From: Desulfuromonadales bacterium
Lineage (GTDB): Bacteria; Desulfobacterota; Desulfuromonadia; Geobacterales; Pseudopelobacteraceae
DNA length: 43,741 bases
NCBI GenBank assembly: GCA_016650295.1
Contig: JAENWA010000040.1
Span: 1 to 43,741, forward strand
Direction: 5' to 3'
This document shows positions 1 through 43,741 of the stretch, piece after piece (within the stretch, counting starts at the first letter, position 1; each line of letters starts with the position of its first letter). The notes under the pieces are model-generated. The model searched no databases. It saw only the letters and a program-made list of their open reading frames with translations, and was not told the DNA's origin. The translations under genes and the position numbers were made by a program.

Positions 1-127
1 GGAGCAGGAAGTAGTAGGCACTGGAGAAGATCCACCAGCCGAAAAGAAAAGCCTGTTTTTTGTGATGAAGTTCTACGAATTTCGGGTTTTTTGCAATTGC
101 CGCCCAGTCATACTGTTTTTCTGCCAT
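1..127 (-). CDS. DUF485 family membrane protein, N-terminal part (runs off window start)
   Basis: The visible 42 codons read MAEKQYDWAAIAKNPKF, then VELHHKKQ, then a hydrophobic stretch FLFGWWIFSSAYYFLL that begins the first membrane helix. A short polar head with 'NPKF' followed by a TM ending in YYFLL is typical of DUF485 (YjcH-type) proteins. In that family these small inner-membrane proteins are usually encoded next to a sodium:solute symporter for acetate or similar monocarboxylates (ActP type). That symporter would lie beyond the window on this strand and is not seen. The start is set by an AGGAG ribosome site just upstream. The IclR gene lies 86 bp upstream on the same strand, which suggests local control of organic-acid uptake. 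Confidence 0.75.
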   Translation of the reverse strand, partial: MAEKQYDWAAIAKNPKFVELHHKKQAFLFGWWIFSSAYYFLL

Positions 128-213
128 GAGTTACTCCTTTCTAATAGATGTTCGTTGTACAGCACAATGTTAACTCGGTTTCAAGCCTCCTTTCCAAATA
201 GTGTCAGCACGAT

Positions 214-990
214 TTAAGCAGGTATTTTTGCGTAACCGAATTTCATGGAGAGGATCTCGGCACTCTCCTGCATGGAAGGTATGATCTCCAACTCAAGCCG
301 TTCCTGAAGCATGCGGAATGATGGAGCCAGCATTGTCAACGCCCCCACGACCTTGCCGGCATAATCCTTGATGGCGACAGCCACTGCGCAGACCCCTTCG
401 CCAAGACCGCCAAAGTCAACAGCCACGCCGGACTGTCGGATGTCACGCAGTTCCGTCTCAAGTTTTTTAACATCCGGAATGCCGTTCAGACGTGACCTGC
501 GTTTGCCAAGGCGTTCAATCATGTCGGTCGAACTCATGGCCTTGATGGCCTTGCCGGCGGCGTTGGTAAAGAAGGGAAAACGTCTGCCGACCATGGCGGT
601 GGTCTTTATCTGCTGGAATGAATCGACCATATCCAGGAAAAGAACCTCGTCATTATTCATGACGGTGATATAGACCGCTTCATCGTGTTTTCGCGCAAGC
701 TCCTCCAAAACCGGATGAGCCAGTCTGATAAGACTGGCACTATTCAGGATATGCTGCGCCATTTCAAATGCATAAATACCGAGACGGAATGTGCCGGTAG
801 CTTCGTCTCGCTCGACAAGCCCTTTGTCTTCAAGTGTCGCCAGAAGTCTGAACATCTTGTTCCTGCTCAGGTCAAGCTTGTTGGCCAGGAGCGGTATTGT
901 TACCACCGAGTCTTCCGTAGCCAAGACCTCCAGAAGGTCGAACGCCTTGAGAACTGATTGGACTGAATAGGTGCCTCTTTCTCTGTCCAT
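214..990 (-). CDS. IclR-family transcriptional regulator
   Basis: A 258-aa protein of normal IclR length. Residues about 8-65 form a winged helix-turn-helix (SVQSVLKAFDLLEVL, then LANKLDLSRNKMFRLLATLEDKGLV). Residues about 75-250 form the IclR effector domain, including GKAIKAM and a late AVAVAIKDYAGKVVGALT segment. The family binds small organic acids and represses or activates neighbouring catabolic or transport genes. A GTG at 996 would extend the frame by two codons, but it sits inside the GGAG ribosome site (996-999), so ATG at 990 is preferred. A 28-bp near-perfect palindrome at 1021-1048 lies just upstream and suggests autoregulation. The likely target is the DUF485/transporter unit downstream; the ligand cannot be told from the sequence. 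Confidence 0.9.
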   Translation of the reverse strand: MDRERGTYSVQSVLKAFDLLEVLATEDSVVTIPLLANKLDLSRNKMFRLLATLEDKGLVERDEATGTFRLGIYAFEMAQHILNSASLIRLAHPVLEELARKHDEAVYITVMNNDEVLFLDMVDSFQQIKTTAMVGRRFPFFTNAAGKAIKAMSSTDMIERLGKRRSRLNGIPDVKKLETELRDIRQSGVAVDFGGLGEGVCAVAVAIKDYAGKVVGALTMLAPSFRMLQERLELEIIPSMQESAEILSMKFGYAKIPA

Positions 991-1020
991 GTGCACTCCG
1001 TGTTTGATTCGTATACAATA

Positions 1021-1048
1021 ATAACATATGTTTTAAAACAGATGTTAT
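1021..1048. promoter_or_regulatory. 28-bp palindromic operator candidate upstream of the IclR gene
   Basis: ATAACAT, one base, TGTTTTAAAACA, one base, ATGTTAT: the whole 28 bp is its own reverse complement except for the a/g pair flanking the core. It ends 31 bp before the IclR start codon. IclR proteins bind short palindromes as dimers or tetramers, so this is the best candidate site for autoregulation. Binding itself is inferred. Confidence 0.6.
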
Positions 1049-1634
1049 CCTATTTTTGACTTTTGTAATACAACGTTATAAATACGTCAACATCTTTTTT
1101 ATATAAAAAAAATGTAATAAAATAACTAAGTAATATTGACATGTTGAAAAAAAAAATGCGTGGATTAAAATTTAATTCAATGCACTATCAAAATGTAACC
1201 GATGTTTTATTTGCCTTGTAAAAAGTGCCTTCCGATTCCTGTTGCAGATTCCGGTGCGTTCATGATGAACGTCGCACTGTTTTGATATTGTGCTGAAATT
1301 GTTATAGTGCAGTTGCAGCAATTCGGGAGGCGAAACATCTATGTGAGTGTATTCATTGAATTGTTGTAAAACAACGGATGCGACAGGACTTCCTGCGGAG
1401 TTCTTGTTACGATCCGCTTGCTGTAACAGCCAGTAGCGGATTAGAATGTGCAGCTTGAGTGGCGAGAGCGGCAAAAAAACTATTGCGACAGTAAGTGCTT
1501 CGCGAGTAGTATTCACGCTGAACAATCAGGTGGTTACCTGAGTGGTTATCGAATCTGTACGATGTCCCGGTGCGCACTTCCCTCTATTCAGCCGGACCGC
1601 TGCTGCCGATCCGCTTCCTTTGGCGAGACTCCCC
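1049..1634. other. Non-coding divergent intergenic region
   Basis: AT-rich spacer between the divergent IclR and kinase genes. The open frames here have no ribosome site or recognisable product. One perfect inverted repeat, CGTTCAT-G-ATGAACG, lies at 1257-1271 and could be an operator. No sigma-54 motif with correct spacing was found. Confidence 0.5.
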
Positions 1635-3818
1635 ATGAATCTGTCCCGAAAAATAGTCCTTGTGATTGTCAGCACATTCATTGCGCTGGTATTCATTGTT
1701 GCTGTCCTGTCCGATGCGATTCTGCTTAACAGTTTTCGCCAACTGGAGAAAAACAACATCCTGAGCCATATCCGGCAGGTGTATAATCAGATCCAAAACA
1801 GGCTGGAGCAGAATGATGTAACTGCCAGAGATTTTGTTATCAATATTGTTGAACAGCTTCACACCGGGCAGAAGCTCACGGCTGTCGATCGACGATATTT
1901 CAGTGAATACAATCTGAAGCTGCACCAGATCGACCTGGCGGCGATTTACGATGCTGATGGACAGTTCGTGGCCATGCGAAGAATTGACAGCGAAACAGGG
2001 ACGTATTGCGCAGTTAATGGAGCTCAACGAAAAGCTATTGATACCCTGGTACGTGGTTCACGTGATGCTGGCGGTAGATTTCTTCGCGGGATTGCGGAGG
2101 TAGATGGCGAGCCGTTCATGGTTTCATTGAAACCGTTTGCAGCTTTGGACGGCTCGTCACGAGGAACACTGGTTGTGGGGTGTTTTCTGGACAGGGTGGA
2201 GATGGAACGAATCACCAAATTGACCGGATTCGCAGCCACTCTGACCAGTATACATTCAGATCAACTTACTCCCGATCTGACACAGGCGGATTCCGAGCTT
2301 GCAAGTACAGGCGGGTTCGTAACGAAAGTTCTGGATGATTTCTACGTGTCGGGGTATGCCTACCTCAAAGATGTCCATGGTCAACCATCCTTTATCGTTA
2401 AAATTTCGGATCAACGCCTCCTGTTCCAGCAGGGTAAAACCAGCATCTATTACATACTGCTGGTTCTGGTGGTTTGCGGTGCGATTTTCTGTTGTGTCAT
2501 GCTGCTGTTTATTCGTGCCGCCGTGCTGAAACGGCTTGCGTCTCTCGGTGCGACGGTAGGAAATATCAGTCGGAACAGTGATATCTCTTCAAGGCTTGAA
2601 GTCAACGGCGAAGATGAGTTGGAAGGACTGGCCGAATCCATCAATAACATGCTTGAATCGCTTGAATCAGCAGAGAGATCTCTCAAGGAGAGCGAAGAGC
2701 GTTATCGTAGCCTGTTCGAGAGGGCGCCGGATTCTATTATGATCCTGGGTACCGAGGATGCCGAGGCCGGCTGCATTGTGGCCGCCAACTGCGCGGCGGC
2801 TGTACAACACGGTTATAGCGTGGATGAGCTCTGTGCACTCAAAATAATTGACCTCAACACGCCGGAATCTAATCTTGTTGCCGGTGATATCATGGAAAGG
2901 GTTGCGGAAGGTGAGTGGCTTACCACGGAGCTTTGGCACTATAAAAAAGACGGCTCACAATTTCCCATTGAAACACATGCCGGGCCACTCAAGATACAGG
3001 GGCGCACCTATATCCTCAAGTTTGACCGCGACATAACCGTCCGCAAGTTTGCCGAAGAAAGTGACCGGATGTATCTGGATCAGATCCGCCAGCTGAATGA
3101 GGAGCTTGAACGCCAGGCTGCCGATCTGGAGCTTGCCAACAGGGAACTTGAAACATTCAATTATTCGGTTTCTCACGATATGCGTGGCCCGTTGACCCTG
3201 ATTTCAGGATATTGTCAGCTGTTGCTGGATGATGCGGCCGGTTTGGATCCTCAGGCCAGGGCATATCTTTCAAGAATATACGAATCCTGCAGATGGCTTG
3301 ACGTCATGATTGATACCATGCTCAAACTTGCACAACTGACCCGGGCCGACTTCTCACCGGAGCAGGTCAATCTGACAGCCATCTGTGAAGAACAGCTGGA
3401 CAGCCTGCGCCGGGCGGAACCTGGAAAAACTTTTGACGTACTGGTCGCACAGGATGTGATGGTTCTCGGAGACAGGAGCCTGCTGAAGATACTGGTGGCC
3501 AACCTCGTCAATAATGCCTGGAAATACAGCGTCCGGAGCGAGCAGGCCCGTATTGAATTCGGCGTCAAAACGAATGATGTCGTTCCGGTCTATTTTGTTC
3601 GCGATAACGGCGTCGGTTTTGACATGAAGGATGCCGACAAGCTTTTCCGGGTTTTTACCCGTCTGCACGACCCTACCCAATTCGGCGGTAACGGTATTGG
3701 ACTGGCCACGGTCCAGCGCATCATCAACCGTCACGGCGGCCGAGTCTGGGCAGAAGGCGAAGCGGGCAAGGGCGCTACCTTTTTCTTTACGCTTGCGCCG
3801 GACGTTCGGAATGCTTAA
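1635..3818 (+). CDS. Membrane sensor histidine kinase (CHASE4-like, HAMP, PAS, HisKA, HATPase)
   Basis: A 727-aa kinase if the start is ATG 1635, which puts TM1 at residues 7-27 (IVLVIVSTFIALVFIVAVL). The open frame extends 31 codons further upstream, but that part is not signal-like; the ribosome site at 1635 is weak (GGCGAG). Residues about 30-265 form an extracytoplasmic sensor resembling CHASE4 (helical start with RQVYNQIQNRLEQNDV). TM2 lies at about 270-292, followed by a HAMP domain, a PAS domain (RYRSLFERAPDSIMI) and a coiled linker. The HisKA H-box is SVSHDMRGPLT with the phospho-His near residue 514. The ATPase carries NLVNNAWKYS, DNGVGFD and GNGIGLA. No response regulator is adjacent, so it is an orphan kinase with unknown ligand and partner. 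Confidence 0.9.
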   Translation: MNLSRKIVLVIVSTFIALVFIVAVLSDAILLNSFRQLEKNNILSHIRQVYNQIQNRLEQNDVTARDFVINIVEQLHTGQKLTAVDRRYFSEYNLKLHQIDLAAIYDADGQFVAMRRIDSETGTYCAVNGAQRKAIDTLVRGSRDAGGRFLRGIAEVDGEPFMVSLKPFAALDGSSRGTLVVGCFLDRVEMERITKLTGFAATLTSIHSDQLTPDLTQADSELASTGGFVTKVLDDFYVSGYAYLKDVHGQPSFIVKISDQRLLFQQGKTSIYYILLVLVVCGAIFCCVMLLFIRAAVLKRLASLGATVGNISRNSDISSRLEVNGEDELEGLAESINNMLESLESAERSLKESEERYRSLFERAPDSIMILGTEDAEAGCIVAANCAAAVQHGYSVDELCALKIIDLNTPESNLVAGDIMERVAEGEWLTTELWHYKKDGSQFPIETHAGPLKIQGRTYILKFDRDITVRKFAEESDRMYLDQIRQLNEELERQAADLELANRELETFNYSVSHDMRGPLTLISGYCQLLLDDAAGLDPQARAYLSRIYESCRWLDVMIDTMLKLAQLTRADFSPEQVNLTAICEEQLDSLRRAEPGKTFDVLVAQDVMVLGDRSLLKILVANLVNNAWKYSVRSEQARIEFGVKTNDVVPVYFVRDNGVGFDMKDADKLFRVFTRLHDPTQFGGNGIGLATVQRIINRHGGRVWAEGEAGKGATFFFTLAPDVRNA

Positions 3819-3902
3819 AAGTTTTGTGACTTGAATTGTTACATTTTACCAGGATGTTTATTAGACCCCTGTCGGGGAAACAATCATTGAGGAGGAACCA
3901 TT

Positions 3903-5039
3903 ATGGGATTGTGGGACATGTTGAAAGCCGAGCTGATTGACATTGTCCAGTGGCTGGATGACACCAATGACACGCTGGTATACCGGTTTGAACGCTATGG
4001 TAACGAGATCAAGTACAATGCCAAGCTGGTGGTACGTGAAGGACAGATGGCGGCTTTTATCAACGAAGGTCAGCTGGCGGACGTGTTCAAACCGGGTACC
4101 TATACCCTGACGACCCGGAACCTGCCGATCCTGGCGACCCTCAAGGGATGGACGTACGGCTTTGAAAGCCCGTTCAAGGCCGAGGTCTATTTTTGCTCCA
4201 CCCGCCAGTTTACCAATCTGAAATGGGGTACACCCGGCCCGATTACCATGCGCGATCCCGAGTTCGGCGCCGTGCGGGTGACAGCCTTCGGGCTCTACTC
4301 CATCAAGATCAAGGATCCGGCGGTTTTCATCCGCGAGATTGTTGGTACTGACGGCAATTTTACTACCGATGGTATTCAGGACAACCTGCGCGGCAAGATC
4401 GGCACCCGTATCAAGGAGGTCATGCCGGACGCCGGCATCCCGATTATCGACCTGGAGAGCAAGGTCGTCCAACTTGGTGAGACCCTGAGAACCAGGATCT
4501 CACCGGCGATTGAAGCCCTGGGGCTTGATCTCACGGAGGTTCAGGTCCAGGACATCGGTCTGCCGGAAGAGGTGGAGCGTGCCATTGACAAGGCCGGCGC
4601 CATGCGCGCCATCGGCAATATGCAGATGTACACCCAATATGAGACCGCCAATTCCATCAACGATGCTGCCAATAATCCCGGCGGGCTGGCCGCGGCCGGT
4701 GTTGGGGTCGGCATGGGGTTAGGCATGGGCAGCCAGATGGCCGGTGCCATGGGCGGCATGTTTGCCGGACAGGCCCAGCCGCAGATGCAGCCCGGTATCG
4801 GCGGCGCTCCGCTGACTCCGCCCCCCTTGCCGCCGCAGGTTCAGCTTTTTGTTGCCGTCAACGGTCAGCAGACCGGTCCCTTCGATATGGCAGTTTTGCA
4901 GCAGATGGCCCAGTCCGGTCAATTGACCCGCGACAGCCTGGTGTGGAAACAGGGCATGGCCTCCTGGAGTGCCGCGTCATCAGTGGAGGAGCTGGCGTCC
5001 GTATTCGGCTCCGTGCCGCCTTCACTGCCGCCGGCATAA
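3903..5039 (+). CDS. SPFH/YdjI-type protein with C-terminal GYF_2-like domain
   Basis: A 378-aa protein starting MGLWDMLKAELIDIVQWLDD behind a strong GGAGGA site. Residues about 1-290 match the SPFH-like 'virion core protein/YdjI' family: an N-terminal FERYGNEIKYNAKLVVREGQMAAFINEGQ segment split around residue 40, a GTYTLTTRNLPIL turn and the DIGLPEEVERAIDKAGAM segment typical of SPFH coils. A Gly/Met-rich linker (GVGVGMGLGMGSQMAGAMGG) leads to a GYF_2-like domain from about residue 315 (GPFDMAVLQQMAQSGQLT, VWKQGMASW). These proteins are thought to scaffold membrane or stress complexes; the exact role is unknown. The gene stands alone between two intergenic regions. Confidence 0.8.
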   Translation: MGLWDMLKAELIDIVQWLDDTNDTLVYRFERYGNEIKYNAKLVVREGQMAAFINEGQLADVFKPGTYTLTTRNLPILATLKGWTYGFESPFKAEVYFCSTRQFTNLKWGTPGPITMRDPEFGAVRVTAFGLYSIKIKDPAVFIREIVGTDGNFTTDGIQDNLRGKIGTRIKEVMPDAGIPIIDLESKVVQLGETLRTRISPAIEALGLDLTEVQVQDIGLPEEVERAIDKAGAMRAIGNMQMYTQYETANSINDAANNPGGLAAAGVGVGMGLGMGSQMAGAMGGMFAGQAQPQMQPGIGGAPLTPPPLPPQVQLFVAVNGQQTGPFDMAVLQQMAQSGQLTRDSLVWKQGMASWSAASSVEELASVFGSVPPSLPPA

Positions 5040-5474
5040 ATCCTGTCTAAGAGAGAGAGAGACGGCTTCCGAATTTAATTTTCGTCCACTGAGGTTGTAC
5101 GGATTACCATAAACCCCGCAGATACTTAAAGAGGAACCAATCCCTCGTTATTCAAATTGCGGGAGATCAGTGCTAATAAGTTCCTTTTATGAGAAGCTGA
5201 AAGTGGAGATGCGTCAATGGATTACTCGCAGAGTTTTCAGAGGCACCTGCCGACAGCAGTAACATCTGTATATTCGGCATATACATCCCCTTGACGACCA
5301 ATTCGCACGTGTGCCGCCGCATTGTTACAGCGTTTCCGCATCCGAACGACTCCCGTTCTGCCCTGTTGCTGTATATGACCCTTATACTGCATATCTTCGC
5401 AAAAAAAACGATTGCATGGCCATATGCTAACTAATATCAATGTGTTACCGTCAATTAATCTTACGGTAATTAAC
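5040..5474. other. Intergenic region with a possible RNA structure
   Basis: No credible gene. A GA-dinucleotide run follows the SPFH gene. At 5115-5163 CCCGCA can pair with TGCGGG, enclosing a GAGG/CCTC pair, so a nested hairpin is possible; it matches no RNA class I recognise. A GTATA-n7-TATAC repeat lies at 5371-5387, about 90 bp ahead of the sigma-54 promoter. Confidence 0.35.
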
Positions 5475-5490
5475 TGGCATATCATTTGCT
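5475..5490 (+). promoter_or_regulatory. Sigma-54 (RpoN) promoter
   Basis: TGGCAT-ATCAT-TTGCT has GG and GC exactly ten bases apart, matching the -24/-12 consensus TGGCAC-N5-TTGC. It lies 73 bp before the start codon of the first small membrane protein. A sigma-54 promoter requires an NtrC-type activator; two are encoded between 10.3 and 15.6 kb. Confidence 0.75.
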
Positions 5491-5563
5491 AACATAAAAA
5501 CATACTCACGAATTAAATCCACTAGAAAACGGTGGCTGAGATGCACCATGAAAGGAAATAGTT

Positions 5564-5791
5564 ATGAAAACCGTGTTTGCAATTGTCTTGTCACTCTTGA
5601 TCACTGCCGCGCAGGCATTGGCGTCGGTTGGCGGCAGCGAAGGCGAAGGAGTGGGGCTGCTGGCCATGTTCTTTATTGCTTTCAGCAGTTTGATCGTCAT
5701 ATTCCAACTCGTTCCCGGTATCAGACTCTTCTTAGGCATGCTCAAAGGCCTGTTTTCATCAGCTGAGAAAATACCTGTCGATGTAAAGTAA
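5564..5791 (+). CDS. Small membrane protein with QxxP motif (type B, copy 1)
   Basis: 75 aa behind GAAAGGAAATAGTT. Residues 1-20 look like a cleavable signal (MKTVFAIVLSLLITAAQALA, with ALA before the cut). A short Gly/Glu-rich loop (VGGSEGEGVG) follows, then one membrane helix with FIAFSSLIVIFQLVPGIRLF and LGMLKG, then a short polar tail. It shares the pattern Q-x-[IV]-P and a final K-G with six other small proteins in the window. It heads a sigma-54 transcript with 5861-6112 and 6171-6497. I know no function; the link with the cytochrome operons suggests a small subunit or assembly factor, which is inference. Confidence 0.8.
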   Translation: MKTVFAIVLSLLITAAQALASVGGSEGEGVGLLAMFFIAFSSLIVIFQLVPGIRLFLGMLKGLFSSAEKIPVDVK

Positions 5792-5860
5792 AATGAAGTC
5801 TTTGCCGGACGCTTTGAATGAATTGACATAAGCAAATATCACACAACAAAGGAGACTACC

Positions 5861-6112
5861 ATGAACGCGAAACAATCTTTGACAGCGGTATGCAGCGCAG
5901 TTGCCCTTGGTCTTGTAACCAGCACCACAGCTCTAGCTTCATCGGGTGCAACTAACAAGGTTTTTGTAAGCGGCCCACTGATCCTGCTCTTCCTCGGTTT
6001 TTGCGCCCTGGTAGTGGTTATTCAGTGCATCCCGGCGATTATTATGCTCTACGGCATGATCAAAGGGACTATTTCTGTAGTGAAGGATGAAATGGCGGAA
6101 GTGAAAAAATAG
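5861..6112 (+). CDS. Small membrane protein with QxxP motif (type A, copy 1)
   Basis: 83 aa, ribosome site AGGAGACTACC. Predicted signal peptide of about 27 residues (…STTALA|SSGATN), then a conserved loop NKVFVSGPL and a helix LLFLGFCALVVVIQCIPAII, followed by MLYGMIKG and a charged tail DEMAEVKK. Two further copies in the window (7367-7618 and 20367-20621) share residues about 26-69 almost without change, while the ends differ. Cys in 'FCAL' and 'QCIP' are retained in all three. Second gene of the sigma-54 transcript starting near 5500. Function unknown; the location next to cytochrome complexes suggests a membrane accessory subunit. Confidence 0.82.
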   Translation: MNAKQSLTAVCSAVALGLVTSTTALASSGATNKVFVSGPLILLFLGFCALVVVIQCIPAIIMLYGMIKGTISVVKDEMAEVKK

Positions 6113-6170
6113 AACCGTGAACAAGCTGGGTTCAGTGTAAAGCCTGTCTATGAATTAATAGGAGATTGCG

Positions 6171-6497
6171 GTGGCACAAGACAATTCTGACAATCCATCA
6201 GCCTACGGTCTAATGCTTGTCATAATACGAAGGCGTAGGTGGTATTTGTGGGGATTGGTTTTAATATACATGCCCGTAACAGTATCAACACTACAAATGA
6301 CGAAATCCTACAATGCTGCCGGCATTGTAATCTTAATCTGGATTATGCTGCTTTGTATTGTCGTAACGCTGACAGCCATAGTAAAATGTCCAAGATGTGG
6401 CAACAATTTTCATATGCGTAACTCTACCCTTACGTACCATCGAACATGCCGCTTTTGTGGACTTCATCTTTGTGCAGACAAGCATTTCACAAAATAA
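6171..6497 (+). CDS. Two-TM protein with C-terminal zinc ribbon (copy 1)
   Basis: 108 aa, GTG start with GGAG six bases upstream. An N-terminal basic patch (IIRRRRWY) precedes two membrane helices (LWGLVLIYMPVTVSTL and GIVILIWIMLLCIVVTLTAIV). The tail carries two CxxC pairs, CPRCGNNFHM and CRFCGLHLC, as in a zinc ribbon facing the cytoplasm. The inverted gene at 7789-8106 has the same order: RRRR, two TMs, KCPRCGN-FH, KCLHCQLH. Third gene of the first small-gene module, followed by a terminator at 6583. Function unknown; a metal or redox sensing role is only a guess. Confidence 0.72.
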   Translation: MAQDNSDNPSAYGLMLVIIRRRRWYLWGLVLIYMPVTVSTLQMTKSYNAAGIVILIWIMLLCIVVTLTAIVKCPRCGNNFHMRNSTLTYHRTCRFCGLHLCADKHFTK

Positions 6498-6545
6498 AGG
6501 CGTTTGACATGTAATAATAATTTAACTGTACTGAAAACAACGATT

Positions 6546-6614
6546 AGACTCTGTACAGAAAATGAACAGAGTCTATACAGACAAAACCACGGCTATTTTG
6601 ACGTGGTTTTTTTT
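6546..6614 (+). terminator. Tandem stem-loops ending in a rho-independent terminator
   Basis: First stem AGACTCTGT (6546-6554) pairs with ACAGAGTCT (6566-6574). The second, AAAACCACG (6583-6591), pairs with CGTGGTTTT (6602-6610) and runs into a T tract. It ends the first small-gene transcript. Confidence 0.8.
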
Positions 6615-7017
6615 CGTGATAATCTTTTCTATCCTGCCTGCATGCCGTGAGAACCCCTTATAACGAGTTATATACCAGCCTGGTAACCGCTGAACTTCAC
6701 AGCAGCTATGTGCCGGCTGTATGGGTGTGGTTGAGTCAATGATGAAGTAAATGATCTGTAGAAAATAGTGTAAATTGTTATAGCGGAAGAGACCACGACT
6801 ACGGGTATAATAATTTAATACATTCCGGATCTTCGTGTAAGAATACGTAACGTATTGTAATTTTTTAAATTATTAACTTTTTACACAATAGTAGTATTGT
6901 TTTTTCATACATTCGGCGGTATTATTTTACTGGAATTTCTTGCTGGCGGCACGAGGCTATAAAATATTATGTTCAATATCAATTAGTTATGATGTAGGTG
7001 TATTTATATTTTCTGTT
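6615..7017. other. Intergenic region with a candidate activator site
   Basis: No gene seen in about 400 AT-rich bases. A perfect inverted repeat AATACGT-A-ACGTATT lies at 6842-6856, about 165 bp before the next sigma-54 promoter, a distance typical of NtrC-type enhancer sites. Confidence 0.4.
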
Positions 7018-7033
7018 TGGCACATGCAATGCA
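7018..7033 (+). promoter_or_regulatory. Sigma-54 (RpoN) promoter
   Basis: TGGCAC-ATGCA-ATGCA, with GG (7019-7020) and GC (7031-7032) separated by ten bases. The -24 half is full consensus; the -12 half has ATGC instead of TTGC. It is 56 bp before the second module's first start codon. Confidence 0.72.
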
Positions 7034-7088
7034 GATACAATTACAAAAGCAATTAATTTCCAGAGACCGAAAATAAAAGGAGGAAGTC

Positions 7089-7304
7089 ATGAAAGCACTC
7101 GCTACGATAATGGGAATCATCGCTCCGGCAACAGCATTTGCAGCATCAGGAGCCAGTGAAGAAGGCAGTGGAATTTTTGTCTGGATCTTCCTCGGTTTCT
7201 TCGCGGTGATAGTAGTCGGGCAGTTAATCCCGGCCGTCATGTTGATCACAGGACTTGTCAAAGGAATCACATCCAAATCCGAATCAAAAACTGAAGCAAA
7301 GTAG
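7089..7304 (+). CDS. Small membrane protein with QxxP motif (type B, copy 2)
   Basis: 71 aa behind a strong AAAGGAGGAAG site. Signal-like start (MKALATIMGIIAPATAFA, then ASGASEEGSG) and one helix IFLGFFAVIVVGQLIPAVML ending ITGLVKG, then a Lys/Ser-rich tail. It resembles the 5564 protein in length, Gly/Glu loop, Q-x-I-P and K-G, though overall identity is modest. First gene of the second sigma-54 small-gene transcript. Function unknown. Confidence 0.8.
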   Translation: MKALATIMGIIAPATAFAASGASEEGSGIFVWIFLGFFAVIVVGQLIPAVMLITGLVKGITSKSESKTEAK

Positions 7305-7366
7305 CACTGACCAGTTACGATTCGAACCGACTGACATATTCAAATAGTATAAAAAAGGAGACGACC

Positions 7367-7618
7367 ATGAACGCGAAAAAATCTTTGACAGCGGTATGCA
7401 GCGCAGTTGCCCTTAGTCTTGTAACCAGCACCGCAGCTCTTGCTTCATCGGGTGCAACTAACAAGGTTTTTGTAAGCGGCCCTCTGATCCTTCTCTTCCT
7501 CGGCTTTTGCGCATTGGTAGTGGTTATTCAGTGCATCCCGGCGATAATTATGCTCTATGGTATGGTCAAAGGGACTGTGTCTGTAGTAAAAGACGAAATT
7601 GCGGAAGCGAAAAAATAG
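7367..7618 (+). CDS. Small membrane protein with QxxP motif (type A, copy 2)
   Basis: 83 aa, differing from the 5861 copy at about seven positions (for example Q5K, G17S and MIKG to MVKG); even the ribosome site and first codons match. Same signal peptide, NKVFVSGPL loop and LLFLGFCALVVVIQCIPAII helix. It follows the type B gene by 62 bp and is followed by a terminator. The duplication appears recent in the ends and strongly conserved in the core. Function unknown. Confidence 0.82.
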   Translation: MNAKKSLTAVCSAVALSLVTSTAALASSGATNKVFVSGPLILLFLGFCALVVVIQCIPAIIMLYGMVKGTVSVVKDEIAEAKK

Positions 7619-7651
7619 AAAAAGAGGGATACATGAGATTTGAAGATATGT

Positions 7652-7683
7652 AAAAGGCCACCTCAGTCAGGGTGGCCTTTTTG
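7652..7683 (+). terminator. Rho-independent terminator
   Basis: AAAAGGCCACC and GGTGGCCTTTT form an 11-bp stem around a short loop, followed by further T residues. It closes the second small-gene transcript and, being A-flanked, may also serve the convergent gene at 7789. Confidence 0.85.
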
Positions 7684-7788
7684 TATTTTCAACGTCTGTG
7701 ATTACGGAGAATGGACAGAAATCAGCGTACGCCGGCAGCGAAGTGATCGAGAGTTGCTGTTGTCAGAAAACTAGCTCACATCCATTGA

Positions 7789-8106
7789 TTATGTGATTTT
7801 ATCGGTGGTTATATGAAGCTGACAATGGAGGCATTTGCGCAGAATGAGAAGAGACATTCCGTGTAGATGGAAATAGTTGCCGCACCTTGGACATTTGCTT
7901 AATGCGACCAGAAAAGTGACAAAAATCAAAATGACAACCCAGATGCCGAACACTGTTCCCATGGCTCTGTTAGTGGGCGAGATTTTATAGGTAATCAATA
8001 AGGCAGGTATGTATACAAGCATTGTTGCAAAAAAATATTTACGGCGTCTTCTTGTTTTTTGCAGGACGGTTACGTACGTCACCTGGTCGACCGGACTGTT
8101 ATCCAT
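7789..8106 (-). CDS. Two-TM protein with C-terminal zinc ribbon (copy 2, inverted)
   Basis: 105 aa, ATG 8106 with AGGTGGGA upstream. Basic KTRRRRKYF segment, two helices (FATMLVYIPALLITY and MGTVFGIWVVILIFVTFLVAL), then KCPRCGNYFHLH and KCLHCQLHI as two CxxC knuckles. It is a clear paralogue of 6171-6497, so the B-A-zinc-ribbon module is duplicated with this gene flipped to the other strand. It follows 8146-8382 by 39 bp and is probably co-transcribed with it. Function unknown. Confidence 0.72.
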   Translation of the reverse strand: MDNSPVDQVTYVTVLQKTRRRRKYFFATMLVYIPALLITYKISPTNRAMGTVFGIWVVILIFVTFLVALSKCPRCGNYFHLHGMSLLILRKCLHCQLHITTDKIT

Positions 8107-8145
8107 TCATTCCCACCTGCGGTTCCTTTGGATCTTCATGGCATT

Positions 8146-8382
8146 TTACTTATTTACTTTTCGGAAAAGGAAATACCAGATCGAAAAAACAGACTCTCCG
8201 AGTGCTATAAACAGGAGATAGGGTATAACAATACTTATGCGTTCATCAACCAGTAATTTGTAGATACCGGGAAAGAATGAGGGAAAAATGCATATAAAAA
8301 TAATACTCACTCCACAAAAAAGAGTGGTGATCGAACCTACGATATGAGTTTTTATAAAAAAACTTTCATTTGGCAGCCACAT
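8146..8382 (-). CDS. Hypothetical two-TM small protein
   Basis: 78 aa, start supported by AAGGGG seven bases upstream. Two hydrophobic stretches (IVGSITTLFCGVSIIFICIF and ISIVIPYLLFIALGESVFSI) and a basic C-terminus (RKVNK) fit a hairpin-like inner-membrane protein. I recognise no family. It sits upstream of the inverted zinc-ribbon gene and has a possible sigma-54 promoter at 8472-8487. The coding evidence is the start, composition and context only. Confidence 0.55.
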   Translation of the reverse strand: MWLPNESFFIKTHIVGSITTLFCGVSIIFICIFPSFFPGIYKLLVDERISIVIPYLLFIALGESVFSIWYFLFRKVNK

Positions 8383-8471
8383 GACTAAACCCCTTGATTA
8401 TCTACCTGCTCCGGGCGCGAACATTTATTCCGTTTTCCGGGGCCGATTTTCCCGTTGCTTGACTTACCTCA

Positions 8472-8487
8472 AGCATCAATTATGCCG
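8472..8487 (-). promoter_or_regulatory. Possible sigma-54 promoter for the minus-strand pair
   Basis: On the minus strand CGGCAT-AATTG-ATGCT keeps GG-N10-GC spacing and sits about 90 bp before the 8382 start. The -24 half is weaker than in the other promoters (CGGCAT), so this is less certain. Confidence 0.45.
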
Positions 8488-8738
8488 AAAGGCAACATGC
8501 AGTAAGCTAATGTATGTAAAAATGAGTAAACTCGGGTTATTACGTATTGTAGTGACAACTGCTTCCATTTTTTTGTTTTCTAAACCCAACGGAAAGTATA
8601 GAAAAGTTATACGTGACCAGTTATTCAATATCCTGAATACCTGCCAGAAAGTTTTTTTTCCTGACAATGCAGCCGGAATCATATGTATATGGTTTATGAC
8701 AAGTTATAGCCACTGCTGAATCACAAGGAAGATACTGC

Positions 8739-10298
8739 ATGAAAATGCGCATATCCCTCATTGCTAAATTTACCTTTGCCACCTCGCTGATCTTGCTGGT
8801 TTTCATGGGGGTGCTGGATAATATCAATCTTAAAAACTTCAGAAAAGTAATGGTTGATTATGCTGTCTCGAATGCGGAACAAATAGCCGACATAATCAGT
8901 CAGAGCACATTTGACGCCATGATGAAGAATGACAAAACCGGCCTTTCTCATATGATCGGGAGAATTACAAAAAGTGAAAATATTGAACACATACGGCTGA
9001 TTGACCCAAAAGGAAAGGTGGTCTTTTCAAATATTTCAGGAGAGACCGGTTCTGTTATCGGCAAGCATGCTGACGAATGCATTATGTGCCACTATTCTGA
9101 AAGCCCCGATGTCTCGACAACTTCAAAAAGCCGCAGCCGGATTATTTTTACCAGGTCAGGCAAAGAAGCGCTTGGTTTTACCAAGGCAATTTATAATCAA
9201 CCGGCATGCTTTGCTGCTTCCTGCCATTTTCATGGCAAGAACGAGACTGTGTTGGGGTTGCTTGATATATCAATTTCCCTGGAAATGCTCAGACATAAAT
9301 CTCATGAATATCGTCTGGAATTTATCATGTTAACCTGCTGGCTTCTGCTGCTGATCGGTATGCTGGTAACCATCCTGACTCATTATCTTGTGGATATTCC
9401 GGTGCAGAGGCTTGTCCGGCACAGTGAACTGGTTTCGCTGGGTGATCTTGGATCAAGGGTCCCTGTATCCAGCAGGGATGAACTCGGGGAACTGTCGGAA
9501 GCGTTCAACAATATGACTGAAAACCTAAGCAGGGCTGACAAGGAATTGAAGGGCTTGGCTGACAGCCTCGAGCGCAAGGTGGAAGAACGAAGTCAAGAGA
9601 TCATGCGTATGGAAGAGCAGTTGCGGCGCTCGGAGAAGCTGGCTTCACTCGGGACCCTTTCGGCCGGGGTCGCGCATGAAATCAACAATCCGTTGACCGG
9701 TATTCTGCTGTTTGCCTCTATCATGAAAAGTGATAAACGGCTCGATCCGGCCCTTTTGCCCGACATGGAAAGAGTTATTTCCGAGACACAACGGTGCGCC
9801 GGTATCGTGAAAGATCTGCTTGAGTTCAGCCGGGAATCCTTACCGGAAAAAGAAATTATCGCCCTTGAAGCAATTCTTGACGAGGTTGTGACGTTTTTCC
9901 ACAACCAACCGGATTTCAGCGAGATTGTCATCAGGAAACAGTATGGGAGTGATCTGCCACGGATAGAAGTTGACCCCAACCAGATCCGTCAGGTGTTTAT
10001 GAACCTGGTTATTAATGCGGGGCATGCAATGCCATATGGGGGGCTTCTGGAAATATCCACCTATCAATGCGGAGAGGGGAAGTATATCTGCGCCGCAATC
10101 AAAGATAGTGGTGACGGTATTCCTGAAGAAAATCTTGCCAGGATATTCGATCCATTCTTTACAACCAAATCTGAAGGTACAGGACTTGGTCTTTCAATTT
10201 CCTACGGGATTATTGAAAACAACGGCGGAAAGATTGAGGTAAAGAGTAAGATCGGGGAGGGGACTACATTTATTGTCCAGTTTCCGGTCTCCGGCTGA
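8739..10298 (+). CDS. Sensor histidine kinase with periplasmic c-heme domain
   Basis: 519 aa. TM1 at about 7-26 and TM2 at about 190-214 enclose a periplasmic domain with two c-heme motifs: CIMCH (114-118) and CFAASCH (157-163, the CX4CH form). HAMP follows at about 215-268, then a coiled segment, HisKA with [12 protein letters not shown] (His near 313) and HATPase with [19 protein letters not shown] and GTGLGLS. The covalent heme suggests redox, oxygen or NO sensing outside the membrane; this is inferred. The sensor half is paralogous to the kinase-less protein at 24989-25828. The NtrC-type gene converges on it 26 bp downstream and is the likely partner. Confidence 0.9.
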
Positions 10299-10324
10299 TC
10301 TTATTTCCGTTTGGTCACAGACGG

Positions 10325-11734
10325 TCAATGCTCTCCTCTAGCCGAAATCCCCAGCTTTTTCATCATACTCTGGAAGTTGGGCCTCAATATGCCGGTCTCT
10401 TCGGCGGCTCTGGTGACATTCCAGTTGTGACGATCAAGGGCATTACGCACAAATATGCTTTCCAGCGATTCGATTGCACGATCACGAATATTACGCTTCA
10501 TCTCCTTGAGTTCTTCCGCGTTCATCGGTATGCGTTCAATCAATCGGTTTGACGAAGTGGCCGTGCTGTCCCACAGCTCAAGATCGTCATTACGGATAAT
10601 ATCCCCTTCCGCCAGCACCACCGCCCGTTCGATCATGTTTTCCAGTTCCCTGACATTTCCAGGATAGGCATAGTTTTCTAAAAATGACATAACATCAGGC
10701 GCGACTCCCCTGATGTGCTTGCCTATCTCTACCGTATATTTTTTCAGAAAGTGGCGTATCAGGATTGGAATATCCTGTTTGCGGTCACGAAGCGGCGGAA
10801 GTTCAATCGGAATTATATTCAGCCGGAAAAAAAGGTCTTCGCGGAACTTCCCTTCATTTGCCATAATTCTGAGGTTTTTGTTTGTCGCAGCGACCAGATG
10901 GATATCAATCGGCACCAACTGTGTGCCGCCAATGGGAGTGATTTTACGCTCCTGCAGGGCACGCAGGAGTTTCGCCTGGGTAGACAGGCTGATGTTTGAG
11001 ACTTCATCCAGAAAGAGGGTGCCGCCGTCGGCAATCTGGAACAGCCCGGTCTTTGCCTGAATCGCGCCGGTAAAAGAGCCTTTCACATGTCCGAATAATT
11101 CGCTCTCCAGCAATGTCTCCGCCAGGGAGGAGCAATCTACGGCTACAAATGGTTTTTCCTTTCTTGGACTGTTTTCATGGATTGCACGTGCTGCCAGTTC
11201 CTTGCCGGTACCGCTTTCACCGGTGATAAGTACCGTGCTGTTGGTAGCGGCAACACGCTTGATTCGATGGTAAACTTTCTGCATCTCCTTGCTTATGCCG
11301 ATAAACTGGTGAAAACCATGGTGCAGGATGACCTCTTTATCAAGACGCTTTTCATCCGGAGGCATGCTGCGCTGGCTAAGGGCGTTCTGCACCTTTTCCA
11401 GTAAAAGATCGGGTGTAAACGGTTTTGATATATATTCCGAAGCCCCGTTCTTCATAGCCTCAACGGCTGTATCAATTGAGGCAAACCCTGTGATAATAAT
11501 AACAGGTATATCGGGTTGAAGAGCCTTTACGGCCTTAAGCACTTCAATGCCATCCATGCCGGGCATCTTCAGATCCGTTATAATCAGTCCATAGTCTTTC
11601 CCCTGCAAACGTTCGATTGCTTTATGACCGCTACTGCACGTCTCTACCTCGAATCGGTCTCCTGCCAAAACTCGTTGAATACCGTCACGTATCACTTCTT
11701 CATCGTCTACAGCAAGAATGACAATCTTCTCCAT
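10325..11734 (-). CDS. NtrC-family sigma-54 response regulator
   Basis: 469 aa. Receiver domain 1-120 with VDDEE and phospho-acceptor D54 (LIITDLKMPG). AAA+ domain about 145-375 with Walker A GESGTGKE (172-179), GSFTGA (219-224, Ser for the usual Ala) and GGTLFLDEV. Fis-type HTH at the C-terminus (NWNVTRAAEETGI). A GTG at 11746 extends the frame by four codons, but GGAGG at 11740-11744 places the start at ATG 11734. The receiver and complete ATPase indicate a phosphorylation-dependent activator of sigma-54 promoters, four or five of which are seen nearby. It converges with the heme kinase gene. Confidence 0.93.
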   Translation of the reverse strand: MEKIVILAVDDEEVIRDGIQRVLAGDRFEVETCSSGHKAIERLQGKDYGLIITDLKMPGMDGIEVLKAVKALQPDIPVIIITGFASIDTAVEAMKNGASEYISKPFTPDLLLEKVQNALSQRSMPPDEKRLDKEVILHHGFHQFIGISKEMQKVYHRIKRVAATNSTVLITGESGTGKELAARAIHENSPRKEKPFVAVDCSSLAETLLESELFGHVKGSFTGAIQAKTGLFQIADGGTLFLDEVSNISLSTQAKLLRALQERKITPIGGTQLVPIDIHLVAATNKNLRIMANEGKFREDLFFRLNIIPIELPPLRDRKQDIPILIRHFLKKYTVEIGKHIRGVAPDVMSFLENYAYPGNVRELENMIERAVVLAEGDIIRNDDLELWDSTATSSNRLIERIPMNAEELKEMKRNIRDRAIESLESIFVRNALDRHNWNVTRAAEETGILRPNFQSMMKKLGISARGEH

Positions 11735-11919
11735 ATCTTCCTCCACCCATATTCAAAATCACTAACCACAGGGAAAAAAGTGCTGTTTATCAACTGGAAA
11801 CCTACGCCTTTCCGACCTCCCAAGTCAATATTATAATGCTTGCTAATATTTAAAAAAAAGTGCATTTGAAAATATGCGTGATACCATTTTAACAATCTTA
11901 TTTATTGGCATATGAAACC

Positions 11920-14232
11920 ATGAAAAAATTCAACATGCGTCTCACCCCTCTCAGCATTGCCACCTTCTACGCCTGTATAGGCGGCATATGGCTTATATTC
12001 AGCTCTGCAAAGATCATCACCAGCCTGTTTCAAAAACATCCCGCCATTCAATTACTCGAAGTAAATAGCATCGGCTTCATTCTGGTTTCATCCTGGCTAC
12101 TGTATTTTTTGATTCGTAAGAGTGAATCCAGCATTAAAAACCGGAAGAAGGTTCTCGAAAAACTTAACCGGGCACTAAAAGCATACAGTGAATGCCACCA
12201 GACTCTCATCAGGGCCGACAACGAAACACAGCTTATGCAAAATATATGTCAAATAATTGTCGAGGCAGGAGGGTACCGTGTGGCATGGGTCGGCATGGCA
12301 GACAATGATGTTGAACAGTCTGTCAAACCTGTTGCCCAATGGGGAGATACTCAAGGGTATCTGAAAAATCTGAATGTGAGCTGGTCAAACAGGGATCTCG
12401 GACGTGGGCCGACCGGAACGGCTATCAAGACCGGCAAACCTGTGATAGTCAAGTATATCGAGTATGATCCGAAATGGGAGATCTGGCGGGAAAATGCCCT
12501 CCGGCACGGTTTTCGTTCGTCCATATCTCTGCCGCTTATCAGCGGTGGTCGACCTTTCGGGGCGCTGGTTATCTTTTCCGGTGATGTATGCGCCTTTGAC
12601 GATAAAGTCAAGCTGTTGTCCGAACTGGCCGATGACCTTGCCTACGGCATCACCAGCCTTCGTGTGGCCGTCGAAAACGAGAAGATCCAGAAAGAGTATC
12701 GCCTGTTGGCATCGGTTATCGAACAGGCAAAAGAGTGCATACTCCTTATCGACAGCACAGGTATCATCCAGTACGTGAACCCGGCTGTAACAACAATAAA
12801 TAGCCGTTCTCCACGAGACATGATCGGGTACGACATCAATACCATGATATGCCGGGAACCGGAAAGGCAGCTTTATGAAGCCATTCTGAAGGCCAGCTTC
12901 CAGGAAGAACACCTCGCTGACCTTTTTCAATACCAGCATGAAAACGGAGCCATGCTTGAACTGGACGTGATAACCTGGTCAGTGTCGGATAGCATCGGAA
13001 ACATCATCAGTCATGTAGCCCTGATTCGTGATGTATCCTACGAAATGCAGCTGGAAAGCCAATTGCGCCGGGCGCAGCGGATGGAGGCAATCGGCACCCT
13101 GGCCGGCGGCATAGCCCATGATTTCAATAACACACTGGCCTCCGTCATTACCTGTACCGAGATGGCCCTGGAAGAGTCCCCTGAAGGCAGCACACTCAGG
13201 GAGTTACTGGATGTTGTCCTCAAATCCGGCCTGAGAGGGAAAAATCTGGTCAAGCAGATCCTTACCTTCAGTCGTCAGAGTGAGCAAAAGCGACAAGAGG
13301 TTCCGGTTGACCTTGTGGTGAATGAATGCCTCAAACTTCTGCGGGCGACCCTGATGCCAACGATCGAGATACGGCTTCATATAGATAAGAAGATAGGATT
13401 GGTATTCGCTGATCCAACCCAGATTCAGCAAATCGTTATGAACCTTTGTACCAATGCCGTCCACGCCATGCGTGGTCAAGCACACGGTGAGCTGGATATC
13501 TGGCTGGATAATGTCGACAATGACGTTACCAATTTCGTTAACCTGACGTCAGGCCCTTATCTGTGCATGACTGTCAGGGATAACGGTCATGGAATGGATG
13601 AGAAGACCATTGATCGTATCTTTGACCCTTTTTTCTCTACCAAGGGGCAGTCCGAGGGCACCGGTCTGGGGCTGTCGGTAATTCATGGAATTGTAAGTAA
13701 CCACGGCGGCGCCATTACGGTAGAGAGCAAACCGGGCCAAGGATCGCAATTCAAAGTCTATCTTCCACGTATGGATACATCTACAAACGTCACGGCTGAC
13801 TCACAATCAACTACCATCTTTTCAGGAACCGAGTGTATTCTTCTGGTGGATGATGAAGAAGATCTTGTCTTTGGTACGGAACGAATGCTGAAGCAACTCG
13901 GTTACAAAGTAATTGCACGGAATGATCCCCTTGTTGCCCTGCAATTATTTGTCTCTGCGCCCGAACAGTTTGATCTCATCATCACCGACCAGGCCATGCC
14001 ACATATGAACGGCACCGAACTGGCCCGGGAGCTGACACGAATCCGTCCCGACATTCCGGTTATTCTCTGTACCGGGTATGATACGATATCAAGTGGTGAC
14101 ACGGACGATATCGGAGAAACAGCCGAGTTCATCAGCGAACTGGCGCTGAAGCCGCTCATACGCGGGGAGATAGCATCCATAATTCGCCGGGTACTTGACA
14201 GTTCGCCCCAGAACGAGGGACTACATGGCTAG
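11920..14232 (+). CDS. Hybrid histidine kinase (2 TM, GAF, PAS, HisKA, HATPase, receiver)
   Basis: 770 aa from ATG 11920; the frame opens at a TTG (11905) and no convincing ribosome site is seen, so the start is uncertain. Two membrane helices in the first 75 residues have almost no periplasmic loop. A GAF domain (about 95-255, GGYRVAWVGMAD) and a PAS domain (about 260-380) suggest intracellular sensing. HisKA has GGIAHDFNNTL with His400; HATPase has NLCTNAVHAM, DNGHGMD and GTGLGLS. A C-terminal receiver keeps VDDEED and D690 (LIITDQAMPH). It overlaps the next regulator gene by 8 bp, a strong sign of a cognate pair in a phosphorelay-like arrangement. Confidence 0.92.
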   Translation: MKKFNMRLTPLSIATFYACIGGIWLIFSSAKIITSLFQKHPAIQLLEVNSIGFILVSSWLLYFLIRKSESSIKNRKKVLEKLNRALKAYSECHQTLIRADNETQLMQNICQIIVEAGGYRVAWVGMADNDVEQSVKPVAQWGDTQGYLKNLNVSWSNRDLGRGPTGTAIKTGKPVIVKYIEYDPKWEIWRENALRHGFRSSISLPLISGGRPFGALVIFSGDVCAFDDKVKLLSELADDLAYGITSLRVAVENEKIQKEYRLLASVIEQAKECILLIDSTGIIQYVNPAVTTINSRSPRDMIGYDINTMICREPERQLYEAILKASFQEEHLADLFQYQHENGAMLELDVITWSVSDSIGNIISHVALIRDVSYEMQLESQLRRAQRMEAIGTLAGGIAHDFNNTLASVITCTEMALEESPEGSTLRELLDVVLKSGLRGKNLVKQILTFSRQSEQKRQEVPVDLVVNECLKLLRATLMPTIEIRLHIDKKIGLVFADPTQIQQIVMNLCTNAVHAMRGQAHGELDIWLDNVDNDVTNFVNLTSGPYLCMTVRDNGHGMDEKTIDRIFDPFFSTKGQSEGTGLGLSVIHGIVSNHGGAITVESKPGQGSQFKVYLPRMDTSTNVTADSQSTTIFSGTECILLVDDEEDLVFGTERMLKQLGYKVIARNDPLVALQLFVSAPEQFDLIITDQAMPHMNGTELARELTRIRPDIPVILCTGYDTISSGDTDDIGETAEFISELALKPLIRGEIASIIRRVLDSSPQNEGLHG

Positions 14233-15637
14233 GATTTTGATCATAGATGACGACGAATTGATCTGCCGGTCGCTATCCCTTGTGGCCAGACAAAAAGGCT
14301 ACGAGGCAACAAGCGCATATACTCTGGGTGAGGGCCTGAAAAAAGCCACCACCGAACCGTTCGACGTAGTATTTCTGGATGTCAACATGCCTGATGGCAA
14401 TGGTCTCGACTTCCTGTCAAAACTGCCTGATCTTCCTTCTTCTCCTGAAATCATCATCATAACCGGTTATGGGGATCCGCATGGCGCCGAGTTGGCCATT
14501 AAATGCGGCGCCTGGGACTATCTCGAAAAAGGTGCTTCAGTCAAGGAAATTTCCCTCTCATTATTTCGCGCACTTCAATACAGGGAGCAGAAACAGGTCG
14601 GAAGCGCCACAAACAATGCGGCTGTCCTCAAGCGGGACGGAATCGTCGGCAATAGTGCCTGTCTGAAAGAGTGTCTTGAACTTGTTGCGCAAGCCGCAAT
14701 CAGCGATTCCAGTGTGCTCATTACCGGAGAAACAGGGACCGGCAAGGAGTTGTTTGCCCGGGCAGTTCACCAAAACAGCCTCCGCAGTAATAAAGCATTC
14801 GTAGTGGTTGACTGTGCTGCGCTTGCGGAAAACCTTATCGAGGGCATGCTCTTCGGCCATGAGAAAGGTGCTTTCACCAACGCGGACCATGCCCGGGAAG
14901 GGCTTATCAACCAGGCCAACGGCGGTACGCTTTTTCTGGATGAAATCGGAGAGATGCCCCTTTCATTGCAGAAGGTATTCCTGCGGGTACTTCAGGAACA
15001 TCGCTATCGGCCATTGGGGAGTAATCGTGAACTGGAAAGCGATTTCAGACTCGTGGCGGCTACCAACCGTAACCTGGATGAAATGGTGAAAAGTGAACGC
15101 TTCCGTTTAGATCTTCTGTTTCGTATCAGCACCTTTGTGATCGAATTACCGAACCTAAGAGAATGTTCTGAAGATATTGAGGTGATGGCACGCTACCATA
15201 GCGATAGAATCTGCGAACACTACGGCATACCTGCCAAGGAATTTTCCCCCGATTTTTTGAAAATGCTGGCTGCCTACAGTTGGCCCGGCAATATCCGGGA
15301 GCTGGTCAATACCCTTGAGAGAACCATAGCGGCTGCCCGCTTCGAGTTGATTCTTTTCCCAAAACATCTCCCCATGCATCTGAGAATCGAAGTAACCAAA
15401 ACTACCATGAAACGTGAGGCGCCTTCCCAACAACCTGCGGAACATAGCGGTTCTAACAACCTTCCCCATCTTCACGAATTACGCGACTCAATTTATTCCG
15501 ATGCCGAGAAGAAGTATCTCCACGATCTCATGGCTCTCACCGACAACAATGTTGCTGAAGCATGCCGTGTATCCGGTCTTTCCCCATCGCGTTTCTATGC
15601 TTTGCTCAAGAAACAGGGCATTCAACTGCAACACTGA
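14225..15637 (+). CDS. NtrC-family response regulator with GAFTNA loop (BccR-like context)
   Basis: 470 aa from ATG 14225 behind GAGGGA; an upstream in-frame start is only an overlap artefact. Receiver with IDDDE and D52 (FLDVNMPDG). AAA+ with Walker A GETGTGKE (168-175) and Fis-type HTH (NVAEACRVSGLSPSRFY). The loop that contacts sigma-54 reads GAFTNA (215-220) instead of GAFTGA. The canonical receiver Lys-Pro is EKG here. It sits directly upstream of the CbcA/CbcB-like sigma-54 operon. In Geobacter sulfurreducens the regulator BccR controls cbcBA; a BccR-like role is inferred from position and domains, not from alignment. Confidence 0.9.
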   Translation: MARILIIDDDELICRSLSLVARQKGYEATSAYTLGEGLKKATTEPFDVVFLDVNMPDGNGLDFLSKLPDLPSSPEIIIITGYGDPHGAELAIKCGAWDYLEKGASVKEISLSLFRALQYREQKQVGSATNNAAVLKRDGIVGNSACLKECLELVAQAAISDSSVLITGETGTGKELFARAVHQNSLRSNKAFVVVDCAALAENLIEGMLFGHEKGAFTNADHAREGLINQANGGTLFLDEIGEMPLSLQKVFLRVLQEHRYRPLGSNRELESDFRLVAATNRNLDEMVKSERFRLDLLFRISTFVIELPNLRECSEDIEVMARYHSDRICEHYGIPAKEFSPDFLKMLAAYSWPGNIRELVNTLERTIAAARFELILFPKHLPMHLRIEVTKTTMKREAPSQQPAEHSGSNNLPHLHELRDSIYSDAEKKYLHDLMALTDNNVAEACRVSGLSPSRFYALLKKQGIQLQH

Positions 15638-15761
15638 TACCAATTCCAAATCAAGGCGCTATCTTCGTTGGCTCGTCTTCGGCTCCTCAACGTACGTGTT
15701 GTACGCCTTCGTCGCCTCAATCCTCGCCGCCTTGATTTCATCCCTGATTTGAAATCGGTAT
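15637..15761. repeat. 125-bp MITE-like inverted-repeat element
   Basis: The ends ATACCAATTCCAAATC (15637-15652) and GATTTGAAATCGGTAT (15746-15761) are inverted repeats matching at 14 of 16 positions; a second pair, AATCAAGGCG and CGCCTTGATT, lies just inside. The element begins on the last base of the regulator stop codon. No transposase is encoded, so it would move in trans. No second copy was seen in this window. Confidence 0.6.
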
Positions 15762-15779
15762 AATGTCTCACCTCCACGT

Positions 15780-15814
15780 TTCCTGTATTGAAGGAATTTT
15801 CCTGCAATACAGGA
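15780..15814. other. Stem-loop or operator-like inverted repeat
   Basis: TTCCTGTATTG (15780-15790) and CAATACAGGAA (15804-15814) form a perfect 11-bp inverted repeat with a 13-base loop and no T tract. It lies about 200 bp ahead of the sigma-54 promoter at 16014 and could be an activator site or a transcript end. The rest of 15815-16013 holds nothing recognisable. Confidence 0.45.
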
Positions 15815-16013
15815 AGATCTCATTCCATCTCCCTGCACTCGCATACAAGCATATTTAATCGCCTAACCGGATAGTTACAATTTTCGCCGTCCCGTGTGCC
15901 ATGAATTCACTTTTACATGACTGAATTAAAACGTCTTCTCCAGTAAATTATAACTTGCTGTTATTACGTAGTTATTAAACAGATCCGCCCTTTTTATACA
16001 ATTCCAGTCTTGT

Positions 16014-16029
16014 TGGCACCCTGATTGCT
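16014..16029 (+). promoter_or_regulatory. Sigma-54 (RpoN) promoter of the CbcA/CbcB-like operon
   Basis: TGGCAC-CCTGA-TTGCT is a full match to TGGCAC-N5-TTGC with GG-N10-GC spacing, 49 bp after the -12 GC to the first start codon (16078). It is the best sigma-54 promoter in the window and lies just downstream of an NtrC-type gene. Confidence 0.88.
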
Positions 16030-16077
16030 TATAATTAATTATCAATGAAACAATTTCAATGTCGAGAGGAGATTATC

Positions 16078-16359
16078 ATGGAACCCAACAAACTGAAAAG
16101 CAAGACACAAAAGGTAGCCAATGTGATGATTATAGGCATGGTAATAGTGGGTACCGTTATATTTGCGGTCATCAACCAGGTATCGTCGGGAGTAGAGCTG
16201 ATGCCCAAGCTTTTTCTGATTTTTTTCGGGGCCATCATAACTGTCCAGGTAATCCCCGGACTGATACTGCTGGCAACAATGATCAAAGGGGCTGTTACTG
16301 CCGGCCAGAAAAAACAGGAACCGGCTAAAGCGACCGTAAACAACAGTTCAGAAAAATAA
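16078..16359 (+). CDS. Small two-TM protein with QxxP motif (operon head)
   Basis: 93 aa with AGAGGAG before ATG 16078. A basic head (NKLKSKTQK) precedes a first helix VANVMIIGMVIVGTVIFAVI, which is an uncleaved anchor rather than a signal peptide. The second helix is LFLIFFGAIITVQVIPGLIL, followed by ATMIKG and a Lys/Gln-rich tail. The Q-x-I-P-G pattern and K-G end place it with the other small proteins of this window. First gene of the CbcA/CbcB-like operon, which suggests a complex-associated role; function unknown. Confidence 0.8.
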   Translation: MEPNKLKSKTQKVANVMIIGMVIVGTVIFAVINQVSSGVELMPKLFLIFFGAIITVQVIPGLILLATMIKGAVTAGQKKQEPAKATVNNSSEK

Positions 16360-16396
16360 AAACAAGCCACAAATTTCAGTGACAATCGAGACGACC

Positions 16397-16777
16397 ATGG
16401 AAGAGCAAGGAATATTGGTTGCGGACAAGGACACAGCATTCCTGAGAGAGGTTGCCGACCATTTCTCTGACGCCGGCTACCATGTTGAGACAACAAATTC
16501 AGCTGTCCATGTCATAAGCAACATATTAGAAAAACAGACTCCGGTTGTTTTGCTGGGAAGTGACTTTGACAAAAAAATCAATCTGCTCGAACTGGTACGG
16601 CTTCTGAAAAAGTGCAACCGCCACCTGGCGGTGATTTTGGTATCAGATGAGGCGTTACTTCCAATAGTCAGGAGAATCAGGAAAGAAGGCGTTTCTTACT
16701 ACGCACTGCGACCGGTAACTCCGGAAGTGACCAATGAAATCAATCAGGTGGTCGAATGTGCGCTCAAAGCGGCGTGA
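16397..16777 (+). CDS. Degenerate receiver-domain protein in cytochrome operon
   Basis: 126 aa, a single receiver-like fold without output domain. The start at ATG 16397 has only a weak GAGACG site; a GTG at 16379 has none. The beta-1 acidic patch reads VADKD. Where the phosphorylated Asp should be (…VVLLD), the sequence reads VVLLGSDFDKK, so the acceptor aligns with Gly. The usual Lys-Pro near the end is RPVTP. The Ser of the T/S switch is kept (ILVSDEA). It is therefore probably not phosphorylated in the normal way. It sits between two small membrane protein genes, 37 bp after the first. Confidence 0.75.
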   Translation: MEEQGILVADKDTAFLREVADHFSDAGYHVETTNSAVHVISNILEKQTPVVLLGSDFDKKINLLELVRLLKKCNRHLAVILVSDEALLPIVRRIRKEGVSYYALRPVTPEVTNEINQVVECALKAA

Positions 16778-16841
16778 TAGTATTCTTAAACAGTACGTCA
16801 AACCGGTATTCATGAGTCAAGCTCACAGGGGGGAACAAGCC

Positions 16842-17081
16842 ATGTCATCGACACTAATAAAAATAACAATAATTTCAGCGGTTTTTGCAGCATCAGCTCT
16901 TCCGGCCGTAGCTGGAGCAGAGGGCAGGGGCAATGTATCGGAATCTATTGTCTGGGGATTTCTTGGGCTGTGCGCACTGATCATCATAGCCCAGATTGCA
17001 CCCTTGATTCGCAATCTCAGGAAGCAGTCCAAGGCAGCAGCCGAACAGACAAAAGCAGCTGAACTTCAACAGTTGAAATGA
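16842..17081 (+). CDS. Small membrane protein with QxxP-like motif
   Basis: 79 aa from ATG 16842 behind AGGGGGGAA. Signal peptide of about 24 residues (IISAVFAASALPAVA|GAEG), then a helix SIVWGFLGLCALIIIAQIAP and a Lys/Gln/Ala-rich tail likely to form a coil. GFLGLCAL resembles the LFLGFCAL of the type A proteins and Q-I-A-P matches the family pattern. Its stop overlaps an ATG of the next reading frame (ATGA), and the cytochrome gene starts 35 bp later. Probably a periplasm-facing accessory subunit; inferred. Confidence 0.75.
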   Translation: MSSTLIKITIISAVFAASALPAVAGAEGRGNVSESIVWGFLGLCALIIIAQIAPLIRNLRKQSKAAAEQTKAAELQQLK

Positions 17082-17116
17082 GCCGGACATATCTTAATCT
17101 GAAAGGGGGGTTTGCC

Positions 17117-18199
17117 GTGAAACACGGGTACCGTTCACTTTTAACGAAGCAGAGCATTGTCATGGTTTTGTTCAGTGTGTCCTGCATTGCAGCTGGAGAC
17201 CAGGCCAGAGCCGCCGATTATTCTTTTGGTGATGGCACAGGTAAAAACGAAGCCTGCATCGCATGCCACGGAAATCAGACAAAGGTCATCAGCCAGAATT
17301 ATATCGATCCGAAAAAATTTGGCCATACCACTCATGCCAAGTTCGGTTGCACAACCTGCCATGACACCATCACCAGCGATCATCCTGCCGTTAAGCCGGG
17401 AGCCCGCACAACCAGTTGCGGCGATTGCCATGGCGACACTGTCTCTCAGTATTCAGCCAGTATCCATGCTAAAAATGCGCCCTGCAGCGGCTGCCATAAC
17501 CCCCACAGGGTCAACTCGTCACGTGAGATTGCCGCCACCGAAATGAACAAACAATGTGCCGCGTGCCACAGCAATATCAAGATAACTGCATCCCATGCCA
17601 AATGGCTTCCTCAGACTGAACTGCACCTTGGAGCGATAGCCTGTGTTACCTGTCACAGTAAGGCGGAAAACTATGTCATTTCCATTTACATCGCCAAACG
17701 TGAGAGCACGGGACCCGATACAAAACCCACCCTGCTTACGTACGAGGAACTGCTGAAATATTCCAATGGTGACAACCTGCAATATCTGATCGACAAGAAC
17801 CGCGACAACTATATATCCCTGGACGAACTGCGAAAATTCAACCGAGACCCGTCCAATAAGAACATCTACCTGAAGGCAATGATGACCCCGGTCAAGCCCA
17901 CCCATTCCTTCCAGACCTTTGATAATCGCTGGGATTGTACCTTCTGCCACGGATCAGGGCCGGAAATCATGCAGACCAGTTTCCTGTCATTCCCGGAACA
18001 AAACGGCACCTTCCGGCAGGTGGCCATAGAAAAAGGGGCATCAATGGATGCTTTGCGCGCCATTCCCAATTTCTACCTGATGGGATCTACCCGCAATGGG
18101 GTTCTTAACGGCATAGGTCTTCTCATTATCGCCGGTGGAATGGTCATGCCGGTTGGACACGGGTTTCTCCGCTTCCTGACCAGAAAAAACAGAAAATAA
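17117..18199 (+). CDS. cbcA: Heptaheme c-type cytochrome with EF-hand and C-terminal TM (CbcA-like)
   Basis: 360 aa from GTG 17117, chosen because GGGGGG lies at the right distance and the product then begins with a signal peptide (…SCIAAGDQARA|ADYS). An ATG at 17078 overlaps the previous stop but has no ribosome site. Seven CxxCH motifs occur in order: CIACH, CTTCH, CGDCH, CSGCH, CAACH, CVTCH and CTFCH. Between hemes six and seven lies an EF-hand loop at 226-237 (DKNRDNYISLDE). A C-terminal helix (GVLNGIGLLIIAGGMVM) anchors it. It would take electrons from the adjacent cytochrome b, as in the Geobacter CbcBA quinol oxidoreductase. The symbol rests on heme count, anchor and partner, not on alignment. 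Confidence 0.87.
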   Translation: MKHGYRSLLTKQSIVMVLFSVSCIAAGDQARAADYSFGDGTGKNEACIACHGNQTKVISQNYIDPKKFGHTTHAKFGCTTCHDTITSDHPAVKPGARTTSCGDCHGDTVSQYSASIHAKNAPCSGCHNPHRVNSSREIAATEMNKQCAACHSNIKITASHAKWLPQTELHLGAIACVTCHSKAENYVISIYIAKRESTGPDTKPTLLTYEELLKYSNGDNLQYLIDKNRDNYISLDELRKFNRDPSNKNIYLKAMMTPVKPTHSFQTFDNRWDCTFCHGSGPEIMQTSFLSFPEQNGTFRQVAIEKGASMDALRAIPNFYLMGSTRNGVLNGIGLLIIAGGMVMPVGHGFLRFLTRKNRK

Positions 18200-18211
18200 A
18201 GGAGTACAGTT

Positions 18212-18895
18212 ATGAGCTCAAAAATGGTCTATCTTCAGCCGATTGCCGTACGGATCTGGCACTGGCTCAACGCCTTGGGTATAGTTACACTCTGTATATC
18301 TGGCGCTCAGATTCGTTTCCCTGAATATGTAACAATATTAGGCAGCTACCGCTCTGCCATCATGCTGCACAACACCGCAGGGATTGTCGTGGCGCTCTCG
18401 TTTTCCATCTGGTTCTTCTACTACAAGATAGTTGCCAACACCTTGGATGATATTTACATACCAAAGGGGAGTGATCTGACAACAGGGTTATTCCGGCAAG
18501 TAGTTTTCTATTTCTTTTCTTATTTCTTTGGTGCACCAAACCCGCACCATGCCACGCCGGAAAACAAATTCAACCCTCTTCAGAAATCAGCCTATCTGGC
18601 CATCATGTTTGTGCTTATGCCGTTCGTCAGCCTGACCGGTATTCTGCTTATGAATATGGGACCGATGCGCGAAATAGTTATGTTGGTCGGTGGGCTCACG
18701 CTTCTTGATACCATCCACTTCCTGACGGCTTGCTCACTCTGCGCTTTCATCTTTACCCATGTTTACCTGGCGACCCTGGGTTCAACACCAATGGCCTATA
18801 TCAAACCGATGTGGACTGGTTGGGAAAAAGTTGAAAATCATCATGATGCCGAGAATTCACTCGTTGATCGTTCACAAGCCGAACATTCACATTGA
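18212..18895 (+). CDS. cbcB: Di-heme cytochrome b (CbcB-like)
   Basis: 227 aa, ATG 18212 with AAAGGAG upstream. Four membrane helices carry histidines placed to bind two b hemes: H17 (RIWHWLN), H53 (MLHNTAG), H169 (DTIHFLT) and H183 (FTHVYLA). This is the HydC/FdnI-like cytochrome b561 fold. It starts 12 bp after the heptaheme cytochrome gene. The pair would oxidise menaquinol in the inner membrane and pass electrons to periplasmic hemes. A His-rich tail (AEHSH) ends the protein. The CbcB name is by context and family. Confidence 0.87.
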   Translation: MSSKMVYLQPIAVRIWHWLNALGIVTLCISGAQIRFPEYVTILGSYRSAIMLHNTAGIVVALSFSIWFFYYKIVANTLDDIYIPKGSDLTTGLFRQVVFYFFSYFFGAPNPHHATPENKFNPLQKSAYLAIMFVLMPFVSLTGILLMNMGPMREIVMLVGGLTLLDTIHFLTACSLCAFIFTHVYLATLGSTPMAYIKPMWTGWEKVENHHDAENSLVDRSQAEHSH

Positions 18896-19047
18896 AAGCG
18901 CTGAATTTCGACGTTTCTCTGCGGTTGGTCCGGTTCGACACGATGTCAACTGGCCTGCCGCAGAGGAAAATAGAGCCGCAGCTGGGCCGTCAGTCAATTG
19001 TTGTATATGAACCGAGTAGGGAAGCGGGAAAGAAAAGGAGGAATATC

Positions 19048-19584
19048 ATGTTACGAAACCTGCTTGTCACCGCGCACGGTAAACGACCAAACACCTCTTC
19101 GGGAAATGGCAGTAACGGCAACTCGGCACACCCGCATACTCAAGCTGTTGAAGCAACTATTGATGATCTGTATTACAATTCACGCAGTGGCCTGCGGGGA
19201 CTGTTCATCTTCCTGGGTGCCAGCGCAATCGCCTTGTACTTCAACGAACACAGTCTGGCCGGTTCTCTGCCGGCCGACATCATGGAACAACTCGGATCAA
19301 CACCGCCCGCTATTCTTGTCAATTATGTGTTTGGCGCCTCCACCTTCAGTTCTCTCATCAGCATCGGCGGAAGAATCTATCACGATCGGAAACCGGGCAA
19401 GACATCGACGCACCTGTGGTTCAGAGTATTCTTTTATCTGCTCTACTTCATCTCAGGCGCATTGGGTGACTACTTCAATGTCGTATTCATTTCCGGGCTC
19501 GTTGTCCTCGGTCTTCAGCACTACAATGTCTGGAATTACTATATTCGGGCCATCGAACTAAATGCGGACAATTCAACAGCATGA
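19048..19584 (+). CDS. Four-TM membrane protein of the cytochrome operon
   Basis: 178 aa from ATG 19048 behind AAGGAGGAATATC; the frame is open upstream to 18892 but has no site there. A polar head of about 45 residues (NTSSGNGSNGNS) precedes four helices. The last part, FFYLLYFISGALGDYF and VVLGLQHYNVWNYYIRAIE, matches AFYLFYYFGKSLEENYW and TILGVESYRIWSFCAEAI of 25850-26392. Thus each cytochrome operon ends with a member of this family. It is probably an accessory subunit of the quinone-linked complex; function unknown. Confidence 0.78.
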   Translation: MLRNLLVTAHGKRPNTSSGNGSNGNSAHPHTQAVEATIDDLYYNSRSGLRGLFIFLGASAIALYFNEHSLAGSLPADIMEQLGSTPPAILVNYVFGASTFSSLISIGGRIYHDRKPGKTSTHLWFRVFFYLLYFISGALGDYFNVVFISGLVVLGLQHYNVWNYYIRAIELNADNSTA

Positions 19585-19826
19585 ATATGTATAACAGCCG
19601 GCTATCAAAAAAATAGCGTGTTCATGGACGTAGGTCATTTGCCTTCAAACAACATTCGCAATGCCTGGGAAACCGCAACGCCATGTTACCGGAACGATAG
19701 TTTTTGCAGTCATCAAAACGTCGCCAATGTAGTTCAAGTGGTGACGTTGCATTTTGGACTTTTGATGCGCACCTCCCCACGATTACCTCGCAGCTGATTC
19801 CAGGTTCATTCGAGTTGTCATGGTAC
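19585..19826. other. Intergenic region after the CbcA/CbcB-like operon
   Basis: No gene or clear signal apart from the hairpin that follows. Short frames lack ribosome sites. Confidence 0.4.
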
Positions 19827-19859
19827 AGACCACCGAGGTTTCCAAAACCTCGGTGGTCT
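19827..19859. terminator. 15-bp perfect hairpin, terminator-like without T tract
   Basis: AGACCACCGAGGTTT and AAACCTCGGTGGTCT pair fully around a three-base loop CCA. No T run follows on either side. It may end the upstream operon or stabilise its 3' end. Confidence 0.55.
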
Positions 19860-20283
19860 CATCTGAAATATAAGTCATGCAGGTGAAATAGGAGCCACTG
19901 TTGGCGGGATCTTCTTGCCAAGACCTCATTTTCGGTTACAGGATCGTATTTTTGCAGCAGACACCCGCTGTTCGTTGATTTACTTGAGGTGAGTTGCCGC
20001 GATTGTCTTAACAAGTGTATAGAATAAATATACAAGTCAATTCCATGATGTGAGATTATTTTCTTGTTTAAAATCATAAAGATGGAAATTTCATTACATC
20101 ATGACTACTCATGTAATTGTATACCGGCTGTATACATGTAATCCCCACACAGCGACCTTAATTAACGGAAACACGAAGTATTCAATTTATCTTGCTGATA
20201 ATTAAATTTATTTTACCGTTATTTCAAGATGTTATGCAGTTATTTTAATTTGTTATGACTGCTGTTTCTTATAAGTACTTTTT
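19860..20283. other. Intergenic region with a candidate enhancer site
   Basis: No gene seen. CATGTAAT occurs at 20110-20117 and 20135-20142, and GTATAC at 20119-20124 and 20130-20135, forming an inverted pair around CGGCT. This lies 150-170 bp before the sigma-54 promoter at 20284, a usual distance for NtrC-type binding. Confidence 0.4.
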
Positions 20284-20299
20284 TGGCATACTCAGTGCT
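20284..20299 (+). promoter_or_regulatory. Sigma-54 (RpoN) promoter of the second cytochrome operon
   Basis: TGGCAT-ACTCA-GTGCT keeps GG (20285-20286) and GC (20297-20298) ten bases apart; the -12 half is GTGC rather than TTGC. It is 68 bp before the small protein start at 20367. Confidence 0.7.
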
Positions 20300-20366
20300 T
20301 TATTGATGGGTAAGAACACGCTAACTACCCAGAACCAAAAGGCACATCACAATAAAGGAGACAGCC

Positions 20367-20621
20367 ATGAGCGCAAAACAAACCTTGACAGCAGTATGCA
20401 GCGCAGTTGCCATCAGCCTCACAAACAGTACAGCAGTCCTGGCCTCATCGGGCGCAACCAACAAGGTCTTCGTAAGCGGCCCCCTGATCCTGCTCTTCCT
20501 CGGCTTCTGCGCACTGGTAGTGGTTGTCCAGTGCATCCCGGCCATCATAATGCTTTACGGCATGATCAAAGGCGCCGCAAGCAGCAAGGAAAAAGAAATA
20601 GAATACGTAAAGCACAACTAA
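20367..20621 (+). CDS. Small membrane protein with QxxP motif (type A, copy 3)
   Basis: 84 aa, AAAGGAGACAGCC ribosome site. Same design as 5861 and 7367: signal peptide ending VLA, then SSGATN, NKVFVSGPL and LLFLGFCALVVVVQCIPAII. The core differs from the first copy by one Ile/Val change, although the DNA has about a dozen silent differences there; the tail (SSKEKEIEYVKHN) has diverged. This indicates protein-level conservation. It heads the operon for the Fe-S/NrfD cytochrome complex. Function unknown. Confidence 0.82.
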   Translation: MSAKQTLTAVCSAVAISLTNSTAVLASSGATNKVFVSGPLILLFLGFCALVVVVQCIPAIIMLYGMIKGAASSKEKEIEYVKHN

Positions 20622-20692
20622 CTAAATAGGTATGCAAAGCTGATGACAGAATAATTGGAATAAGAATACAAAAAACCCGGAGGTAACTTATT

Positions 20693-20866
20693 ATGGACTT
20701 ATCATCAGTAGGCGAAGTCAAGGAAGTCTTTACTCTGGTAGATTATTACACGTACATCAAAAGCATGGAATATCTCATCTGTATAGCCTTCTTCGTTGGC
20801 TTCCCCATGTTTTACCGCTACATCAACAAAAGGGAAGAAAATACTATCTCCAGTAACGGTCACTAG
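20693..20866 (+). CDS. 57-aa single-TM protein
   Basis: A short gene with a good CGGAGG site nine bases before ATG 20693. The product begins MDLSSVGEVKEVFTLVDYYT, has one hydrophobic segment (YLICIAFFVGFPMFYRYI) and a charged tail NKREENTISSNGH. No signal cleavage site is seen, so it is probably an N-out single-pass protein. It lies between the type A small protein and the pentaheme cytochrome and is likely a small subunit of the same complex. I recognise no named family. Confidence 0.65.
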   Translation: MDLSSVGEVKEVFTLVDYYTYIKSMEYLICIAFFVGFPMFYRYINKREENTISSNGH

Positions 20867-20908
20867 GTCATGTTTCCTCGCACCAGGCACCATCAGCAAA
20901 AGAAAACC

Positions 20909-20941
20909 GCACACGCCTGACAAATATACATTGGCGTGTGC
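20909..20941 (+). other. Intra-operon stem-loop
   Basis: GCACACGCC and GGCGTGTGC form a perfect 9-bp stem with a 15-base loop between the 57-aa gene and the pentaheme cytochrome gene. There is no T tract; it may adjust the ratio of upstream to downstream transcript by processing. Confidence 0.5.
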
Positions 20942-20999
20942 TGCTGTCTGATAAACACAATAGATTAGAGTTAACTCTGCATGCAAAGGAGAATTCATT

Positions 21000-21524
21000 A
21001 TGCAAACAAAAGGGTTCTGGCTCGCCGGTGTATTGGTGGTTTTGTTGCTAGCAGCAGTGCCAGACACGAGCCGGGGGATAAGTGTTCCCGATATGATTAC
21101 CTTGAACACTCAAAGCAAACTGTATGAGCCATTCAAATTCGACCATGCCAAGCATATCCAATTGACGAAAGAATGCTCCAATTGCCACCATCATACCACC
21201 GGAACGCTGGTGCAGGAACCCAACTGCGTCAGATGCCACCGTAACAGTAGCGAGACGAAGGTAGTATCTTGCAGGGGCTGCCATCAGGCTGATCCGTTCA
21301 CGGCCGTCGCCATCAAGGAAAGAGATCCGAAGATATATCATAATGACATGCCAAGCCTCAAGGCAGCAATGCACCGGAATTGCATCACCTGCCACGAGAA
21401 AATGAAGGGGCCGACTGGTTGTCAGGATTGTCACAAACGTTCAAAAGAAGGGGATGCCTTATATAACTCCGGCGCATATACTCCCAAGAACAAACCCGCC
21501 AAAGGCGAACACGGTGGCCACTGA
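21000..21524 (+). CDS. Periplasmic pentaheme c-type cytochrome (c3-like)
   Basis: 174 aa, strong AAAGGAGAATTC site. Signal peptide of about 26 residues (FWLAGVLVVLLLAAVP…SRG). The motif FDHAKHIQLTKECSNCHHH is typical of class III cytochromes c, with distal His ahead of the first CxxCH. Five CxxCH sites: CSNCH, CVRCH, CRGCH, CITCH and CQDCH; ordinary c3 has four. It begins a set with an Fe-S protein and an NrfD/HybB-type subunit, as in CbcS/T/U-like or Hmc-like complexes, and would be the periplasmic electron carrier of that complex. Confidence 0.87.
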   Translation: MQTKGFWLAGVLVVLLLAAVPDTSRGISVPDMITLNTQSKLYEPFKFDHAKHIQLTKECSNCHHHTTGTLVQEPNCVRCHRNSSETKVVSCRGCHQADPFTAVAIKERDPKIYHNDMPSLKAAMHRNCITCHEKMKGPTGCQDCHKRSKEGDALYNSGAYTPKNKPAKGEHGGH

Positions 21525-21572
21525 CATGAAGCATATACGGTTAAAAGTACATTCGAACCGAAGGAGAATATC

Positions 21573-22490
21573 ATGAAACGTAGAGATTTCCTGAAAGGCT
21601 GCCTGATAGGTGGAGCTGCTGCCTCTCTCGGTGCGCCATCCAAGAGTTGGGCAGTAGGATCCTTCGAAGGTTACCCCGACGCAATGGGGGTACTGGTGGA
21701 CACGACCCGCTGTATCGGTTGCCGGAGCTGCGAAGCAGCCTGCAATAAGGAGCAAAAGCTTCCCGAGCCTGATGTCCCGTTCGACGACACCTCCGTTTTT
21801 AAAGAAAAACGCAGGACTACGGAAAAAGCTTATACCGTTGTTAACCGCTACGAGGCAAACGACGGTCAAAAACCTCCCTATCGCAAAATGCAGTGCATGC
21901 ATTGCAACGAACCCGGCTGCCTGACCTCGTGTTTCGTCAATGCCTATACAAAAACCAAGGAAGGCGCAGTCATTTACAACGGTAATGTGTGTGTGGGATG
22001 CAAAACCTGCATGGTCGCATGTCCCTTCAATATCCCGGCTTACAGCTACTCCAGCGCCTTTGATCCGCTCGTTAAAAAATGTATTTTCTGTTATCACACG
22101 CGCCTGAAATTCGGCAAGCCGCCGGCATGTGTTGAGATATGTCCCCAGGAAGCGCTTACATTTGGTCTCCGCAGTGATTTGATCAAATTAGGTCACGAAC
22201 GTATCAGGCAGACACCCGACCGCTACGTTGACCATATTTATGGCGAAAAAGAGATGGGCGGTACCAGTTGGCTCTACCTCTCAAGGGTTCCGGCCGATCA
22301 GATCGGACTTGATACTACCATTGGCAATGAGCCGGTTATCTCGAACGTCAAGGACTTTCTCGGTATGGTGCCGATGGTGCTTACAATCTGGCCGGCGCTG
22401 TTTTCAGGGATTCACCTCCTCGCCACTCGTAACAAAGACCACGGTGATGATCACCATAACCATTCTGAGCAGGAGGGTGACAAAAAATGA
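21573..22490 (+). CDS. Tat-exported 4x[4Fe-4S] ferredoxin-type subunit (HybA/DmsB family)
   Basis: 305 aa. Twin-arginine signal (MKRRDFLKGCLIGGAAA) and signal end near SWA. Cysteine groups for four clusters: CIGCRSCEAAC, CMHCNEPGCLTSC, CVGCKTCMVAC and KCIFC…ACVEIC. A C-terminal helix (MVPMVLTIWPALFSGIHLL) anchors it, followed by a His/Asp-rich tail. It wires electrons between the quinone-reactive subunit and the cytochromes. It overlaps the next gene by 4 bp (ATGA), so the two products are made together. Confidence 0.92.
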   Translation: MKRRDFLKGCLIGGAAASLGAPSKSWAVGSFEGYPDAMGVLVDTTRCIGCRSCEAACNKEQKLPEPDVPFDDTSVFKEKRRTTEKAYTVVNRYEANDGQKPPYRKMQCMHCNEPGCLTSCFVNAYTKTKEGAVIYNGNVCVGCKTCMVACPFNIPAYSYSSAFDPLVKKCIFCYHTRLKFGKPPACVEICPQEALTFGLRSDLIKLGHERIRQTPDRYVDHIYGEKEMGGTSWLYLSRVPADQIGLDTTIGNEPVISNVKDFLGMVPMVLTIWPALFSGIHLLATRNKDHGDDHHNHSEQEGDKK

Positions 22491-23863
22491 AAAAATTGAT
22501 CACGAGCGGTGCAATAACCGTCGACTCTATCCATAAATCCTCTGGCCGTAAATGGACCATCATGGAGAAGCTTTTCCTCGGCCTGACTCTCCCGCAATAC
22601 ATTGGGCAGGCTCTGCGTAACCCCCTTAACTGGATTTTTGCAATTATATTTGCAGTCGGCATTCCAATCATCCTGGGCCGTTTCTTTTTCGGACTCTCCT
22701 GGGTCTCGCACAGCTCCAACGATTATCCCTGGGGGTTGTTCCTTGCTTTTGGCCTCTTCGGCATGGTTCCGCTCTCCTCGTCAGGTTTTCTGTTAGGTTC
22801 AGCGTGCGAGGTTTTTGGACGCCACGATCTGGAACCGATCGAGCGCCTGGGGCTTCTGAACGGTCTCCTGGGATACTTCTTCGCCGTTGTTTTTCTGCTG
22901 ATTGATCTTGGACAGCCATGGCGTCTGCCCTTTCCAATGGTGGTATCATTTGGACCGGCAGCAGTGCTCTTCCTGGTCGCCTGGCATGTGTCCACCTATC
23001 TTTCGGTGCAGATAGCCGAGGTTTCAACCAGCTTTTTCGAATGGATCGGATTTCCGATCGGCGTCCGCGCCATAAGGAAAATTACCCTGGGGCTCGCCAT
23101 ATCAGGGATCATCCTCTCCACTCTGCATCAAGGCGCCCTCGGTGCGCTCTTCACCTATGCCCCCGGTAAAGTTCATCCTCTATGGTACTCGTCGTCATAC
23201 CAGTGGATACACTTTTTTGTCTCGTCCATCCCCGGCGGACTCTGTATGGTGATCACCGTCAGCACCATAGCCAGCAAGACGATGTCATGGCGTTTTGACA
23301 AGCGCTTCAAAGACAGCTTGGACCGTATAACAATCTCACTGGCCAAAGGCGCCAGTATGGGCCTTGCAACCTACCTCGTCATCAAGCTCATGAGTATTGC
23401 CCATGACAACAAATGGGCCTATCTAGCCACCGGTTACGGGCAATGGTACCTGGTTGAGATAATGATTGGTGTAATCATGCCGATGTGTCTGTTTGCATAC
23501 GCAATACACCATAATAAAGTGGCAATCATACGCTTTAGTGCTTTGCTTGTAGTAATTGGAATATTTTTGAACAGGCTTAATACAGCCCTCATTACCTTTA
23601 ACTGGAAGCTTTCCGAAAGGGAGATCCCGCACTGGCGTGAAGTTGCTATTTGCGTGACCGTGTACGCCATCTATATCGTGGTCTATCGCTTTATACTCTA
23701 TAGACTTCCAATATTCTACCAGTGGAAAACACAGGAAGAGTTTGCACTTGCATATGTACCCGAAACTGAAATAACGAATCTCGGAAATTTTGAGCCTGCA
23801 CTTGCCTACGCTACTGAAACTGAAGCAAATGCCTTCAGAAATACAGAAACAGTGACATCTTAA
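22487..23863 (+). CDS. NrfD/HybB-type integral membrane subunit
   Basis: 458 aa with about ten membrane helices. Typical HybB/NrfD features include NDYPWGLFLAFGLFGMVPL, LIDLGQPWR, STLHQGALGALF and the late FLNRLNTALITF. The family oxidises or reduces (mena)quinone without hemes and couples to an Fe-S partner. AGGAGG precedes the start inside the upstream gene. The C-terminal tail repeats itself (FALAYVPETEI and PALAYATETEA), an unusual extension. It is the membrane core of the second redox complex. Confidence 0.92.
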   Translation: MKKLITSGAITVDSIHKSSGRKWTIMEKLFLGLTLPQYIGQALRNPLNWIFAIIFAVGIPIILGRFFFGLSWVSHSSNDYPWGLFLAFGLFGMVPLSSSGFLLGSACEVFGRHDLEPIERLGLLNGLLGYFFAVVFLLIDLGQPWRLPFPMVVSFGPAAVLFLVAWHVSTYLSVQIAEVSTSFFEWIGFPIGVRAIRKITLGLAISGIILSTLHQGALGALFTYAPGKVHPLWYSSSYQWIHFFVSSIPGGLCMVITVSTIASKTMSWRFDKRFKDSLDRITISLAKGASMGLATYLVIKLMSIAHDNKWAYLATGYGQWYLVEIMIGVIMPMCLFAYAIHHNKVAIIRFSALLVVIGIFLNRLNTALITFNWKLSEREIPHWREVAICVTVYAIYIVVYRFILYRLPIFYQWKTQEEFALAYVPETEITNLGNFEPALAYATETEANAFRNTETVTS

Positions 23864-23880
23864 TACCAATAATTTATATG

Positions 23881-23902
23881 TGGGGGGTCTGGCAGCCCCC
23901 CA
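23881..23902 (+). other. GC-rich intra-operon hairpin
   Basis: TGGGGGG and CCCCCCA form a 7-bp stem with an 8-base loop between the NrfD-type and 12-heme cytochrome genes. The following bases (TCTTGCT) are not a real T tract, so partial attenuation is possible rather than a full stop. Confidence 0.5.
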
Positions 23903-23950
23903 TCTTGCTATGCACCTGCAACACACTAGACCTAACGTCAGGAGACGACC

Positions 23951-24940
23951 ATGAGACTTCGCTGGATAGTCCTCACTGCTGCGATTATGTGCTGTACCAT
24001 CCCCGCGGGGGCGCTTGATATCAAGGACAAAACTTTTGCCACTGAAAATGCCGGTAAGGTTGTATTCAGCCACACTATCCATCTTAAGAAAAAAAGTTCC
24101 AAGTCCCCGAATATAAGCTGCAAGGCATGTCATAATGATGCCATGAAGAAGAATGTCCATTACACCATGGCACAGATGGAAAATGGCAAATCATGCGGCC
24201 AGTGCCACAATGGCAAACAGGCCTTTGCTCTGGCTAAATGCACAGTCTGCCACAAGGTCAAGGACATTACCTTCAAGGTCAAGGAAACCGGACCGGTGCT
24301 GTTTAAACATTCAGTTCATTTGCAGGAAAATGCTGAATGCAGTACATGCCACAACAAACTTTTCAAAACAGGCACCAGCCCGCATGTAAGCATGAACGCC
24401 ATGGAAAAAGGGAAATCCTGCGGTGCCTGTCATAACGGCAAGAAAGCCTTTGGACTTGATAAATGCGTCACATGTCATCCTGTTAAGGAAATAACGTACA
24501 AGGTAGAGGCGACCGGTCCCACATATTTCAGTCATAAAATTCACATTGAAGTAGCAGATTGCAGTAAATGTCATCCTGCTTTGTACTCTGTAAATCAGCT
24601 GAACAGGCGTGTCGGCATGGCAGCCATGGAAAAAGGGAAATCATGTGGCGCATGTCATAATTCCAAAGAGGCGTTCCCGGTAAAAGAATGCTCAAAGTGT
24701 CACCCGGTACGTGAGCTGATGTTTGAGGATAAGGATGCCGGCAATGTAATGTTCAGTCATAAATTCCACTCAGGTCTTTACACATGTTCTGATTGCCACG
24801 TCTCATTGTTCCAGACAACACGAAGCAAAGTGAAGGTATCGATGCAAGAGATGGAAAAAGGAAAGTCCTGCGGTAGTTGTCATGACGGGAAAACCGCATT
24901 CACTGTTAAGGAAAAATGCGAGTCATGTCATAAAATGTAG
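23951..24940 (+). CDS. Dodecaheme cytochrome built from four c7-type triheme repeats
   Basis: 329 aa with signal peptide ending AGA|LDIKD. Twelve CxxCH motifs in four sets of three, each set being [F-x-H-x-x-H]…CxxCH…KGKSCGxCHNGKxAF…CxxCHP. The repeat sequence KGKSCG recurs at every second heme. This matches the cytochrome c7 family, whose tandem forms act as periplasmic heme wires in Geobacter (for example the dodecaheme GSU1996 type). It would move electrons away from the Fe-S/NrfD complex encoded just upstream. AGGAGACGACC gives a clear start. Confidence 0.9.
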   Translation: MRLRWIVLTAAIMCCTIPAGALDIKDKTFATENAGKVVFSHTIHLKKKSSKSPNISCKACHNDAMKKNVHYTMAQMENGKSCGQCHNGKQAFALAKCTVCHKVKDITFKVKETGPVLFKHSVHLQENAECSTCHNKLFKTGTSPHVSMNAMEKGKSCGACHNGKKAFGLDKCVTCHPVKEITYKVEATGPTYFSHKIHIEVADCSKCHPALYSVNQLNRRVGMAAMEKGKSCGACHNSKEAFPVKECSKCHPVRELMFEDKDAGNVMFSHKFHSGLYTCSDCHVSLFQTTRSKVKVSMQEMEKGKSCGSCHDGKTAFTVKEKCESCHKM

Positions 24941-24988
24941 CAGCAACCAAGTGAGTTAGGCTGGTATCAGGATCTGCGGAGGGATAAT

Positions 24989-25828
24989 ATGTTTGCCACA
25001 CTTGCGGGGAAAGCCCTGGTTCCGGTTGGTCTCGCCGTTACCGGATTCATGGTGGTCTGTTGTCTGGTCCTATACTCTGTAATCCGTGACGATCTTCATC
25101 GTGGCGAGATAGTCCATGCCACCAATCTTGCAGACACCATTCTTAAATCCACCCGCTACGCAATGCACAAATCCGATCGTGAAACCCTGGCTACTATCAT
25201 ACGGAACGTGGGTGAACAGAAAGGCGTAGATCATGTCAGGATATTTAACAAGAAAGGTGTCGTGACCTTTTCAGCCAAGTCAGGTGAGATAAACCGCCAG
25301 GTGGATAAAAAAGCAGAAGGGTGCATCGTTTGTCACAAAGAAGCCGTCCCCGTCTCCAATCTGGGGACGATGCAGCAAGCCCGTACTTTCAGAAATCCGG
25401 ATGGTATGGATGTTATGTCAATTACTGCACCCATCTACAATGAGCCGGACTGTTCATCCGCTGCATGCCATTTTCATCTTCCCGGCCAAAAGGTTCTGGG
25501 TACACTGGACATTGGACTGTCAAGGGCGGAACTTGAAAGATCCCTTACAATGCTCCGCATCCAGATGATCATCTTTACCATGATGAGCCTCATCCTTACC
25601 GTGAGCGGAGTTACTGCCTTGTTGAGGAGAAATGTTTTTCTCCCTGTACAGAGATTGCGGAATTATGTAGAATCCTCTGCAAAAAAGAACGATATTCCAG
25701 AACATCCGCCTCACTTGCCTCATGATCTTGACATAATAGCCGCAAGTTACTACAACGTGAAAATGAACACGTTCGACAAGAAACAGAATTCTCAAGAATC
25801 AGTTGATGACTGCAATAAAGGAAAATAG
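24989..25828 (+). CDS. Membrane c-heme sensor protein lacking a kinase
   Basis: 279 aa, GGAGGG site. TM1 (VPVGLAVTGFMVVCCLVLYSVI) and TM2 (IQMIIFTMMSLILTVSGVTALL) flank a periplasmic domain with CIVCH (112-116) and CSSAACH (155-161), 43 residues apart exactly as in the 8739 kinase. Both also share ATHF-like ends such as ACHFH and VLG-LDI. After TM2 only a short HAMP-like stub and a polar tail remain; no H-box or ATPase. It is either a truncated kinase or a true electron-carrying or regulatory subunit. Being intact in a cytochrome operon, the latter seems more likely. Confidence 0.85.
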   Translation: MFATLAGKALVPVGLAVTGFMVVCCLVLYSVIRDDLHRGEIVHATNLADTILKSTRYAMHKSDRETLATIIRNVGEQKGVDHVRIFNKKGVVTFSAKSGEINRQVDKKAEGCIVCHKEAVPVSNLGTMQQARTFRNPDGMDVMSITAPIYNEPDCSSAACHFHLPGQKVLGTLDIGLSRAELERSLTMLRIQMIIFTMMSLILTVSGVTALLRRNVFLPVQRLRNYVESSAKKNDIPEHPPHLPHDLDIIAASYYNVKMNTFDKKQNSQESVDDCNKGK

Positions 25829-25849
25829 TTTCAGACTATCGGGGATTGC

Positions 25850-26392
25850 ATGACAGACATGCGTGAACATCAACAGTCGGCTGATATCGACAAAACCCCG
25901 GATAGCGCTGATAAGTTTCGGCAGGAATTACTAAAGGAAATAAGCCGGTTGAGCCGCTTTTCCACTCGGGGTATTCTGGCGCTTTCGCTGTTTCTTGTAG
26001 TCAGCATTCTTGCCTGGTGGGGATTTTTCTTTCTTCCCGCTCCGGAAACAGTCACCGCTTTACTAGGTAAACCTCCATCGGCCAGTATTATCAGCATAGT
26101 GCTCCTGATTTATACCTTTTCCGCCATAATTCTGAGTCTTTCCCGTATGGCCGCAGGCATTGAACATTGCAGCAGTTTCAGTCATGTCGGTTTTCTGACA
26201 GCATTTTATCTCTTTTATTATTTTGGTAAATCTCTTGAAGAAAATTACTGGGCCGTATTCGGTGCCGGTATAACTATTCTGGGCGTTGAAAGTTACCGGA
26301 TTTGGTCATTTTGCGCTGAAGCAATTACTCAAAAACAAGAGGATCTGGAGTTTGTTGCCAGAACCGGTCGACTTCCGCCAAAAGAATACTAG
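25850..26392 (+). CDS. Four-TM membrane protein (paralogue of 19048-19584)
   Basis: 180 aa; ATG 25850 with CGGGG upstream, ATG 25859 also possible. A charged head (residues 1-40) is followed by four helices. FYLFYYFGKSLEENYW and ILGVESYRIWSFCAEAI align with the last two helices of 19048. It is the last gene of the second cytochrome operon, 21 bp after the heme sensor. The repeated end position in both operons suggests an accessory subunit with the same job in two complexes. Confidence 0.78.
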   Translation: MTDMREHQQSADIDKTPDSADKFRQELLKEISRLSRFSTRGILALSLFLVVSILAWWGFFFLPAPETVTALLGKPPSASIISIVLLIYTFSAIILSLSRMAAGIEHCSSFSHVGFLTAFYLFYYFGKSLEENYWAVFGAGITILGVESYRIWSFCAEAITQKQEDLEFVARTGRLPPKEY

Positions 26393-26669
26393 CTCACTTC
26401 GGAATCAAATAGAAACGCATCCACGGCAGAATTACATCAGTTAACTTGTTTCCTGTCTCACCCACCACATACCGCTTAGTAAGTCAGAGGTTATTTTCTG
26501 CGCTTTTCCGGCAGAAAACGACTTCGTTAACGCCCTTATCCCGTTTGTCAGGGCTGCGTCATATTTCAGGCCGGCTAGATCAGCCGCGTCTCTCTGGAAG
26601 AAGCTTCGACCACTCCGGCAACAACTCCGGAGATTGCGGTGTACATAAGAGATTTAAGGAGAAGCATGT

Positions 26670-27866
26670 ATGCGCCTTACCCCTGCAACTGAACTCGAAT
26701 ACCGCTGCAAGAAACTCCAGGATCTGATGGTGGGGCAGGGACTGGATGCGGTTATCATTGTACAGAATGCCGACCTGTTCTATTTTACCGGCACTACCCA
26801 GAGCGGCTGTCTGTATGTTCCGGCCTGTGGGCAGCCACTCTATATGGTCCGCAAGGAGTACAGCCGGGCACGGATGGAATCCGGTCTGAAAGAGGTAGTG
26901 CCATTCGGCTCCATGAAGGATATCCCCGGGATTCTCTCCCACTATGGCTATTCCGAGCCGAAGCGGATCGGCATGGAACTGGATGTGGTGCCGGTTAATT
27001 TTTTCGAGCGCTACAAGAAAGTCCATCCCGTCGCCGAATACCTGGATGCCACTCCGATCATACGCCAGGTGCGAATGATCAAATCACACTACGAGATTCA
27101 CCTGATGAAGGATGCTGCCGATCAGGTACACAAGGTGTTCCTGCGGGCCGGCGAGATCATTCGCGCGGGGGCCACGGATCTTGAAATCGCCGCTGAACTT
27201 GAATACACCGCCAGAAAGGATGGTCATCAGGGGTTGATCCGCATGCGCGGATTCAACTCGGAACTGTTTTACGCCCAGATACTATCGGGAACCGATACTG
27301 CCGTCCCGTCCTACTCGGACACACCACTGGGCGGACTGGGGTTGAACACCTCATTCGGTCAGGGCGCCGGTCTCAAGCGAATTGAAGCTCATGAGCCGGT
27401 TATCGTTGATTTCGGTGGTTGCGTCGACGGATACCTGGTTGATCAGACCCGTGTTTTTGCTGTCAGCGGCATCTCCGACCGTCTGCGCAAGGGCTATGAC
27501 GATATGCTGGCGGTCCAGCAGCGCATGATCGAACTGGCATTGCCGGGCATCGCTTGGAGTGAAATCTACGACCAGTGTCTGGCCCTGGCAGTGAAGATGG
27601 GCTATGCCGACAGCTTCATGGGGGCCAAGGGCTCGCAGGTCTCTTTCATCGGTCACGGACTGGGGATCGAGATCGACGAATATCCCTTTATTGCCCGCGG
27701 ATTCAAGGAGATGACGCTGGAGGTCGGGATGGTCTTCGCCTTCGAACCCAAGCTGGTCTTCCCCGGCGAGGGAGCCATCGGTATCGAAAACACATTCTAT
27801 CTCAGTAATGACGGTCTCAAACAGTTAACCTATTCCAGCGAAGAACTGGTAATTCTTGCGCCGTAA
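26670..27866 (+). CDS. M24B metallopeptidase (Xaa-Pro aminopeptidase/dipeptidase type)
   Basis: 398 aa, TAAGGAG site. An N-terminal creatinase-like domain (about 1-140, GLDAVIIVQNADLFYFTG) precedes the pita-bread catalytic domain. Dinuclear metal ligands are visible: Asp in VIVDFGG, Asp in DQTRVF, His in FIGHGLGIEID, Glu in AFEPKL and Glu in GIENTF. It would cleave peptides with proline at the second position in the cytoplasm. It is separate from the cytochrome operon by 277 bp that hold no recognisable gene. Confidence 0.9.
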   Translation: MRLTPATELEYRCKKLQDLMVGQGLDAVIIVQNADLFYFTGTTQSGCLYVPACGQPLYMVRKEYSRARMESGLKEVVPFGSMKDIPGILSHYGYSEPKRIGMELDVVPVNFFERYKKVHPVAEYLDATPIIRQVRMIKSHYEIHLMKDAADQVHKVFLRAGEIIRAGATDLEIAAELEYTARKDGHQGLIRMRGFNSELFYAQILSGTDTAVPSYSDTPLGGLGLNTSFGQGAGLKRIEAHEPVIVDFGGCVDGYLVDQTRVFAVSGISDRLRKGYDDMLAVQQRMIELALPGIAWSEIYDQCLALAVKMGYADSFMGAKGSQVSFIGHGLGIEIDEYPFIARGFKEMTLEVGMVFAFEPKLVFPGEGAIGIENTFYLSNDGLKQLTYSSEELVILAP

Positions 27867-27886
27867 CCGGCCCTCAAAATTATTGT

Positions 27887-27934
27887 TGCAATTTATAAAA
27901 GCTTTGGTATAACTAGCGGTACAAATTGTATACA
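27887..27934 (+). promoter_or_regulatory. Sigma-70 type promoter and operator candidate for citrate synthase
   Basis: TTGCAA (27887-27892), 16 bp, TATAAC (27909-27914). Just downstream, TACAA-A-TTGTA (27921-27931) is a perfect inverted repeat placed to block transcription start. A near-identical palindrome, GTACAA-T-TTGTAC, occurs at 38523-38535. Confidence 0.5.
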
Positions 27935-28026
27935 GTATTCTAAAAAGCAAGTATTTCTTCCCCTAACCACCTGTTATTCGAGGCAGTTTAAATTTGCCCC
28001 ACACCACGAAAAAGGAGAGTACGCAC

Positions 28027-29355
28027 ATGGCTTTGAAAGAAACACTCAAGCAGAAAATCGATGAGCATCGTCCCAGGATCACCCGTCTCGTCAAGGAGTT
28101 TGGCAAGGTTATCATTGACCAGGTCAACATCGATCAGTGTATTGGTGGCGCCCGCGACATCCGTTCGCTCGTAACCGACATCTCCTACCTGGACCCACAG
28201 GAAGGAATCCGTTTCCGCGGCAAGAACATCCCCGAAACATTCGCTGCTCTGCCAAAGGCCCCCGGTTCAACGTATCCGACCGTTGAGTCCTTCTGGTACT
28301 TCCTGCTGACCGGTGATGTTCCGACCGACGAGCAGGTCGCCGAAGTCGTTGCCGAGTGGAAAACCCGCCAGGTTGTTCCCAAGTACGTATTTGACGCCAT
28401 CCGCGCCCTGCCGCGTGACAGCCATCCGATGGTTATGCTTTCAGTTGCCATGCTTGCTCTGCAGATAGACTCCAAATTTGCCGCTTGCTACAACTCCGGC
28501 AAATTTAACAAGATGACCGCTTGGGAATCCGTCTACGAAGACGCCAGTGACATCGTGGCACGTATCCCGATCATCGCCGCCTTCATCTACAACCTGAAAT
28601 ATCGTGCCGACAAACAGATCGACATTGATCCCGCACTCGACATGGGCGCCAACTTCGCCCACATGATCGGCCAGTGTGAAGAGTACAAGGATGTTGCCCG
28701 TATGTACTTCATCCTGCACTCCGACCATGAGTCCGGTAACGTTTCGGCTCACACCACTCACCTGGTACACTCAGCTCTCTCCGATCCTTACTATGCATAC
28801 TCAGCAGGCCTCAATGGTCTGGCCGGACCGCTGCATGGTCTGGCAAACCAGGAAGTTCTGGACTGGACCATGAAGTTCCAGGCCAAATACTGCAAAGATG
28901 TCGAGCCGACCGAAGAACTGATCAAAGCAGCTCTCTGGGATACGCTCAACGCCGGTCAGGTTATCCCCGGTTACGGCCACGCTGTTCTGCGCAAGACCGA
29001 TCCGCGCTACATGTCACAGCGTGAGTTTTGCCAAAACACCCCCGGCCTCAAGGACGATCCATTGTTCAAGGTCATTTCAATGATTTTTGAAGTTGCACCG
29101 GGCGTACTGACCGAGCACGGCAAAACCAAGAACCCCTGGCCAAACGTCGACGCACAGTCCGGCGTCATCCAGATGTACTTCGGTCTGACCGAGTTCGACT
29201 ACTACACCGTTCTGTTCGGCGTAGGCCGCGCACTGGGCTGCATGGCCAACATTACCTGGGACCGCGGTCTGGGCTACGCTATCGAGCGTCCTAAATCCGT
29301 TACTACCGCAATGCTGGAAAAATGGGCAGCCGACGGTGGACGTCAGCTTTCCTGA
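28027..29355 (+). CDS. gltA: Citrate synthase, eukaryote-like type
   Basis: 442 aa from ATG 28027 (AAGGAGAG nine bases upstream); the upstream ATG at 27994 lacks a site. Catalytic residues lie in GLAGPLHGLANQE (His), PGYGHAVLRKTDPRY (His) and DAQSG (Asp). The long N-terminus (LKETLKQKIDEHRPRI) and overall pattern match the eukaryote-like enzyme described for Geobacteraceae rather than the NADH-sensitive bacterial hexamer. It condenses acetyl-CoA and oxaloacetate at the entry of the TCA cycle, the main route for acetate oxidation in these bacteria. Own promoter and a strong terminator make it a single-gene unit. Confidence 0.95.
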   Translation: MALKETLKQKIDEHRPRITRLVKEFGKVIIDQVNIDQCIGGARDIRSLVTDISYLDPQEGIRFRGKNIPETFAALPKAPGSTYPTVESFWYFLLTGDVPTDEQVAEVVAEWKTRQVVPKYVFDAIRALPRDSHPMVMLSVAMLALQIDSKFAACYNSGKFNKMTAWESVYEDASDIVARIPIIAAFIYNLKYRADKQIDIDPALDMGANFAHMIGQCEEYKDVARMYFILHSDHESGNVSAHTTHLVHSALSDPYYAYSAGLNGLAGPLHGLANQEVLDWTMKFQAKYCKDVEPTEELIKAALWDTLNAGQVIPGYGHAVLRKTDPRYMSQREFCQNTPGLKDDPLFKVISMIFEVAPGVLTEHGKTKNPWPNVDAQSGVIQMYFGLTEFDYYTVLFGVGRALGCMANITWDRGLGYAIERPKSVTTAMLEKWAADGGRQLS

Positions 29356-29379
29356 TTATCGTAACAGTTTTATTCAGAA

Positions 29380-29408
29380 GGGGGTGCGGCAACGCACCCC
29401 CTTTTTTT
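29380..29408 (+). terminator. Rho-independent terminator of citrate synthase
   Basis: GGGGGTGCG, loop GCAA, CGCACCCCC, then seven T: a textbook GNRA-loop terminator. Confidence 0.95.
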
Positions 29409-29418
29409 ATTTTCACGC

Positions 29419-29446
29419 TTGCATAAAGATGAAAGTGCGGTATAAA
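29419..29446 (+). promoter_or_regulatory. Sigma-70 type promoter for desulfoferrodoxin
   Basis: TTGCAT (29419-29424), 16-bp spacer, TATAAA (29441-29446), about 60 bp before the start codon. Spacing and boxes resemble the citrate synthase promoter. Confidence 0.5.
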
Positions 29447-29505
29447 GGATTAAATTTGTCGTATTACACAAGACAGTGAATCTCAAAACAGAAAAGGAGC
29501 AAATT

Positions 29506-29886
29506 ATGTCGAAAAGTCTTGAAGTCTACAAATGTGCACTGTGCGGAAACATCGTTGAGGTTGTTCATGCCGGCGACGGCGAACTGGTCTGCTGCGGTGA
29601 ACCGATGGGTCTGCTGACCGAGAACACCGTTGATGCGACCAAGGAAAAACATGTGCCGGTGATCGAGAAGGTTGACGGCGGCTACAAGGTAACCATCGGC
29701 AGCGTGCCCCATCCGATGGAGGAAAAACACTACATCGAGTGGATCGAGCTGATTGCCGACGGCAAAGCCTATCGTCAGTTCCTCAAGCCGGGTGAAGTTG
29801 CGACAACCGTGTTCTGTGTTGAAGCCACCAGCGTGACTGCACGCGAACTGTGCAACCTGCACGGTATCTGGTCTGCTCAGAGCTGA
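29506..29886 (+). CDS. dfx: Desulfoferrodoxin (superoxide reductase)
   Basis: 126 aa from ATG 29506 (AAAAGGAGC upstream). N-terminal desulforedoxin domain with the full Cys4 site C10, C13, C29 and C30 ([16 protein letters not shown]). The C-terminal superoxide reductase domain has H49, H69, H75, C116 and H119, plus the catalytic Glu-Lys in EKHVPV. It reduces superoxide to hydrogen peroxide in the cytoplasm without making oxygen, protecting an anaerobe. Monocistronic, between two terminators. Confidence 0.96.
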
Positions 29887-29916
29887 TCGAGAACCTCTGC
29901 ATACCTGCAAACAAAA

Positions 29917-29945
29917 GGCCTTCCGGATTTCCGGAGGGTCTTTTT
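29917..29945 (+). terminator. Rho-independent terminator of desulfoferrodoxin
   Basis: GGCCTTCCGG, loop ATTT, CCGGAGGGTC form a 10-bp stem with two G-U pairs, followed by five T. Confidence 0.85.
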
Positions 29946-30068
29946 GTTTTTATTGCTGCATGAATAATTACCTGTTATGGCTGGTAGGACATATTGTGTC
30001 GTATGGTTGTGATAGGGTTAAGGGCAGCGCGGGTTGATCAAAATTCGATACCGCAGGAGAAAAATAAC

Positions 30069-30581
30069 GTGAATCGCACCGTAATCATAGATGTGGAAAC
30101 TACCGGCCTGTCCGTCAAGCGGGGTGGCCGGGTAATCGAGGTTGGCGCCGTTGAGGTGGTTGGCAACAGCATCGTGGCGGAGTTTGACACCCTGATCGAC
30201 ACGGGCGCTGAAATCAGTTATGGCGCATATCTGGTACACGGCATTTCCCAGGAAATGCTGTGTGGCAAGCCGCAGCCTGAAGAGGTCTGGAAGAGGTTTC
30301 TGGAGTTTGCCGGTGATGCACAGATGGTGGCGCATAACGCCCCTTTTGACAGTTCTTTTGTGCGCCATGAAGTGGCGCTCCTGGGGGATACGATACCAAA
30401 CAGCTGGCACTGCACCGTCCGTCTGGCTCGCAGGTGTCTGCCGCATCTGGCCAATCACAAGCTGGATACAGTATATCGCTATCTGTTCGGTTCGTTACCT
30501 GAATCGGTGCAGCGTCACCGCGCCCTGGATGATGCACGGCTGGCCGCACGGATCTGGGTAAAGTTGATGGAATTGAATTAG
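30069..30581 (+). CDS. DnaQ-like 3'-5' exonuclease (DEDDh)
   Basis: 170 aa from GTG 30069, with AGGAG nine bases upstream; an upstream in-frame ATG has no site. The three exonuclease motifs are DVETTG, HNAPFDSSF and HRALDDA, giving the DEDDh set. Such stand-alone domains act as proofreading-like or RNA/DNA-trimming exonucleases. It lies just before cas3 on the same strand, and DnaQ-like nucleases trim prespacers in some type I-E systems; a role here is only a possibility because 124 bp with repeats separate them. Confidence 0.88.
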   Translation: MNRTVIIDVETTGLSVKRGGRVIEVGAVEVVGNSIVAEFDTLIDTGAEISYGAYLVHGISQEMLCGKPQPEEVWKRFLEFAGDAQMVAHNAPFDSSFVRHEVALLGDTIPNSWHCTVRLARRCLPHLANHKLDTVYRYLFGSLPESVQRHRALDDARLAARIWVKLMELN

Positions 30582-30623
30582 AAGGCTTTGTTGAAGTGCT
30601 GATGCGTGATAGTGTCGGGTTTC

Positions 30624-30648
30624 AGGGGCGATACCTTGTGTTTGCCCG
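30624..30648 (-). repeat. REP-like repeat, copy upstream of cas3
   Basis: Read on the minus strand it is CGGGCAAACACAAGG then TATCGCCCCT, differing by one base from the copies at 38196 and 40058. A looser relative (GTAGGAGCGCCCCCATG…) follows at 30666-30690. Both lie in the gap ahead of cas3. Confidence 0.65.
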
Positions 30649-30705
30649 GATTTAGGTGGTTTTGTAGGAGCGCCCCCATGTGGGTGCCCCGCTTGAGGGG
30701 GTTTG

Positions 30706-33426
30706 ATGGAAGGGTATTGGAGATATTGGGGGAAGGCGGAGCGGGATGGGGTGGGGTATCACCTGTTGCCGTATCATTGTCTGGATGTGGCGGCGGTGGG
30801 AAGCGCCCTACTGGCTGCTGATGCGACATTACGAAAGAAATTCACGGATATTACCGGTCTTGGTGAATCTGTTGTGTGTCGGTGGCTTGTATTGCTTCTT
30901 GCACTGCATGATATCGGAAAATTTTCGGAGTGTTTTCAAAACCTGCGACCTGATTTGTTGGAGCAATTACAAGGTATTTCCAGCAGAAAGCAATACTTTG
31001 TCAGGCATGACAGGCTTGGAAATCTGTTTTTGAAATCAGCTCTGGAAAATGAAACGCTGACATTGCCACTCGAATTATCTTACGATGAATGGCAGGATGT
31101 TGTTATGGCCATGGTGCGGCCATTCACAGGGCATCACGGCGTTCCGCCAAGCATGATGGGTGACAACGGCTTGCCACTACGCGTCGCGAACTTTTTCTCA
31201 GAAAATGATATTTCGGCGGCGCGACTATTCGCTGAAGCGATCAGCAGATTGATTTGTGGAGACGGAACTGAATTGTCTCTTCCGTCCCCAGTTGAACTTG
31301 AAGCGATAATGAAAAAAGCATCCTGGATGATGGCCGGGTTTGTGGTTCTGTGCGACTGGATCGGCTCTAACAGCCGATGGTTTCCGTTATGCGAAGTGCC
31401 AATGAACCTTGAAGAATATTGGGGAAAACATGCTCTTCCCCAAGCTGACAAGGCAATCCGGGAGGCCGGGATCAATGCTGGGATTCCGTTAACTGAACTG
31501 TCCGGTTTTTCCGGACTGTTCCCGCATATCGCCACGCCGACGCCATTACAGAAATTTGTCGATAAATGTCCGATAGGCAATTCACCGCAATTATTCATCC
31601 TTGAAGATGTTACCGGTTCAGGTAAGACTGAGGCGGCGCTCCTACTGGCGAGTCGCTTGATGTCAGGTGGATGTGGCAAGGGCCTGTTTGTGGCGCTGCC
31701 AACTATGGCTACTTCAAATGCCATGTATGACCGCTTGATTGATAGCTACCAATTGCTGTTTAAGCCCGACTCTATACCTTCCCTCGTTTTGGCTCATGGC
31801 GCACGCCATCTCTCCGAAACTTTCATGGAATCGGTTGCAAGTCGTACAGACTATGATTCCGACGGAGAAACTGCTGTCGCTCAATGTTCATCGTGGCTTG
31901 CGGATAACCGCAAGAAAGCGCTGTTGGCGAATGTTGGCGTGGGGACGATTGATCAAGCCTTGCTGGCAATCCTGCCGACCCGGTTCCAATCCTTGCGGCT
32001 CTTCGGCTTATCAAGTCACATTCTGATCGTAGATGAAGTTCATGCCTATGACCCCTACATGAACAAGCTTCTGCAAAATCTGCTTTCCTTTCATGCCGCT
32101 CTTGGCGGCAGTGCAATACTCCTCTCAGCAACCTTGCCTACTCATGTCCGCCGCGATTTCATTGCCGCTTTTGCAAATGGCTGTGGAGATCAACGAAAGT
32201 CGGAGCTGCAAAGCCGTGACTATCCTCTGGCAACGGCATACAGCAAGGCGGATAGTGTGCGGGAAATCCCTGTGGAGGCCACATTGCAGCGGCACTGTAG
32301 GGTTGCGGTAGAACTGGTCGCTGACGAAAAAGAAGTGGTGAGGCAAATTGAGGAGGCAGCAAGCAAGGGAAGTTGTGTTTGCTGGATCAGAAATACCGTG
32401 CATGATGCTTTGGCTGGTTTTGCCAGTCTGAAAGAATCCATATCCGAGGAGAATTTGTTGTTGTTTCACGCCCGATTTGCCATGGGGGATCGTCTTGAAA
32501 TTGAGGAGACGGTAACGAAAACCTTTGGCAGGAAAAGCACGGCTCAAGAGCGATGTGGCAAAGTACTGATAGCAACCCAGGTTGTGGAGCAGTCCCTTGA
32601 TCTGGATTTTGATTTGCTGATTACCGACCTTGCCCCTATGGACCTGTTGATTCAGCGCGCGGGGCGCTTGCATCGACATCCGCGTGACGAGAAGGGAGAC
32701 CCGTTGTCAGAAGGAGCTGACCGGCGGGAGCCCGCCTGCATGCTTGTTCATGGTCCGCTACCAGAGGATGAAGCTGATGGGAACTGGTTTAAGTCGGTAT
32801 TTACAAAAGCTTCCTTCGTCTATCCGAGTCATGGTTGCCTTTGGCTGACGGCTCGGCTGCTGGCGGAAAAAAAAGAGTTGAAGATGCCGGACGACGCAAG
32901 AGAGTTGATTGAGGCTGCCTTTTCTGAAAGTGCCGACAAAATACCCGACCCGCTCCAGCAGAGAGACCAGCAGGCAAGCTCGCAATGCCAGGCCGATAGA
33001 TCGCTTGCCCATATCAACATGCTTAAACTGGATGAAGGTTATGAACCTACGATAAACCAATGGCGGGAAGACATGAAAACTCCGACCCGTTTGGGCGGTA
33101 TGGATACTACGGTTCGACTTGCCACGTGGGACGGCGCGACGCTTGTGCCGTGGTATCAGCATGTAAAATTCCCGTGGGACATGAGCCAGGTTGGTATACG
33201 TAGCAGCTTGGTGGATGCCGAAGCGGCTTTTACCGGTTCGTTGGGCGATGAAATTACCCGATTGAAAGAGTTGCTGCCTGACAAGGGTAAATGGTCGGTT
33301 CTGGTTCCGCTCCAGCTTGACGCAGATGGGCACTGGAGTGGCGAGGCGCTGAATAAGAGAAAAGAAGCCATGATGGTGAAATATGATCGGCAGACCGGTG
33401 TAACGGTTATCAAAAAGGAGGTTTAG
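30706..33426 (+). CDS. cas3: Cas3 helicase-nuclease (type I-E)
   Basis: 906 aa. An in-frame TTG is one codon upstream, but ATG 30706 sits behind GAGGGGG. N-terminal HD nuclease domain (about 1-240) with H19/H24 and the H68-D69 pair (LALHDIGKF). Helicase motif I at about 300 (DVTGSGKTE), DEVH box at about 441 (IVDEVHAYD), SATLP motif III, and motif VI QRAGRLHRH. Cas3 is recruited by Cascade to nick, unwind and degrade invading DNA. Its stop codon abuts the casA start codon, so they form one operon. Confidence 0.97.
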   Translation: MEGYWRYWGKAERDGVGYHLLPYHCLDVAAVGSALLAADATLRKKFTDITGLGESVVCRWLVLLLALHDIGKFSECFQNLRPDLLEQLQGISSRKQYFVRHDRLGNLFLKSALENETLTLPLELSYDEWQDVVMAMVRPFTGHHGVPPSMMGDNGLPLRVANFFSENDISAARLFAEAISRLICGDGTELSLPSPVELEAIMKKASWMMAGFVVLCDWIGSNSRWFPLCEVPMNLEEYWGKHALPQADKAIREAGINAGIPLTELSGFSGLFPHIATPTPLQKFVDKCPIGNSPQLFILEDVTGSGKTEAALLLASRLMSGGCGKGLFVALPTMATSNAMYDRLIDSYQLLFKPDSIPSLVLAHGARHLSETFMESVASRTDYDSDGETAVAQCSSWLADNRKKALLANVGVGTIDQALLAILPTRFQSLRLFGLSSHILIVDEVHAYDPYMNKLLQNLLSFHAALGGSAILLSATLPTHVRRDFIAAFANGCGDQRKSELQSRDYPLATAYSKADSVREIPVEATLQRHCRVAVELVADEKEVVRQIEEAASKGSCVCWIRNTVHDALAGFASLKESISEENLLLFHARFAMGDRLEIEETVTKTFGRKSTAQERCGKVLIATQVVEQSLDLDFDLLITDLAPMDLLIQRAGRLHRHPRDEKGDPLSEGADRREPACMLVHGPLPEDEADGNWFKSVFTKASFVYPSHGCLWLTARLLAEKKELKMPDDARELIEAAFSESADKIPDPLQQRDQQASSQCQADRSLAHINMLKLDEGYEPTINQWREDMKTPTRLGGMDTTVRLATWDGATLVPWYQHVKFPWDMSQVGIRSSLVDAEAAFTGSLGDEITRLKELLPDKGKWSVLVPLQLDADGHWSGEALNKRKEAMMVKYDRQTGVTVIKKEV

Positions 33427-35079
33427 ATGGAGTTCAATCTGATCGAGAAGCAATGGATTCCGGTATTACGGAGGGATGGGACTTCGGACTGGATCGCGCC
33501 GTATGAGGTGACGAAAGGCTTCGCCGAGAATCCGGTGGTGTCTCTTAATGCCCCTCGTCCGGATTTTAACGGGGCGTTGATTCAGTTCCTGATCGGGCTG
33601 GTGCAGACGGTAGCGGCTCCGCAGAACGGCACGGAATGGCGAAAAAAACTTGCTGAGCCGCCGACGCCGGAAGATTTGAAGGAAAAGTTCGCAACGGTTC
33701 GTCATGCCTTTGAGCTTGGCGGGGACGGGCCGCGGTTTATGCAGGATATGAACAGGTCTGAAGGGAAAGAATGGGATATTGCGAATCTTCTTCTTGAATA
33801 TCCCGGTGAAAATACTTTGAAGCTGGATAAAGATCATTTTGTGAAGAGGGGCGGAATCAGTTCTTTATGTCCGTCTTGCTGTGCAACTGCGCTGTTTACT
33901 TTGCAGGTAAATGCACCTTATGGAGGTGTTGGACACCAGTCATCACTTCGTGGTGGCGGGCCTCTTACGACTCTTGTATTAGGGCAAAAGGATATCCACG
34001 ACAATTTATGGGCGACAGTTTGGCTTAATGTTTTAGAAAAAAATTATTTTGAAAGCTCCTGCGCTAACGAAAATAAAACTGAAATTAAAGATGTATTCCC
34101 GTGGATGGCACCAACAAGGACAAGTCAACCGCATGGTGGAAGTGAAATGACACCAGAAGATGTACATCCTGCCCAAATGTTCTGGAGCACATCAAGGCGG
34201 ATTGTGTTGTTACCGGATGAGACTGGATTTACTGATTGCGATATCTGCGGTGCGTCAAATGTCAAAGGGATAAGTAAGTATAGAGCAAATACTTTCGGCT
34301 TTAGTTATGGAGGGGCATGGTTACATCCTCTTTCTCCGCACCGGCATGTAAACGGTGCTCCTTTTCCAGTTCAAGCAGAGCCGGGTGGTGTTACTTACAG
34401 GCACTGGCTAGGACTGGTCTTGCCAGACGCAGAGAAATCAGTTTTCCCTTCACAAACTGTGCATCGTTTCCAGGAAGTTAGGTCAAGATCTGATGAATCT
34501 TGCCGTGTTTGGGCGTTTGGTTATGACATGGATCCTAATCGTCCCACTACAACACGTTGTTGGTATGAATCTGAAATGCCACTCAGTTATATGCAAGATT
34601 CAATAAAGGGAGTCTATCAGGATTTATTGGCAGGTATGATTCGTGGGGCCAAGCAGGTTTCTGACAATACGCGGAGTGCGGTTAAAAAGGCTTGGTTCAA
34701 GCGTTCCGGAGATTTGAAAGGTGATATGACCTTTGTGGATAATTCATATTGGCAAGGGACAGAGCCAGCTTTCTATAATGCTTTGAAGAGCCTAAAAACT
34801 GCATTGGAATCTGGCGGTGATGGGTTGCAGGCAGTCAACGAATGGCATTCAGTTCTATGTGATGAAGCATTGAAATTGTTTGATCATCATGCGTGGAACG
34901 GTCCTGTTGAAGAAACCGACCCTAAACGAGTTGTTATTCAGCGTAGAGATTTGCAGAACTTTAATCGTGGCAAGAAGATAAAAGAGTTGCTTGGCTTGCC
35001 TGTCGAAGCGAAGACCACTGGTAAGAGTGCGAAGAAAAAGGAAATAAAACAACAGGAACAGACGGAGCTTGCATTCTGA
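33427..35079 (+). CDS. casA: CasA/Cse1 (Cas8e), Cascade large subunit
   Basis: 550 aa, starting directly after the cas3 stop with GGAGG inside the cas3 end. The N-terminus FNLIEKQWIPVLRRDG is the Cse1 signature. Two Cys pairs, CPSCC and CDICG, resemble the zinc site of the family. The GGVGHQSSLRGGGPL segment is well conserved. It recognises the PAM and recruits Cas3. The Lys-rich C-terminus (KSAKKKEIKQQEQ) is slightly longer than usual. Confidence 0.95.
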   Translation: MEFNLIEKQWIPVLRRDGTSDWIAPYEVTKGFAENPVVSLNAPRPDFNGALIQFLIGLVQTVAAPQNGTEWRKKLAEPPTPEDLKEKFATVRHAFELGGDGPRFMQDMNRSEGKEWDIANLLLEYPGENTLKLDKDHFVKRGGISSLCPSCCATALFTLQVNAPYGGVGHQSSLRGGGPLTTLVLGQKDIHDNLWATVWLNVLEKNYFESSCANENKTEIKDVFPWMAPTRTSQPHGGSEMTPEDVHPAQMFWSTSRRIVLLPDETGFTDCDICGASNVKGISKYRANTFGFSYGGAWLHPLSPHRHVNGAPFPVQAEPGGVTYRHWLGLVLPDAEKSVFPSQTVHRFQEVRSRSDESCRVWAFGYDMDPNRPTTTRCWYESEMPLSYMQDSIKGVYQDLLAGMIRGAKQVSDNTRSAVKKAWFKRSGDLKGDMTFVDNSYWQGTEPAFYNALKSLKTALESGGDGLQAVNEWHSVLCDEALKLFDHHAWNGPVEETDPKRVVIQRRDLQNFNRGKKIKELLGLPVEAKTTGKSAKKKEIKQQEQTELAF

Positions 35080-35103
35080 AGTCAATAACGGAAAGGAGGC
35101 TAC

Positions 35104-35616
35104 ATGAGCACAACATATTTGAAGTTTGAACATGATTCACCTGAAACGCAGGCGCTGTTCAGGTGGTGGCTGGCGTTGAATGACAATCGGGGCAACCGGG
35201 CGGAATTACGCCGCTGCTCGACTTTGGCCGAGGTCGCGTTCACACCGGCGTATCACCAGTTGCGTCTTGACCTCATTAAGTTTGGTGCAGTGAATGCCGA
35301 CTCTCTTGCATTGGTGGCAGGTCTGGCGGCACGGGTAAAAAGCAGCATTGCAGGGAATACCTTGGCGGAACAGATGGCTATACCAAAGGATTCGAGTTCA
35401 AAAGACGGCAAAGCCAAAGTGAGCGGCTTGCGTTTTCGACGTTTATTGAAGCTCAAGGAGAGAGAAGAGTTGTTTACCGCAATGGGGCGGGTTATTGCTT
35501 TGTTGGGTGGTGCTGTCAATCTGCAAAGCCTCGCTAATAGCGTTTATTATTGGAACGATAGAACCCGTAAGCAATGGGCTTTTGAATACTACACGAAATC
35601 ACCGTCAGAACAATAA
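35104..35616 (+). CDS. casB: CasB/Cse2 (Cas11e), Cascade small subunit
   Basis: 170 aa, AAAGGAGG site 24 bp after casA. All-helical, basic protein with a RAELRRCSTLAEV motif near the start and RFRRLLKLKEREELF in the second half, typical of Cse2. Two copies line the belly of Cascade and stabilise the non-target strand. Confidence 0.93.
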   Translation: MSTTYLKFEHDSPETQALFRWWLALNDNRGNRAELRRCSTLAEVAFTPAYHQLRLDLIKFGAVNADSLALVAGLAARVKSSIAGNTLAEQMAIPKDSSSKDGKAKVSGLRFRRLLKLKEREELFTAMGRVIALLGGAVNLQSLANSVYYWNDRTRKQWAFEYYTKSPSEQ

Positions 35617-35644
35617 CTCACTAAATCAAAAGGAGAATCTGAAC

Positions 35645-36709
35645 ATGAGTACTTTTATCCAACTTCATCTGCTGACTTCTTACCCGCCATCAAACCTGAA
35701 CCGTGACGATCTGGGCCGTCCCAAGACCGCCATCATGGGCGGAAAAACCCGTTTGCGTGTGTCTTCCCAGAGCCTGAAGCGTGCTTGGAGAACTTCAGAT
35801 CTTTTCGAGTCTGCTCTTGCAGGGCATATCGGTAAGCGCACCAAAAGAATGGGAATAGAGTTGTACAAAAGGCTCTGTGAGAAGGGCGTTGCCGATAGCA
35901 AAGCTAAGGAGTTTGCCAAGGAAATGGTTGCCTTTTTTGGGGCTACAGAGAGCGCCGAAAAGGACAAGCCCCTGAAAGAGCTGGAGTCATCACAGCTTGT
36001 TCATTTCAATCAATCTGAGATAGAGGCGTTACATGCACTGGCTGACAGAGTTGCTGCAGACGGGAAACTCGATAAGGATGAACTGAAAAAGCTGGTTGCA
36101 AAGCGGCATGATGTTGATATCTCAATGTTTGGACGAATGCTGACCGGCAAAGAAATCGTAAAAGTTACTGACGATCCGGAAGCTGCGGTTCAGGTGTCTC
36201 ATGCAGTGACCGTCCATGAAGTGGCGGTTGAGGACGATTACTTTACTGCCGTGGACGATTTGAACACTGGAGAGGATGACTTGGGGGCCGCGCATATCGG
36301 TGAGACGGAATTCGGCGCAGGGGTGTTTTATCTTTACCTTTGTATTGATCGAAATCTTTTGGTGGAGAATATGGGTGGTGACAAGGATCTTGCCAATAAG
36401 GCGTTGAAGGCATTGATCGAATCAGCCGCCAAGGTATCCCCAACCGGCAAGCAGAACAGTTTTGCCTCCCGCGCCCGTACGTCCTACCTGCTTGCCGAGA
36501 AGGGGAGAGATCAGCCTCGTTCCCTCTCGGTGGCCTTTTTGAAGCCGGTTCGTGGTGAGGATATTCTTGCACAGTCCATCAAAGAGCTGGAAAGACGCCG
36601 GGAAAATTTCGACAAGGTCTATGGCCCCTGTGCCGACGGCTTCAAGACAATGAACGCTGAAACCGGTGAGGGGAGTCTCGACAATATCTTAACCTTTGTG
36701 ACGGAGTAA
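35645..36709 (+). CDS. casC: CasC/Cas7e, Cascade backbone
   Basis: 354 aa from ATG 35645 (AAAAGGAG); the open frame extends upstream inside casB but has no start there. LLTSYPPSNLNRDDLGRPKTA is split around residue 20 and is followed by RLRVSSQSLKRAWR, the signature of Cas7/Cse4/CasC. RAMP fold; six copies coat the crRNA spacer. Located 28 bp after casB. Confidence 0.96.
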   Translation: MSTFIQLHLLTSYPPSNLNRDDLGRPKTAIMGGKTRLRVSSQSLKRAWRTSDLFESALAGHIGKRTKRMGIELYKRLCEKGVADSKAKEFAKEMVAFFGATESAEKDKPLKELESSQLVHFNQSEIEALHALADRVAADGKLDKDELKKLVAKRHDVDISMFGRMLTGKEIVKVTDDPEAAVQVSHAVTVHEVAVEDDYFTAVDDLNTGEDDLGAAHIGETEFGAGVFYLYLCIDRNLLVENMGGDKDLANKALKALIESAAKVSPTGKQNSFASRARTSYLLAEKGRDQPRSLSVAFLKPVRGEDILAQSIKELERRRENFDKVYGPCADGFKTMNAETGEGSLDNILTFVTE

Positions 36710-36714
36710 CGGCC

Positions 36715-37455
36715 ATGGCTGACTATCTTGTTTTCCACCTATACGGCCCGATGGCTGCGTGGGGTGACATTGCCGTCGGGGAGTATCGACCGAGCTTTGC
36801 CCACCCCTCCAAGTCGGCTATTATCGGCCTGCTTACAGCTGCTCTCGGCATCCGGCGCGACGAAGAAGAACAACAGAAAAACTTTGCCCAAGCCTGTTCC
36901 TTTGCCGTCCGTGTGGACGCCATGGGAACGTTGTTGCGTGATTATCATACAATCCAGGTCCCGTCATCCGGCACAGGGCGTAATCACCGAACATTCAACA
37001 CCAGAAAAGCTGAACTTGCAGAGAACAATTTGAACACGATCCTTTCCAGCCGGGATTATCGTTGCGACGCTGTCTATACCGTGGCTATTACACTCCGGGA
37101 GGATGCTCCTTGCAGTGTGAAAGACCTTGCAGAGGTTCTGCGCAAACCGGTTTTCACACTCTACCTGGGTCGCAAATCCTGCCCGCTGGCGTTTCCACTT
37201 TCTCCACTGGTCATTACTGCTGAATCAGTAAAGGAAGCCATGACCAAGGCCCCTGTGCCGGATGAGTTGCAGGACTTGATTCATGAGAAATCTAGTCTTG
37301 TCTATTGGGAAGGTGATCAGGGCGGGTACGAACGCGAACAGCTGATAACCCGCCGAGATGAGCCGATTAGCCGCAAGCGTTGGCAGTTCAGCGAGCGGAA
37401 AGAGAGCTTTTCCACAGTGCGCAGAGAGGAGGCAACGCCATGTACTTCAGCTTAA
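36715..37455 (+). CDS. casD: CasD/Cas5e
   Basis: 246 aa, starting 5 bp after casC. The N-terminus VFHLYGPMAAWGDIAVGEYR and PSKSAIIGLLTAALGI match Cas5e, which caps the 5' handle of crRNA. The C-terminus (RWQFSERKESFSTVRREE) is Arg/Glu rich. It overlaps casE by 16 bp. Confidence 0.95.
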   Translation: MADYLVFHLYGPMAAWGDIAVGEYRPSFAHPSKSAIIGLLTAALGIRRDEEEQQKNFAQACSFAVRVDAMGTLLRDYHTIQVPSSGTGRNHRTFNTRKAELAENNLNTILSSRDYRCDAVYTVAITLREDAPCSVKDLAEVLRKPVFTLYLGRKSCPLAFPLSPLVITAESVKEAMTKAPVPDELQDLIHEKSSLVYWEGDQGGYEREQLITRRDEPISRKRWQFSERKESFSTVRREEATPCTSA

Positions 37456-38192
37456 TACGCCTGCGGCGTGACCTGTCGCCAAAGGATATTGTTTCGTTAG
37501 GTCGTAGTGACGGCTACAGTCTGCACAAAATGGTTTGGGATATTTTCAGCGATGGCCCTGACCGGAAGCGTGATTTTCTCTACCGCTTTGAAAAGGTAAA
37601 CAGTTTGCCGACGTACTATACGATATCTGAGCGTGCGCCTGACGATACGACAGGGTTATGGGAAATCAGCTCAAAGCCATACCTGCCAAAGCTTGCTCAG
37701 GGAGATCGGCTGGCATTTAAACTCCGGGCAAATCCGATTCAATCGGCAAAGCAAGAACGCACTGCCGAGGAGCTTGCGGCATGGCAAAAGAGTCGAGCGG
37801 AACGCGGTTTGAAGCAGAACAGATGGACAGAAAAGGTAATTCGCCATGACGTGGTGATGGAGGCAAAAACAAGAATTGACTTCAAGAATTTGCCGGAAGA
37901 AAAGCGACCTTATGTAGCGACGCTTATTCAGGAAGCCGGTCTTGGTTGGCTCAAATCGCGGGAAAATGAGTATGGATTTTCTGTTGTGCAATCAGCCACA
38001 AGAGCCGATGGGTATTGCCAACACAGGCTTTTCAAAGGCAAAAGCGCAAAGCCGGTTACATTCAGCACACTGGAGTTTGACGGTATCTTGACGGTTACGG
38101 AACCGGATAGTTTTATTACGAAATGTCTTATTGACGGCATCGGTCCGGCCAAAGGCTTCGGCTGCGGGTTGATGCTGGTGCGGCGAGTGTGA
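37440..38192 (+). CDS. casE: CasE/Cas6e, crRNA-processing endoribonuclease
   Basis: 250 aa from ATG 37440 behind GAGGAGG, inside the end of casD. The N-terminal RAMP segment MYFSLIRLRRDLSP and the C-terminal Gly-rich loop GIGPAKGFGCGLMLVRR are typical. It cuts the repeat hairpin (CCCCGC/GCGGGG) of the array transcript and stays bound to the 3' handle. In ordinary I-E loci cas1 follows directly; here a 1.9-kb cassette intervenes, starting 3 bp after the casE stop. Confidence 0.95.
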   Translation: MYFSLIRLRRDLSPKDIVSLGRSDGYSLHKMVWDIFSDGPDRKRDFLYRFEKVNSLPTYYTISERAPDDTTGLWEISSKPYLPKLAQGDRLAFKLRANPIQSAKQERTAEELAAWQKSRAERGLKQNRWTEKVIRHDVVMEAKTRIDFKNLPEEKRPYVATLIQEAGLGWLKSRENEYGFSVVQSATRADGYCQHRLFKGKSAKPVTFSTLEFDGILTVTEPDSFITKCLIDGIGPAKGFGCGLMLVRRV

Positions 38193-38195
38193 ACC

Positions 38196-38228
38196 AAAGG
38201 CGGGCGAACACAAGGTATTGCCCCTACG
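38196..38228 (+). repeat. 33-bp REP-like repeat, left flank of the DUF1016 cassette
   Basis: AAAGGCGGGCGAACAC followed by AAGGTATTGCCCCTACG. Identical to 40058-40090 except one T/C. The two direct copies bracket the segment that separates casE from cas1. The ends GGGCGA and TTGCCC/TCGCCC can pair. Confidence 0.8.
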
Positions 38229-38288
38229 TGATCAGAATCAAAAACCGGACGGTTCGATAGGCCTGCCCGAACGGACATAAATAATAAA

Positions 38289-38673
38289 AAAATTCTGCCG
38301 GCAGAATTTTGGGCTTAACTGTCTGAATTACAACAAATCACCTCTGAAAAATGCCCATTTTTTTGGAGGTGGAACATTAAAAACAGAAATTTCCGGACGT
38401 CCGGAAATCGTGGTAAGTAGCTTATTTATAACAATTGTGCCTCAAAAAACTGCCATTTTTTTAGTGAGTGTTTTATGTGACACAGGGGGGTGGCAAAATG
38501 CCACCACCCTTTCCATGGGTGAGTACAATTTGTACCGATCTTCGTATCTCAGGTTATGGCAAAATCATCAAGGCGGGCGCGGCAAGCAGCGCCCTTACGA
38601 ATGCGGCGGGATGAATGAAGGAGGGGGACAATTTGTCCCCTCCGTTGAAATGAACTGTCCGGAAAAACCGGAC
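38289..38673. repeat. Palindrome island upstream of the DUF1016 nuclease
   Basis: At least seven inverted repeats in under 400 bp, mostly perfect and with different sequences: AAAATTCTGCC/GGCAGAATTTT (38289-38310), a nested CACCTC/GAGGTG hairpin (38339-38371), ATTTCCGGAC/GTCCGGAAAT (38389-38408), GGTGGCA/TGCCACC (38489-38505), GTACAA-T-TTGTAC (38523-38535), GGGGACAA-T-TTGTCCCC (38624-38640) and GTCCGG/CCGGAC (38657-38673). No gene is present in 38229-38807. Function unknown. Confidence 0.7.
38570..38601 (+). repeat. Diverged REP-like repeat inside the palindrome island
   Basis: AAGGCGGGCG then a different centre (CGGCAAGCAG) then CGCCCTTACGA: both ends follow the 33-bp repeat, the middle does not. 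Confidence 0.55.
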
Positions 38674-38807
38674 GGTTGGGATCAGGTCCGTGACGTTTTG
38701 TCACGAGCTGCTTGAGTTGTCCGATATTTTCGTACAACTGATCGTTTTTCCAGTTCAAGCGATAGGCGTGAGTGTCGGAAGTAAAGTGACATTGCAGGGG
38801 GGCAAAC

Positions 38808-39977
38808 ATGTCGGATAGAAAAATTTCCGGTAATAAACAGTCCGCACCGGCCAGCAGCTACGATGCCATGCTGTCCGGCGTGGTCGAGCTGCTGGAGCAG
38901 GCCAGGCGGACGTCTGCGCGGGCGGTAAATACGATCATGACCGCCACCTATTGGGAAATCGGGCGGCGGATTGTGGAGTTTGAGCAAGGAGGAAAGCGGC
39001 GGGCGGAATATGGTGCTTCTTTGTTGAAACGCCTATCTGCAGATCTGAAAACAAGATTGGGGAGAGGCTTTTCGGAGAGAAACCTTGAACAGATGCGCCT
39101 GTTTTATCAGGGTTGGCCAATTTCGCAGACGATTTCTGCGAAATCCGCCAACAAGATATCGCAGATGGTCTCTGCGAAATTCGAGGGCTCAATAATCCAG
39201 GCGTCGTCTGGACAATTCTCCTCAAGTGACATCGCCGCCCAATTCCCGCTCCCCTGGTCACAATATGTCCGCCTCATGTCGGTCAAAAACCCGGACGCAC
39301 GCGCATTCTACGAGGCCGAATCCTTGCGAGGCGGCTGGACAATTCCACAACTCGACCGCCAAATCTCCACTCTCTTCTATGAACGAACCGCCCTTTCCCG
39401 CAACAAGGCTGCCATGCTGAAAAAGGGTGAAAAAACACTACCGGAGGATGCTGTTACCCCTGAAGGAGAGATCCGCGATCCTCTGGTGCTGGAGTTTCTT
39501 GGATTGAAGGACGAATATTCAGAAAATGACCTTGAAGAGGCTTTGATCCTGCATTTGGAGAGCTTTCTGCTTGAACTCGGTGGTGACTTCACCTTTGTTG
39601 GCCGGCAGCGGCGCTTGAGAATCGGTGATTCATGGTACCGGGTTGATCTGCTTTTCTTCCATCGTCGTTTGCGTTGTCTGGTTGTGATCGATCTGAAACT
39701 GGGCAAGTTTAGCCACGCCGATGCCGGACAGATGCATATGTATCTGAACTATGCCAGCGAACATTGGACGCACCCGGAAGAAAATCCGCCGGTCGGGCTT
39801 ATCCTCTGCGCCCAGAAAGATAATGCCTTGGCTCACTATGCCCTGGAGAACCTGCCCAACAAGGTTTTGGCAGCGGAGTACAAGATGGCCTTGCCTGATG
39901 AAAAGGCTTTGGTGGCAGAGATCGACAAGACTCGTAACGAGCTGGAAGCACGACTACGGAAAAGTTATGAGGGATAG
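38808..39977 (+). CDS. DUF1016/YhcG-family PD-(D/E)xK nuclease inserted in the cas operon
   Basis: 389 aa with GGGGGG eight bases before ATG. N-terminal DUF1016_N domain (about 17-175: ARAVNTIMTATYWEIGRRIVE, GFSERNLEQMRLFY, WSQYVRLM). C-terminal nuclease domain with RVDLLFFHRRL then VVIDLKLGKF, giving the D…DxK core, and GQMHMYLNY. The family is widespread in bacteria and thought to be DNA nucleases, often in mobile or defence contexts; its role is not established. Residues about 104-127 are a 12-residue tandem repeat (ISQTISAKSANK, ISQMVSAKFEGS) coded by palindromic DNA. It is not a known part of I-E systems. Confidence 0.88.
   Translation: MSDRKISGNKQSAPASSYDAMLSGVVELLEQARRTSARAVNTIMTATYWEIGRRIVEFEQGGKRRAEYGASLLKRLSADLKTRLGRGFSERNLEQMRLFYQGWPISQTISAKSANKISQMVSAKFEGSIIQASSGQFSSSDIAAQFPLPWSQYVRLMSVKNPDARAFYEAESLRGGWTIPQLDRQISTLFYERTALSRNKAAMLKKGEKTLPEDAVTPEGEIRDPLVLEFLGLKDEYSENDLEEALILHLESFLLELGGDFTFVGRQRRLRIGDSWYRVDLLFFHRRLRCLVVIDLKLGKFSHADAGQMHMYLNYASEHWTHPEENPPVGLILCAQKDNALAHYALENLPNKVLAAEYKMALPDEKALVAEIDKTRNELEARLRKSYEG
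39120..39191 (+). repeat. In-frame tandem 36-bp palindromic repeats within the DUF1016 gene
   Basis: ATTTCGCAG (39120-39128), 7-base loop, CTGCGAAAT (39136-39144); then TCGCAG (39159-39164), 7-base loop, CTGCGA (39172-39177). The units are offset by 36 bp, exactly 12 codons, so the reading frame is kept. Confidence 0.8.
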
Positions 39978-39999
39978 AGAAAAATCGAATGTACCGCTG

Positions 40000-40025
40000 T
40001 AGCGCATCCTTGTGATCGCCCCTGT
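40000..40025 (-). repeat. Diverged REP-like repeat, inverted
   Basis: The minus strand reads AGGGGCGATCACAAGGATGC, resembling the GGGCGAACACAAGG part of the 33-bp repeat. It lies between the nuclease stop and the right flank. Confidence 0.45.
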
Positions 40026-40057
40026 CGGAAGCGCCAACCATATTGCCATTGCCAACA

Positions 40058-40090
40058 AAAGGCGGGCGAACACAAGGTATCGCCCCTACG
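40058..40090 (+). repeat. 33-bp REP-like repeat, right flank of the DUF1016 cassette
   Basis: AAAGGCGGGCGAACAC followed by AAGGTATCGCCCCTACG, in the same direction as 38196-38228 with one mismatch. It ends 26 bp before the cas1 start codon. Confidence 0.8.
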
Positions 40091-40116
40091 AAAAACCATA
40101 ATAACGGAGACACCCC

Positions 40117-41329
<1,213 letters not shown>

Positions 41330-41396
41330 GAGGGTGAAAATCGGTACAATTTTTAATGTTCGTTTTTCTCAATGATTTTGAGGTAGTAGAAGAAGT
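41330..41396 (+). promoter_or_regulatory. CRISPR leader
   Basis: 67 bp, AT-rich, between cas2 and the first repeat. Repeat orientation and cas gene position place the leader on this side. A TACAAT (-10-like) hexamer starts at 41344, but no good -35 box is seen at standard distance. New spacers should enter next to 41397. Confidence 0.7.
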
Positions 41397-43741
41397 CTGT
41401 TCCCCGCACGAGCGGGGATGAACCGGAGATCGATTCCGAGGCCGCAAGGATTACCGCCTGTTCCCCGCACGAGCGGGGATGAACCGGGCGATTTCTCCAT
41501 CCCGTTCCAACTTTCCTACTGTTCCCCGCACGAGCGGGGATGAACCGTCCATGCGCTTCATCATGAATGCCGTCCAGTACTGTTCCCCGCACGAGCGGGG
41601 ATGAACCGTCAAATTACTGCCGTCCATCGGCGGGTCAAACCTGTTCCCCGCACGAGCGGGGATGAACCGATGGTCAGACCAACGCGCTCTTCACAGAGGA
41701 TCTGTTCCCCGCACGAGCGGGGATGAACCGGTGGTGATCGTCCAGGATATGATCATCAACCGCTGTTCCCCGCACGAGCGGGGATGAACCGGATGGCACC
41801 ATAGGGTATAAGCATGCAGCTGGCCTGTTCCCCGCACGAGCGGGGATGAACCGCTATCCGCGTGATGAACATTGACTTGCTCCCACTGTTCCCCGCACGA
41901 GCGGGGATGAACCGTGCGGTGCTTCTGGCGACGAGTTGAGCGTCTACTGTTCCCCGCACGAGCGGGGATGAACCGGACACGCAGGAATCGAAGTAGCGGA
42001 CTCCTGACTGTTCCCCGCACGAGCGGGGATGAACCGGCTGAAGGTAATCGCTCAATGGAAGGCCGGCGCTGTTCCCCGCACGAGCGGGGATGAACCGGCT
42101 CTGCCGAGATGTCTTTCAGAACCATTGAACTGTTCCCCGCACGAGCGGGGATGAACCGATAAATATTGAGAGGAGGGCAAAATGAGCACGCTGTTCCCCG
42201 CACGAGCGGGGATGAACCGCGGCATTTGAAGAGTGGTGGCAATCGGAATATCTGTTCCCCGCACGAGCGGGGATGAACCGCAGGCTGAAAAGCCGGAACC
42301 GGAACCGAGTTTCTGTTCCCCGCACGAGCGGGGATGAACCGTTCCGCCAAGCGCATTGTATTACTCTGTTACTCTGTTCCCCGCACGAGCGGGGATGAAC
42401 CGTGAGATACCTAAAAACCGAAGCCGACGACATTCTGTTCCCCGCACGAGCGGGGATGAACCGATATAATACATCTAACGAACAACGGGGGACAACTGTT
42501 CCCCGCACGAGCGGGGATGAACCGGCGAATATCAGGTGATGCAGATACTTTCTCCTCTGTTCCCCGCACGAGCGGGGATGAACCGACCCACCTTGAACCG
42601 CTCCGATACTGGCTTAGCTGTTCCCCGCACGAGCGGGGATGAACCGGCCGAAATGCCGGAACATTTTAGCGTGAATGACTGTTCCCCGCACGAGCGGGGA
42701 TGAACCGTCACGGCAACCGGCACAATAGCCCGTCATGATCTGTTCCCCGCACGAGCGGGGATGAACCTAAACATGATGATTAACGAGCAGGGTATCTGCC
42801 CTGTTCCCCGCACGAGCGGGGATGAACCGCAGTTTCTGAGCTTCTTCCTGTTTTGTGGTGACTGTTCCCCGCACGAGCGGGGATGAACCGGCACTGGTTG
42901 AATTAAAAAAGGATGGAATATACTGTTCCCCGCACGAGCGGGGATGAACCGCCGCAGATGGAAACGGTAAACACTACTGCATGCTGTTCCCCGCACGAGC
43001 GGGGATGAACCGCTTTGATCACAGTGAAGGACAAACGAGACAGGCTGTTCCCCGCACGAGCGGGGATGAACCGCCATCAGCCAAATCAAACTCTCTCTGA
43101 TCAGACTGTTCCCCGCACGAGCGGGGATGAACCGATTCCATTGCCCCCGGCGAAACCTTCGACCCTCTGTTCCCCGCACGAGCGGAGATGAACCGGCAAG
43201 GGCCTGCCGGTCTGGAAGGTCAATGTCCTGTTCCCCGCACGAGCGGGGATGAACCGGTTTGCAGCACTGACCGCGGAGTCAGGTACGGCTGTTCCCCGCA
43301 CGAGCGGGGATGAACCGAGATGATTGTAGACGTTCTTGCTCACTCCGGCCTGTTCCCCGCACGAGCGGGGATGAACCCCTCCGGCGGCAGTGGCCGCGGA
43401 CAACAAAAACCTGTTCCCCGCACGAGCGGGGATGAACCGGCGCAAAACTCCCTGCTGGTGGACTCCGTGTGCTGTTCCCCGCACGAGCGGGGATGAACCG
43501 GATGAGAAATTCATGGATCTTCGCGATCACATCTGTTCCCCGCACGAGCGGGGATGAACCGGCATGGCTAACACCTACAAAACAATGTCAGATCTGTTCC
43601 CCGCACGAGCGGGGATGAACCGTTAGAGTTTGAGGGTAAAGACCCTGCTTACATCTGTTCCCCGCACGAGCGGGGATGAACCGTTAATTTCATATCCCTG
43701 TCCGTAATTTTGACGCTGTTCCCCGCACGAGCGGGGATGAA
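41397..43741 (+). CRISPR. Type I-E CRISPR array, 39 repeats (last truncated by window end), 38 spacers
   Basis: The repeat is 29 bp, CTGTTCCCCGC-ACGA-GCGGGGATGAACCG, with the CCCCGC/GCGGGG hairpin cut by Cas6e. The period is 61 bp with 32-bp spacers, except spacer 7 (41792-41824), which is 33. Three repeats vary: number 23 (42740) ends in T, number 30 (43167) has GGAG in the stem arm, and number 33 (43350) ends in C. The leader and cas genes are on the left, so older spacers lie to the right; the array continues past the window. The regular repeat also generates long meaningless open frames on the minus strand. Confidence 0.99.

Follow-up and report, generated by a model that had tools for sequence, protein, structure and literature searches.

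A DUF1016/YhcG nuclease gene in a type I-E cas operon and in-frame palindromes that covary with predicted DNA-reading residues of its family

The cas operon and the palindrome island

The window, meaning the whole 43,741-nucleotide stretch analysed here, is one entire contig of a 123-contig, 4.07-Mb Desulfuromonadales genome with a completeness of 99.1%. It carries a type I-E operon in the order cas3-cse1-cse2-cas7-cas5-cas6e, a gene for a DUF1016/YhcG nuclease of 389 aa, cas1, cas2 and the CRISPR array, and a palindrome island (38229-38807) occupies the gap between cas6e and the nuclease gene (Table 1). In Desulfuromonadaceae bacterium STB_15 (locus L104), a DUF1016 gene also lies immediately 5' of cas1, the ORFs ahead of it fit the cas operon by size and order, and cas1, cas2 and the array align to the window. 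A 166-aa ORF (L104:9163-9663) is flanked there by the cas6e-like ORF and DUF1016 in the orthologous operon. The window contained no tRNA gene and no Rfam match at the gathering threshold, and comparison of the island with plasmids gave no match.

Table 1. Features of the window (positions of the forward strand) and of E. coli yhcG referred to in the text
Feature	Position	Strand	Basis or remark
cas3, cse1, cse2, cas7, cas5, cas6e (type I-E operon)	30703..38192	+	Pfam
REP-like repeat 3' of cas6e	38196..38228	+	by eye; sister copies at 38570 and 40058
87-bp element copy 1, palindrome head 38289-38310 and conserved tail	38287..38373	+	model R1, E 2e-13
87-bp element copy 2, palindrome head 38389-38408 and tail	38386..38471	+	model R1, E 1.6e-11
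Palindrome of GGGTGGCAAAATGCCACC type	38484..38510	.	hairpin scan; single copy in 382-kb sample
Palindrome GTACAATTTGTAC	38523..38535	.	hairpin scan; single copy in 382-kb sample
REP-like repeat; main L104 homology starts here	38570..38599	+	comparison with L104 and 382-kb sample
Palindrome GGGGACAATTTGTCCCC, missing at the equivalent L104 place	38624..38640	.	hairpin scan, L104 comparison
Three weak palindromes (38657-38673, 38689-38705, 38715-38739)	38657..38739	.	last one identical in L104
DUF1016/YhcG-family nuclease gene, 389 aa	38808..39977	+	Pfam PF17761, PF06250; PADLOC PDC-S02
Codons 66-102: helix 66-84, turn, helix 90-102, HTH-like; predicted reading residues 89, 91, 94, 95	39003..39113	+	AlphaFold models, covariation
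Intragenic palindrome 1 (putative own site), centre 39132	39120..39144	+	2/300 synonymous shuffles as good
Intragenic palindrome 2, arms as in palindrome 1 with one mismatch	39157..39179	+	sequence comparison
Codons 151-180: predicted second reading surface, residues 151, 179, 180	39258..39347	+	covariation
PD-(D/E)XK nuclease domain	39471..39905	+	D280, L296, K297 invariant in 58 proteins
REP-like repeat ahead of cas1	40058..40090	+	sister of the 38570 copy
cas1 and cas2	40117..41329	+	Pfam
E. coli K-12 yhcG with three in-frame palindromes in tandem, the arms of one being 15 bp long	L352:7828-8955		
Palindrome by E. coli allele: K-12 YhcG AATTCGCCAGACAGTGTCTGGCGAATT; R91/W94 allele AATTGTGCAGACACTGTCTGCACAATT			

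The window protein exceeds the curated cut-offs of both Pfam domains of the family, PF17761 (E 1.6e-38, 132.4 bits against a cut-off of 32.8) and PF06250 (E 7.5e-57, 192 bits against 32.5). The PADLOC library of known and candidate defence proteins lists the family as PDC-S02, and relatives were found on viral contigs at 63 loci. A search of NCBIfam with four DUF1016 proteins gave no match, and a PDB sequence search returned three matches with E values of 0.23-0.89 only. Across 58 aligned DUF1016 proteins, D295 is kept in 90% or more and D280, L296 and K297 are invariant; the catalytic role of these residues is one that we take from the family's known motif. The second DUF1016 gene of this genome (L022 (C68):11542-11644) carries three intragenic palindromes, and small ORFs upstream of it look toxin-antitoxin-like by eye. 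YhcG was predicted to be a PD-(D/E)XK nuclease in 2005, with an N-domain described as mainly alpha-helical and without a known match (PMC1189080), and synthetic lethality has been reported for a yhcG deletion combined with weakened dnaB, dnaN and parE (PMC2672614). Our literature search, which most subscription papers lay beyond, found no paper giving a function for YhcG, and intragenic palindromes or a DNA-reading N-domain of DUF1016 proteins were not reported in the mostly open-access literature that it covered.

Eleven hairpins scoring at least 6 lie in the island, whereas 300 dinucleotide shuffles gave 1.35 on average and never more than 5, and two score at least 10, which none of the shuffles produced. 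The perfect or one-base-centre palindromes include 38289-38310 (22 bp), 38389-38408 (20 bp), 38523-38535 (13 bp) and 38624-38640 (17 bp). The initial annotation had counted seven inverted repeats in less than 400 bp; the palindromes are indeed present, over a span of about 450 bp (38289-38739). In a 382-kb sample, made up of the window and 20 further stretches of its genome, no 580-bp segment outside the CRISPR array is denser than the island (five hairpins scoring at least 7, runner-up four). Its description of the repeats as unlike one another, and not copies of one repeat, holds only in part, since 38289-38310 and 38389-38408 head two tandem copies of one 87-bp element, the REP-like repeat at 38570-38599 resembles that at 40058-40090, and the palindromes at 38523 and 38624 have a common core, ACAATTTGT. 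We use the label REP by analogy. As the window has one palindrome that L104 lacks and L104 one that the window lacks, the island palindromes turn over.

The 87-bp element combines a variable palindrome head with a conserved tail (GTAAC....TG.TTaTAACA...), and in several copies the head is altered on both sides. A covariance model built from 11 copies (R1) gave at least 29 matches in the genome at E <= 0.0035, these 11 among them, and 1-3 copies in each of eight relatives (loci L034-L062 and L064-L075, this genome's included); copy numbers are lower bounds because 114-150 first-look candidates were scored per genome. Of 39 genomes searched (this one and 38 relatives), nine have the element, and all nine belong to the 19 with DUF1016 (p 0.0004, computed ignoring kinship). 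Two of the three DUF1016 genes of this genome lie within 1.7 kb of a copy (p about 0.003), and 4 of the 12 copies in relatives lie within 1 kb of DUF1016, with 0.02 expected: all three copies in one relative (G003) and the sole copy in another (G016) adjoin a DUF1016 gene, and the eight copies in six other genomes are not beside one. The adjacency is real. Short dispersed repeats headed by a palindrome are typical of REP elements, which are associated with RAYT transposases, and the 87-bp element is alike in this respect. It differs in its neighbours, as copies lie away from the Y1 transposase genes (none near any of the eight listed of nine), which led us to reject a RAYT-borne REP, and close to two of three DUF1016 genes. 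We likewise rejected the element as a DUF1016 site, its heads being, by eye, unlike the intragenic palindromes of neighbouring DUF1016 genes. Some heads resemble by eye the NBS consensus published for Noc (PMC7383237).

A palindrome excess around other DUF1016 genes, which the initial annotation would have led one to expect, does not hold for the flanks. Generic hairpins beside 77 DUF1016 genes occurred at 0.66/kb (0-150 bp) and 1.08/kb (150-300 bp) against 0.70/kb beyond 4 kb, so that flanks are no denser than distant DNA. Downstream of the genes, palindromes scoring at least 8 showed no excess (1/74 versus 36/422 controls). With flanks shorter than 200 bases left out, odd-centred palindromes scoring at least 9 were more frequent from -300 to +60 of the start codon (10/76 DUF1016 genes versus 5/407 controls); of these ten, at least that of L131 belongs to a truncated ORF and probably lies inside the gene, and a further two are located just past the called start. 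The island palindromes do not contain the intragenic site of the window's own nuclease gene, in a search allowing up to two mismatches. The island is a separate matter from the intragenic palindromes and consists mostly of dispersed repeats in an operon gap. A palindrome-generating element, also envisaged for it, has nothing in its favour except the gain and loss of palindrome units.

Palindromes inside DUF1016 genes and covarying protein residues

Inside the nuclease gene, the palindromes that had been noticed at the outset were confirmed at two places (Table 1), and here the suspected link between palindromes and the nuclease stands: they are recurrent, exceed synonymous shuffles and controls, and covary with the protein, an association that the island, which lacks the gene's own site, does not share. 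In a scan of 30 DUF1016 loci, from this genome and from related ones, most genes carried palindromes, mostly of differing sequence, and the majority of the bacterial, archaeal and viral-contig DUF1016 genes analysed do so too. The in-frame palindrome has the consensus AATT-nnnn-CAGACA-S-TGTCTG-nnnn-AATT and usually lies at about nt 280-420. In 80 named bacterial and archaeal loci, a best hairpin scoring at least 10 was present in 35 of 77 DUF1016 ORFs (one of 78 was left out because it contains N), compared with 12 of 424 control genes taken from those loci and with 36 of 1540 synonymous shuffles, a large excess over both for the genes themselves. Tested gene by gene against synonymous shuffles, 38 of 93 non-redundant genes gave p <= 0.01 and 58 reached 0.05, the set having been obtained by removing one hit and two fragments and then 11 near-duplicates of 104. 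Several thresholds were set after a first look at the 30 loci; the viral set serves as the independent check on the palindromes and the hold-out genes as that on the code described below. On viral contigs, once ORFs shorter than 750 nt and a further 11 redundant ones had been removed, 22 of 41 DUF1016 genes gave p <= 0.01 versus 1 of 75 controls, and 19 versus none scored at least 12.

The palindromes are also fixed relative to the reading frame. Their centre is codon base 1 in 65 of 66 genes (those kept from the 93) and in 47 of 48 held-out genes, and for 55 of the 93 genes the top-scoring hairpin is centred on a single base; 38 of 242 DUF1016 genes have no in-phase palindrome scoring at least 8. 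At variable positions 6-9, several base pairs are used and are complementary in 89 to 101 of 101 genes, a near-perfection due in part to selection, because pair counts use selected best palindromes; the fair tests are the synonymous shuffles and control genes. AlphaFold confidence is lowest over the residues that the palindrome encodes (pLDDT <50 at 108-130 and 111-131 in the models), which suggests that the protein would hardly need them. Across its genome, the window palindrome occurs solely in its own gene at up to two mismatches, and at three it has two matches, equal to a reversed control. Elsewhere within 10 kb, a gene's own palindrome recurred in 3 of 51 cases at up to three mismatches against 21 of 2550 for foreign ones, a weak excess on which we place no weight, and between -500 and +90 own-site matches at the same tolerance were found in 6 of 101 genes, three being the palindrome itself (foreign, 58/3400). 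A matching palindrome lies at the gene start at five loci, L153, L155, L157, L179 and L183, the first three being close relatives and the L157 match having been made by eye. The sequences support selection on these family-wide palindromes at the DNA level.

To compare the palindromes with the proteins, the variable bases were set against every well-covered protein column, with palindrome codons masked. Bases are numbered outwards from the palindrome centre. Among 94 genes (of 101, those retained by position), residue 91 covaries with base 7 (d7; z 7.4) and residue 151 with base 3 (d3; z 7.8). The pairings are specific: arginine at residue 91 goes with G at d7 (32/33); at residue 94, glutamate goes with C at d8 (19/21) and F, Y or W with T (20/20); at residue 151, serine goes with A at d3 (62/64) and glycine with C (10/10). 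Arginine with G, glutamate with C and an aromatic residue with T read like textbook contacts, as far as base-residue pairings in sequence can suggest contacts. In pairs of genes of 45-90% identity, none of the 313 columns outranks residue 91, 94, 95 or 151 at the base to which that residue is matched. With training and hold-out genes pooled (204 genes), nine cells exceed z 4 at bases 2-9, and all nine fall at residues 89, 91, 94, 95, 151, 179 and 180, which are ordered along the site as 151/179/180 (bases 2-3), 95 (base 5), 89 (base 6), 91 (base 7) and 94 (bases 8-9). Residues 90, 92, 93 and 96-102 reach z 2.6 at most. Linkage rather than reading is therefore disfavoured as the cause of the covariation, because the residues between the signals are silent and 151, 179 and 180 lie elsewhere in the gene.

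In 89 non-overlapping sister pairs, from the same pooled genes, 91/d7, 95/d6 and 151/d3 rank first of 313 columns, 94/d8 and 179/d3 second and 95/d5 fifth; base 7 is altered in 26 of the 39 pairs with unlike residues at 91 versus 5 of the 50 with like ones. The orthologs at the cas locus are an example, as the window gene with R91/E94 has G at d7 and C at d8, and its L104 counterpart with R91/Y94 has G and T. For the hold-out, 34 of 82 genes were removed (>70% identity), and five of the 48 left were dropped by score or position, leaving 43 palindromes. Residue 91 predicted d7 correctly in 33 of 43 (baseline 18; best of 2000 shuffles 27), residue 179 predicted d3 in 35 (baseline 15; best shuffle 22) and residue 151 predicted d3 in 30 (baseline 15; best shuffle 21). 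The other pairs did less well: 95 to d5 was right in 31 of 43 (baseline 24), under the best shuffle of 32; 94 to d8 in 29, over the best shuffle of 27 and under the majority base at 32; and 95 to d6 in 22, under both the majority base (23) and the best shuffle (25). The larger part of the code thus carries over to the held-out genes, and the code is not strict.

Predicted fold and E. coli yhcG

The full model of the protein had nucleases (2vld, EndoMS, Can2) as its best Foldseek matches, in a table without aligned ranges that has little bearing on the N-domain. The N-domain alone gave weak matches (E >= 2.8), with several Noc and ParB entries in their number, and on VIA-align superposition of these matches, Noc bound to NBS came top (Z 8.0 over 100 residues, 3.1 A), followed by four ParB entries at Z 6.8-7.2, three of which are one M. 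xanthus protein, with the next row at 3.0. The model of the N-domain is thus similar to the domain with which ParB and Noc bind DNA, and a Z of about 8 may reflect a common helical arrangement. ParB reads parS by a recognition helix and two further helices, which fits the two DUF1016 surfaces suggested by covariation, and the likeness would extend to a two-fold symmetric site at which few residues switch specificity (PMC7383237). DUF1016 differs in its nuclease domain, of a kind that ParB is not known to have, and in its site, parS varying far less. ParB and Noc do not act mainly as repressors, and one parS of B. subtilis lies within spo0J.

In E. coli, yhcG was matched in 4417 of 5426 genomes, in 3310 of them across 80% or more of the gene, and every match is chromosomal, so the gene is largely kept. 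Alleles with K91/R94 have AATTCGCCAGACAnTGTCTGGCGAATT as their first palindrome, with C at d7 and G at d8 (in K-12 with one mismatch). The WP2-S18 yhcG, 91.6% identical in DNA and likewise placed between gltD and nanQ, encodes R91/W94 and its palindrome has G at d7 and T at d8, the change that the code predicts. Other palindromes in E. coli alleles carry different variable bases, among them the second and third of K-12, which are also longer. Alleles of 1128, 1113, 1089 and 1050 nt have gained or lost palindrome units in frame, and a 39-nt deletion fuses the left half of one palindrome to the right half of the next. Some genomes have a broken gene: in BL21(DE3) (L353:2709-3113), yhcG is truncated inside the third palindrome with a transposase ORF adjoining, and other E. 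coli end at this same point or carry IS insertions. A reported antisense transcript, G0-10703, overlaps the 5' region of yhcG by 128 bp (PMC7967276).

Possible roles of a nuclease predicted to read its own gene

We consider it very probable, from the sequences, that the DUF1016 protein binds the palindrome in its own gene. What the sequences support is selection on the palindromes, covariation of residues and bases, and prediction of held-out genes; physical binding, dimerisation, repression and the final cleavage target are what we infer from there. DUF1016/YhcG would be a nuclease whose DNA-reading domain is of helix-turn-helix type, has two reading surfaces and folds like that of ParB/Noc, and its dimer would bind one or a few in-frame palindromes of its own coding sequence, within the stretch encoding a disordered loop. 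Bound there, it would block transcription of its own gene, in some genes also through a matching palindrome by the start, and so provide a brake on a dangerous nuclease that is portable, promoter-independent and moves with the gene. A shift in specificity would change reading residues and palindrome jointly, and old palindromes would persist as relics or drop out in frame. Such a self-brake is the simplest use of an own-gene palindrome, and we lean slightly towards autoregulation as the main role of self-binding. Among the points against it are that most genes lack a matching palindrome by the start and that repression alone does not account for the invariant catalytic residues.

Those residues, conserved over the 58 proteins, would be at home in a nuclease that cuts its own palindromes under some condition. 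The cell or element would then destroy itself, or recombination would spread the gene and reshuffle it. The in-frame gain and loss of units among the E. coli alleles, the fusion deletion and the relatives on viral contigs also point that way. We nevertheless regard self-cutting as unlikely: the gene is largely kept in E. coli and always chromosomal, loss between short repeats is what ordinary slippage produces too, and a constitutive cut in one's own gene would presumably be selected out. The listing of the family by PADLOC, its place in the cas operon here and in L104, and the confinement of matching sites in this genome to the gene itself would suit a nuclease tethered inactive on its own gene and freed when host DNA is lost or broken down, for example by phage, the gene acting as sensor; plain autoregulation fits these facts equally, and we find such a guard quite improbable. 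More broadly, it is conceivable, if rather doubtful, that DUF1016 proteins are nucleases whose gene carries the address that its product reads, the two being rewritten together, and that the enzyme sits on its own gene, or cuts it, as long as nothing disturbs the host DNA.

The palindromes are transcribed and their pairs covary like RNA stems, so a hairpin in the mRNA that the protein binds or cuts has to be weighed against reading of the DNA. Mismatches at distances 2-12 comprise 5 G-T against 25 A-C, and therefore give no sign of G-U tolerance, with coding position biases bearing on these counts; the best hairpin has a one-base centre in most genes, the R:G and aromatic:T pairs with a helix-turn-helix-like helix suggest double-stranded DNA, and we consider the RNA reading very unlikely. 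Selfish coding palindromes, inserted where a loop tolerates them and of no use to the gene that carries them, would explain units that are in frame, in a disordered loop and variable in number. Position and codon phase are conserved in one family across phyla, the palindromes covary with the predicted recognition residues, and the window's intragenic palindrome is not dispersed in its genome, all of which leaves that explanation with almost no credence. Rickettsia palindromic elements (PMC4316617) and PARCELs (PMC2996958) resemble the DUF1016 palindromes in being palindromic DNA that genes translate in frame. They occur in many unrelated genes or in proteins that bear repeats, whereas those of DUF1016 belong to one family and one region and are matched to putative reading residues; dispersal of the Rickettsia kind was not found for the window palindrome outside its own gene (up to two mismatches, own genome).

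A close parallel to autoregulation through a site in the coding sequence is C.Kpn2I, a restriction-modification controller that binds within its own coding region and stalls RNA polymerase (PMC6237814). Both are nuclease-linked DNA-binding proteins with a site in their own gene, the binding being predicted for DUF1016. C.Kpn2I differs in being a separate regulator, whereas in DUF1016 reader and nuclease would be one protein, and the DUF1016 site is a long palindrome at a place conserved family-wide that covaries with the protein, with repression as the proposed outcome.

If self-addressed reading is true, a DUF1016 gene would be toxin, brake and sensor together, whether bacterial, archaeal or phage-borne, and its code from residue to base could be read. 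DUF1016 genes are naturally diversified, matched protein-DNA pairs for studying the evolution of specificity, and they caution that a strong DNA-level signal can sit in coding sequence. For YhcG, carrying a nuclease prediction since 2005 (PMC1189080) and matched in 4417 of 5426 E. coli genomes, the family-wide site within the gene and its residue-to-base code make the function directly testable in K-12.
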